Of a DNA stretch of 35,944 bases, positions 1 to 35,944 are shown in pieces; the first letter of the stretch is position 1; each line of letters starts with the position of its first letter. The notes beneath the pieces are model-generated. The model worked only from the letters and a program-made list of their open reading frames with translations. It ran no database searches and had not been told where the DNA came from. The stretch comes from a virus, in the IMG/VR virus record IMGVR_UViG_3300031963_000471, positions 1 through 35,944 of that record. One strand, given 5' to 3'. A program made the translations under genes and the position numbers.

Positions 1-123
1 AGCACCTGATGCGCCTATCTTTCTTTTCACTATTTCTTTTTGTAGCGCCCAAATGGTATAGCGTGCCCACTCGCGAATGGTAAAGCTGAGTTCGGATTCT
101 ATGGGTTCGGGTTGGTTACTCAT
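1..123 (-). CDS. Partial tail or head-tail component, N-terminus only
   Basis: Only the first 41 codons are inside the window; the gene continues past the left edge. The start codon is the ATG at 121-123 and overlaps the stop of the preceding gene by 8 bases, as usual in this operon. The visible protein opens with an acidic stretch followed by an amphipathic helix (SFTIREWARYTIWALQKEI) and a basic KRKIGASGA segment. From memory this resembles the start of gp10-like virion proteins of Bacteroidetes phages, in which such a helix leads into a G-x-S/T-G-E-L motif, but the diagnostic part is missing. Its place after the large tail proteins fits a tail role. The function is inference. Confidence 0.6.
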   Translation of the reverse strand, partial: MSNQPEPIESELSFTIREWARYTIWALQKEIVKRKIGASGA

Positions 124-2212
124 GTGTTTTGTAAATGGGGTACATTTTACAGCGTATGGTGCTTAGCTCAGTATCTATTTCAAAGTCACACTCATCAATA
201 AAGTATTCAATACCGGCAATGTATTTTTTACGTGTGATATCGAGGTTAAGTAGCTTATCGATGGGAAGTTTAAACTCCATCATAATTGGGCTGGAGTTTT
301 TCAGGTAATTTATCCAGCGTTTCCAAAACTTGTTGTATACACCGTCTTCGGCATTCCAGGCTAGTGAGTATTCGCCAATTTTGTTTCCGTTGTAATCGTA
401 ATTGTGGCTGCTGGCAAATGGATAGGTAGCTGCCAGGTATGATTCATCAACGGCATTCACTTTTACAGAGCATGGGCGCATGCCTCTATAAATCATGTAT
501 CGGTGTGGCGATTGTACTTTATCATATTCGGTGAGGTTACCCGGCTGTTTGGTATATGGCAGCAGCCATTTAATATCATGAGGCCATATAGCTGCGGGTT
601 TAACGTAAGGAAACTGTATCGTAAATAGTGGTGATGCTCCGGTTTGCATTTTACGTGGGGCATCCTGATTGACGGGGTAAAAATCTTCAGCATACAGCTG
701 CCAAGCGGTATCGTACTTGTACAGCTTGTTTTCTTTAATGGCTTTTTGAATAAAGAAGCCATTGACAGGTGTGGCAGGCAGGTTGCTCTTAAAGTTTACA
801 TCAGGACCTTGTTGTGTTTTTTCATACACGGGCAGCAGCTCTGTAGATAGGGGTTCTTCAACCCATGTGTAAAATAAGCCGTAGGGAAGAGGATCCTGTC
901 GGTAATCCCATTTCTTGAGTAAATATTCCGTCCAGTCTTCTGGCAGCTCATCCAGCAGGTTATCAACTCGAATTACTTTAACGGTATTGCTACGGCTATC
1001 AAAATCTACAAGCAGGTTAAAGTATAAACGCAAATCGTTTAAAAATACATTAACCGGGAGATCAGGCACTATATCATTATAGTAAAATGCCCCCGTAAAT
1101 CTATAACGCCACCCGTTTTTAGTCGTCCTTCTAAATTCGTTAATAGCCTCGTGGTTATACAGCAATAGTTTAGATAGTTCGCTATCAAAAAAATCATCAC
1201 GCACTATGGTACAGCCTAACTCATCAATAATGTTATACAGCACAGGTTTAAGATACGGGAAAGGGCTTACAGGTTGCTCAGATGTGGCAAGCTGGCCATT
1301 AAGCAATGGATTACCTGTAAGGGTAGGCAATATCGGGTTTTGATATTTCCAGTAATTAGTATTATCGATGGTATACAGCTGTGGAGCTGCAACCATAACG
1401 GCAATATAATCGCGTTCGTTGTTAATGGCATCGGCTACCAGGCGTTGGTAGGCGGTATTTACATCTACGTTTACGTTTCCACTAAGGTTGGCAATGTTAA
1501 AATTGGGGTCGGTGGCAGTAATAGTAAAGTAAAACCCTGAGCCGGTGTTATTGGTAAGGTTGTAAATGGTAAATTCATTATTGAAGGGGGCATCGCCTTG
1601 CACCAGGTAATAATGATAATCAAACATTCTGTCGTTAAACCAATTGACTATTTCGGATACAAGTTCTGCTTCTGTATCGTTAGCAGGGTCATATGCCCAT
1701 GTTTTTACAATATTTTGGCCGGTACCGGTGGCGTATGTTCTGAAAAAATCGATAGTAACAGTGCACGGTGATAAGAGTGCCGATGCATCAAATGAATAGC
1801 TTGTGCGGGGCAGTTGATTATTAACGAATCGAAGCTGCTTTTTATTTCCATTCAGGTAATTAAAATCGCGCAGGCTTTTGTTAGAATCTAGGGCATTATA
1901 TCCGCGGTCTATTAGTAGCCTGAACGTGTATTCTACTTCATTGAAGTCGGTAATTTCTAGCAGGGCGTTTTTCCAAAATAAACCGAGTAAGTACACACGC
2001 ACACGATACACAAGTACACGATTGCGCACATTAAGTTCATTGGCAAATTGGAAGTGAATATTATTAGGCTCGGCAGGTCCTTTAAATACAAAGCTACGGC
2101 TGTTGGCTTCTATACGCTCATTAAAGAGTGTGGACTTGAGCGTAAACTTAATGCGCGAGTTTGTATTCAGCGTTAAAAAATTACCCGATTCCAATTGTAT
2201 ACCTAGGCTCAT
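116..2212 (-). CDS. Large putative tail structural protein
   Basis: A 698-residue soluble protein with no signal peptide or membrane segment. It is rich in aromatic residues, Asn and beta-prone stretches, typical of tail-tip, baseplate or distal tail proteins. I recognise no enzyme motif. The ATG at 2210-2212 overlaps the stop of the upstream 541-aa gene by 4 bases, and the 3' end overlaps the next gene, so the three are translationally coupled. Position after the lysis genes and a tail-completion candidate suggests part of the tail tip or adsorption apparatus. A large internal region (about residues 310-460) reads like a conserved scaffold domain. The tail role is inferred from context only; the coding call itself is very secure. 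Confidence 0.75.
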   Translation of the reverse strand: MSLGIQLESGNFLTLNTNSRIKFTLKSTLFNERIEANSRSFVFKGPAEPNNIHFQFANELNVRNRVLVYRVRVYLLGLFWKNALLEITDFNEVEYTFRLLIDRGYNALDSNKSLRDFNYLNGNKKQLRFVNNQLPRTSYSFDASALLSPCTVTIDFFRTYATGTGQNIVKTWAYDPANDTEAELVSEIVNWFNDRMFDYHYYLVQGDAPFNNEFTIYNLTNNTGSGFYFTITATDPNFNIANLSGNVNVDVNTAYQRLVADAINNERDYIAVMVAAPQLYTIDNTNYWKYQNPILPTLTGNPLLNGQLATSEQPVSPFPYLKPVLYNIIDELGCTIVRDDFFDSELSKLLLYNHEAINEFRRTTKNGWRYRFTGAFYYNDIVPDLPVNVFLNDLRLYFNLLVDFDSRSNTVKVIRVDNLLDELPEDWTEYLLKKWDYRQDPLPYGLFYTWVEEPLSTELLPVYEKTQQGPDVNFKSNLPATPVNGFFIQKAIKENKLYKYDTAWQLYAEDFYPVNQDAPRKMQTGASPLFTIQFPYVKPAAIWPHDIKWLLPYTKQPGNLTEYDKVQSPHRYMIYRGMRPCSVKVNAVDESYLAATYPFASSHNYDYNGNKIGEYSLAWNAEDGVYNKFWKRWINYLKNSSPIMMEFKLPIDKLLNLDITRKKYIAGIEYFIDECDFEIDTELSTIRCKMYPIYKTHE

Positions 2213-3834
2213 GCAATACCCCTTTCCATTTGTGCATCGCTGAGGCTGAATCGCACAGCAAACGTGCTTTCGTTATCTGTATCCAGTGAAATGTCTGTAC
2301 TTTTAAGTATTATCTTTTGGTAATGTGTGGCGTATTGTTGGAATCGTACCGGTGAGTTTATGAAATCAATAAAATACTGCATGTAATCTCTGTTTTTGTT
2401 TCCGGTGCTTATTTCATACACATTTTGGTATTCGCTATCTACCTGATCAAATTCGCCATGCACTATTTTTTTAACAGCATCAACCGATACCGTGTGGCGC
2501 TGAATATTTTTAGTGTTTAGTTCTAGTTTTCTAACACGCTCACCAAAACAGTATATACTTTCCGGCATGCCATACGAGTTGATGAATAGGAAGTAACGTG
2601 GGTTACGAGTATCATCCTGCTCTACATTAAATGTAAACACTTGCGAAACTGCATTGTTGGCGGCATTAATAATACGTATGCTGTATGATGCTACTGTTTT
2701 GCCGCTGGCTTTACGGTTTTTAATGGCCAAATCGGTATAGCCTACACGAAATGAATAGAAATTTTCGCCTACAATATTGTTAAAGGTAGTCCACGTAGCA
2801 TAGCTACCGCTGTTACTGCCATCGGTATAATACATTATGCCTTGCAAGCGATATGTGCCTGTTTGTGGCACGCCACCCACGGTAGTGCCTCGTAAAAACA
2901 GTGAAAGAAACTGTTTTTGGGCCGGGTGCACAATAGTGTTATTAGGCATGGCTGTAAGCCATTCTGTAGCGCTGGCATTTATATGATTGCTGTATAAACC
3001 GGTGTATGGTGCATTAACATAACGCTGCCCACCGTGCAGTGCATAATAATACCCTACAGCAGGATGTCGCTTATAGGCACGTGGCGTAGGTGGTTCGTCA
3101 TAGCTTTCGAGTGCTGCCAGGTAGTAACGAATAGGACCATTGATGGGCTCGATAATATCACCGGTAAATGGTGGTACAGTGTAGCTGCTGGCAGCTGTAA
3201 GTATACGGTGTATGTCAAATTCAGCATTGCCAGCTATATCGGGAGTAGCTTCGCTGCTAAAGATGATTTCATCTTCGGCAGTGTAAAATGTTTTTTCGCG
3301 AAATACATCCATAAATATACGGAAGTTATCACGCACTTGTGGTGATGATCCGTAAGATACTGATACGCCTATAATTTCATTGGCGGTAAAATTTTCAGTA
3401 AATACAATGCTATTCTCAATGCCGTAGTTGCGTGCCGTAAATACTATTTCAGCTTGTGTGGTGCTGCCGTTTTGCATTTTTAAGCTGTAGCCTTGTGCTA
3501 TGTAGTAATTTTTGAGAAGAGCCGGTATCAGGGTGTCATTTACATAGTCGTTAATGGGCTCGCTCAGGGCATTGGTAGGTAGCTGAAAACCGTTGTCATT
3601 AGGGCTGGCATGAAAGGTAAAAGTAAGTTCGCGTTGCAGTGGAATTATGGGGTCACCGATGAATAGCTTAAAGTTACCCGTGGTAGGTGGGTCAGCAACT
3701 ACACGTATAACCAAATTGGCATATAACGCAGGGCCGGGTGCAATAATGTACTGGTTATCGGTGTTAATTAATACCGGTGCAACATTTTTGGCCGGATGTG
3801 CTGGTTCCGGAGTTTTTACGAATGTGATTGCCAT
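2209..3834 (-). CDS. Putative tail structural protein, 541 aa
   Basis: A soluble, beta-rich, Thr/Asn/Tyr-rich protein without catalytic motifs, signal peptide or transmembrane helices. The first 60 residues are proline-rich and may be a linker or interaction arm. The C-terminal part is more charged and helical, ending near FSLSDAQMERGIA. It overlaps the downstream 698-aa gene by 4 bases (ATGA type), which argues that the two products assemble together. About 37 bases separate it from the upstream 172-aa gene, and no terminator is visible there. I do not recognise a named family. A distal tail, baseplate or tail-sheath-like role is possible from position, between a tail-completion candidate and the large tail protein. 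Confidence 0.7.
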   Translation of the reverse strand: MAITFVKTPEPAHPAKNVAPVLINTDNQYIIAPGPALYANLVIRVVADPPTTGNFKLFIGDPIIPLQRELTFTFHASPNDNGFQLPTNALSEPINDYVNDTLIPALLKNYYIAQGYSLKMQNGSTTQAEIVFTARNYGIENSIVFTENFTANEIIGVSVSYGSSPQVRDNFRIFMDVFREKTFYTAEDEIIFSSEATPDIAGNAEFDIHRILTAASSYTVPPFTGDIIEPINGPIRYYLAALESYDEPPTPRAYKRHPAVGYYYALHGGQRYVNAPYTGLYSNHINASATEWLTAMPNNTIVHPAQKQFLSLFLRGTTVGGVPQTGTYRLQGIMYYTDGSNSGSYATWTTFNNIVGENFYSFRVGYTDLAIKNRKASGKTVASYSIRIINAANNAVSQVFTFNVEQDDTRNPRYFLFINSYGMPESIYCFGERVRKLELNTKNIQRHTVSVDAVKKIVHGEFDQVDSEYQNVYEISTGNKNRDYMQYFIDFINSPVRFQQYATHYQKIILKSTDISLDTDNESTFAVRFSLSDAQMERGIA

Positions 3835-3871
3835 ACCTCAAAATTCGTGTGGCTATGATAAAAAAAGGGGA

Positions 3872-4390
3872 CTATGTTTCCGGCTCATCTGACCAGTCGG
3901 CAGGGTTGTAGGTAAGCTGTGCGCTATCAGTGATAGTGAACTCGAAACGGAATCCGAAATGATTGTTTCCAAAGCCAAATACGCGCGCATACCTAACCCT
4001 GTTTAGGTCAAAGTTCATCAGCCATTCGGGAACTTCTAGGGTGCGGTCGCGCTGTATGCGTTTCATTATTTGCAGGCCGAGGTTTTTGCAGGCTTCTTCG
4101 GTAGTACGCTGTTCGGCACGGTTACCTTCTCGCACGCTTTTGCAGATGATGAAAGCTACTTCGGTATTGTCGTATAAATTTACTTCATCAGGACCATCGA
4201 GTGTGCCCGATCCGGTTTCGAGGAGCATGATATAGCCAGGGGAGTGGGTACCAGCAATATCTTCAAGCAGCATTTCTACATCGCCATATAGAAAAGCGCG
4301 TTTTTTAGCCGTGTCTTTATCATGTGCAATAAGCTTATGCTGTGCGGCTAGGTTTTCAAAATAGGCAATCAGTTGTTCGTGTGGTATCAT
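3872..4390 (-). CDS. Putative tail completion or terminator protein
   Basis: A 172-aa protein with an N-terminal helix (EQLIAYFENLAAQHKLIAHD), a central beta-rich part and a region that reads like the small alpha/beta fold of tail-terminator or head-tail joining proteins. In many siphoviruses and myoviruses such proteins are 120-180 aa and precede the main tail genes, as here. No catalytic motif is present. The start ATG overlaps the stop of the upstream 284-aa gene by 4 bases. The assignment rests on size, composition and position only. It could equally be another connector protein. Confidence 0.55.
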   Translation of the reverse strand: MIPHEQLIAYFENLAAQHKLIAHDKDTAKKRAFLYGDVEMLLEDIAGTHSPGYIMLLETGSGTLDGPDEVNLYDNTEVAFIICKSVREGNRAEQRTTEEACKNLGLQIMKRIQRDRTLEVPEWLMNFDLNRVRYARVFGFGNNHFGFRFEFTITDSAQLTYNPADWSDEPET

Positions 4391-5241
4391 TTGTTATCCT
4401 CCAGTTTACGTTTTTGTTCGGCAAAATCTTTACCGGCTATTTCCAGTTTCTTAAGCTCTACCAGCAGGGGCTTTTTAGCCACAATTGTTTCATCCATATT
4501 TTGGGCTTTGGCAGCTCGCAGCAGCAGTTCGCCCATGTCAATGGTTTCTATTTCTTTGATATCGGACGTTTCGGTGCGCCCGAATACGTGTGGGTGGTTA
4601 AGGGCTATCCAGCTTTTTAGGGCGATGTAGTTGAGCTTGATGGCGGTGAGCTGCACGGGTGTGAGCTTGCTAAACCAGTGTGCATTTTTTTCGATGAGTT
4701 TATCATCAAAAGTGGCGGTTCGCCCGGCTATGTGTGGCATATACAGGCATGCGCAAAACTTGTTAAAGAAATGGCGCTGCCCGGTTTTGTTGAATTTAAA
4801 AAAATAGAACTCGGCCTGGCACCATTGCCAAAATTGAATATTAGCCATGCGCAGCTGTGGACCTTTAAATTGTTTTACCCAAAACCAATTACGTAGCGTG
4901 AGTGATGGTATAAGCCATTTATCACATATCTGCTCGGTTGTTATCCAATCAAAGCAGGCAGCCATGTGCGCCCGATTATGGCGCATATTTTCTAGTTTTT
5001 CGTAGAGAAGCTCGCGTTGTGTAACACTAGCCGATTTGAATTCGTGTAGTGTGGCCACAATGAGTTTCTCATTTAACTGCCACACAGGTTTTAAGATATT
5101 GGATGCCAGCAATACTTTGGCATCTACTATTTTTTTGCCGTAGGTAAATGCTTTAGCCAGCATTATAAGTTGCGATTCTGTTAACTCACTTAAACGCTCC
5201 GGGGCGTGTGCTTTTTTATACTGTAACTCTACGGTTTTCAT
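4387..5241 (-). CDS. Conserved-looking phage protein of unknown function, 284 aa
   Basis: A basic, strongly helical protein (Lys- and Trp-rich) with a central Trp-rich segment around residues 118-142 (LRNWFWVKQFKG, FWQWCQAEFYFFKF). The C-terminal 60 residues are charged and likely coiled coil. There is no signal peptide. It is bracketed by 4-base overlaps with the spanin-like gene upstream and the tail-completion candidate downstream, so it is expressed with the tail and lysis genes. I do not recognise the family. An assembly factor or an inner virion protein are both possible. The coding call is secure from length, tight spacing and codon usage. Confidence 0.6.
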   Translation of the reverse strand: MKTVELQYKKAHAPERLSELTESQLIMLAKAFTYGKKIVDAKVLLASNILKPVWQLNEKLIVATLHEFKSASVTQRELLYEKLENMRHNRAHMAACFDWITTEQICDKWLIPSLTLRNWFWVKQFKGPQLRMANIQFWQWCQAEFYFFKFNKTGQRHFFNKFCACLYMPHIAGRTATFDDKLIEKNAHWFSKLTPVQLTAIKLNYIALKSWIALNHPHVFGRTETSDIKEIETIDMGELLLRAAKAQNMDETIVAKKPLLVELKKLEIAGKDFAEQKRKLEDNK

Positions 5242-5828
5242 TTTTTTAATTGAAAATATACGGATGCTGATATGGTTCCAGGCACGTGATAGGCTACCCT
5301 GAATGCGGTATTTTTTTTGGAGGTGAGTAATAATTCAGGACCAATTGTGGGAGAACTCCCCAGAACTCCCACACTTGCCCCAAACCCTGCGTAAAATTTG
5401 CTACGGGCTTCTGGCTGCTTGATGATGTTTGTAGTTTGAATGGCCGTGGGCCTAAGCAGTCGGTAGCTGAAATCTCTCCAGGTAATAAGGTTATTGTACA
5501 CGCTGTCGCGTATGGTTGCTTCAATGTTTGTGTCGCAAATTTCTTGCACGTAATAGTGTGCTGTAAAATAAGCGCGTAGGATGGCGGCAGTATCAATAGG
5601 CACAAGCGGTTTGCCTGAATCAGCCGAAGGCGCAGGCAATCGGCTTGTAGATGTGCGGGGCTGTGGCGTTGGTACGTGTGGCGTATGGGTGTTTGTATCA
5701 TACACATATACGACACGCGTGCTGGTATCGGCCTGTTGTGTACTGCTGCCACAGTGCTCTTGGCTCACGAATATGTAAATAAGCAACCCGATGGCGATAA
5801 GCCAGCCAATGTAGTTGTAATCTTTCAT
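5238..5828 (-). CDS. Membrane-anchored spanin-like lysis protein
   Basis: A 196-aa protein with one N-terminal transmembrane helix (about residues 7-22, YIGWLIAIGLLIYIF). It is followed by a Pro/Thr/Ser-rich periplasmic linker (about 45-80), a helical part, and a C-terminal glycine-rich beta segment from about residue 145 (FYAGFGASVGVLGSS) ending in alternating hydrophobic residues, Phe and Lys. The gene directly follows and overlaps the endolysin, the classic place for spanins, which join inner and outer membrane in the last step of lysis. The inner-membrane anchor plus an outer-membrane-barrel-like tail suggests a single-polypeptide spanin. The spanin role is inference. A periplasmic structural protein is the alternative. 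Confidence 0.5.
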   Translation of the reverse strand: MKDYNYIGWLIAIGLLIYIFVSQEHCGSSTQQADTSTRVVYVYDTNTHTPHVPTPQPRTSTSRLPAPSADSGKPLVPIDTAAILRAYFTAHYYVQEICDTNIEATIRDSVYNNLITWRDFSYRLLRPTAIQTTNIIKQPEARSKFYAGFGASVGVLGSSPTIGPELLLTSKKNTAFRVAYHVPGTISASVYFQLKK

Positions 5829-6271
5829 GCCATGGTGCGATAAATGGTTTTACCATTTGATTTTACAGCCCGTAAAACTTGCTTGCGGTTGCCCGAGCTT
5901 CGATAGCTTACGTGTACCCAATCCGGATTGGTATTATTGCCAAATTCCCAAATGAGTTGGTCGAAATCGCAATTGGTGCGTATGAAATTAAACAACTCAG
6001 CGTTGCTCATATTATTGGCACTATCAAGGTCAGCGCTTCGGCCACTCATGTGATCGCTGGTGGAGCTGCCACCTATCAATTTATTGAGGCGTGGGCATCG
6101 GTACCAACTGGTGATGATGTAGGCAATGCTTTCAGGAAGTTTGCATAGTACATTATCATACAGTGCTTTTGCGTTAGCAATCACTGTAGGCCCGGGTGTG
6201 AATTGTTCATTTATTTCCCTGCGAATAGCAGTATCTGATTTTGTAACTGTTGCGGTATCAAATTTTTTCAT
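5825..6271 (-). CDS. Endolysin, peptidase M15-like (D-Ala-D-Ala peptidase fold)
   Basis: A 148-aa protein matching the zinc peptidase M15 pattern seen in phage endolysins and VanY/DacA-like enzymes. It shows a SDHMSGRSADLD motif with His74 and Asp81 as metal ligands, and WVH at residues 118-120 supplying the third ligand. The YxCPxLN segment near residues 57-64 is also typical. Family members cleave peptide bonds in peptidoglycan stems or cross-links. There is no signal peptide, so release through a holin is expected; a two-helix holin candidate lies upstream at 9698-9955. The stop overlaps the spanin-like gene by 4 bases, forming a lysis pair. Length is normal for a single-domain M15 phage endolysin. 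Confidence 0.88.
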   Translation of the reverse strand: MKKFDTATVTKSDTAIRREINEQFTPGPTVIANAKALYDNVLCKLPESIAYIITSWYRCPRLNKLIGGSSTSDHMSGRSADLDSANNMSNAELFNFIRTNCDFDQLIWEFGNNTNPDWVHVSYRSSGNRKQVLRAVKSNGKTIYRTMA

Positions 6272-6279
6272 ATCTATAC

Positions 6280-6579
6280 TTAAGAGTTAATAGCACCTTC
6301 AGGGCTTATGGTTAAATAATCTGCTTTGCCTATGCTGATGCGGCCATCGATGTAAGTGATACGCGCCCAAAATGCCCAACGGCCTGGTATATCCAAAACA
6401 TTGGTTGACAAATCATAACTGATAACGCCCGGATTTTCATCCTCTACTACGGCAGTAAAGCTACCGCGTGTGCCATCGGGCTTGGTATATCGTATTTCAC
6501 AGGTTTGATAGCCGGTGATGTCAGCAGCCAGAGCAAGTGTAATTTTAAGTTTGGTTTGCCCGACAAATATTTTACTCAT
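6280..6579 (-). CDS. Small Ig-like or BppU-N-like phage structural protein
   Basis: A 99-aa all-beta protein containing KITLALAADITGYQTCEI and a KPDGTRGSFTA segment. This pattern is common in small phage proteins of the BppU N-terminal or Ig-like type that accompany tail fibres and baseplates. Hydrophobic residues alternate through the second half (WAFWARITYIDGRISIGKADYL). The gene overlaps the upstream repeat-protein gene by 4 bases and is 8 bases from the endolysin, so it belongs to the same transcript. A role as a small virion adaptor beside the repeat protein is inference; it could also be a fibre base. Confidence 0.6.
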   Translation of the reverse strand: MSKIFVGQTKLKITLALAADITGYQTCEIRYTKPDGTRGSFTAVVEDENPGVISYDLSTNVLDIPGRWAFWARITYIDGRISIGKADYLTISPEGAINS

Positions 6580-7430
6580 GGGTTAATTTTTGATTTTATG
6601 GTTAGTGAATGGGTAAGTTCGGACCGGGTGCGTAGCACAAATGATATAGGGCTATCTACATTAGATTCAGTGATAACCGGAGATTTTAGAAAAATGCCAA
6701 CCGTTGGCGCTATTGAACCAACTATTACTAAAGCTGAAAACGTATCGGCATAATCTGTAATGGATGCTGATAATAAAAATTCAGGAACTGTGCGCGATAA
6801 ACTGGCAGCGAACGTATCGGGATCATCGGTAATGGATGCTGATAGCGAAAATACAGGAACCGTACGTGATACATTGGCACTGAACGTATCGGCATCATCG
6901 GCAATGGATGCTGATACCGAAAATACAGGCACAGTGCGCGAAACATTTGCAGCGAACGTATCAGCGTTGTCGGTTATCGCTGCTGCTAGGGAATAATTAG
7001 GCAACGTGCGCGAAACATTGGCAGCGAACGTATCAGCTGAATCTGTAATGGCAGCTGATAAAGAAAAAACAGGCACAGTGCGCGAAACATTGGCCGCAAA
7101 CGTATCACCAGTATCGGTTATGCTTGCAGAAATGCTATATACAACTGCACCGTTTGATATGTCGGCCGCGAACGTGTCGGCAGTATCGGTAATGGATGCC
7201 GAAAGGGAATAAGAAGGTGCAACGCTCGATACATTAGCCGCAAACGTATCAGCTGCCTCAGTTATACTTGCAGAAATGCTGTATACAACTGCACCGTTTG
7301 TAATGTCGGCAGCAAACGTGTCGGCAGTATCGGTAATGGATGCGGTTATACTATACGATGAAGCAGGAAATACTATGGCTATCTGCCCGATTTCAATACT
7401 TGCACCGTCAAATAACCTACGTGTTGCCAT
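6576..7430 (-). CDS. Tandem-repeat virion-surface or fibre protein
   Basis: A 284-aa protein of which about 216 residues (about 26-241) are nine copies of a 24-residue unit. The core is SxSASITDTADTFAANVSR, ending in TVPV or NGAVV and starting the next unit with Y/F-S. The pattern ITxxADTFxA is common in phage tail and fibre proteins. Short non-repeated caps sit at both ends (MATRRLFDGASIEIGQ; a 43-residue C-terminal cap). Ser/Thr/Ala/Asp dominate, suggesting an extended beta-solenoid or stalk. It overlaps the downstream 99-aa gene by 4 bases. Function as an extensible surface fibre or host-binding stalk is inference. Repeat number could vary between relatives by recombination. Confidence 0.7.
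   Translation of the reverse strand: MATRRLFDGASIEIGQIAIVFPASSYSITASITDTADTFAADITNGAVVYSISASITEAADTFAANVSSVAPSYSLSASITDTADTFAADISNGAVVYSISASITDTGDTFAANVSRTVPVFSLSAAITDSADTFAANVSRTLPNYSLAAAITDNADTFAANVSRTVPVFSVSASIADDADTFSANVSRTVPVFSLSASITDDPDTFAASLSRTVPEFLLSASITDYADTFSALVIVGSIAPTVGIFLKSPVITESNVDSPISFVLRTRSELTHSLTIKSKINP
6708..7355. repeat. Nine tandem 72-bp coding repeats (24 aa each)
   Basis: In-frame degenerate tandem repeats inside the fibre-like gene. Each unit encodes a variant of SITDTADTFAANVSRTVPV with the same spacing. Units differ in the linker: either NGAVV or RTVP(V/N/E). The two linker types alternate at the N-terminal end (units 1 and 3 carry NGAVV), which suggests duplication of a two-unit block. 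The unit length is an exact multiple of three, so gain or loss keeps the frame. Confidence 0.85.
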
Positions 7431-7431
7431 T

Positions 7432-8241
7432 CTATGCCTCTGTTAAAATTATAGCACCTGTCATTGTGTTCGTTATTGCAGTAAATGGACTAATTGTAAG
7501 ACAAGCATCAGTATCAATTTCTGCCAAAGAACCAATAATGCAACCTGTACTAACTGCATCTAATGGCATTGCACCTGTTGCACTTTCCAATGAAATCATT
7601 GCTAGTGGTTTAAACAAACAAACACCAAAATTACCTGCCGTTCCTGTGGTTGCAGTAACAGTTACTGATTCTATACTTCTTATACCTGTATCACCCGCTT
7701 CTAATGGAATAGGAATTAAAATAGCAGGTTCTCTAAATAATGTACCTCCAAATGATGTGGCAGTAGATGTTCTACCACTCACACCCGCTGAATTTGTGTA
7801 GCTTATTGTTACCGTTGTGGCAGTTGTTCCTACTGTTGTATAAATTACTATACCTGCCATAACACCTTCACCCGATGTATATCGTGTTAATGCAGCCGTT
7901 GGAAGGTTTGTAGTTTGGGCAGTAGTTAAAGTAGCATTCAGTCCACCACTAACATTTAATAAATCAACTAAAAGCATACCGCCTGCGCCAAATGATGATG
8001 TGTTTATTCTTGCACCAAGAAATGTAAGCCTACCTGAAGAAATTTCAGGAATAGGTCCCATTGATTGTGCAGAATCTTTATTAAGAGCAACGCTTGTTGT
8101 AGGTACGGCAGGTGCAGGTAACAAAGATTGCCAACTAGCGTTCAATCGCAAAGTTCTAGCGATTGATGTGGATAGCTGAAAATCTGCAACACGATTTTCT
8201 TGTAGCTTTTCTACATATTCATCAAAGTCTGTTAGTGCCAT
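7432..8241 (-). CDS. Adhesin-like virion protein, paralogue of the upstream gene
   Basis: A 269-aa Thr/Ala/Gly-rich beta protein. Its second half (about residues 105-225) runs parallel to the adjacent 282-aa protein. Both contain TTVTISYTN or TTLTMTYTN, a FRE motif followed by IPLxAGDxGIxSI, and the hallmark ATTGTAGNFG followed by a PLA(M/W)I segment. The first 30 residues are helical (TDFDEYVEKLQENRVADFQLS) and may attach to the virion. Start and stop overlap tightly with its neighbours. Such low-complexity beta proteins commonly form head decorations or fibres. I cannot name the family, so the virion role is inference from composition and neighbours. Confidence 0.6.
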   Translation of the reverse strand: MALTDFDEYVEKLQENRVADFQLSTSIARTLRLNASWQSLLPAPAVPTTSVALNKDSAQSMGPIPEISSGRLTFLGARINTSSFGAGGMLLVDLLNVSGGLNATLTTAQTTNLPTAALTRYTSGEGVMAGIVIYTTVGTTATTVTISYTNSAGVSGRTSTATSFGGTLFREPAILIPIPLEAGDTGIRSIESVTVTATTGTAGNFGVCLFKPLAMISLESATGAMPLDAVSTGCIIGSLAEIDTDACLTISPFTAITNTMTGAIILTEA

Positions 8242-9089
8242 TATTTTTCAATTGTTGCTAATGAACCAAATAATTCAGGTGCAGTTGCAGAAGCAGGAAT
8301 AAACATAAGTGACAAACAAGCATCAGGATTTATTACTGGAATACCAGGCAATCCTGTTGTGTAATCTCTCCATCCCATTGTACCCGCTGCACCTACAGGA
8401 ATCCAAGCCAAAGGTTGTGCAATGGTAATTCCAAAATTACCAGCCGTACCAGTTGTTGCAGTTAATTGTACCGATTGAATAGATTGTATGCCACTATCAC
8501 CCGCTGCTAAAGGTATGCGTTGCATTCTTGTAACCTCACGAAAATTCGTTGCACCTATGTTAATAGTTGATGTTCTACTTCCCGTCCCACCTTGATTTGT
8601 GTAGGTCATTGTTAGGGTTGTAGATGTTATGCCTATGATTGTGTAAATCTCATAAAATGCAATATTCCCCGCCCCGCCTGTGTTACGTGTAAGGGCAGGT
8701 GAAGCAGGTGAACCCTGAACCGTTTGAGCTGCGGTTGATATACCCGAAAGTCCTCCAATGTGAAACAACCTATCGTAAAGTAAATAAACACCTGCAACAA
8801 GTGGCGCTATTGATGCGCCTATTAAATGCTTATCCCTACTACCACCTGGCGGGGTAAATGGAATTGCGCCTGTTGTAGCATCAGTAGGTATTGCACCCGA
8901 AGTAGGTACGGCACCGCCCGCAGGCATACCATCGTATTGCCACAAAGAGCAACCTCTACCTGCAATGGGTGCAGTTGCTGCAACACCCGACACACGTGGT
9001 ACTTTGTGAAAGAATATGTTTTCAGGTGAGCCGTTATTACCGCCCGATTGTCTATTGATTAAATCGGATAAATCTGTTATTGCTGCCAT
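8241..9089 (-). CDS. Adhesin-like virion protein, tandem paralogue
   Basis: A 282-aa protein rich in Gly, Thr, Ala and Pro, with a short helical N-terminus (MAAITDLSDLINRQSGG) and a long beta region sharing several motifs with the downstream 269-aa protein (SGIST, NIGATNFRE, RIPLAAGDSGIQSI, ATTGTAGNFGITI). The stop and the next start share one base at 8241, consistent with duplication in place followed by divergence. The N-terminal 100 residues differ from the paralogue and could be the part that diversified. No signal peptide or catalytic site is present. A decoration or fibre role is inference. Confidence 0.6.
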   Translation of the reverse strand: MAAITDLSDLINRQSGGNNGSPENIFFHKVPRVSGVAATAPIAGRGCSLWQYDGMPAGGAVPTSGAIPTDATTGAIPFTPPGGSRDKHLIGASIAPLVAGVYLLYDRLFHIGGLSGISTAAQTVQGSPASPALTRNTGGAGNIAFYEIYTIIGITSTTLTMTYTNQGGTGSRTSTINIGATNFREVTRMQRIPLAAGDSGIQSIQSVQLTATTGTAGNFGITIAQPLAWIPVGAAGTMGWRDYTTGLPGIPVINPDACLSLMFIPASATAPELFGSLATIEK

Positions 9090-9283
9090 GTAATTCCGTT
9101 TGCAATCGCATGGGCTTTTGCCTCTACGATTAGGTTAGCTAAATTGTCAAGATTAACTCCCGATTGATATACTAAACCACCTACCTGTGGAAGTATCTCA
9201 AAACATTCATTGCTTATTTGCAAGCCCCAATCACCGCTATCGGATAGGTATAGGATTGATTCGGTTTTACGTATTACTCTCAT
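9077..9283 (-). CDS. Small hypothetical protein, 68 aa
   Basis: A short protein of mixed alpha/beta character, MRVIRKTESILYLSDSG at the N-terminus and a C-terminal helix rich in Ala, Asn and Leu. The stop lies 13 bases inside the downstream paralogue gene, so the two are coupled. There is no membrane segment or metal motif. It is probably a small virion accessory or a chaperone for the adhesin-like proteins, but nothing in the sequence decides this. The call rests on tight operon packing and codon use like its neighbours. Confidence 0.5.
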   Translation of the reverse strand: MRVIRKTESILYLSDSGDWGLQISNECFEILPQVGGLVYQSGVNLDNLANLIVEAKAHAIANGITWQQ

Positions 9284-9308
9284 ATCTTATTAGGCTAAAG
9301 GATTATGA

Positions 9309-9692
9309 TTATGAAATAGTAATACTGAGTGATGTAACGGTAACAGTGCCACCATTTACAATGCTGGCATTGTCAATAATTGCATCGGCACCAGATGTGC
9401 CTACGCTAACATCCATTACATTACTGCCTCCGGTGATGCGTGCCCATCCGGCTGTGCCGGTTGCACCTGCTGTGGCGCTCCATGTGTTTTGTTTGGCTAT
9501 GCTGCCACCTGATGCAGCTGCCCAAGGATTGGCTGGCAAGGTAATTGTAGCCAATACGGTACCGGTGGCGGCATCATTTGCGCTGGCAGGTTGTGATCCT
9601 GTGCGTATTTCCATTGTGCTGCCGGCAGGAAACTGTGTGCTATACACAGCGGCCTGGTTTGTTCTTAAAGTTGTGTTTTTGCGAAAAGCCAT
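9309..9692 (-). CDS. Small Ig-like head or tail decoration protein
   Basis: A 127-aa beta protein with the sequence pattern GSQPASANDAATGT, TITLPANPWA, ATGTAGWARI and VGTSGADAIIDN. I recognise this as a widespread small phage structural type found near minor tail or decoration genes. The first 25 residues (MAFRKNTTLRTNQAA) lead into a beta sandwich rich in Gly, Ser and Thr. No catalytic residues stand out. It sits 5 bases downstream of the holin candidate. Role: virion surface component, from family resemblance. The exact position on the particle is unknown. Confidence 0.65.
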   Translation of the reverse strand: MAFRKNTTLRTNQAAVYSTQFPAGSTMEIRTGSQPASANDAATGTVLATITLPANPWAAASGGSIAKQNTWSATAGATGTAGWARITGGSNVMDVSVGTSGADAIIDNASIVNGGTVTVTSLSITIS

Positions 9693-9697
9693 GATTA

Positions 9698-9955
9698 TTA
9701 ATTATTAATTGTTTGAACATTAGATGAACTGCCGTTTTTCAGCTCGATAATATTTTGCGCGGTAACAATGCCCAGCAGCAGCATAATGCCGCATAGGTCA
9801 GCCACAAGAAAATCAAAGGCATTGCTTATATCTACATACTTGTAGTGCAGGTAAAAAACGCACAGCATAAGGCTAAATGCGCTGAGCTTTCGCGCGCTTA
9901 AACCTTGTTTATTATTAAAAAATGAGTTGTATAAATCAGCTAGCACTTTTTTCAT
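9698..9955 (-). CDS. Holin-like membrane protein with two transmembrane helices
   Basis: An 85-aa protein with a positively charged N-terminus including GLSARKLSAF, then two hydrophobic helices (about residues 24-40 and 50-68) joined by a short loop with Asp residues, and a polar tail (ELKNGSSSNVQ). Size and topology fit class II holins, which accumulate in the inner membrane and open it to release the endolysin. The gene overlaps the upstream membrane-anchored coiled-coil gene by 20 bases and lies about 3.5 kb upstream of the M15 endolysin, so holin and endolysin are separated by virion genes. The holin call is from topology, not a diagnostic motif. Confidence 0.6.
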   Translation of the reverse strand: MKKVLADLYNSFFNNKQGLSARKLSAFSLMLCVFYLHYKYVDISNAFDFLVADLCGIMLLLGIVTAQNIIELKNGSSSNVQTINN

Positions 9956-10280
9956 TACGTTCTAAAAATTTAAGTAGCGCATACGTGGCGCTAACCAGTG
10001 ATGATTCTTCGTTTTTTAGCTTGTGAAAATTTTGGCTGAGTGTGATGAGTTGATTTTTCATTTCATCAATCTTTACTTCCATGCGGCCAAACTCTTTGGT
10101 AAGCTGATCAATTTTACTGCCCTGAACATCTTCAATCTTCTGCACACGCACTTGCATATCTTCTTTGGCAATCTCGAGGGTTTTAAATTTGCTGGCATAA
10201 ATGGCTGCTAATGCGCGTAGCGACACGCCAAGAACTAAGGTAAGGAAACCATTAACAGCGAGTAATAGTTCAGTGCTCAT
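9936..10280 (-). CDS. Membrane-anchored coiled-coil protein
   Basis: A 114-aa protein with one N-terminal transmembrane segment (about residues 4-28, LLLAVNGFLTLVLGVSLRAL) followed by a long charged coiled coil (about 33-98). It overlaps the holin-like gene by 20 bases and starts immediately after the 335-aa gene. The architecture resembles hemolysin-XhlA-like or antiholin/spanin accessory proteins that partner holins. Expression beside the holin supports a part in timing or executing lysis. That is inference; a membrane-bound assembly factor is the alternative. Confidence 0.55.
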   Translation of the reverse strand: MSTELLLAVNGFLTLVLGVSLRALAAIYASKFKTLEIAKEDMQVRVQKIEDVQGSKIDQLTKEFGRMEVKIDEMKNQLITLSQNFHKLKNEESSLVSATYALLKFLERNEKSAS

Positions 10281-10282
10281 TA

Positions 10283-11290
10283 TTATAGTATTACGGATGA
10301 TGATTCGTCAGTATTAAGTTCATCTTCTGCAGTCAGGCGTATGTATTCTTCGCTTTGTGCCCACAGAGGATATTTGTTAAGATTAGCAAACAGGTATCGC
10401 ATCAGCTCGGCTTTGTACTGGTTAGCTGCTGCAATGGCGTTTACTTTAAGTTCAGCTATTTCGCTGGCGGTAGCCGGTATGCGGTTGCGGCTCATTTCTT
10501 TACCATTGGAAATGTAGCTGGTTATCATCAGGCCTTCGGCAGTGGTTTTTACATTTAACCTGCCTAGCGATTTTACAATGGATGCATTGGCTATTACATC
10601 CTGAATGTAGGGTAGCAGCTTGGCGTTATCTTCGCTTAATGCGAAGGTTTCTTTTTGAAATTTTAGCTCATCATACAGTGCCTGACCTAACAAGTAACGT
10701 ATGTCAAATTTTTCTACCTCTGCTGCAAATGGTTTTACGGCTTCGTATGTTCTGCGGCTATTGCCTATGGGATAGGTTCGATTAAAGATGGCGGCATTGT
10801 GCACAAATAGTGATACGGATGCTTTCTCCTGGGCGCTATCTTTCCATGCAGCAAATTGCGTGTGGGTGCGGTTTTCTATCAAATAATCAAGTGCAGATTC
10901 CAGGGCATTGTATGCCATTTCCAATTGTGCTTCTTCGTATTCAAGTTTTTGCCATTGAAATATTGGTTTGCTGTTTTGCCCTTCTTTTTGGAACAAACCG
11001 GATGCACCTAGCTGGGCAAGCAATACCGGCAATGCTTGCGCCAGTGCCAGGTGCGAAATATAGTTACCTAACATTTCGATAAGTGCTAGTTCTTGAGCAG
11101 TAAGCGTGGGCGATGGCATGGCTGCGTTATAGCGTGAAGCCAAACCGGTAATAAATGTACTGCCAAAAATGCGCTGCACATCGCCCATTTGTACCTTGGT
11201 GATGTATGGTTTGATGATATCGAAATCGAAATCACCGGTTACAGTAACATGAGTGCTAAAATCATCAAGGTTCTTAACTAGCAGGTGCAT
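10283..11290 (-). CDS. Connector or virion protein following the portal, 335 aa
   Basis: A 335-aa largely helical protein. I start it at the ATG at 11288-11290 (MHLLVKNLDDFSTHVTV) because that lies just inside the portal 3' end, as is usual here; an upstream extension would overlap the portal by over 100 bases. The visible helices are rich in Ala, Leu and Glu (for example around AQLEMAYNALESALDYLIENR), with no membrane segment or catalytic motif. Position right after the portal fits an adaptor, connector or minor capsid protein of Bacteroidetes phages. I do not claim a named family. Confidence 0.6.
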   Translation of the reverse strand: MHLLVKNLDDFSTHVTVTGDFDFDIIKPYITKVQMGDVQRIFGSTFITGLASRYNAAMPSPTLTAQELALIEMLGNYISHLALAQALPVLLAQLGASGLFQKEGQNSKPIFQWQKLEYEEAQLEMAYNALESALDYLIENRTHTQFAAWKDSAQEKASVSLFVHNAAIFNRTYPIGNSRRTYEAVKPFAAEVEKFDIRYLLGQALYDELKFQKETFALSEDNAKLLPYIQDVIANASIVKSLGRLNVKTTAEGLMITSYISNGKEMSRNRIPATASEIAELKVNAIAAANQYKAELMRYLFANLNKYPLWAQSEEYIRLTAEDELNTDESSSVIL

Positions 11291-12599
11291 TATTGGTAGA
11301 TGTGTTAGGTTGTAATACTTCTGAAGCTGGCGGCAATACACCAAAGCGTAGATTTGGATAGCGCTTATACCATCCATTGTAGCGTGCTACGAATACGAAT
11401 GGTGCTAGTGTTATCATTTGGTCGCTGGCAAATGTGGCCGTGCTAATGCTGAATGAGTTTTTCTTTTCGCTGCCGCTATTCATGGTGCGATTTTGGTTTG
11501 CAAAACCACCAACGGATGAGGGGTCAACACCCATACCCATGAATATTTCATTAGCGAGCTGCTGCTGATCAGGAATCCAGGCACCCTTTTCGATTTGATT
11601 TTTTAGCGGGGTGATGTGTACACCGCTAATTTTATTACCTGCTTTATCGTAATAGCAACCTGTAAGCAGTGTTTTGCCGGCATTATCGGCTCCGGCAAGG
11701 TATTTATCTATTTGATCGCGTACTTCTTTGTAGCAACCTCTTCTGCGCTCTTTGTCATCCTTAATTTTCAGCCATTCGGTCTTACCGTATTGGCTTTCCA
11801 TGTATTCTTCAGTAACTTCAATATGCCACACCATGTTAGCCTGATTCTTAAGCAGTGCGCGCAGTGTGCGTTTGATATCGGCAGCTATTTCCAGTGTTTT
11901 GCTGTTGATTATTACTTCTGTATTGCACATTTCGTAATAATACCGGCCATTGCTAACCGGGCGTATGCGTTGGATGAAGTTGTACCCGGTATTGGTTTGC
12001 TGAAGGTGTTGCAGCGGAAACTTAGTATTGAGTACATCTACAACCATGTCCTCCTCTTTTTTGTGAGCTTCCCAGTCGCTGTTGATGTACAGCTTCAGTA
12101 CTTCGCGCTTGGCTTTGTCTTGCTTACCCCAACGGCACCAGGCGGCATCTTGCCTGAACAGGCGTCCTATGCGTTGGCGATTGGCAGTAAGCACATGTTC
12201 GGGGAATATGTTGCCCAAAGTTTCGTAGTCCTCTACAAATGCTTTATACAGGTAAGTGTTTACTTCATTTTCAAGCATCCACTCATCTATTTCGGCATCT
12301 TCAAAAAATTCGATATATCGCTGGCCGTTGCTAACAACCTCACGGTAGTAGGTGATACCGGCACCGGCATGTACAGATTTATTGAACTCGTTGGCCCGGT
12401 ACAGTATTTCATTTTTGCTCATGGCATCAATCACCTGCTTGGGCGTGTCGTTGGATTCGCCCCAACGTACATAATCAAACTGATCGGTTGTTTTTTCAAC
12501 AATAGGTACGGCAGGTTTAGCATTGGGTTTCATTTCGGCAGTCAGTACCGAAGTTTGACCTATACTTATTCCTATTGCATCTTTTTTTAAATCTTCCAT
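11274..12599 (-). CDS. Portal protein
   Basis: A 441-aa protein of the size and composition of phage portal proteins, the dodecameric gate through which DNA is packaged and ejected. The C-terminal half carries a portal-like pattern: PLKNQIEKGAWIPDQQQL, then NEIFMGMGVDPSSVGG and a NQNRTMNSGSEKKNSF segment, corresponding to the conserved region where portals select phage-related helices. The N-terminal wing includes FDYVRWGESNDTPKQVIDA. The start ATG shares one base with the stop of the 110-aa gene upstream, and the end overlaps the connector-like gene. It lies about 2.1 kb from the large terminase because a cargo island is inserted between them. Confidence 0.8.
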   Translation of the reverse strand: MEDLKKDAIGISIGQTSVLTAEMKPNAKPAVPIVEKTTDQFDYVRWGESNDTPKQVIDAMSKNEILYRANEFNKSVHAGAGITYYREVVSNGQRYIEFFEDAEIDEWMLENEVNTYLYKAFVEDYETLGNIFPEHVLTANRQRIGRLFRQDAAWCRWGKQDKAKREVLKLYINSDWEAHKKEEDMVVDVLNTKFPLQHLQQTNTGYNFIQRIRPVSNGRYYYEMCNTEVIINSKTLEIAADIKRTLRALLKNQANMVWHIEVTEEYMESQYGKTEWLKIKDDKERRRGCYKEVRDQIDKYLAGADNAGKTLLTGCYYDKAGNKISGVHITPLKNQIEKGAWIPDQQQLANEIFMGMGVDPSSVGGFANQNRTMNSGSEKKNSFSISTATFASDQMITLAPFVFVARYNGWYKRYPNLRFGVLPPASEVLQPNTSTNNAPAS

Positions 12600-12931
12600 T
12601 AGTACACTACTTGTTGGCCATTAAAAGTGATGAGCATGCGTATGCGCATTTTGCGAATTGCCCCGCTATCAACTATCTTTAAGTTGCGGGTTTTGTTGGC
12701 AAAATGGTTGGGTTGTGATGGGGTATTGATGCGCTCGGTAGGTGGTGTTTCTGATTTTTTGCCAGTAAACGGCTTTTTGTCGAAGCTAAGCACAGCGCTA
12801 TCTACCGTTATAATCTTACCTCCCTCATTGCGTTGGCGGCTGTAGGTTACATATTGGCAGCTGAATGGCAATAGGTTGCCATCAGGGCCTCGCTGTTCCA
12901 TTATAGCAAGAGCATCGCGCATCAAAATCAT
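12599..12931 (-). CDS. Small protein upstream of the portal, 110 aa
   Basis: A 110-aa basic protein (rich in Arg, Lys, Thr) with an N-terminal MILMRDALAIMEQRGPDGN segment and a C-terminal beta hairpin (MRIRMLITFNGQQVVY). The stop shares a base with the portal ATG, indicating coupling. It is the first phage-core gene after the cargo-island terminator at 12971-12996, so it needs either read-through or its own promoter; I see no clear promoter in the roughly 40 bases between. It may be a portal-associated or head-closure factor, but I do not recognise the family. Confidence 0.5.
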   Translation of the reverse strand: MILMRDALAIMEQRGPDGNLLPFSCQYVTYSRQRNEGGKIITVDSAVLSFDKKPFTGKKSETPPTERINTPSQPNHFANKTRNLKIVDSGAIRKMRIRMLITFNGQQVVY

Positions 12932-12970
12932 AGCTCAAAGCTCGGGATGGCTGAAAGAAAAAAGGGGACA

Positions 12971-12996
12971 ACAAAAAAGCCCCGATTAAGGGGCTT
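12971..12996 (-). terminator. Rho-independent terminator closing the cargo island
   Basis: On the minus strand a perfect 7-bp stem AAGCCCC / GGGGCTT with a 6-base loop is followed by a T-rich run. The stop of the 119-aa cargo gene lies in the loop. This would end transcription of the cargo genes before the portal operon. Confidence 0.8.
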
Positions 12997-13345
12997 CGTT
13001 TGGCTGGGAATCTTCCCAAATTAGATAGGATTTATACCAGTCGGCCATGCGCCTGAGAACTGGATCAACCTTATCGTTCACATCACGTGGCATCATTGCG
13101 CCTGTAGGTTCAATCCAAGATATAGTAAACAAGAAAATATCTTTATCATGATCAAGCCTACCCACAGAATAAGCCTGATTTAGTATATATTGAACTTTAG
13201 CCACTTCAGTATTATTAAAACAATGGACTTCGGCTAGCAGCATGGGATATCTATTGTGTAAAATAAACAATCTATCCACTGATTTTGCAGCAACAGGATT
13301 GCTACATAGCATAAATGCGGGGGTTTTTTCAGCTTTGTATACCAT
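12986..13345 (-). CDS. Hypothetical cargo-island protein, 119 aa
   Basis: I start this at the ATG at 13343-13345 (MVYKAEKTPAFMLC) because a hairpin almost identical to the one in front of the SymE-like gene ends 22 bases upstream. The soluble protein has an alpha/beta look: hydrophobic strands FMLCSNP and MLLAEVHCF, then a polar region and a helical C-terminus with DPVLRRMADWYKSYLIWED. No known motif is recognised. The gene is monocistronic, with its own leader and a terminator overlapping its stop. Together with the SymE-like pair it forms a discrete island between terminase and portal. It could be a lysogenic-conversion or defence factor; nothing in the sequence decides this. Confidence 0.55.
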   Translation of the reverse strand: MVYKAEKTPAFMLCSNPVAAKSVDRLFILHNRYPMLLAEVHCFNNTEVAKVQYILNQAYSVGRLDHDKDIFLFTISWIEPTGAMMPRDVNDKVDPVLRRMADWYKSYLIWEDSQPNEAP

Positions 13346-13367
13346 ATTATATCTGCCAGTTATTATT

Positions 13368-13382
13368 CCGGTGGCGCTCCGG
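13368..13382 (-). promoter_or_regulatory. Leader hairpin with AGCGCCA loop (copy 1)
   Basis: On the minus strand CCGG-AGCGCCA-CCGG forms a 4-bp GC stem with a 7-base loop, ending 22 bases before the ATG of the 119-aa cargo gene. A second copy with the same loop but a different, still paired stem precedes the SymE-like gene at nearly the same distance. That is compensatory change and argues for an RNA element. Confidence 0.5.
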
Positions 13383-13432
13383 TTAAATGAAAAACAAATA
13401 TACAAAAATACCTATAATCCAAGCGGTCTTTT

Positions 13433-13512
13433 GCTACTTTTCTGGCGCACCAGAAAAGTAGCGCGGGCAACACGAAAAGGCGCATTTCTGCACCTTTTCG
13501 TTAGCTGTGTTG
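13433..13512. repeat. Tandem REP-like hairpins
   Basis: There are two adjacent inverted repeats. The first is a perfect 13-bp stem GCTACTTTTCTGG with a CGCA loop (13433-13462). The second has arms at 13468-13480 and 13493-13512, an 8-bp CGAAAAGG stem extended by CAACAC/GTGTTG around a 6-base bulge. They lie between the cargo gene leader and the stop of the 129-aa gene and may serve as a bidirectional terminator. From memory similar AAAAGTAGC hairpins recur between genes in Bacteroidetes chromosomes, so this may be a host-derived repeat carried in by the cargo. Confidence 0.7.
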
Positions 13513-13526
13513 CACTTACTGCGCTT

Positions 13527-13916
13527 TTACGACTTAAACAACTGCCTCGCTATTGCCACCTTTAAATCCTTTGTAAGCTTTAGCTGCTGGCTTACGTGGT
13601 GCACCTGCCTGTCAATCGTTTGTAAAGTGCTGATTAGCTTTTCCGCTTTTGGCTGTCGCTGCTCCCATCCTTGCAAAAGCAATACCAGCGCATCACTTAA
13701 ACGAATGTACGGGATGACAGAGCCTTTAATGTATGGCTCGTAATACCTACCCACCCAAAGCGCATATGCAATCTGATAAAGTTCGGGCGTGTCGGTTTCC
13801 ACGCTAAAGCAATTTGGGATAGGCGACAACATAGGGCGTCCGCTGTGCAGTCCTTTGCACTGAATGTAAAATGTGCCTCGCTTCCCTTCTCGGTATTGGC
13901 TTACTCTTACTTGCAT
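13527..13916 (-). CDS. SymE-partner protein resembling DUF6943
   Basis: A 129-aa protein beginning MQVRVSQYREGKRGTFYIQ, with a short motif GLHSGRPMLSPIPNCF and a GSVIPYIR segment near the middle. From memory these features match a small Bacteroidetes family (DUF6943-like) found next to SymE-like genes in mobile elements. The start overlaps the SymE-like stop by 10 bases, so the two are co-translated. No catalytic residues can be named. The gene is followed by two REP-like hairpins. A role as antitoxin, modulator or partner of the SymE-like protein is inference from the conserved pairing. Confidence 0.55.
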   Translation of the reverse strand: MQVRVSQYREGKRGTFYIQCKGLHSGRPMLSPIPNCFSVETDTPELYQIAYALWVGRYYEPYIKGSVIPYIRLSDALVLLLQGWEQRQPKAEKLISTLQTIDRQVHHVSQQLKLTKDLKVAIARQLFKS

Positions 13917-14101
13917 GGCGTTACCCTCCTAATATTTAGGCTGCCGTCAGCGTTGGGCGTAAGCTCTACCACATCACCCACTTTGAAGCCAAGATTTAAA
14001 AGATACTTACCCGCTATGCGCACACCTGGCACATAGCTTTTACCTTGTGGCACGTTCACAACTCCCAGAGTGCGAACCTGCAATTTTTCAGATTTTGACA
14101 T
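13907..14101 (-). CDS. SymE-like type I toxin / AbrB-fold protein
   Basis: A 64-aa protein starting at the ATG at 14099-14101, which sits right behind a 10-base A run typical of Bacteroidetes start regions. Residues 24-43 (VPGVRIAGKYLLNLGFKVGD) and the following VVELTPNADGSLNI match the SymE/AbrB swapped-hairpin pattern; E. coli SymE is an SOS-induced toxin silenced by an antisense RNA. Here a leader hairpin with AGCGCCA loop ends 21 bases before the ATG, and about 600 bases of non-coding, structured DNA lie upstream. The next gene overlaps by 10 bases. Toxin activity is inferred from the family; a DNA-binding regulator is the alternative. Confidence 0.7.
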   Translation of the reverse strand: MSKSEKLQVRTLGVVNVPQGKSYVPGVRIAGKYLLNLGFKVGDVVELTPNADGSLNIRRVTPCK

Positions 14102-14122
14102 TTTTTTTTTGCCTGTTTTGGT

Positions 14123-14137
14123 CGGGTGGCGCTCCCG
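14123..14137 (-). promoter_or_regulatory. Leader hairpin with AGCGCCA loop (copy 2)
   Basis: Minus-strand CGGG-AGCGCCA-CCCG, a 4-bp stem with the same 7-base loop as the copy at 13368-13382. It ends 21 bases before the SymE-like ATG. Stem bases at two positions differ between copies yet stay paired, while loop and distance to the start codon are kept. Confidence 0.5.
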
Positions 14138-14279
14138 TTTTAAATTGTACAGCAATATACGCAAAAGCCCAGTAAATACAAGGGTTTCAGCCGTTTTTTG
14201 TTCTGTTTTTTTAATATTTTATACTCTGACTTTCAATGTGTTACAAAGCGTACAAAGCTTTGTATTTTTCTGACTTATA

Positions 14280-14316
14280 CCCTTTTATGATTTGTATTTT
14301 ACACATCATAAAAGGG
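14280..14316. repeat. 12-bp inverted repeat
   Basis: CCCTTTTATGAT and its exact complement ATCATAAAAGGG are separated by 13 bases. A T-rich stretch follows on the plus strand. It may act as a terminator or an operator in the promoter region of the SymE-like gene. Confidence 0.7.
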
Positions 14317-14491
14317 CTTTTCGAGCAGAACCCCGCCCGCGCGCTGAGGGCGATTTGCAGTTGCAGCAGCAAAATGTAGAAATTACTGTACACCCTTGCA
14401 ACCCCGACAGGCTGCGCCTGTCCCACTATATACAATAAGCTATGCCATGTGCATTGAGTGCGTAGCACACCGCTTGTACCACTACTACACT

Positions 14492-14525
14492 ATCCTGTGC
14501 ATGATATACCTATCATGCTCAGGAT
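14492..14525. repeat. Strong hairpin, 15-bp arms with one mismatch
   Basis: ATCCTG-T-GCATGATA, a four-base TACC loop, then TATCATGC-T-CAGGAT. Fourteen base pairs with a single T-T mismatch, in the non-coding stretch after the terminase gene. No T run follows on either strand, so it is not a typical terminator; an RNA element or protein-binding dyad is more likely. Confidence 0.75.
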
Positions 14526-14715
14526 GCCGATGATGGGGGTGCAATTGTGCTGGAGTGAATGAGCAATAAGTGACGAATGATCGGGCCAGCTTGCGGACCG
14601 TAATGAGGAACGTTGCGCAATGAATGACAGCTCTATTGCACATAGCTTGGATGCGTTAGGGATAGGAGCAAGCTACCATGTAGCGCGTATAGCCCGACCC
14701 GCAGGGGAACGCCTA

Positions 14716-16338
14716 TTATACCATACCCATAAACCTGTTGACTGACTCATCTATATCTTTCCGGAATTTTGAAAATAGTACAATGTCGAAACAATCAGTA
14801 ACGTGTGTAGCCTGCTCTTGTGGTATTATATCACTTCTCTCACTTCCTTTATCTTTCTTCAGTTCACCGGCTATCAACTTAATGGGGGTGTTATACAATG
14901 CTATCTTAGCGTTAGGACAGTTCTCTTCATTTATTCTTACCTTAGGCAAACGCGCATCTTGTTCGCTCAACATCAGGTTAATGAATTCATACTTATCTCT
15001 GTGTTGCGGGTTTTCATCGAAGCTCATTAGTCTTACAATCCATCTTTTCTCATAGAGGAGTCGCTCGACCAGTTCGGCATATGTTTCTTTACTGTTTGCC
15101 ACATTCGTATTCCCGTTGCGGTCGTAATACAGGTAAATAATACGCTCGGTGTGATGGGCGTAATATAAATCAAACTTATCAATAAGGTCATGAATAATGT
15201 CGGGTTGGATGGCAAAGAACTCATTCAGGATATTGTACCGGTGGTGTTGGTTATCTTCCTGGCATACGAGCATTGAATTAATTTTACCTCCCCAATCAAT
15301 TACTAAATCTAGCGGTTGATTGCTATTACAGTCTAAATCACCTATGGAGCTATCAGGCACTTGTATGTCTATTTTAGTGTTATCAAAATAACTGTAGTTA
15401 AAGTCGGTATAAAAATGATGCTTATTTAACTGCGGGTAAAACCTGCGGCCATGCTCCAAAGCTTCGGGTCTTTTATTGAGGATGGATGTTTCGAAGATAA
15501 AATCCGGCAGGTTTCTGCGTTGGGTTTTGATGTAATCAATACCCAACACATCAATATTATCGAAGCTGCTAGCTTCGAGGAAGTGAGTAAGGCCTTTGCG
15601 TAGGGCTTTTATTTTGTTATTGATGCTATTCATGTCCCACTCCAGTTGAGTGAATGTACGGGGCGATTTTGCCCGTTTCATGGCAGCATAGCAGTCTTGC
15701 AGTTTCAGTTGAAGTTGAATAATCAGCTCGTTGGTCTCAGGTTCGTTAAATTCTTCAGCATCGAGCAGCCATTTGGCTTCTGGGGTAGTTGGCATATCGG
15801 TAGTCCAGGTAATCATCCTGTATTGTGGCATATCCCGATATTGAGGCATACCGCGAAGGGTTGGCATAATGGATTCGAGCAAGTCTTCATAATCAAGAAG
15901 CTTAGCTTCATCACCATGAAGGGATTGAAGATTTAAACCGTTTGAGTCGTTTTTTCTGTCCTGGCTGCTCATGCTAATGATTGAACCGGTGAACCAATGT
16001 ATCACATTTTCCCAATCAGCAGGTGGTTCATCAGGCTCGGCAAACCTCAGTTTTTTATCAGCACGCCTCCCGATCACGAAGTGTAGGTCCTGAATGAAGC
16101 CTAGTTTTTTCCATCCTGAAACTGTGGCTGGAAGTGTGCGGGTTTTTATTTGCTTGTATGTTTTAGCAAGTAGGCCATTGTTTGACCTGGGCATTGATAT
16201 GCAACAGTCGGCCATACGTGGTGCAATAACACCGGTACTTTTACCTGTACCACGACCGGCAATACAATACAGTGTGGGCGCACCTATCAAAAATGCGCGC
16301 AGCTGCATTTTGTTGTAATGTAGGGTGCGCTCACTCAT
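14716..16338 (-). CDS. terL: Terminase large subunit (packaging ATPase/nuclease)
   Basis: A 540-aa protein with the full terminase layout. The Walker A motif is at residues 27-35 (AGRGTGKST). The Walker B acidic pair is at D143-E144 (SLHGDEAKL). A TTD motif at 179-181 may be the coupling motif. The C-terminal nuclease domain opens at LVIDWGG (D348), with further acidic residues downstream. Terminases cut the concatemer and pump DNA into the prohead through the portal. Two small genes upstream overlap in the manner of a packaging cassette. The distance to the portal is unusual because of the cargo island. The start at 16338 overlaps the upstream stop by 8 bases. Confidence 0.93.
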   Translation of the reverse strand: MSERTLHYNKMQLRAFLIGAPTLYCIAGRGTGKSTGVIAPRMADCCISMPRSNNGLLAKTYKQIKTRTLPATVSGWKKLGFIQDLHFVIGRRADKKLRFAEPDEPPADWENVIHWFTGSIISMSSQDRKNDSNGLNLQSLHGDEAKLLDYEDLLESIMPTLRGMPQYRDMPQYRMITWTTDMPTTPEAKWLLDAEEFNEPETNELIIQLQLKLQDCYAAMKRAKSPRTFTQLEWDMNSINNKIKALRKGLTHFLEASSFDNIDVLGIDYIKTQRRNLPDFIFETSILNKRPEALEHGRRFYPQLNKHHFYTDFNYSYFDNTKIDIQVPDSSIGDLDCNSNQPLDLVIDWGGKINSMLVCQEDNQHHRYNILNEFFAIQPDIIHDLIDKFDLYYAHHTERIIYLYYDRNGNTNVANSKETYAELVERLLYEKRWIVRLMSFDENPQHRDKYEFINLMLSEQDARLPKVRINEENCPNAKIALYNTPIKLIAGELKKDKGSERSDIIPQEQATHVTDCFDIVLFSKFRKDIDESVNRFMGMV

Positions 16339-16921
16339 CTTCTTTAACTATTTCGGCATCTTGTATATTCAGGTTGCGTTTACTTTGCACGGCAGTCCAT
16401 AGTCTGCGTACTTCATCATCAGGCAGGCGCTCGGCTCCAACGATTTCGGGAGAGAATGTGATATTTACCTGAACGCTTCTACGCAGTTCTTCCCAATCAG
16501 GCATATCGATAGGATCATGTGCCGGGTCTAGGTATTTTTGGAGAATACCTTCAATGCTTGCCATTTCTTTTAATTTCCCTTCGGCAAAAGCTTTGTAACT
16601 GGCTTTTTTCAAAAACTCGATGCGCAGTATGCGTTCGTAGTTACGGTTGCTCTGTTGGGTTTTGCCAAAAAATATCTCAGCCGAGCGAATTTCCAAACGG
16701 GCCGTGCTATCGCTGATGTCATTAAATCGAATTTTAAATAATTCGCGCACAAACTCTTCCCCTTTGTGCTGATACTTTAGTTTCAGCTGATGGGCAACCT
16801 GCCACATCTCAAAGCGGTGTTTTAGTTCTTCGGGAAATTTATCAATCGGCACATTACGCTCAAACAGCTTGATAGCTGTTTCAACCGTTTTCTCCATGTG
16901 CATAATGGTAGGGTTAGGCAT
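16331..16921 (-). CDS. Putative packaging accessory or small terminase protein, 196 aa
   Basis: A highly charged, helical protein (Glu, Lys, Arg) with helices around residues 9-60 and 85-120, and a C-terminal beta strand VNITFSPEIVGAERL, which resembles the tail of small terminase or terminase-associated proteins in other phages. It overlaps terL by 8 bases and the HTH protein upstream by 8 bases. Small terminases recognise the packaging site and are often 140-200 aa with a helical core. This gene and the 97-aa HTH gene are rival candidates; they may share the role. Assignment from position and composition. Confidence 0.55.
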   Translation of the reverse strand: MPNPTIMHMEKTVETAIKLFERNVPIDKFPEELKHRFEMWQVAHQLKLKYQHKGEEFVRELFKIRFNDISDSTARLEIRSAEIFFGKTQQSNRNYERILRIEFLKKASYKAFAEGKLKEMASIEGILQKYLDPAHDPIDMPDWEELRRSVQVNITFSPEIVGAERLPDDEVRRLWTAVQSKRNLNIQDAEIVKEDE

Positions 16922-17207
16922 CTGATTTAAGTATTTTTAGGTAGTTTATTTGATTGCTAAATGATTTGGCTATTTCAACCTGGGCAGGGGATGAGCCACT
17001 AAGTGCGGAGTTATACAAGGCATTACGAATTTCGAGCTGTGCGGACAAAGATCCGCGCATGTATGCTACATGTACCGGGTGTGCATCATTGAAAAAGCAT
17101 TTTTCAAATTCATCCACCGGCACGCCAATGATGATGGCAATTTCACGCACGGTAAATGCCCTGGAAGCAAACTGCTCTATTTCCTTCAGTTGTTCTTCGG
17201 TGTACAT
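16914..17207 (-). CDS. HTH protein, small terminase candidate
   Basis: A 97-aa helical protein with a clear homeodomain-like helix-turn-helix at about residues 17-40 (RAFTVREIAIIIGVPVDEF). It then has the AYMRGSLSAQLEIRNALYNSA segment that strongly resembles the oligomerisation part of small terminase subunits. It lies two genes ahead of terL with overlaps on both sides, and overlaps the PLD-like gene by 22 bases. The role would be to bind the pac or cos site and load the large subunit. No packaging site is proven, but nested inverted repeats lie at 18678-18794, upstream of this cassette. Confidence 0.6.
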   Translation of the reverse strand: MYTEEQLKEIEQFASRAFTVREIAIIIGVPVDEFEKCFFNDAHPVHVAYMRGSLSAQLEIRNALYNSALSGSSPAQVEIAKSFSNQINYLKILKSDA

Positions 17208-17764
17208 ATTTTATCGTTTAAAAAATCAATAAAAAGCTGCACGGCTTGTACATCGGTAGTAATGGCACCGGCTTCTAGTTTATTGTTACGGTTTAGGTTC
17301 ATGCTGCTTACGATCAATACCTGGTGCGTATCGTTTTTAAGCACAATAATTTTAGCATGGCTGGGATAAACGCAGTACGCAGTAGCTATCTGCATGGCTA
17401 TTTGAATCTCTTGGGGCTTTATTTTCTTCACCTGCTCGCTAAACATAAAATAAAGCTCACGTATTTGCCCGGCTTGCTTACGGTTGGCAATTTGGCGCAT
17501 GGTATGTTCATTAATGCCATAGGTTGTAAGCCATACATCAGCCCATGTCATTTGGGTAAGGTAGGCTGCAATCATCTGGTGAGCACTCCATCGCTTATCG
17601 CTAATAAAAAAAGCGTTGGCGCTATTGTCAATAGATGGCAACAGCTCATCAATTTCTTTTAGATTACTTAAATCAATAGCATTAGCTGCAGCAATGGATT
17701 TGAATGCAGCAGCTGTACCACCTACAATGGCCGTATTTGTATCATTAAATTTGAACACGCTCAT
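17186..17764 (-). CDS. PLD-like (HKD superfamily) protein
   Basis: A 192-aa soluble protein whose C-terminal half has one phospholipase-D-superfamily signature. H136-x-K138 (SHAKIIVLKND) is followed by IVSSMNLNRNNKLEAG at residues 151-166, matching the GSxNxxxNxE part of the motif. The usual Asp five after the Lys is replaced by Lys143 with N144-D145 behind it, so catalysis may be altered. Single-motif members act as dimers and include endonucleases such as Nuc and BfiI. The gene lies inside the packaging cassette, overlapping the small-terminase candidate, so DNA processing at packaging is plausible. A degenerate structural role cannot be excluded. Confidence 0.65.
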   Translation of the reverse strand: MSVFKFNDTNTAIVGGTAAAFKSIAAANAIDLSNLKEIDELLPSIDNSANAFFISDKRWSAHQMIAAYLTQMTWADVWLTTYGINEHTMRQIANRKQAGQIRELYFMFSEQVKKIKPQEIQIAMQIATAYCVYPSHAKIIVLKNDTHQVLIVSSMNLNRNNKLEAGAITTDVQAVQLFIDFLNDKICTPKNN

Positions 17765-18383
17765 TCATTATCCTTTCAATTTTGGTAAGTACAACTTGCC
17801 ATTTGGCTTTTTTAAGCATCAGTTTTTCTGCAGCCTCATCGCTCATTTTACTATCCATGAGGCGGGTGTTTATTTTGCTGATGTAAGTAGGAATATTTTT
17901 GCTCAGCTTCACTACATCGCCTATGGTTTTCACATCGGCAATGTCTTCATCGGGTGGTAGGCATTTATGCTCAGCGTAGTAATCAATCTGATACCAGCAA
18001 TGGTCTATGAGTTTATCCAACTCATCAATTTTTATAGCAGCCTGTAGGCGTTGCTCATCGGTGGGCAGGGTGGCAAGCGTAGCATGGATGGCAGCCATTT
18101 CTTTGAAGCTGATATTCTTCAGCTCGATGATGGGTTTCAGCACATCCTCGTTTTGTGGCTTGGCAATTTTAGGGCTGGCATTTATGATCAGTTCAATGCT
18201 ACGCTTAACCGGTTCGGGTTTTTGCAGCTTTTTTAGCTCATCGCGTAGCTTGGTGCGGGTAAAGGTGTTTTCGCCACTTTCAAATAGCGACAGCAGCACA
18301 CCGTTATTACTGGTACGTTTATACAGCAGTACACCACTATGGTAATTGGCGGCAGGTTCGGCCAGCCATTCGGCAATTGTCAT
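17745..18383 (-). CDS. Hypothetical protein of the packaging cassette, 212 aa
   Basis: A charged, mainly helical protein that begins MTIAEWLAEPAANYHSGVLL and has a KLRDELKKL helix near residue 50, then a Lys/Pro-rich linker and a long helical C-terminal half (about 90-205) containing MLKKAKWQVVLTKIERIMNER, probably coiled coil. It overlaps the PLD-like gene by 20 bases and follows the 80-aa gene by 41 bases. No motif identifies it. Its constant coupling to packaging genes suggests an assembly or packaging partner. Confidence 0.5.
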   Translation of the reverse strand: MTIAEWLAEPAANYHSGVLLYKRTSNNGVLLSLFESGENTFTRTKLRDELKKLQKPEPVKRSIELIINASPKIAKPQNEDVLKPIIELKNISFKEMAAIHATLATLPTDEQRLQAAIKIDELDKLIDHCWYQIDYYAEHKCLPPDEDIADVKTIGDVVKLSKNIPTYISKINTRLMDSKMSDEAAEKLMLKKAKWQVVLTKIERIMNERVQI

Positions 18384-18424
18384 GTAGCGAAGTACGTATT
18401 TGGCAATTGCCTAACGGGGACAGG

Positions 18425-18667
18425 CTATTTGCCTTTAATCAACCACACACGTTCCGGGTTATTTTTAATCGGTACGCTTTTATAGCCAAAATCGGTCAGC
18501 ATTAAATTAATGCTGCTAACGCTTTGCCAATCAACACCGCTATTTACAGCCAGTTCCTGTATATCCTCCGTAGTGATTACATCATCGCCCAATTCATCTA
18601 CAGCTATGTAGTGGAGCTGTATCAATTCAGCATACTCTTCGCGGGTGGTTTTAGTTTTTGTGCTCAT
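18425..18667 (-). CDS. Small hypothetical protein, first gene after the head terminator
   Basis: An 80-aa acidic protein with two helices and a winged-helix-like pattern (DVITTEDIQELAVNSG, then VSSINLMLTDFGYK and VPIKNNPERVWLIKGK). The fold could bind DNA, but the evidence is only the secondary-structure pattern. It is the first gene downstream of a strong terminator (18815-18847) and of nested inverted repeats (18678-18794), so it opens a new transcription unit that includes the packaging genes. A regulator or a small terminase component are both open. Confidence 0.5.
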   Translation of the reverse strand: MSTKTKTTREEYAELIQLHYIAVDELGDDVITTEDIQELAVNSGVDWQSVSSINLMLTDFGYKSVPIKNNPERVWLIKGK

Positions 18668-18677
18668 AAAAATATGG

Positions 18678-18794
18678 TGTCAGGGTGTCGCTGTCATACT
18701 ACTCAATAAAGTAATATCGCCCTTTGTTACCTCGGGGCCACCCTGACATGTGTGTAGCACAGCATAATCAGAGTGAGTAATATGACAGCGATAC
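18678..18794. promoter_or_regulatory. Nested, mutually exclusive inverted repeats before the packaging cassette
   Basis: Two pairs of arms lie between the upstream terminator and the 80-aa gene. Pair A is TGTCAGGGTG (18678-18687) with CACCCTGACA (18739-18748), perfect over 10 bp. Pair B is 18685-18705 with 18774-18794, 19 of 21 positions complementary (core TCGCTGTCAT). A1 and B1 share three bases, so both cannot form fully at once. Possible roles: structured leader, operator, or packaging recognition site. Confidence 0.6.
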
Positions 18795-18814
18795 AAAGGT
18801 GCGGTTTTTCAGTC

Positions 18815-18847
18815 AAAAAAAAAGCCCTAGCAGTATGCCAGGGCTTT
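18815..18847 (-). terminator. Rho-independent terminator after the head-gene block
   Basis: On the minus strand AAAGCCCT and AGGGCTTT form an 8-bp stem with an 11-base loop, followed by a run of T. It lies about 30 bases after the 63-aa gene and would separate capsid from packaging transcription. Confidence 0.85.
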
Positions 18848-18878
18848 AAACAAACATGTAACCAATTATGAAAACAAA

Positions 18879-19070
18879 CTACTCTTTTGAGTTCTTCTTG
18901 GTTGTTTTTTCTTTCAGGTACGGAAACCCTTTGCTCACAAGGTCAGCCGCACCATCCAGTGTCATTTCGGTTAGGTTTATTTCGCCCCAACCCGGCCAGT
19001 ATGCATGTAGTTGGTCACCCACTACTTCATACTTTTCGGCTACTTCCGGTTTTAGTTTCAACTTATCCAT
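18879..19070 (-). CDS. Small conserved-looking phage protein, 63 aa
   Basis: A short protein with the phrase WPGWGEINLTEMTLDGAADL and a Lys-rich tail. It reads as a compact alpha/beta fold. Such 60-70 aa proteins often follow major capsid or tail-tube genes in Bacteroidetes phages, but no function is known to me. It is the last gene before the terminator at 18815-18847, 17 bases behind the 179-aa gene. No signal or membrane segment. Confidence 0.5.
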   Translation of the reverse strand: MDKLKLKPEVAEKYEVVGDQLHAYWPGWGEINLTEMTLDGAADLVSKGFPYLKEKTTKKNSKE

Positions 19071-19087
19071 GCTTCAGCACTCCTTTC

Positions 19088-19627
19088 TTATGAACCAGGC
19101 GTTAAAGGAACAGCTGCCGCATACGTGTATGGAGTCTCACCGCTAGCGCTAAAGGTGATTTCAGCACCCACATCATCCCCGGCTTTCTCGCCTGTTTTCC
19201 ACGAAAATTCTTTCAGCGAGCAGGGCAGGTCTTCAGTACCAAGTTGGTGAATTTCGCCATCGCGGCCCGGTGCCAGTATGATAAGGTCACGGTTTTTGAT
19301 GAACTCATAAAATCCTTTCAACTCGGCTTTAGTGCCGGGTATAAAGATTTTAAGGTCACTTTCGCTAGCCTTCATTTTAAGGCCACCCAAACCTTTTGAT
19401 TCCAACATACCCTTATCACGTATGCAATAGATTTTTTCAAACTTCTTGCCCGTTTTCATCACGTGAGCCGTGCTAATCGTTACCGATGCGGCATAGGTTG
19501 TAGGCGTACTCGCAGGCTTCTGTATAGTGAGGATATCACTAACAGGAGCCATGTATATGTATTGATTAATGCCCGGGTTGGTTTTTGTTCCATCGGCATA
19601 ATCAATTTGTGCAAAGTTTACTGACAT
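19088..19627 (-). CDS. Putative tail-tube or head-tail structural protein
   Basis: A 179-aa beta-rich protein beginning MSVNFAQIDYADGTKTNPG. It has a central KGLGGLKMKASESDLKIF and a C-terminus with GAEITFSASGETPYTY. Alternating beta strands with Gly/Ala turns and a length of about 180 residues fit tail-tube-fold proteins. Neighbours are the major capsid gene (two genes upstream) and the small conserved protein downstream. In standard phages a tail-tube gene sits further from the capsid gene, so a head-decoration or connector role is also possible. No named family is recognised. Confidence 0.5.
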   Translation of the reverse strand: MSVNFAQIDYADGTKTNPGINQYIYMAPVSDILTIQKPASTPTTYAASVTISTAHVMKTGKKFEKIYCIRDKGMLESKGLGGLKMKASESDLKIFIPGTKAELKGFYEFIKNRDLIILAPGRDGEIHQLGTEDLPCSLKEFSWKTGEKAGDDVGAEITFSASGETPYTYAAAVPLTPGS

Positions 19628-19631
19628 GTTT

Positions 19632-19934
19632 TTATTCCTCCTCCTTGGTTAAAATGGTTTGACCTTCAATTTCCAAAATTTTACCGCACACCTCTTTGTT
19701 TTCGGCAAGTTCAGCAGCGCTGTACTTTGTGCCATCTACATATGCACCACTGTTAATGGTGTATACGTGTTTACCAATAGCCACTGATGGCTTTACCTGT
19801 GTAGGTTTTGCTTCTAAAGAAGCGATGTGCTTATTCAGCTCGGCAATTACTTCCGTTTGCTGAGCGATAATTTCAAGCGCTTGCTCCAGAGTCTCTGGAG
19901 CCGCGCTTTCAGTGTTGTTTTTAGTTTTTGCCAT
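19632..19934 (-). CDS. Coiled-coil plus basic-fold small virion protein
   Basis: A 100-aa protein with an N-terminal coiled coil (about residues 13-44, LEQALEIIAQQTEVIAELN) and a C-terminal compact segment containing HVYTINSGAYVDGTKYSAAEL. It lies directly behind the major capsid gene (14 bases) and 4 bases before the 179-aa gene. Proteins of this size after the capsid gene are often decoration, stabilising or connector factors. There is no motif for a firmer call. Confidence 0.5.
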   Translation of the reverse strand: MAKTKNNTESAAPETLEQALEIIAQQTEVIAELNKHIASLEAKPTQVKPSVAIGKHVYTINSGAYVDGTKYSAAELAENKEVCGKILEIEGQTILTKEEE

Positions 19935-19948
19935 GGTTTGTTTCCTCC

Positions 19949-21172
19949 TTATGCTTGATCGTTTACATACAGGTTTTCCAAATCAGCAATTTCAAAGCCC
20001 ACCAGGAACTTCGCCACAGCATCATACCCGTGCAGGGTTTCAACTGTTTTGGTAATGCCAGGCATATCTACCAGGTTAGTACCAAAGGCAATGTTCTCAA
20101 ATTGAGTCATGATGATGCGCTGGCTAGCACCCATCCAGGTACACTCACGTAGTTCCCATTTCTTGCCAGTGCCATACACATACTTTTTGCCATCGCCAAA
20201 TTCAGGCGAAGAAACGGTATTGCCATACACGCTACGCTCATGCTCAACGTACTTGCGGTATACATCAGGGCTCACGCGTATTACACCACCTTTGTTTTTG
20301 TGTGGCACAGTCATCGCATTATACATTTGCTCAACTTTCGTTAATGCATTTGTATTGGTGATAGCGCCAGTTGTAATAGGTGTAAGGGCCGAAGCGGCAA
20401 TTTCTTTAGCAATGATAGTACCAATACCTGTAGCGATAGCTGAGGCATTTATTTTTTGCCATTTAGCCGGGTGCGTATCAGGCGACTGGCCTGCAGTTGT
20501 TGTAGATAACAACTTGTAAATGTCGCGAAGCGGGCCAAACTTAACATACACCGGTACCGATGCTGAGAAGGTGTACACGCTAGCTGCGTTGAACAATGCA
20601 GCATCACCGGCATACTCTGCCAAGTAGCTGTTATCGTTAATTTCAGCGCTCAATTTCTCCATTTCTTTTTGCCATACCCATTGTGCAAACGGTATTTGTG
20701 TAGCACCAGGAGCCAGCATATCCGATTGGAATGAGCTGATCAAATCATCAGGTATGATTGAGAAAATTTTCATTGCATCGTATACAAATAACTTACGGCC
20801 GCTCCATTCGCGTTCACCACCATCACGGGCATTTACGCTTGTGTCAAGTGGACGTAAACCGGCTTGTGCTTTGAATTTTGGTAATAACTTGCCATGGCGC
20901 GATACCTGCCTATCAACACTCATGTCTTTCAGCAAGTCTAATCCATTCAGCATTTGCGATAAAAACTGCTTGCTGTACATACCAGCCCATTTAGCAATAG
21001 CAGTAATTTCTGTACTACCAGGGCCCATTAAGGTAAGGCCATGCAACGGCTGCGAAAAATAGGCTAAACCACCTACCAGGGCGGTACTTAAAAACAGGTT
21101 AAAACCTGTGGCTTGCGAAACGATTGAGCTGATAATCCCTAACAGCAGCAATCCTATGATTTTAGTTTTCAT
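19949..21172 (-). CDS. Major capsid protein (HK97-like, inferred)
   Basis: A 407-aa protein directly behind a protease/scaffold gene (one-base overlap), the standard place for the major capsid gene. The mature-like part from about residue 49 contains EITAIAKWAGMYSKQFLSQM, KLLPKFKAQAGLRPL and a C-terminal beta domain (WELRECTWMGASQRIIMTQF), consistent with the HK97 fold. The first 48 residues hold two hydrophobic segments (about 5-19 and 25-41), so the N-terminus looks like a membrane or signal anchor. A later ATG (codon 49, 21026-21028) would give a conventional start, leaving open whether the extension is a cleaved delta-like domain. Confidence 0.75.
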   Translation of the reverse strand: MKTKIIGLLLLGIISSIVSQATGFNLFLSTALVGGLAYFSQPLHGLTLMGPGSTEITAIAKWAGMYSKQFLSQMLNGLDLLKDMSVDRQVSRHGKLLPKFKAQAGLRPLDTSVNARDGGEREWSGRKLFVYDAMKIFSIIPDDLISSFQSDMLAPGATQIPFAQWVWQKEMEKLSAEINDNSYLAEYAGDAALFNAASVYTFSASVPVYVKFGPLRDIYKLLSTTTAGQSPDTHPAKWQKINASAIATGIGTIIAKEIAASALTPITTGAITNTNALTKVEQMYNAMTVPHKNKGGVIRVSPDVYRKYVEHERSVYGNTVSSPEFGDGKKYVYGTGKKWELRECTWMGASQRIIMTQFENIAFGTNLVDMPGITKTVETLHGYDAVAKFLVGFEIADLENLYVNDQA

Positions 21173-21600
21173 TATTTTGAATTCTCCTTTCCGTAGATAG
21201 AAGCACGTAGATCAGCTACTTGCTTATCTACATCGCTTAAAAAGCCATTGGCTTCCTGAGCGCCACCTTCAGCTGCAGTAGTTACAGCAGCATTTTGGCC
21301 ACCGGCAGCATTAGCACCGGCAGTTACATTACCAAGGCGAGTAATCTCTGCATCTTTTTCGCCAAGCTGGGTCGTAAGGTTGGTTACTTCAGTTTGCAGG
21401 TTAGTAGCCTTATCATTGGCTGCTTGCAGCTCATTAGTAAGGCGGGTAATGTCAGCTTTCAGCGTAGCATTTTCAGCCACCTGGCTGTTAAGGGTAGCCA
21501 ACTGCTCGGCAGTAGGCTCTACCTCATGGTCTTTACCGGACTCGAGTCCGAAGAAAGCGGCCAAAGCGGTGAGGCCCGCTGTGATTGATAACTTTTTCAT
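21172..21600 (-). CDS. Putative internally started scaffold protein
   Basis: An ATG at 21598-21600 inside the protease gene, in frame, begins MKKLSITAGLTALAAFFGL and would yield a 142-aa scaffold consisting of the coiled-coil part alone. Upstream lies an A-rich stretch (AATAATAAC) typical of Bacteroidetes start regions. Phages such as lambda (C/Nu3) make the scaffold from an internal start in the protease gene, so this arrangement is expected. It is inferred, not proven. Confidence 0.45.
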   Translation of the reverse strand: MKKLSITAGLTALAAFFGLESGKDHEVEPTAEQLATLNSQVAENATLKADITRLTNELQAANDKATNLQTEVTNLTTQLGEKDAEITRLGNVTAGANAAGGQNAAVTTAAEGGAQEANGFLSDVDKQVADLRASIYGKENSK

Positions 21601-22500
21601 GTTATTATTTGTGATATTAGTTGCGGAAGATTGGTTGATAATGCTTACAGCATCATCCATAGTGCCTATGCTATCGGCAAGGCCTATGCTAATTGCCTCA
21701 TTGGCAAAAAACATATCGCCTTTAAATATACGATCATCGCTAGTAAGCTTGTTACCGCGCATGGCTTTTACATCGTCAATAAAAAACTGAACGTATTCCT
21801 TCAGGTAATCCTTCATGGCATCTTCGCTACCCTTCAGGGCATCTTCCCAAGGTTTATTTTTCAGCGTGCTTTGGGGGGCATAAATACGTTTTACCTCTAC
21901 GCCCATTTTCTCATAATACTTCTGCATATTTACAAAACCCACATACGCCCCAATGCTACCCACCTCGGCACTTTGGCCGCTAAGCATGATGTGCGATGCA
22001 CCGGCAATAATTTTGTAAGCAGCACTGGCAGCCATACCATCTACATAGGCAATAACAGGTTTAGCAGCCTGATTAATTTTGTTAGCCAGCACTTCAGTAG
22101 CATCGCCATCGCCACCACCGCTATCAATGCGAAGTATTACACCTTTAATGTTAGGGTTAGCTAGGGCACGGTCTAGTAAATTAGTTTTGGTATTAACACC
22201 TGCGGCACCGCAGTAATCGTATTTAGTAATAGCGCCCACCATATTGATGAGGGCAATGCTCCCATCAGGAGCTGCTTCGGGTGGAGCTGCTTCGCCAAAT
22301 TCGCTAATGGCGTAAATGGCAGCGTTGCTCACCTTAGGTATTTCATCCGTTGGTTCATTATCATCCCAGGCACCTGCTTGCACATTTTCCATCATTTGAA
22401 ATACAGCAGGGTAGTAGGCCTCCGCATATTGCGGATTAATAAACCACTTGCTGCGCAAAATGTAGCTGAGAGTTACATAACGATTAGATTTAGTTGACAC
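21172..22500 (-). CDS. S49-family capsid maturation protease with C-terminal scaffold
   Basis: A 442-aa fusion. The N-terminal half is an SppA/SohB-type S49 serine protease: glycine-rich DSGGGDGDA at 126-134, nucleophile S159 in GMAASAAY, and a Lys-containing segment QSTLKNKPWED (K214/K216) where the general-base Lys lies in this family. The C-terminal 140 residues are a long coiled coil plus Ala/Gly-rich tail (about 330-425), the hallmark of a scaffold. It processes and organises capsid assembly, then is lost. I accept the GTG at 22498-22500 because no earlier in-frame ATG fits. The stop overlaps the capsid ATG by one base. Confidence 0.85.
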   Translation of the reverse strand: MSTKSNRYVTLSYILRSKWFINPQYAEAYYPAVFQMMENVQAGAWDDNEPTDEIPKVSNAAIYAISEFGEAAPPEAAPDGSIALINMVGAITKYDYCGAAGVNTKTNLLDRALANPNIKGVILRIDSGGGDGDATEVLANKINQAAKPVIAYVDGMAASAAYKIIAGASHIMLSGQSAEVGSIGAYVGFVNMQKYYEKMGVEVKRIYAPQSTLKNKPWEDALKGSEDAMKDYLKEYVQFFIDDVKAMRGNKLTSDDRIFKGDMFFANEAISIGLADSIGTMDDAVSIINQSSATNITNNNMKKLSITAGLTALAAFFGLESGKDHEVEPTAEQLATLNSQVAENATLKADITRLTNELQAANDKATNLQTEVTNLTTQLGEKDAEITRLGNVTAGANAAGGQNAAVTTAAEGGAQEANGFLSDVDKQVADLRASIYGKENSK

Positions 22501-22565
22501 CTATGTGTTGTTATAATTAAGCAACACAAAGTTCATGTTCAGAAAATTGACAAAGGGGACATGTA

Positions 22566-22760
22566 TTATGTAAGGGCTGTGATTTGGTCACCTGTATCTA
22601 GTACAATAAGCTCCCATGCATCCTCATACATGATGCGCTCGGTATTCAAACATCGGTATTGCTGAAAATTATCGAATGTTATGAATTTAGGGCAGGCATG
22701 TTCGTAGGGCATGTAGCCAATAGCTGAAATAGTACCGTCAATGTTTACATTTATTCTCAT
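22566..22760 (-). CDS. Small hypothetical protein, 64 aa
   Basis: A short beta-rich protein (MRINVNIDGTISAIGYMPYE) ending in WELIVLDTGDQITALT. It overlaps the propeller-like gene by 4 bases, so it is its partner on the transcript. The alternation of strands suggests a small cap or trimer-forming domain at the base of a fibre. No membrane segment or motif is seen. About 65 non-coding bases separate it from the protease gene, with an AT-rich stretch that could hold a promoter. Confidence 0.5.
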   Translation of the reverse strand: MRINVNIDGTISAIGYMPYEHACPKFITFDNFQQYRCLNTERIMYEDAWELIVLDTGDQITALT

Positions 22761-23830
22761 ATTTCAAGTTGATTTTTGCAATGCGAGAAATGGTTATTTA
22801 CGCTATTAAGAGAATCGTAAGTGCCAGGCAGTGTAATATAACCTACATAAGTGTCAGTACTTGGGTTGAACACATTTATCTGCGATGTAGTACCACTAGA
22901 AATAGCCGAAATAATAATAGCACCGTTGTTAGCTTGGAAAACTGCACTATTACCGCTTGTTCCGCATGCTAAACTACCACCATCTAGTATAACGGGCTCG
23001 AGGATTATCTTGCGTAGATTATTCCCATTCGGCAAGTAAATGGCGTTACCAATCCTAGCATATCTTGAAACGTTACTAGCAGTCGTTACAGATAGTGTTG
23101 CCAACCTTTGGTATACACCGTTAATAATTCTCCATACTTGTAAAGCGGTTAATGTTCGAGCAATTATGTACTCGCCAGAAATTGATAACGCATTAAAACC
23201 AACACCGCTATAAACTGAAAACAAACTGCTATAATTTACCGATGTTGTGTAAAATGCAACCGAACAAATAGAATTAGCAATTCCACCAACCATAACAGAT
23301 TGATTAATGTGATTACATTGTATATTAGTACGTGCGCTTACGTCAACTGACCCTTGATAAAATGGGAATGAAGTACCAATTTGAGATAGAGATTTACAAC
23401 TTAATATCCTTGGATTATTATTAGCTCCAATAAGAACAACATCATGACCAGAAACATAACATACACCAACTTGCGGCTGACCTGATGTGTGGGTAAACGA
23501 ACCTACAATCGTGTTGAATGAGGCTGATGAAGGGTCAGCGTTTATACGTTCAACTGTGCTAGGCGAAATTGCCCATACCTCTTTACGAGTAGGCACGTAC
23601 ACAAGGGTTGTAGGACCTTGTGTTGTATTTATCTGGGACACAAAAGGATTAACAGTCCACGTACCAGCACCTGCATAATTAGCTGCAGTCAGAAGCGTGG
23701 AATCGTAACATACAACTCTTTGAACGGTACTTATGGTACAGATGATATATACGTACCTACCATTGCCACCTAAATCAATAGACAGACCTCTATCTGTTAT
23801 CTGTTTCTTAAAAGGGAAACCCTCTTGCAT
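22757..23830 (-). CDS. Putative receptor-binding beta-propeller-like protein
   Basis: A 357-aa protein, Ser/Thr/Asn/Ile-rich, with repeated beta units of about 45-50 residues: YVPTRKEVWAISPSTVERI, GHDVVLIGANNNPRILS, SGEYIIARTLTALQVWRI, NAIYLPNGNNLRKIIL, FNPSTDTYVGYITLPGTYD. This looks like blade repeats of a WD/Kelch- or NHL-type propeller. No enzymatic motif is visible. It sits between the 142-aa and 64-aa proteins with tight spacing, in a cluster with the collagen-bearing fibre. A receptor-binding role is inferred. Base composition is AT-richer than the head genes nearby, hinting at exchange between phages. Confidence 0.6.
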   Translation of the reverse strand: MQEGFPFKKQITDRGLSIDLGGNGRYVYIICTISTVQRVVCYDSTLLTAANYAGAGTWTVNPFVSQINTTQGPTTLVYVPTRKEVWAISPSTVERINADPSSASFNTIVGSFTHTSGQPQVGVCYVSGHDVVLIGANNNPRILSCKSLSQIGTSFPFYQGSVDVSARTNIQCNHINQSVMVGGIANSICSVAFYTTSVNYSSLFSVYSGVGFNALSISGEYIIARTLTALQVWRIINGVYQRLATLSVTTASNVSRYARIGNAIYLPNGNNLRKIILEPVILDGGSLACGTSGNSAVFQANNGAIIISAISSGTTSQINVFNPSTDTYVGYITLPGTYDSLNSVNNHFSHCKNQLEI

Positions 23831-23832
23831 AA

Positions 23833-24261
23833 TTAGAAGTCTTTTCTGTGTGTGAGCACTGTAATCGTTTGACCGGCCGTTACAGCAGTGTTAACACGCA
23901 TTCTTATTTTATAACCAACAGGCAATGGAATGTAGTAATTCTGATCACGATCCAATAATCTGCCAACAATAAAACCGGTTGCCGGTTGAATTAAACGCAA
24001 AGGGTCGGGTGTAGCAATGACTGTACCTTGAGTAATGGCCACCGTAGCCAACTTAATAGGAATGTCGTTAGTACCGTCATTGGCAAATAAGGTTATATCT
24101 CTGGTAGTTGTTATGTCACCACTTACCTGTATTTCGTAGACATAGCTACCGTCAGTACCAGCGGCACATATATCTTTGATATTTGTTCCGTCAGCGTTTA
24201 CGAATGTAGTACGTGTATACACATCGTTTTGCAACATGAATGGGGTTGTATTTTTTGCCAT
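23833..24261 (-). CDS. Small beta-rich virion protein, 142 aa
   Basis: A 142-aa all-beta protein beginning MAKNTTPFMLQNDVYTRTT, followed by alternating strands (YVYEIQVSGDITTTRDITLF, IPIKLATVAITQGTVIATP) and a C-terminal GYKIRMRVNTAVTAGQTITV. This pattern is common in small phage accessory proteins placed beside fibres. It is 2 bases from the propeller gene and 12 from the fibre gene. No family is named with confidence. It is probably an attachment or head-surface protein. Confidence 0.55.
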   Translation of the reverse strand: MAKNTTPFMLQNDVYTRTTFVNADGTNIKDICAAGTDGSYVYEIQVSGDITTTRDITLFANDGTNDIPIKLATVAITQGTVIATPDPLRLIQPATGFIVGRLLDRDQNYYIPLPVGYKIRMRVNTAVTAGQTITVLTHRKDF

Positions 24262-24273
24262 ATTCTTTATCTA

Positions 24274-24951
24274 TTACATTCCGGCAAATGCCGATATAAA
24301 ACTAATTGAACTGTCGTTTCCTTGTGCCCCTTGTGGCCCTTGAATACCCTGTAAGCTATCTAACCATTCGGCTTCGGTACCTTCAAAACCATTTTCTACA
24401 GCCACCTGGTATGCACTTAAGCCATCTATACCTATAATAGTAGTAGTGGCAGGTATGTAATCAATACCCACAGCCACACCATCAAGGTTTACATTGCCAC
24501 TGGCAAACCAACACGGCTGCCGGTAGCTGCCGCCAAATACAAAACTTAGCGCACCATCTACCTCTTTAAAGCTAAAGCTTAAGCCATTGCCCGCTTCACC
24601 ACATATAAAGTAATTTCCGTTCAGGTCTTTAATAAGCACAATCCATCGCTTGTAGCTCATTTCGTGAAACAGGCTTAGGTTGTATGCACTTTTTTTAGCA
24701 GCCTTACCTTCTATCACCACAGGGTATGTTGGCCCATCGGGTGTAAGCTTCTGCTCATTGCCCAGGTTCAGGGTTTTTAAAATGCTGGCACCTACATACC
24801 ACTCATCTCCATCGGTATATCCAATATTATCCAAATCAATAACACCGGCATTGTGAGCCGGTATAGTATCAATAGCTGAATCCGGCACAAAGTAAAAATG
24901 TACATAGCCCGGTATATTTTGGCCACCATCAAAGCGATCAAAGTTTCGCAT
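24274..24951 (-). CDS. Tail-fibre-like protein with short collagen-like tail
   Basis: A 225-aa protein with an N-terminal MRNFDRFDGGQNIPGYVHF domain and a C-terminal SAYQVAVENGFEGTEAEW segment, then a short collagen-like G-x-x run (GIQGPQGAQGN, about residues 202-212). The GFxGTExEW motif followed by GPQG is a well-known junction in phage fibre and host-interaction proteins. It is the first structural gene after the regulatory region and precedes the 142-aa protein by 12 bases. A fibre base or adaptor role is inferred. The collagen run is short for a stalk, so a trimerisation knob is likely. Confidence 0.65.
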   Translation of the reverse strand: MRNFDRFDGGQNIPGYVHFYFVPDSAIDTIPAHNAGVIDLDNIGYTDGDEWYVGASILKTLNLGNEQKLTPDGPTYPVVIEGKAAKKSAYNLSLFHEMSYKRWIVLIKDLNGNYFICGEAGNGLSFSFKEVDGALSFVFGGSYRQPCWFASGNVNLDGVAVGIDYIPATTTIIGIDGLSAYQVAVENGFEGTEAEWLDSLQGIQGPQGAQGNDSSISFISAFAGM

Positions 24952-24993
24952 GGCACAAAGTTCAGACCTGGTGCGTAAATAAAAGGTACGGCA

Positions 24994-25680
24994 TTAGTTA
25001 GTAGTAGCCTTAATAATATTGGCAATAGAAGAATTAGCTATATTAACAAAGTCATATCGGCCAATGCGCTGTACGCTTATCGTGTGATACACATTCTTCA
25101 TGCGGCTATATGTGCGCTCGCTAATCTCCAAAGCCCTTATAAAATCAGCCCTTGGCACCATACCCGGTGCAATGGCTACATGTGGCGTATCATGCGGGAC
25201 ATTTTTTGCATAAATTTTAATACCTTGTAAATCAATATTTTCACGCACACAATAGCGTTGCAATGCTTTTTTAATGGTTTGAAACGGCAAATCCTCTTCT
25301 GAGAAACCATAGTGCGCAGATAAATCTTGTACCATATCTTTAAAAGAAAACTTACGTTCCTCGCGATGGCTCCTGCGTATATTGGCTTCCAGTTCGGTTT
25401 CAAAACGGTCTTTAATATAACCTTCTACCAGGCAATTGAATACTACAGTATTTTGCCTAGTAAGCATCCAGCCTTTGGTGTGAAACACACGCTCAGGCAG
25501 CTCCAGCTTAATGCTGTGTGTGTACTCTGCCAGGCACACATCTTTATCGAGCCCTGCATTTTTACTAAATAAGGCATGCACAGCAGGTAGCAGGTATGGC
25601 TTTAGCTTGTGGCCTTCGGCAAAAAATTTAGCTACCCATGGCTTCACCGGTATAGGATCGGAATAGAAGTGGTGTTTCAT
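24994..25680 (-). CDS. Putative DNA-binding regulator next to a TGYGACA array
   Basis: A 228-aa protein. I chose the ATG at 25678-25680 (MKHHFYSDPIPVKPW) because the open frame upstream runs into the repeat region and has poor coding character. The C-terminal third contains a helix-turn-helix-like pattern (RADFIRALEISERTYSRMKN, then a basic wing ISVQRIGRYDFV). The middle is charged, and LSAHYGFSEEDLPFQTIKKAL resembles a second helical domain. No enzyme motif is seen. The gene is first in the late-direction transcript, 43 bases from the fibre gene, and the boxes of the array begin 45 bases upstream of its start. It may be a late-gene activator or an initiator that binds those boxes. Confidence 0.5.
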   Translation of the reverse strand: MKHHFYSDPIPVKPWVAKFFAEGHKLKPYLLPAVHALFSKNAGLDKDVCLAEYTHSIKLELPERVFHTKGWMLTRQNTVVFNCLVEGYIKDRFETELEANIRRSHREERKFSFKDMVQDLSAHYGFSEEDLPFQTIKKALQRYCVRENIDLQGIKIYAKNVPHDTPHVAIAPGMVPRADFIRALEISERTYSRMKNVYHTISVQRIGRYDFVNIANSSIANIIKATTN

Positions 25681-25724
25681 TTTTTCGATTTTGTGATACA
25701 AAAATGCAACAGAAGTACACACCA

Positions 25725-26035
25725 TGCGACACAATTTTTGCACACTGCAACACCCAAAAATATACAACTGAACTTTTGCTGTCACATCAGTCACACTGTT
25801 ACAAATCACTTTAACTCTTTCTTTATCAATTAAATAAAAATGTGACTAAATGTGACTGAAGGTGTGACACTAATGTGACTGAAAGTGACATAAAACGGCT
25901 AAATTTGTTCACTGTCACAATCTGTCACATCAATAGCAGCAAGGCTTTGAGGTCAATTTGTGACAGATGTGACACAAAACCACCTTGTGCCAATATTTTT
26001 ACCAAACCAAAAAAATGCGCTGAAAAACTGCGACT
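25725..26035. repeat. Array of about 13 TGYGAC-type boxes with helical phasing
   Basis: Non-coding DNA holding TGYGAC-type boxes. On the plus strand: TGCGACA 25725; TGTGACT 25841, 25851, 25874; TGTGACA 25863; AGTGACA 25884; TGTGACA 25959, 25968; TGCGACT 26029. In reverse orientation: TGTCACA 25780, AGTCACA near 25790, TGTCACA 25913, 25923. Within clusters the boxes recur every 9-12 bases, about one helical turn. The stretch 25681-26067 has no other gene. It precedes the putative regulator and late genes and resembles the TGYGACA boxes at the immunity switch. Candidate roles: operator array, late-promoter activator site or replication iterons. Confidence 0.8.
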
Positions 26036-26067
26036 ACTACTATTGCCACTTTTCGAAGCGTTAGCAT

Positions 26068-26098
26068 AAAAAATCGCCCCGGAAAATCCGAGGCGATT
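26068..26098 (-). terminator. Rho-independent terminator of the phosphoribosyltransferase gene
   Basis: On the minus strand an ATCGCC-containing stem of about 11 bp (one G-T pair) is followed by a T run. The hairpin overlaps the gene's stop codon. It isolates the early transcript from the box array and late genes. Confidence 0.85.
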
Positions 26099-26603
26099 AA
26101 CGGCAGCTTTTAGCCAAAGCCAAGCAAGTAACCGAAGCAGCACCGGCATCCAGCAGCATATCCGTAATGGCGGTAAATGTGGTACCTGTAGTGGTAACAT
26201 CATCTACCAGTAGTATGTGTTGGTTAGCCACCACATCGGCATTAATAGATATGCTGCATTTAAGTGCATCGGCATTGCGTGTATTGCTTCGGCAAAAGCT
26301 GGCTGTGCTGTGTGTTTTGCGAATGGCGTGTGTAGCATCGTGTAGCAGCGGGTGGCGTTTACCTACAGCCGATGCGATTTTTGTAATGGAATTAGTGCGG
26401 GTGCAGTCGCTAGATGGTACAGCCATAATAAGCGTATGATCGGTAATGTGCTGATAGCACCAATCCAGCAATTGGATGTAAAATAAATTAAGCGCTGGCC
26501 GTACACCGGCTTTAAAGGTGCGTAGCTGAAAGCTAGGAGCGTGCGTATTATCAATATGCATGGGGTAATATCTGTTCAGGTAATTGTATGTGTTGATGTG
26601 CAT
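26097..26603 (-). CDS. ComF-like phosphoribosyltransferase
   Basis: A 168-aa protein ending in a classic PRPP-binding loop (about residues 130-143, ILLVDDVTTTGTTF, with D134-D135) and helical TAITDMLLDAGAASV. The centre (SFCRSNTRNADALKCS) matches the R/N-rich region before the PRTase motif in ComF-type proteins. The zinc-finger N-terminus of full ComF (usually about 230 aa) is absent. Such enzymes bind phosphoribosyl pyrophosphate; ComF helps DNA uptake in naturally competent bacteria, but phage members have no proven role. It is bounded by terminators on both sides, so it forms a one-gene unit. Possible roles are nucleotide salvage, DNA handling or host modulation. Confidence 0.75.
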   Translation of the reverse strand: MHINTYNYLNRYYPMHIDNTHAPSFQLRTFKAGVRPALNLFYIQLLDWCYQHITDHTLIMAVPSSDCTRTNSITKIASAVGKRHPLLHDATHAIRKTHSTASFCRSNTRNADALKCSISINADVVANQHILLVDDVTTTGTTFTAITDMLLDAGAASVTCLALAKSCR

Positions 26604-26616
26604 GGCTTGGTATTAA

Positions 26617-26649
26617 TTAAAAAACCCTGACGTTTTACGGTCAGGGTTT
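26617..26649 (-). terminator. Rho-independent terminator
   Basis: On the minus strand an AAACCCTGAC / GTCAGGGTTT type stem with a short loop is followed by a T run, ten bases after the 91-aa gene. Confidence 0.88.
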
Positions 26650-26658
26650 AGGTGGTGA

Positions 26659-26934
26659 TTAAGCTTGTTTAAGAATTTCATCACGGTATTCACCTTGCCA
26701 ATATTCTTTCAATTGGTAGCATGTAGCATCGTATTTGTAGGCATCGGCCAGTTCTTTTATAAAGGCTATCATGTGTGTGAGGTGGCTGTGTGGCGCGTTT
26801 GTTTGCATGCAACGGTTAGCCATTATTCCTAGCTTTTTGCCAAGGTCAAAGCTTATTGATGTGTTTTCGCGAGCTGCTTTGCGAATGGTAAAGTAGGTAA
26901 TGCGTACCCATTTGTTGTGATCTGCTGTATTCAT
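26659..26934 (-). CDS. Hypothetical early protein, 91 aa
   Basis: A helical soluble protein starting MNTADHNKWVRITYFTIRKA and ending ELADAYKYDATCYQLKEYWQ. A run of Met, Asn and His sits near the middle (MANRCMQTNAPHSHLTHM). I recognise no motif. It is the last gene of the early block before a terminator, and behind a structured leader region (26959-27071). The leader may control its expression. Function unknown. Confidence 0.5.
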   Translation of the reverse strand: MNTADHNKWVRITYFTIRKAARENTSISFDLGKKLGIMANRCMQTNAPHSHLTHMIAFIKELADAYKYDATCYQLKEYWQGEYRDEILKQA

Positions 26935-26958
26935 ACTGTTTATTAATTAATTATACCC

Positions 26959-27071
26959 GTGCACCCGAAGGGCTAGTGCACACGCAGCTACTCCACAAAT
27001 GCAAGTGGCAAATTGGAATACCGGAAAGCAATGAGGATATGCCGAGAAAACACTTGCATGAGTAGACCGTG
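26959..27071 (-). ncRNA. Structured non-coding element with a long-range stem
   Basis: Between the 91-aa gene and the membrane-peptide genes lies non-coding DNA that folds strongly. Arm CTACTC-ATGCAAGTG (26988-27007, with a 5-base bulge) pairs with CACTTGCATGAGTAG (27051-27065), and outer bases CACG/CGTG extend it; the loop of about 43 bases has further pairing potential. A second hairpin (26959-26981) has GTGCAC at both ends and a CCCTTCGGG core. It precedes the 91-aa ATG, so it could be a structured 5' leader or a small RNA. The strand is inferred. Confidence 0.5.
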
Positions 27072-27089
27072 GGCGAAGTTTGCAACGGA

Positions 27090-27212
27090 TTAATTAATAA
27101 ACAGGCACAGCAGAGCGCCTGCAATGGGTAGCACTACGGCACCCGCTAGCAGCGTGTAACAATAAGCAACCCGGGCATAGCTAGTGGCGCTTGCGCATGC
27201 TGCGGTGAGCAC
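27090..27212 (-). CDS. Tiny membrane peptide, 40 aa
   Basis: A short open frame with a GTG start (27210-27212). It encodes about 40 residues with one strong hydrophobic segment (TLLAGAVVLPIAGALLCLFI) preceded by a polar, Tyr/Arg-containing part. It partly overlaps the neighbouring small peptide gene. Short hydrophobic peptides are frequent in phage accessory regions, as holin, toxin or membrane modifiers. No start-site motif is strong, so expression is uncertain. Confidence 0.35.
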   Translation of the reverse strand: MLTAACASATSYARVAYCYTLLAGAVVLPIAGALLCLFIN

Positions 27213-27270
27213 GCCTGAGTGGATGCTCGAAGAGTGATTTTATAAAGCCGATAAGCCAACGCTTAAACAT
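27181..27270 (-). CDS. Tiny basic amphipathic peptide, 29 aa
   Basis: A 29-residue frame, MFKRWLIGFIKSLFEHPLRR and then AHRSMRKRH, with an amphipathic hydrophobic helix and a strongly basic tail, as in membrane-active peptides. Its ATG overlaps the ATG of a plus-strand gene on the palindrome CATG at 27268-27271, so both start codons use the same four bases. The upstream frame continues to 27423 antisense to that gene; I use the downstream ATG as the conservative start. Existence is uncertain. Confidence 0.3.
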   Translation of the reverse strand: MFKRWLIGFIKSLFEHPLRRAHRSMRKRH

Positions 27271-27526
27271 GCGTACGAAGATAGTATATTGCCAAGCAAT
27301 GGGCGATAAACTGAAACAAGCCACCACCGATAAGGCCGTAATAACGATAAGCCATACTAACCCGGCCCATATGCACCAGCTGCGCGTGTTGCTGAACGAT
27401 AACCCCGATGCAGCCAATAGCATACTGCCACTACTACCAGCAGGTAGCCGGTACGTAAGCAGCCAATTATATACAGCGGCAAATGGCAGCCATCACATAC
27501 GCATACACTTTGAGGTAAGCGAGTAG
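27269..27526 (+). CDS. Plus-strand hypothetical protein, 85 aa
   Basis: A soluble protein MRTKIVYCQAMGDKLKQATT continuing to a C-terminal SHHIRIHFEVSE. Codon use resembles that of the phage's minus-strand genes, which supports coding on the plus strand, opposite to nearly all neighbours. The amino-acid makeup (Asn, Ala, His, Asp) is that of an ordinary soluble protein, while the antisense reading is unusually hydrophobic. No motif is seen. It begins the plus-strand island that ends in an attC-like hairpin. Confidence 0.5.
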   Translation: MRTKIVYCQAMGDKLKQATTDKAVITISHTNPAHMHQLRVLLNDNPDAANSILPLLPAGSRYVSSQLYTAANGSHHIRIHFEVSE

Positions 27527-27655
27527 ATTGCTTGTCAATACTTTGCGAGTTTTATAACAATTAGCTTTTGTTGATAAAACGTATTATACACAGAGAAGAT
27601 GCCAATAGAATTCACACATTGCCATGTGAACTAATACATACTGTGGAAAATGAGT

Positions 27656-27688
27656 ATTGAACCACGTAAATAGGCCACATTATATTTG
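27656..27688 (+). promoter_or_regulatory. Bacteroidetes-type promoter (ATTG / TATATTTG)
   Basis: TATATTTG at 27681-27688 matches the TAnnTTTG -7 box exactly, with an ATTG -33-like element (27656-27659) 21 bases before it. The 35-codon plus-strand gene begins 17 bases after the box. A TTCACA-N8-TGTGAA dyad at 27611-27630 may be an operator. Confidence 0.5.
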
Positions 27689-27705
27689 GAACAAATCTAA
27701 TTCTT

Positions 27706-27813
27706 ATGGAAAAGAAAACGCCACCTAGATGGTGGCATTTCAGAAACCAGCTGATTAGTACAATAGTTAGAGATTTTTTGATAGTATTGATCCACTTCTT
27801 AAAAAATCGCTAA
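27706..27813 (+). CDS. Candidate membrane peptide, type I-toxin-like, 35 aa
   Basis: A 35-residue protein. A Lys/Pro/Arg/Trp-rich N-terminus (MEKKTPPRWWHF) is followed by one hydrophobic helix (about residues 16-32, LISTIVRDFLIVLIHF) and a basic end (LKNR). It has a dedicated promoter (TATATTTG at 27681) and a plus-strand terminator at 27826-27861, so it forms a compact transcript of about 160 bases. The hairpin GCCACC/GGTGGC lies in the first codons and could hide the start region. Type I toxins have this size and layout, but no antisense RNA has been identified. It could also be a superinfection or holin-like factor. Confidence 0.5.
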   Translation: MEKKTPPRWWHFRNQLISTIVRDFLIVLIHFLKNR

Positions 27814-27825
27814 CACAGCTGAAGA

Positions 27826-27861
27826 AAGAGCCCTTACTCGGTGAGTAGGGGTTTCTTTTTT
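27826..27861 (+). terminator. Plus-strand rho-independent terminator
   Basis: GAGCCCTTACTC and GAGTAGGGGTTTC form an 11-12 bp stem (few G-T pairs) around a GGT loop, followed on the plus strand by TTTTT. It ends the small membrane-peptide transcript. Confidence 0.85.
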
Positions 27862-27997
27862 ACATGAGCAAACAAAAACAAAAATTAGTTATTGTGCAAT
27901 CGAAAAATGCACATCAAATGTTTATAACCATTACAAACAGCCACCCAGCGCAGCGCAATTCCTGCAAAAGCTACCGCACTACCTACGGAACTGCGTA

Positions 27998-28044
27998 TAA
28001 CGGTCGCTGAGCGAAACGGGTACGCTTCGCCCAGCTTTGCGTTA
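27998..28044. repeat. attC-like imperfect hairpin
   Basis: TAACG ... CGTTA ends enclose an internal stem (GCTGAGCGAA against TTCGCCCAGC with one mismatch) with a small internal loop. This resembles an integron attC site. The end of a short plus-strand frame (27864-28010) runs into it, as in integron cassettes, but the outer RYYYAAC/GTTRRRY signatures match only partly. The stretch also ends next to the minus-strand 66-aa gene, so a bidirectional terminator-like role is possible. Confidence 0.4.
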
Positions 28045-28051
28045 GCGGGTC

Positions 28052-28252
28052 TTATAATTTAATCATTTGTTTTTCGGTGAGCATTTTATTCCAGGCATCT
28101 ATTTCTACGTATTGCAGTTCTTGGTGGCTATCTACCCGGTACAGGGTTACAGCTACTACTACATCGCTGTGCATCGAGGCGTACCATAGGTTTATTACTA
28201 CCCACTTGCGCCTGCGCACATCAATGTATGTGGTATATTTCTCGGCTGTCAT
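28052..28252 (-). CDS. Hypothetical early protein, 66 aa
   Basis: A small alpha/beta protein (MTAEKYTTYIDVRRRKWVVI; C-terminal DAWNKMLTEKQMIKL) following the large primase/helicase by 3 bases and likely translated with it. Its four strands and basic patch could bind nucleic acid, but there is no diagnostic motif. It could be a replication accessory protein because of the tight coupling to the helicase gene; this is inference from position. Confidence 0.5.
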   Translation of the reverse strand: MTAEKYTTYIDVRRRKWVVINLWYASMHSDVVVAVTLYRVDSHQELQYVEIDAWNKMLTEKQMIKL

Positions 28253-28255
28253 TTC

Positions 28256-30736
28256 TTAAAAGGGTAAATCATCACGTTTGGGTTGAAACAAATCCGGCTC
28301 GTTGTTATCCATTATTTCATTAGCCCGCGCCATTTCGGCATCTACATCAAGGCTAGCTATTTCTTCAGCTGTTAAAAAGTCGGTACGTTTAAATACATAC
28401 GGCCTGCCGTTGCAGCTCACGTCCACACGTTTTACTTCGGTTTTGCCCTCGGCCACATGCACACGTGCCCAGGTGGGGTAGCTGTAGCGTTTGGTTTTAT
28501 ACTTCTTCTTCAGCTGCTGAAGCTGCTCCATGGTAAACTCCGTTTGGCCAAGCATAGCAAGTGCATGCTGTTTCGATTTGTATTCAGCTTCACCAATAGT
28601 AATGAAGTGATAGGTATCCACCTTTAGCCTATCGCGCAGCACGGTTTCGATGTAGTTATCCTCGAAGCGTTTCAACTCAAACTGCTCTTTGATGTTGCCC
28701 AGGCTCATGTAAATTTCTTCAGGACCAAAGTCCATAAACATGGCGCGTACTTTTTGGCGCAGCTCTTTCTCAATAGTTGGTTTGCTGAATTCTATTACTT
28801 TCTTCAACGCTTCGGTTTTTATCAATTCAGGATCAAACCAAGCGCGATGGCGGTTAGGTACTTTTATTTGGCGGGTATTTAGGAAGTGAAGAAATGCCGG
28901 TATTTCATCTTGCATTTTTTGCAGCATGTTTACGTCCAGGTGCTCTTGTGTAAGTTTAGGTACTTTGCGAATCCAATAGCGCACATCATCATCGCTGGCG
29001 TATATGAAATTGTCTTCGTTGTTGGTAAAGAACAGGAACTTGCCAAAGAAGTCAATCTCCACATGATCCTTGCCTTTTGCGTTCATGAAAATTTTATCGG
29101 TGGTGGATAGCGCTTTTACTTTCTCTACCACTACCTGCTTATCAATCTTCGCCTCATCGCAAATTACCAGCAGCTTGCTTGCCCAACTGGCGTTAAAGTT
29201 GTCGCTGAGCTCTGCATTGCCTACTACGGCAGCATTTTGGGTAAATATGAGTTTTAGCAATTTGCCTAGGGTACTTTTACCTGTACCGTTTTCGCGACTT
29301 ACCAAACACAGAATCGGCAATATTTGAGTAGGGCGTTTGTATAACAAGGTGAGGTAATCAAGCCCAAGTTCCATTTCATTAAATACGTTTTTTTCTTTCG
29401 TTTTTGGGTCAGTCCAGTTCATATCGGCAGTGCCAAAAATGTGCGCCAAAAATTTGCGAATCGTTTCCCATTCGCCTTCTTCAGGCTCGTGTTCAAATGG
29501 AGCGTACATATTGAAACACCCATTTATCACCGGTTGGTAATCGATGTGATTGGGCACATTGCAAAAAGCCTGGTACTTGGGTATGTGCTTAAAAATGTTT
29601 TTGCCGTGATCATCGCCTATGGTGCCTTTCATCCTGCGGTGAAATGTTTTTTCAATCTCACCGTATTTGTTAGGGATATGTACAAAAGCATGGTATTGAT
29701 CGCCCACACGGAAGTAATTATTAGCCTCACCTGGTATTACAACCTCGCACGTATTTTTATCCTCGTTCCATTTGTAGCGCGTGCCGTTAAATACAAACTC
29801 CTTACTCAGTATCTCCTTGCGCTTTTCGCTGTGATACAGCACGAAATTATCTACGTTATCAAGTAAAAAATGGCGGTGCAGGTTGGCAATATTAAACGTA
29901 ATGTCGAGGCGAAAAAAGGAAGTAGGTTTACGGCTCAGGTTTAACAAATCATCCACTATACGCACCTCATCACCGGGCACAGTTACCAGCAAGTCGTCAA
30001 TGCCTTTGGGGTTATCGGGCAGCTCATCAGCTAGCTGATAGGCTGCGTAGCGTTTTACATCGTATTCATCCAGTAGGTCTTTAAAGGTATTGCAGGTTTG
30101 AAAGAAACCCCGCGGACGTTTGTACAAGTCAATTCCATCTTCCAACTCTTTACTAGTGATGTTGCGGCAATCGCCATCCATCAACCAAATCACGTTTTCA
30201 ACTTCGCATGTCAAAATCAGGCGTTTGATATCATCGTGCAAGTTGCCTGTGTTTTTATCTTTCATGTGCGTGATGGAGCTGAGGCCCACACATGGCATAC
30301 CGTGCATGGCAGCCTTAAATGCCTTGAAATAACCTTCGGTAATTACCAGCGTTTTCAGTTTGGTATGGCTGCGAAACGCATCAACCAACAAGGGCGGAAA
30401 AAATGGTTGCGTTGGCTGATCCTTAGGCAACAGGTATTTTATGGTATCGCCTTTTTTGCTTTTAACCGGATGCTCCAGGCGGGTGATGCAAAATTCATTG
30501 TGCTTCCATCGGCTGCCCTCTTTGGCGTAGCGAATTTTAAGGCCATCCACGGTGTAAACTAATATGTCAATGCCGCGTTCAGTTTCGCGAAATATGCGTG
30601 TAGGTACCAATATATCCGGTTTACCTACGCCACCGTTTTCGGCCAGCATCACCTGATTCATTTCATCGGTAACGCCAAGCTCCTGCATGCGCTTAGCAAA
30701 ATAGCTTAGTTCAGGAATTTGAATCTGTTCGCTCAT
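28256..30736 (-). CDS. Toprim/SF3-D5 replication protein (primase-helicase type)
   Basis: An 826-aa replication protein with a start at 30734-30736 (MSEQIQIPELSYFAKRMQEL) that overlaps the stop of the 66-aa gene by 4 bases. Residues about 128-195 form a Toprim-like fold: VITEGYFKAF with E134, and VIWLMDGD with D187 and D189. From about 440 the C-terminal AAA+/SF3 module has Walker A (ENGTGKST, 482-489), Walker B CDEAK (526-530) and a sensor FFTNNED, followed by DDDVRYWIRK, as in D5/P4-type viral helicases. Such proteins open the replication origin and start DNA synthesis. Full primase activity cannot be confirmed from the visible motifs. No polymerase is present in the window. Confidence 0.85.
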   Translation of the reverse strand: MSEQIQIPELSYFAKRMQELGVTDEMNQVMLAENGGVGKPDILVPTRIFRETERGIDILVYTVDGLKIRYAKEGSRWKHNEFCITRLEHPVKSKKGDTIKYLLPKDQPTQPFFPPLLVDAFRSHTKLKTLVITEGYFKAFKAAMHGMPCVGLSSITHMKDKNTGNLHDDIKRLILTCEVENVIWLMDGDCRNITSKELEDGIDLYKRPRGFFQTCNTFKDLLDEYDVKRYAAYQLADELPDNPKGIDDLLVTVPGDEVRIVDDLLNLSRKPTSFFRLDITFNIANLHRHFLLDNVDNFVLYHSEKRKEILSKEFVFNGTRYKWNEDKNTCEVVIPGEANNYFRVGDQYHAFVHIPNKYGEIEKTFHRRMKGTIGDDHGKNIFKHIPKYQAFCNVPNHIDYQPVINGCFNMYAPFEHEPEEGEWETIRKFLAHIFGTADMNWTDPKTKEKNVFNEMELGLDYLTLLYKRPTQILPILCLVSRENGTGKSTLGKLLKLIFTQNAAVVGNAELSDNFNASWASKLLVICDEAKIDKQVVVEKVKALSTTDKIFMNAKGKDHVEIDFFGKFLFFTNNEDNFIYASDDDVRYWIRKVPKLTQEHLDVNMLQKMQDEIPAFLHFLNTRQIKVPNRHRAWFDPELIKTEALKKVIEFSKPTIEKELRQKVRAMFMDFGPEEIYMSLGNIKEQFELKRFEDNYIETVLRDRLKVDTYHFITIGEAEYKSKQHALAMLGQTEFTMEQLQQLKKKYKTKRYSYPTWARVHVAEGKTEVKRVDVSCNGRPYVFKRTDFLTAEEIASLDVDAEMARANEIMDNNEPDLFQPKRDDLPF

Positions 30737-30933
30737 GCTTCTACTCCTTTCTTCATAGCGGTGAAAGCATTGCACACTTCACACCAAGTTGCACGATTGT
30801 GCAACCACTCATAGCGTGCAGCAAGGTATTTTTCAGCCAGTACTTTGTCGTGCTCTATATGCAGGAATTGAATATATTTTTCAATAAACTGATTTTTCTC
30901 TAGTCTCATATCCGGTTTGAAATGTTCGCTCAT
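30733..30933 (-). CDS. Small early protein, 66 aa
   Basis: A helical, charged protein (MSEHFKPDMRLEKNQFIEKY, then a Trp-rich YEWLHNRATWCEVCNAF with a C-x2-C pair). Overlaps both neighbours by 4 bases, tying it to the helicase gene. Its single C-x2-C is too little to call a zinc ribbon. Possible helicase partner; function unknown. Confidence 0.5.
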   Translation of the reverse strand: MSEHFKPDMRLEKNQFIEKYIQFLHIEHDKVLAEKYLAARYEWLHNRATWCEVCNAFTAMKKGVEA

Positions 30934-31301
30934 ACCTTGCCCCCCTCTTGTTGTACGAAAACTTCAAAACGCTCCCACGGATAGCCTTCTAATTTTACCT
31001 GCTTTAGTACGAAATCGATGCCGCATTTTTTACAACTATGCCAATCGGTGTCGATGTATTTGGTACTAAATACAACTTCAACATATTTATTGCACTTGGG
31101 GCAATCAGCCACAGCCCATATATTTTTGGTAACGTGGCTTACACGTTGAAACAACCATACCCCATCAGGGCGATGCGATTGTTTGGCTGTGCAGTAACTT
31201 GGCCCATACCTAAGTAGCACAGGTTTTGTGCCGCTCATTATTTCATCAAAATTGCGCACCAGTTTTATGTGCGTAGGGTTTCCCCATTCGAGTTTCATCA
31301 C
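30930..31301 (-). CDS. Zinc-ribbon-type early protein, 123 aa
   Basis: Contains C67-x2-C70 (ADCPKCNKY) and C90-x2-C93 (HSCKKCGID), a probable zinc ribbon in the C-terminal half. The N-terminal half (MMKLEWGNPTHIKLVRNFDE) has no motif and a basic segment suited to nucleic-acid contact. Overlaps its upstream neighbour by 4 bases and the 66-aa gene by 4. A role in replication or transcription control is plausible from zinc ribbon and position; nothing more can be said. Confidence 0.6.
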   Translation of the reverse strand: MMKLEWGNPTHIKLVRNFDEIMSGTKPVLLRYGPSYCTAKQSHRPDGVWLFQRVSHVTKNIWAVADCPKCNKYVEVVFSTKYIDTDWHSCKKCGIDFVLKQVKLEGYPWERFEVFVQQEGGKV

Positions 31302-31441
31302 TTGCGCACCTCCTTAACAATAGTAGGTGGCAGGCAAATAATCATATCCTGAAAGGCCATAATATTAAGCATTGAGGGCTTAAATGTGCCGCGTTTGGTG
31401 CGAGGGCGCTGGGGTTTACGGGGGGGTGTATACTGGTACAT
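31298..31441 (-). CDS. Short basic early protein, 47 aa
   Basis: Starts MYQYTPPRKPQRPRTKRGTF with a Pro/Arg/Lys-rich N-terminus and a hydrophobic C-terminal helix (LNIMAFQDMIICLPPTIVKE). An upstream in-frame extension is Cys-rich with poor coding character; I prefer the ATG at 31439-31441. Overlap with the zinc-ribbon gene is 4 bases. A basic N-terminus could bind nucleic acid. About 145 non-coding bases precede it. Confidence 0.45.
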   Translation of the reverse strand: MYQYTPPRKPQRPRTKRGTFKPSMLNIMAFQDMIICLPPTIVKEVRK

Positions 31442-31587
31442 ATTAGTAAGTGTTAAATGGCGGCAATGGCAAGAGCTTCGGCAGGGGTGCAACACTGTTT
31501 TGATTACAAAAAACTATGTATGAAAAACTACTACTCGTTAAATGTTGCTTGTGAAAGAACGACACCTATTGCTCTTGCTTTGCCATG

Positions 31588-31773
31588 TTATTGTTTTAAA
31601 AAGGTTTGAAAATACTCTGGCATTTGAGCCAAATTGATGATGGTTATATCGAATTGTTTTACGAATTGAACCAGCAGATGTAAGTCGGCAAACTGCACCC
31701 GTTCGTTATCATTATCGGTATTAATGAGTATGTGCTTAATGCCTACGTTGCGGTATTTAGCTGTTTTCATCAT
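31588..31773 (-). CDS. Small early protein, 61 aa
   Basis: An alpha/beta protein MMKTAKYRNVGIKHILINTD, followed by a helical LHLLVQFVKQFDITIINLAQ. The pattern is that of a small nucleotide-related fold, but no motif is visible. It overlaps the downstream end of the HTPEPW-type gene by 17 bases. No function is known. Confidence 0.45.
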   Translation of the reverse strand: MMKTAKYRNVGIKHILINTDNDNERVQFADLHLLVQFVKQFDITIINLAQMPEYFQTFLKQ

Positions 31774-32116
31774 TACCTCCTTCTAGGGCTTTGGCAGCTA
31801 TATTGGCAATGGCGGGGTGCAGCTCGCTGGTGTCGGCTTGTATTTGGCGTAGGGCTGCTTCGAGTTTTTCAATGCGCTCCGCAGCTTTGTGGTAAGCATC
31901 CAGCTCCAGGTGTTTTACTGCATCCCAAGTTTCGCGCAGCTTTAGCGGGCTTTCAATACCCGTCATGGCATTTACGCATTCAACTATGCGTGTTGCGTTA
32001 TCCGGGTGCACGGAGTCAGCAGTTATTTCCCAATTGCCACTCACTATAAATCCACACTCTCTATTAAGCTCTCTATAATTTGCAAATTTCCATGGCTCTG
32101 GAGCGTGCTTATCCAT
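31757..32116 (-). CDS. HTPEPW-type phage protein, copy 2
   Basis: A 119-aa protein with MDKHAPEPW at the start and NATRIVECVNAMTGI after it, then a helical coiled part (RIEKLEAALRQIQAD). The HTPEPW...NAxRIVxCVNA phrase is shared with the neighbouring gene, so the two are paralogues. Similar HTPGPW...ANARLIA proteins are common in phages of many hosts, and are usually early, non-essential and of unknown function. The stop overlaps the next gene. Role: unknown early accessory factor. Confidence 0.6.
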   Translation of the reverse strand: MDKHAPEPWKFANYRELNRECGFIVSGNWEITADSVHPDNATRIVECVNAMTGIESPLKLRETWDAVKHLELDAYHKAAERIEKLEAALRQIQADTSELHPAIANIAAKALEGGNDENS

Positions 32117-32537
32117 TGGAACCTCCTTTCACTTTGGCAAGTGCCTGCTCTGCTTTTACTAGTTCATGAATGATTGCAGGATTCGAGGTTGTTCTAAATT
32201 TCACCGCATTTGTTAGCTCCGTGAGTGCCTTAAACAGTTCGTCACGTTGTTCTTGCAGTTCGGCCATAGCATCGATGTCCTGATTGACGATGCGCTTCAA
32301 CTGGTCGCGCTCTTCGCTAAGAGCCGCAATGCCGTTTGATTGCAGCCACTCGTTCGGCACGTTCTTGCAAGCATTTACGCAGGCAACTATGCGGGATGCG
32401 TTTGCTGATATAAATCTGCTACCCATAAGAGACCAACACTCAGCTATACTTTGACCTTGACCTTGAATCGATACGTTAAAGCCATTTACATTTTCAATGC
32501 TTACCCACGGCTCCGGTGTGTGTTTAAATTCGCTCAT
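32109..32537 (-). CDS. HTPEPW-type phage protein, copy 1
   Basis: A 142-aa protein beginning MSEFKHTPEPW, with NASRIVACVNACKNV and a helical region including QLKRIVNQDIDAMAELQEQR. It is a paralogue of the adjacent 119-aa protein (same N-terminal phrase). Overlaps with both neighbours are 4-8 bases. Proteins with HTPxPW are among the most frequent phage accessory genes without a known job. The C-terminal half is Leu/Ala-rich and may be coiled coil. Confidence 0.6.
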   Translation of the reverse strand: MSEFKHTPEPWVSIENVNGFNVSIQGQGQSIAECWSLMGSRFISANASRIVACVNACKNVPNEWLQSNGIAALSEERDQLKRIVNQDIDAMAELQEQRDELFKALTELTNAVKFRTTSNPAIIHELVKAEQALAKVKGGSNG

Positions 32538-32845
32538 AGCTCTACCTCCTCTCCGGCTAAGGCTTTAAAGTAGCATATACTTGAGCCATTAAATGATAGT
32601 ATCCACGTTTGGCGGCTGGTTTCTTCGTGCCTGTCGCTATTCCACCATTCGGGTCGGATGGGCTTGCAGCGTGGGTGCTTCGCATTCATAGCAATTATTT
32701 CATCTACAATGAGTTTTTTGAATTCTTCAATTTGTGAATGGGAAATAATGGAGCGGTCGTGTGTGAGCAGGAAGTCTTGTACTTGCTGCTCCAGTTTATT
32801 TTTACACCCGTAAAGTTGGTCGCAGGTAATGAGGTGCTTTATCAT
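32534..32845 (-). CDS. Hypothetical early protein, 103 aa
   Basis: A soluble, charged protein MIKHLITCDQLYGCKNKLEQ, with a helical central part FLLTHDRSIISHSQIEEFKK and a Trp-rich segment near RPEWWNSDRHEE. Overlaps both neighbours by 4 bases. No zinc or catalytic motif. It is in the same early transcript as the HTPEPW-type genes. Function unknown. Confidence 0.5.
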   Translation of the reverse strand: MIKHLITCDQLYGCKNKLEQQVQDFLLTHDRSIISHSQIEEFKKLIVDEIIAMNAKHPRCKPIRPEWWNSDRHEETSRQTWILSFNGSSICYFKALAGEEVEL

Positions 32846-33249
32846 TTTTTAGCTCCTTTCTGTTTAGCGCTACTGGTGATGATGGGCCACAGCTGTTCTT
32901 TATCTACTACCAAAGGCTCGGCAGCAATTAGGTAAGTTGCGTTGCCGGTAATGCCTATTGATTTTGCAATTTCACGGGCTGTATAGCTGTTATTAAATAG
33001 CAATGCAATGCTTTCGCCTTTGTTAGCAGTGCGCAGTTGGAAGCCTTGTTTTTTATCTAACTTCAAGTACCAATCTTTTGGTGAAGCTTCATCTTGCAGT
33101 ATAATGCAGTACATACCCGGCTTTAGCTTTAGCTGCTGTACAGCGGTTTTACTAAAGGTAAATACGCCTGAACCGTAGTTTACATTTAATGTGCATTTAC
33201 CTGTATAGCTATGGCCACAGGTTTCGGGGGTAAATAGTTTCAGTTTCAT
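32842..33249 (-). CDS. Hypothetical early protein, 135 aa
   Basis: I use the ATG at 33247-33249 (MKLKLFTPETCGHSYTGKCT). The beginning (TLNVNYGSGVFTFSKTAVQQ) is beta-rich. The remainder includes SIGITGNATYLIAAEPLVVD, a strand-turn-strand reminiscent of beta-barrel folds. The tight 4-base overlap with both neighbours places it in the early transcript. No motif suggests a function. Confidence 0.5.
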   Translation of the reverse strand: MKLKLFTPETCGHSYTGKCTLNVNYGSGVFTFSKTAVQQLKLKPGMYCIILQDEASPKDWYLKLDKKQGFQLRTANKGESIALLFNNSYTAREIAKSIGITGNATYLIAAEPLVVDKEQLWPIITSSAKQKGAKK

Positions 33250-33491
33250 AGTTTTATCCTCCCTTGTTTTACTTCCCACAACACAGCATTTTTAGCCACA
33301 CGCATGCGGTTACGCGGATAGTCTTTAATTTCATAACGAATCATGGGGCCGGTGGCTACACGGAATTCTTTAGGTAGCATATCGCCCATGTGTATGTAGC
33401 TACCTACACGTGCTTTGTAAGTACGTTCCGGAAGTTGAACAGCGATTTGTGCAGCTGCTTTACGCAGCAGCTTCATTTTTTTTCCTGACAT
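33246..33491 (-). CDS. Hypothetical basic early protein, 81 aa
   Basis: A basic protein (MSGKKMKLLRKAAAQIAVQL, VGSYIHMGDMLPKEF, RNRMRVAKNAVLWEVKQGRI) with alternating strands and a strongly positive surface, consistent with nucleic-acid binding. Spacing to its upstream neighbour is 5 bases. No named family. Possibly a replication or regulatory accessory. Confidence 0.5.
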   Translation of the reverse strand: MSGKKMKLLRKAAAQIAVQLPERTYKARVGSYIHMGDMLPKEFRVATGPMIRYEIKDYPRNRMRVAKNAVLWEVKQGRIKL

Positions 33492-33496
33492 ATTGG

Positions 33497-33766
33497 TTAA
33501 TTTTTAAGGTTGATAAATTTGGGTTCATGGCATTGGCGGCAATCGTGCCGCTCAATAGGGTTTAGGTGGCCACAGGCATCGCAGGCATACACGCCATAGC
33601 TATGCAGCTTGCGTGTGCCATACAGTTGCTGGTTATGTATTAGCAGCGTTTGCTCGTGTACATTAGGCACCAGGTGAGCAATAAGGGCTTTATCGGCCTG
33701 TTCGGCATTGTGCAGTCCTAGTCTGGTGGTGCCGGTTACGTTTACGCGTTTACGTTTTACAGCCAT
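33497..33766 (-). CDS. Zinc-finger early protein, 89 aa
   Basis: Contains C62-x2-C65 and C76-x2-C79 (YACDACGHLNPIERHDCRQC), a probable zinc ribbon, after a basic N-terminus (MAVKRKRVNVTGTTRLGLHN). The layout fits a small DNA- or RNA-binding protein. One base separates it from the preceding gene and 5 from the next. It may regulate phage transcription or assist replication, but nothing decides this. Confidence 0.6.
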   Translation of the reverse strand: MAVKRKRVNVTGTTRLGLHNAEQADKALIAHLVPNVHEQTLLIHNQQLYGTRKLHSYGVYACDACGHLNPIERHDCRQCHEPKFINLKN

Positions 33767-33767
33767 G

Positions 33768-33983
33768 TTAGTTAATCATATCGGTAAGCGTACCTAGCAA
33801 ATCGGGTGTGTAATCGGGCTCAGCTTTATCGGCTACAATGCTGGCATGGTAGCGCAATAAGCGAGCAGTGCGCGCTATTTTTTCTGTGTTCATTTCGGCT
33901 TCATTAGCCAGTGCCCATAGCTTATCGGCTTCTATTTTGGCTAGCCTTGCCATGTTTTTGAGTTGAATGTTTTCCGGTGTCAT
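33768..33983 (-). CDS. Hypothetical early protein, 71 aa
   Basis: I begin at the ATG at 33981-33983 (MTPENIQLKNMARLAKIEAD). The protein is mostly helical (ADKLWALANEAEMNTEKIAR) with a short C-terminal tail. It overlaps the preceding frame by about 60 bases. No motif is recognised. The helices could form a coiled coil. Confidence 0.45.
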   Translation of the reverse strand: MTPENIQLKNMARLAKIEADKLWALANEAEMNTEKIARTARLLRYHASIVADKAEPDYTPDLLGTLTDMIN

Positions 33984-34095
33984 GTGTTGTTTTATTAAAT
34001 GGTTGTATTTTCCAGGTATGGCCCTCACGTGTGAGGTGATTAAGCAGGTCGAGAAACCGATCGCTCTGATTTTGGGTTAATAATTTTATATGCAT
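33922..34095 (-). CDS. Possible small early protein, 57 aa
   Basis: Starts MHIKLLTQNQSDRFLDLLNH (ATG 34093-34095), helical at first, then a Thr/Lys/His-rich, low-complexity tail that overlaps the 71-aa gene by about 60 bases. The first 35 residues look like a real protein; the tail may be read-through in the wrong frame or a natural overlap. It also overlaps the upstream gene by about 55 bases. Uncertain. Confidence 0.4.
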   Translation of the reverse strand: MHIKLLTQNQSDRFLDLLNHLTREGHTWKIQPFNKTTHDTGKHSTQKHGKASQNRSR

Positions 34096-34483
34096 GGTGT
34101 ATGATAAAATCAATGATTACGAACCAAGAATGCTGCGGACTATTAGCAGCCGGTATCATGTACCATAGTGACTGTTGGTGTGTAACGATGGCATTACACA
34201 GTGCACGCAGGTTAGGTTGTGTAAGTATGTGATTGCGTATGATAGCAATATGAGGGGCGTACAGTTGCAGGCACTGTACAGCGGTATAGGCTTTTTCGCG
34301 TTGGTTTGTAAAACGTGTTAATTCAGCTTTGTACCATGAAGTAACCCATCTTGCCATTAAGTTTTGTGCAATGGGAGTTGAAGCCACCACTTCGCTACGG
34401 CAGTGTTTAGCATGGCCTATTTCAATATGAAGGTGCGTAAGGATGCTGCCCCCAGCTAGCTCGGTATAGTTGCAAATGATCAT
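34040..34483 (-). CDS. Hypothetical early protein, 147 aa
   Basis: A helical protein (MIICNYTELAGGSILTHLHI, ARWVTSWYKAELTRFTNQRE, LQLYAPHIAIIRNHILTQ) with many His residues and a basic C-terminus. There is no zinc pattern despite the His richness. It overlaps the preceding 69-aa gene by 4 bases. Function unknown; possibly an early host-takeover factor. Confidence 0.5.
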   Translation of the reverse strand: MIICNYTELAGGSILTHLHIEIGHAKHCRSEVVASTPIAQNLMARWVTSWYKAELTRFTNQREKAYTAVQCLQLYAPHIAIIRNHILTQPNLRALCNAIVTHQQSLWYMIPAANSPQHSWFVIIDFIIHHAYKIINPKSERSVSRPA

Positions 34484-34689
34484 AAGTTGCTGATTAGGTG
34501 GTTGAGTTTCAAATCCGGATTTACAGTAAGTGCAATGGCTTTAGCCAGCCAGCTTTCAGCCATTTTCTTATTTACGCGGTATGTAAACACATCCTGTTTT
34601 TTACCGGCCTCAATGGCTCTATCCATGTGTTGCATATACTTATATGCAGCCCAATCGATGTTATTGATAATAAATACTATATCGCTCAT
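34480..34689 (-). CDS. Small early protein, 69 aa
   Basis: MSDIVFIINNIDWAAYKYMQ is followed by charged, helical KKQDVFTYRVNKKMAESWLAK and a hydrophobic end. The alternation suggests a small alpha/beta fold. The overlap with the next gene is 4 bases, and 2 bases separate it from the membrane-protein gene upstream. No motif. Confidence 0.5.
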   Translation of the reverse strand: MSDIVFIINNIDWAAYKYMQHMDRAIEAGKKQDVFTYRVNKKMAESWLAKAIALTVNPDLKLNHLISNL

Positions 34690-34691
34690 AA

Positions 34692-34856
34692 TCAGAAGTT
34701 TTTAAAGTAATCACGTGATTGGCGGTTACTGGCCGCTTTATTTCTACGCTGTGTACGCACTTCGGTAATAAAGCGATGGCTAATGCCAACCATAATGCTG
34801 GCAATGAGTACGAACAATAGAGCAGTGAATGGATCTGCAGTAAGTGCTTGAATCAT
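34692..34856 (-). CDS. Small single-helix membrane protein, 54 aa
   Basis: A 54-aa protein with one hydrophobic segment (about residues 10-26, FTALLFVLIASIMVGIS) followed by a strongly basic tail (HRFITEVRTQRRNKAASN). Its start overlaps the Cro-like stop as ATGA, a strong sign of coupling. Such early membrane proteins may alter the host membrane, for instance to exclude other phages. Function unknown. Confidence 0.6.
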   Translation of the reverse strand: MIQALTADPFTALLFVLIASIMVGISHRFITEVRTQRRNKAASNRQSRDYFKNF

Positions 34857-35128
34857 TTTACTAAGTGTTTAACAGGTGTAACATGTGCGACATTTTGTTT
34901 GTAGAAATCTGTAAGCCCAAGTGTCGCATCATACTTAGCTAGATGTGTCATTATACGCAACACATTGGGCTGAGTTGGTTGGCTGGTATTAAGCAGCCAA
35001 CGTCTTACAGTAAGGTTTTCTACCTCACATACAGAGGCTAGCTCATCAGTTAATTGCTTAACCAGTTCGGGGTTTTCGGCTTTCACGGCTATGTTAAATA
35101 GCATTAGTTTTAGTCTGTTTTGTATCAT
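34853..35128 (-). CDS. Cro-like HTH regulator
   Basis: A 91-aa protein with a helix-turn-helix pattern (about residues 28-50, ELASVCEVENLTVRRWLLNT), first gene of the leftward early transcript and divergent from the CI-like gene. I prefer the ATG at 35126-35128; a GTG three codons earlier is possible. A role as Cro in the lysis-lysogeny switch is typical for such a position. A box TGCGACA (35130-35136) overlaps its start region, so it or the repressor may regulate it. Two further boxes lie in its coding region near 34886 and 34922. Confidence 0.65.
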   Translation of the reverse strand: MIQNRLKLMLFNIAVKAENPELVKQLTDELASVCEVENLTVRRWLLNTSQPTQPNVLRIMTHLAKYDATLGLTDFYKQNVAHVTPVKHLVK

Positions 35129-35129
35129 T

Positions 35130-35200
35130 TGCGACACATTTTGTATTTAATGCGACAAATATTGTTACATTTGTGACAAGTTGATACACTCAAAGTCGCA
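35130..35200. promoter_or_regulatory. Immunity-switch operator with TGYGACA boxes at 21-bp steps
   Basis: The intergenic region between the Cro-like (-) and CI-like (+) genes has boxes TGCGACA 35130-35136, TGCGACA 35151-35157 and TGTGACA 35172-35178, exactly 21 bases apart (two helical turns), plus the reversed copy GTCGCA at 35195-35200. Possible promoter elements for both directions overlap them, but no -33/-7 pair has good spacing. The boxes resemble those in the array at 25.7-26.0 kb. Confidence 0.75.
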
Positions 35201-35234
35201 TATTTTTTCCACACATCGTGTCTCATTTGTGGAC

Positions 35235-35672
35235 ATGAATGCAACACGTAGTAAAACAGAGGATTTTAAAATCCATCGTGGTGAGATTGTACGCACCGTT
35301 GTGGATAAATTAGGTTTTGAGATAGCCGATTTAGCCCGAAAAATAAACGTAAGCCGAGCCACATTGTACCGTCAGTTTGATCGTGCAGACATGGATTGGC
35401 ACTACATTAATAATATAGGCCGACTATTACATCACGATTTCAGCAATGAAATACCGGAGTTAAAACTTCGGGATTTTGATAACGTAGCGCTAGAACAAGC
35501 ATCGGGGTATAAACCAGAAGATACACTACTGGACCGTGCGATAAAAGAGATTGACAAATGGAAAACCGAAGCGTACATCAATCTACAGGAGACCAATAAG
35601 TGGCGTGAAAAATATTATGAATTATTAGAGCAAACCCTACAGAATCAAGTAGGGGGCAGCAAGGGGCAGTAA
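35235..35672 (+). CDS. CI-like repressor with HTH and coiled coil
   Basis: A 145-aa protein starting at the ATG at 35235. A helix-turn-helix lies at about residues 29-52 (EIADLARKINVSRATLYRQF). The C-terminal part (about 96-138) is a coiled coil (LLDRAIKEIDKWK, NKWREKYYELLEQ) for oligomerisation. There is no LexA/CI-type Ser-Lys autoproteolytic domain, so induction must differ from lambda's. It is divergent from the Cro-like gene, next to the attachment site and integrase, as in many temperate phages. It is the likely immunity repressor and may bind the TGYGACA boxes; this binding is inferred, not shown. Confidence 0.75.
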   Translation: MNATRSKTEDFKIHRGEIVRTVVDKLGFEIADLARKINVSRATLYRQFDRADMDWHYINNIGRLLHHDFSNEIPELKLRDFDNVALEQASGYKPEDTLLDRAIKEIDKWKTEAYINLQETNKWREKYYELLEQTLQNQVGGSKGQ

Positions 35673-35721
35673 AACTCACAAAAATCTATGCAAAAACGTA
35701 GTAAATACGTGGGTAGTACAC

Positions 35722-35747
35722 AGGTTCAAATCCTGCCACCCCGACTT
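35722..35747 (+). other. Attachment core identical to a tRNA 3' end (probably tRNA-Pro)
   Basis: The segment CAGGTTCAAATCCTGCCACC followed by CCGAC contains a T-arm (GGTTCAAATCC) and an acceptor end CACCCCG plus discriminator A, matching the CGGGGTG acceptor start typical of tRNA-Pro. No tRNA body lies upstream, so it is only the 3' end, as in attP or an attL/attR junction. Phage genes on both sides favour attP. Confidence 0.7.
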
Positions 35748-35751
35748 AAAA

Positions 35752-35785
35752 AACTGCCCGCAAACACTGAGTTTGTCGGGCAGTT
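35752..35785 (+). terminator. Terminator between attachment core and integrase
   Basis: AACTGCCCG-CAAAC and GTTTG-T-CGGGCAGTT form a 14-bp stem with one bulge and an ACTGA loop. T-rich sequence follows on the plus strand; on the minus strand the stem is followed by TTTTTAAG. It may therefore act in either direction. Confidence 0.7.
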
Positions 35786-35837
35786 TCAATTTAAAAATAA
35801 TGCAGGGGGCAGTGCATGGGGCAGTGCCCCCAAATTA

Positions 35838-35944
35838 ATGCCACCAGATATGCCTGTCAGTTTACCATATAAAAAGTGCCGGCTAATCATCCCACCTGTT
35901 AAGGCTGAGGACCAACGATGGTATATTATATACTACTGTTGGAG
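35838..35944 (+). CDS. int: Tyrosine-recombinase integrase, N-terminus only (partial)
   Basis: The first 35 codons, MPPDMPVSLPYKKCRLIIPP and then VKAEDQRWYIIYYCW, are visible before the window ends. The RWYIxYY phrase is typical of the N-terminal arm of Bacteroidetes tyrosine recombinases. The start ATG at 35838 follows paired GGGGCAG repeats, the likely arm sites, and lies about 90 bases from the attachment core. The catalytic R-H-R-Y residues lie outside the window. The enzyme would integrate and excise the phage at the tRNA gene. Confidence 0.75.
   Translation, partial: MPPDMPVSLPYKKCRLIIPPVKAEDQRWYIIYYCW

Follow-up and report, generated by a model that had tools for sequence, protein, structure and literature searches.

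A candidate iteron replication origin, most likely built like those of P4 and the SaPIs, in a temperate tailed phage

Introduction

The closest described counterparts of the locus reported here are the origins of P4 and of the SaPI/PICI islands. The annotated 'ori type 1 repeats' of P4 (NC_001609), TGTTCACC, form two sets: one, with 9–11 bp steps, in crr, which directly follows the 3′ end of the alpha primase gene, and another in ori1, which belongs to the early regulatory region. Boxes directly 3′ of a DUF927 helicase gene are present as AGTTCCC in PT1028 (SaPI-like by gene content), as TGTTCCC in phiAH14b and as eleven copies of TTGGTTC in Klebsiella phage P12620-1. SaPI Rep reads such iterons via its C-terminal domain, and the same has been demonstrated for Cch2 (PMC7581432).

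Here, a box array was analysed in a virus record of 35,944 bases, referred to as the window. The phage is a temperate tailed phage, and promoter type and gene content indicate that its host is probably a member of Bacteroidota. Every recognised late gene in the window points left.

Results

The boxes were counted in the window and in shuffled sequences. TGYGACW occurs 20 times on both strands, and 12 of these copies fall inside 25725-26035. The densest 311-bp stretch holds 12 boxes; when the whole window was shuffled 1000 times with dinucleotides preserved, the maximum was 4, and the 385-bp region shuffled alone gave a mean of 0.56 and a maximum of 4. The total for the whole window (20 observed, 16.8 expected) is not raised and the excess is purely local. 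A chance origin of the cluster is ruled out by these shuffles. Within the box clusters, successive starts are 9, 10, 10, 10, 11 and 12 bases apart, which is close to one turn of the helix. The relaxed consensus [TA]GTYRCA, derived from the boxes of relatives, fits better than TGYGACW, and with it exactly two clusters of at least five boxes per 330 bp are found window-wide. The first of these, which includes two TGTTGCA and one TGTTACA, lies beside the gene at the head of the late operon.

25705-26035, boxes in both orientations: iteron array, candidate replication origin; 15 [TA]GTYRCA boxes (12 of them TGYGACW) in 9–12 bp steps
24994-25680, minus strand: gene for the 228-aa protein, which heads the late operon; gap to the array ~45 bp

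The array occupies non-coding DNA flanked by the ORFs at 24994-25680 and 26097-26603; a terminator-like hairpin, seen by inspection at ~26065-26095, lies upstream of it. The ORF at 26097-26603, a phosphoribosyltransferase-like gene, is located between the primase region and the array. A preliminary description of this DNA had reported an array of boxes stepping by about a helical turn in non-coding DNA, and had proposed a genome-wide count against shuffled sequence. The array proved real, with step and location as described; the count gives local enrichment with an ordinary total, and the extent of about 390 bases is reduced to 311–331 bp. A structured RNA was considered as the nature of the array and rejected on an Rfam scan of 25600-26200, which gave no structured-RNA family. 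Cumulative GC skew has no clean inflection at the array.

Within the array, two sets of boxes face each other across AT-rich DNA.

25780-25803, plus strand: arm 1, with TGTCACA (25780), AGTCACA (25789) and TGTTACA (25797)
25804-25840: AT-rich core, ~84% A+T by sequence and AT profile, AATCACTTTAACTCTTTCTTTATCAATTAAATAAAAA; proposed DNA unwinding element
25841-25880, minus strand: arm 2, four boxes at 25841, 25851, 25863 and 25874, in the orientation opposite to arm 1
25913-25929, plus strand: outer box doublet, 10-bp step
25959-25974, minus strand: outer box doublet, 9-bp step

By inspection, a one-base variant, AGTGACA, near 25886 adjoins arm 2. The core resembles those of two relatives, L003 and L006 (see below), and arm 1 pairs box by box with the L003 arm TGTAACAgTGTGACagaTGCAACA. 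Read in the sense of transcription, the window has four to five direct boxes, the core (25840 down to 25804) and the inverted boxes TGTAACAg-TGTGACtga-TGTGACA. At L003, direct TGTTGCA boxes are followed by an AT-rich core and TGTAACAg-TGTGACaga-TGCAACA, and at L006 six direct TGTTACA boxes by an AT-rich core and TGTAACAG. All three have direct boxes, a TTTA..TTGAT-like stretch inside the AT-rich core and, beyond it, inverted boxes starting TGTAACAG.

Runs of TAGTAG(TAG) are seen upstream of the array in the window (26025-26045, minus strand) and at L006 (~3209), L007 (~5749), L011 (~8522) and L003 (~9001), after a G run in three loci. They recall DnaA-trios and may have arisen by chance. An element upstream of several arrays, GGGGTAGTAG, resembled a cos site or a DnaA-trio; it was set aside and given no weight because GTAGTAG is common in these genomes.

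To the right of the array lies the gene for the proposed reader of the boxes.

28256-30736, minus strand: primase-helicase, proposed initiator; DUF5906, with a TOPRIM-like N-terminal part, an SF3/D5-like helicase and a C-terminal part; start codon by inspection

The protein matches DUF5906 (E 1.7e-22), as does P4 alpha, and it matches TIGR01613 only below the family cut-off. The structure model of the protein (mean pLDDT 74) comprises a TOPRIM-like region plus a helicase, and a Foldseek search with it gave the NrS-1 helicase (E 3e-12), poxvirus D5/E5 and the SaPI5 primase-helicase (7ola). The D5-like SF3 helicase of P4-alpha/SaPI-Rep initiators (DUF5906, DUF927, VapE, D5_N) is therefore present in this protein, as its DUF5906 match indicates. 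In the model, the C-terminal region (residues ~660-790) combines helices with strands. Among primases accompanying TGTTACA boxes the C-terminal domains differ considerably, and no recognition-helix covariation in the C-terminus was readable from ten sequences.

Relatives were gathered by protein sequence alone, blind to the boxes. With the helicase segment of the primase as query, ten loci were obtained, one on the contig of L003 and nine on new contigs. With the 228-aa protein as query, L003 (45% identical) was the single relative recovered, and it was also the only match when window-L003 alignments were used. Searches of the viral contigs with the whole primase or with the CI-like protein (see below) returned no relative. 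Nine relatives have sequence beyond the primase gene (L014 is cut within it), and these were scanned, without any motif, for the densest 6-mer cluster. In all nine, the top cluster was a box array downstream of the primase gene, built on the 6-mer GTAACA (box TGTTACA) in eight of them and on GCAACA (box TGTTGCA) in L003.

The array begins at the primase stop codon in 8 of the 9 relatives. A doublet directly past the stop, with the main array ~150 bp further, is found in L006, L007, L008 and L011; in L009, L010, L012 and L013 the stop codon or its immediate surroundings already mark the beginning of the array. The distance from the primase stop is 2.2 kb in the window and 3.3 kb in L003, with other genes between; the array is still downstream, and in both phages it abuts the 228-aa (late-head) gene. 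Where a late-head homologue was found in other relatives, it lies 0.45–7.5 kb from the array, and in L012 it is on the opposite strand. The boxes differ by single transitions (TGTTACA, TGTCACA, TGTTGCA, TGTCGCA) while the layout is kept: TGTTACA in eight relatives, TGTTGCA in L003 and TGTCACA in the window are all TGTYRCA. The preliminary description had named conservation of box spacing in related phages as a check; the nine relatives carry arrays of the same plan with a drifting motif.

Two further features lie near these arrays. A small protein with DnaA domain IV (Bac_DnaA_C) is encoded directly past the box array at L007:6133-6558. DGR-like cassettes, consisting of a reverse transcriptase and repeated '..VGSRLCFK..' proteins, are situated beside the replication module at L003:6409-8769, L011:3535-5888 and, in L010, near 4524.

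A DNA-only scan of viral contigs was also carried out for three GTAACA units in 9-bp steps. Such triples occur in at least 120 phage stretches; one or a few are expected by chance if the collection holds ~1e11 bases, which is our estimate. Step-length statistics were confined to the primase-selected relatives; loci selected by DNA are biased for step length, as the search pattern itself required 9-bp steps. Among the matches listed, the array lies <500 bp from the 3′ end of the gene in 11 of 11 loci of the DUF927 cluster and in all five of the VapE cluster. In a marine phage group, so labelled from the hosts of named relatives, it is <500 bp upstream of the Terminase_2 small subunit gene in 22 of 25 loci, again among the matches listed. 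Those records of this group that were searched for each family, mostly short fragments, gave no DUF5906, DnaB_C, VapE or DUF927. At L019, L022, L028, L040, L043, L046, L074, L089 and others, the Terminase_2 gene is preceded, within 500 bp, by triple GTGTAACA boxes and, across an AT-rich spacer, by inverted boxes. These marine terminase-adjacent arrays are either origins or packaging sites. In MT835542 and MT835519, remote DUF5906/DUF927 relatives, no array adjoins the gene.

The second cluster of the window is located in the immunity region.

34853-35137, minus strand: small Cro-like protein, encoded by the gene that opens the early operon; weak match only
34877-35200: second cluster, with eight boxes, TGTCGCA for the most part, placed around the divergent early/repressor region
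35140-35173, plus strand: candidate promoter of the CI-like gene, of Bacteroidota type, TTTG-N22-TAnnTTTG; boxes overlap it
35235-35672, plus strand: CI-like HTH protein; length 145 aa when counted from this ATG, HTH matches all weak

The presence of the same motif at the immunity switch had been noted in the preliminary description, and the counts agree: 34853-35225 contains five TGYGACA against 0.22 expected, a number reached in 0 of 2000 shuffles, and eight boxes are counted with [TA]GTYRCA. Three of the boxes are spaced exactly 21 bp. The CG form (TGTCGCA or AGTCGCA) accounts for 6 of 8 boxes here and 2 of 15 in the array (one-sided Fisher p ~0.006, calculated by hand). Because of this difference, either another protein reads the immunity boxes or they form a different affinity class. 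The second cluster would be either a set of repressor operators or a second initiator site, comparable to P4 ori1. Since P4 also has a second iteron set in its early regulatory region, the array and the immunity switch may share a single reader, as had been suggested. No box cluster was found in the repressor region of L013, the only relative in which that region is present.

Close to the right end of the window, at 35643-35825, GGGGCAGT repeats flank a sequence that by inspection looks like a tRNA 3′ end. ARAGORN found no whole tRNA. The interval probably represents the attachment site together with arm sites for an integrase; within the window, no gene for an integrase was recognised.

Discussion

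The array most probably serves as a replication origin of the P4-alpha/SaPI-Rep kind, with iterons that the phage's own primase-helicase would read. This assignment is made from sequence comparison. The size and step of the boxes are those of such replicons (7–8 bp, ~9–12 bp), the arms face each other across an AT-rich core, and the array accompanies the same primase family in the relatives. The primase-helicase would bind the 7-bp iterons, probably via its C-terminal domain, and the facing sets across 25804-25840 would load two hexamers. The AT-rich core would then melt, and the primase-helicase would unwind and prime. Counter-evidence to an origin is the position of the array in the window and L003, where it adjoins the late-head gene and lies kilobases from the primase stop. 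The GC skew, the two remote relatives with no array by the gene, the marine arrays upstream of terminase genes and the diversity of the primase C-terminal domains also count against it. The preliminary description had offered three kinds of protein that might bind the array. Its origin initiator is backed by the comparison with the relatives, P4 and the SaPIs, and a cooperative filament is not supported.

A late activator, the remaining option, would make the boxes repeated operators, read by the 228-aa, CI-like or Cro-like protein for control of the late operon. In its favour, the array of the window lies in the leader of that operon, close to the 228-aa gene, and the CI-like promoter is overlapped by boxes of similar sequence. 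The reading is weakened because the array is at the primase 3′ end in all but one of the relatives, with the late-head gene elsewhere. The 228-aa protein belongs to a conserved family, but its HTH-like C-terminal part is present only in the window and L003; homologues in relatives with full arrays are without it, which speaks against the 228-aa protein as box reader. Its structure model is weak and gave no convincing structural match. Late activation by this protein was rejected as the main reading, as the array follows the primase and not the 228-aa gene, and the HTH-like part is not conserved. The CI-like protein is without relatives in the viral contigs, and the L013 repressor region is present but box-free. 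Control of the late operon as the function of the array is most unlikely. Another late protein of the window, of 284 aa (6576-7430), is made of repeated ~31-residue units (SASITDTADTFAANVS...).

Occupancy of the origin might also gate a late promoter and so couple late transcription to replication, a reading that overlaps with the origin itself. In the window and L003 the early genes lie on one side of the origin and the late-head gene on the other, so the array, or the DNA next to it, may contain a late promoter. However, a strict scan of the minus strand for TTTG-N17-23-TAnnTTTG gave no Bacteroidota-type promoter, and the arrangement is not seen in relatives other than L003; such a dual role is unlikely. 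The boxes could instead be sites for the small terminase subunit, that is, a cosB- or pac-like packaging site where the replication module meets the late module. This alternative is kept alive by the marine arrays upstream of terminase genes, in a group whose searched fragments gave no primase-helicase. The window has its large terminase gene at 14716-16338, ~9 kb from the array, and the small subunit, presumed to be encoded beside the large one, was not identified by profile; no small terminase gene was found adjoining the array. In the phage group of the window the array accompanies the primase and recognised terminase genes are far off, and an AT-rich core between facing arms fits the P4 and SaPI origins. 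A packaging site is accordingly judged highly unlikely here.

For the array as an origin, the second cluster invites a further, rather doubtful proposal: the primase-helicase alone might read both the origin and the repressor/early-promoter boxes, which would tie origin binding to the lysis-lysogeny decision and make the iteron type a replication-immunity group. If this were true, TGTTACA-type boxes would be a widespread recognition code for several helicase families and possibly terminases. The same layout is present in tailed phages beside at least three helicase families (DUF5906, DUF927, VapE), and more than 100 contigs were recovered with one DNA pattern. This offers a simple sequence-based way to find phage origins and to pair initiators with iteron types. 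It also allows tests of the drift of iteron specificity (TGTTACA, TGTTGCA, TGTCACA) among initiators that are still 50–73% identical.

The F-plasmid iterons bound by RepE share the core TGTGACA, and initiators of that type bind their own operator too. Those iterons are ~19-bp units, and they are read by a Rep protein with two winged helices that has neither a helicase nor a primase domain. A full-text literature search for TGTTACA/TGTAACA returned unrelated matches only. The preliminary description knew of no described phage system with this arrangement; P4 ori1/crr and the SaPI/PICI origins have it. Like the window, P4 has short iterons in both orientations around AT-rich DNA, a DUF5906/D5 helicase with a TOPRIM-type primase part, and a second iteron set in the early regulatory region. 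P4 differs in being a satellite and in its iteron, TGTTCACC as against TGTYRCA. P4 alpha also gives Zn_Ribbon_Prim, D5_N and Pox_D5 matches, none of which is given by the window primase. The second cluster of the window, unlike that of P4, has other box subtypes than the array, and initiator binding there is putative.

The SaPI/PICI origins with their Rep (PMC6092414, PMC7581432) are linked to the window through the SaPI5 primase-helicase, a structural match of the window primase. These elements are islands, whereas the window is a temperate tailed phage with its array at a distance from the primase stop; PT1028 differs further in its iteron, AGTTCCC, and in a helicase of the DUF927 family. 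SCCmec Cch2 has a Primase_Cterm/D5-type helicase whose C-terminal domain binds short repeats downstream of its gene, but there are only three iterons, AAGTG, and the element is a staphylococcal cassette (PMC7581432). By analogy with these systems, the array is most likely built like the P4 and SaPI origins and is not a new kind of late-gene switch.
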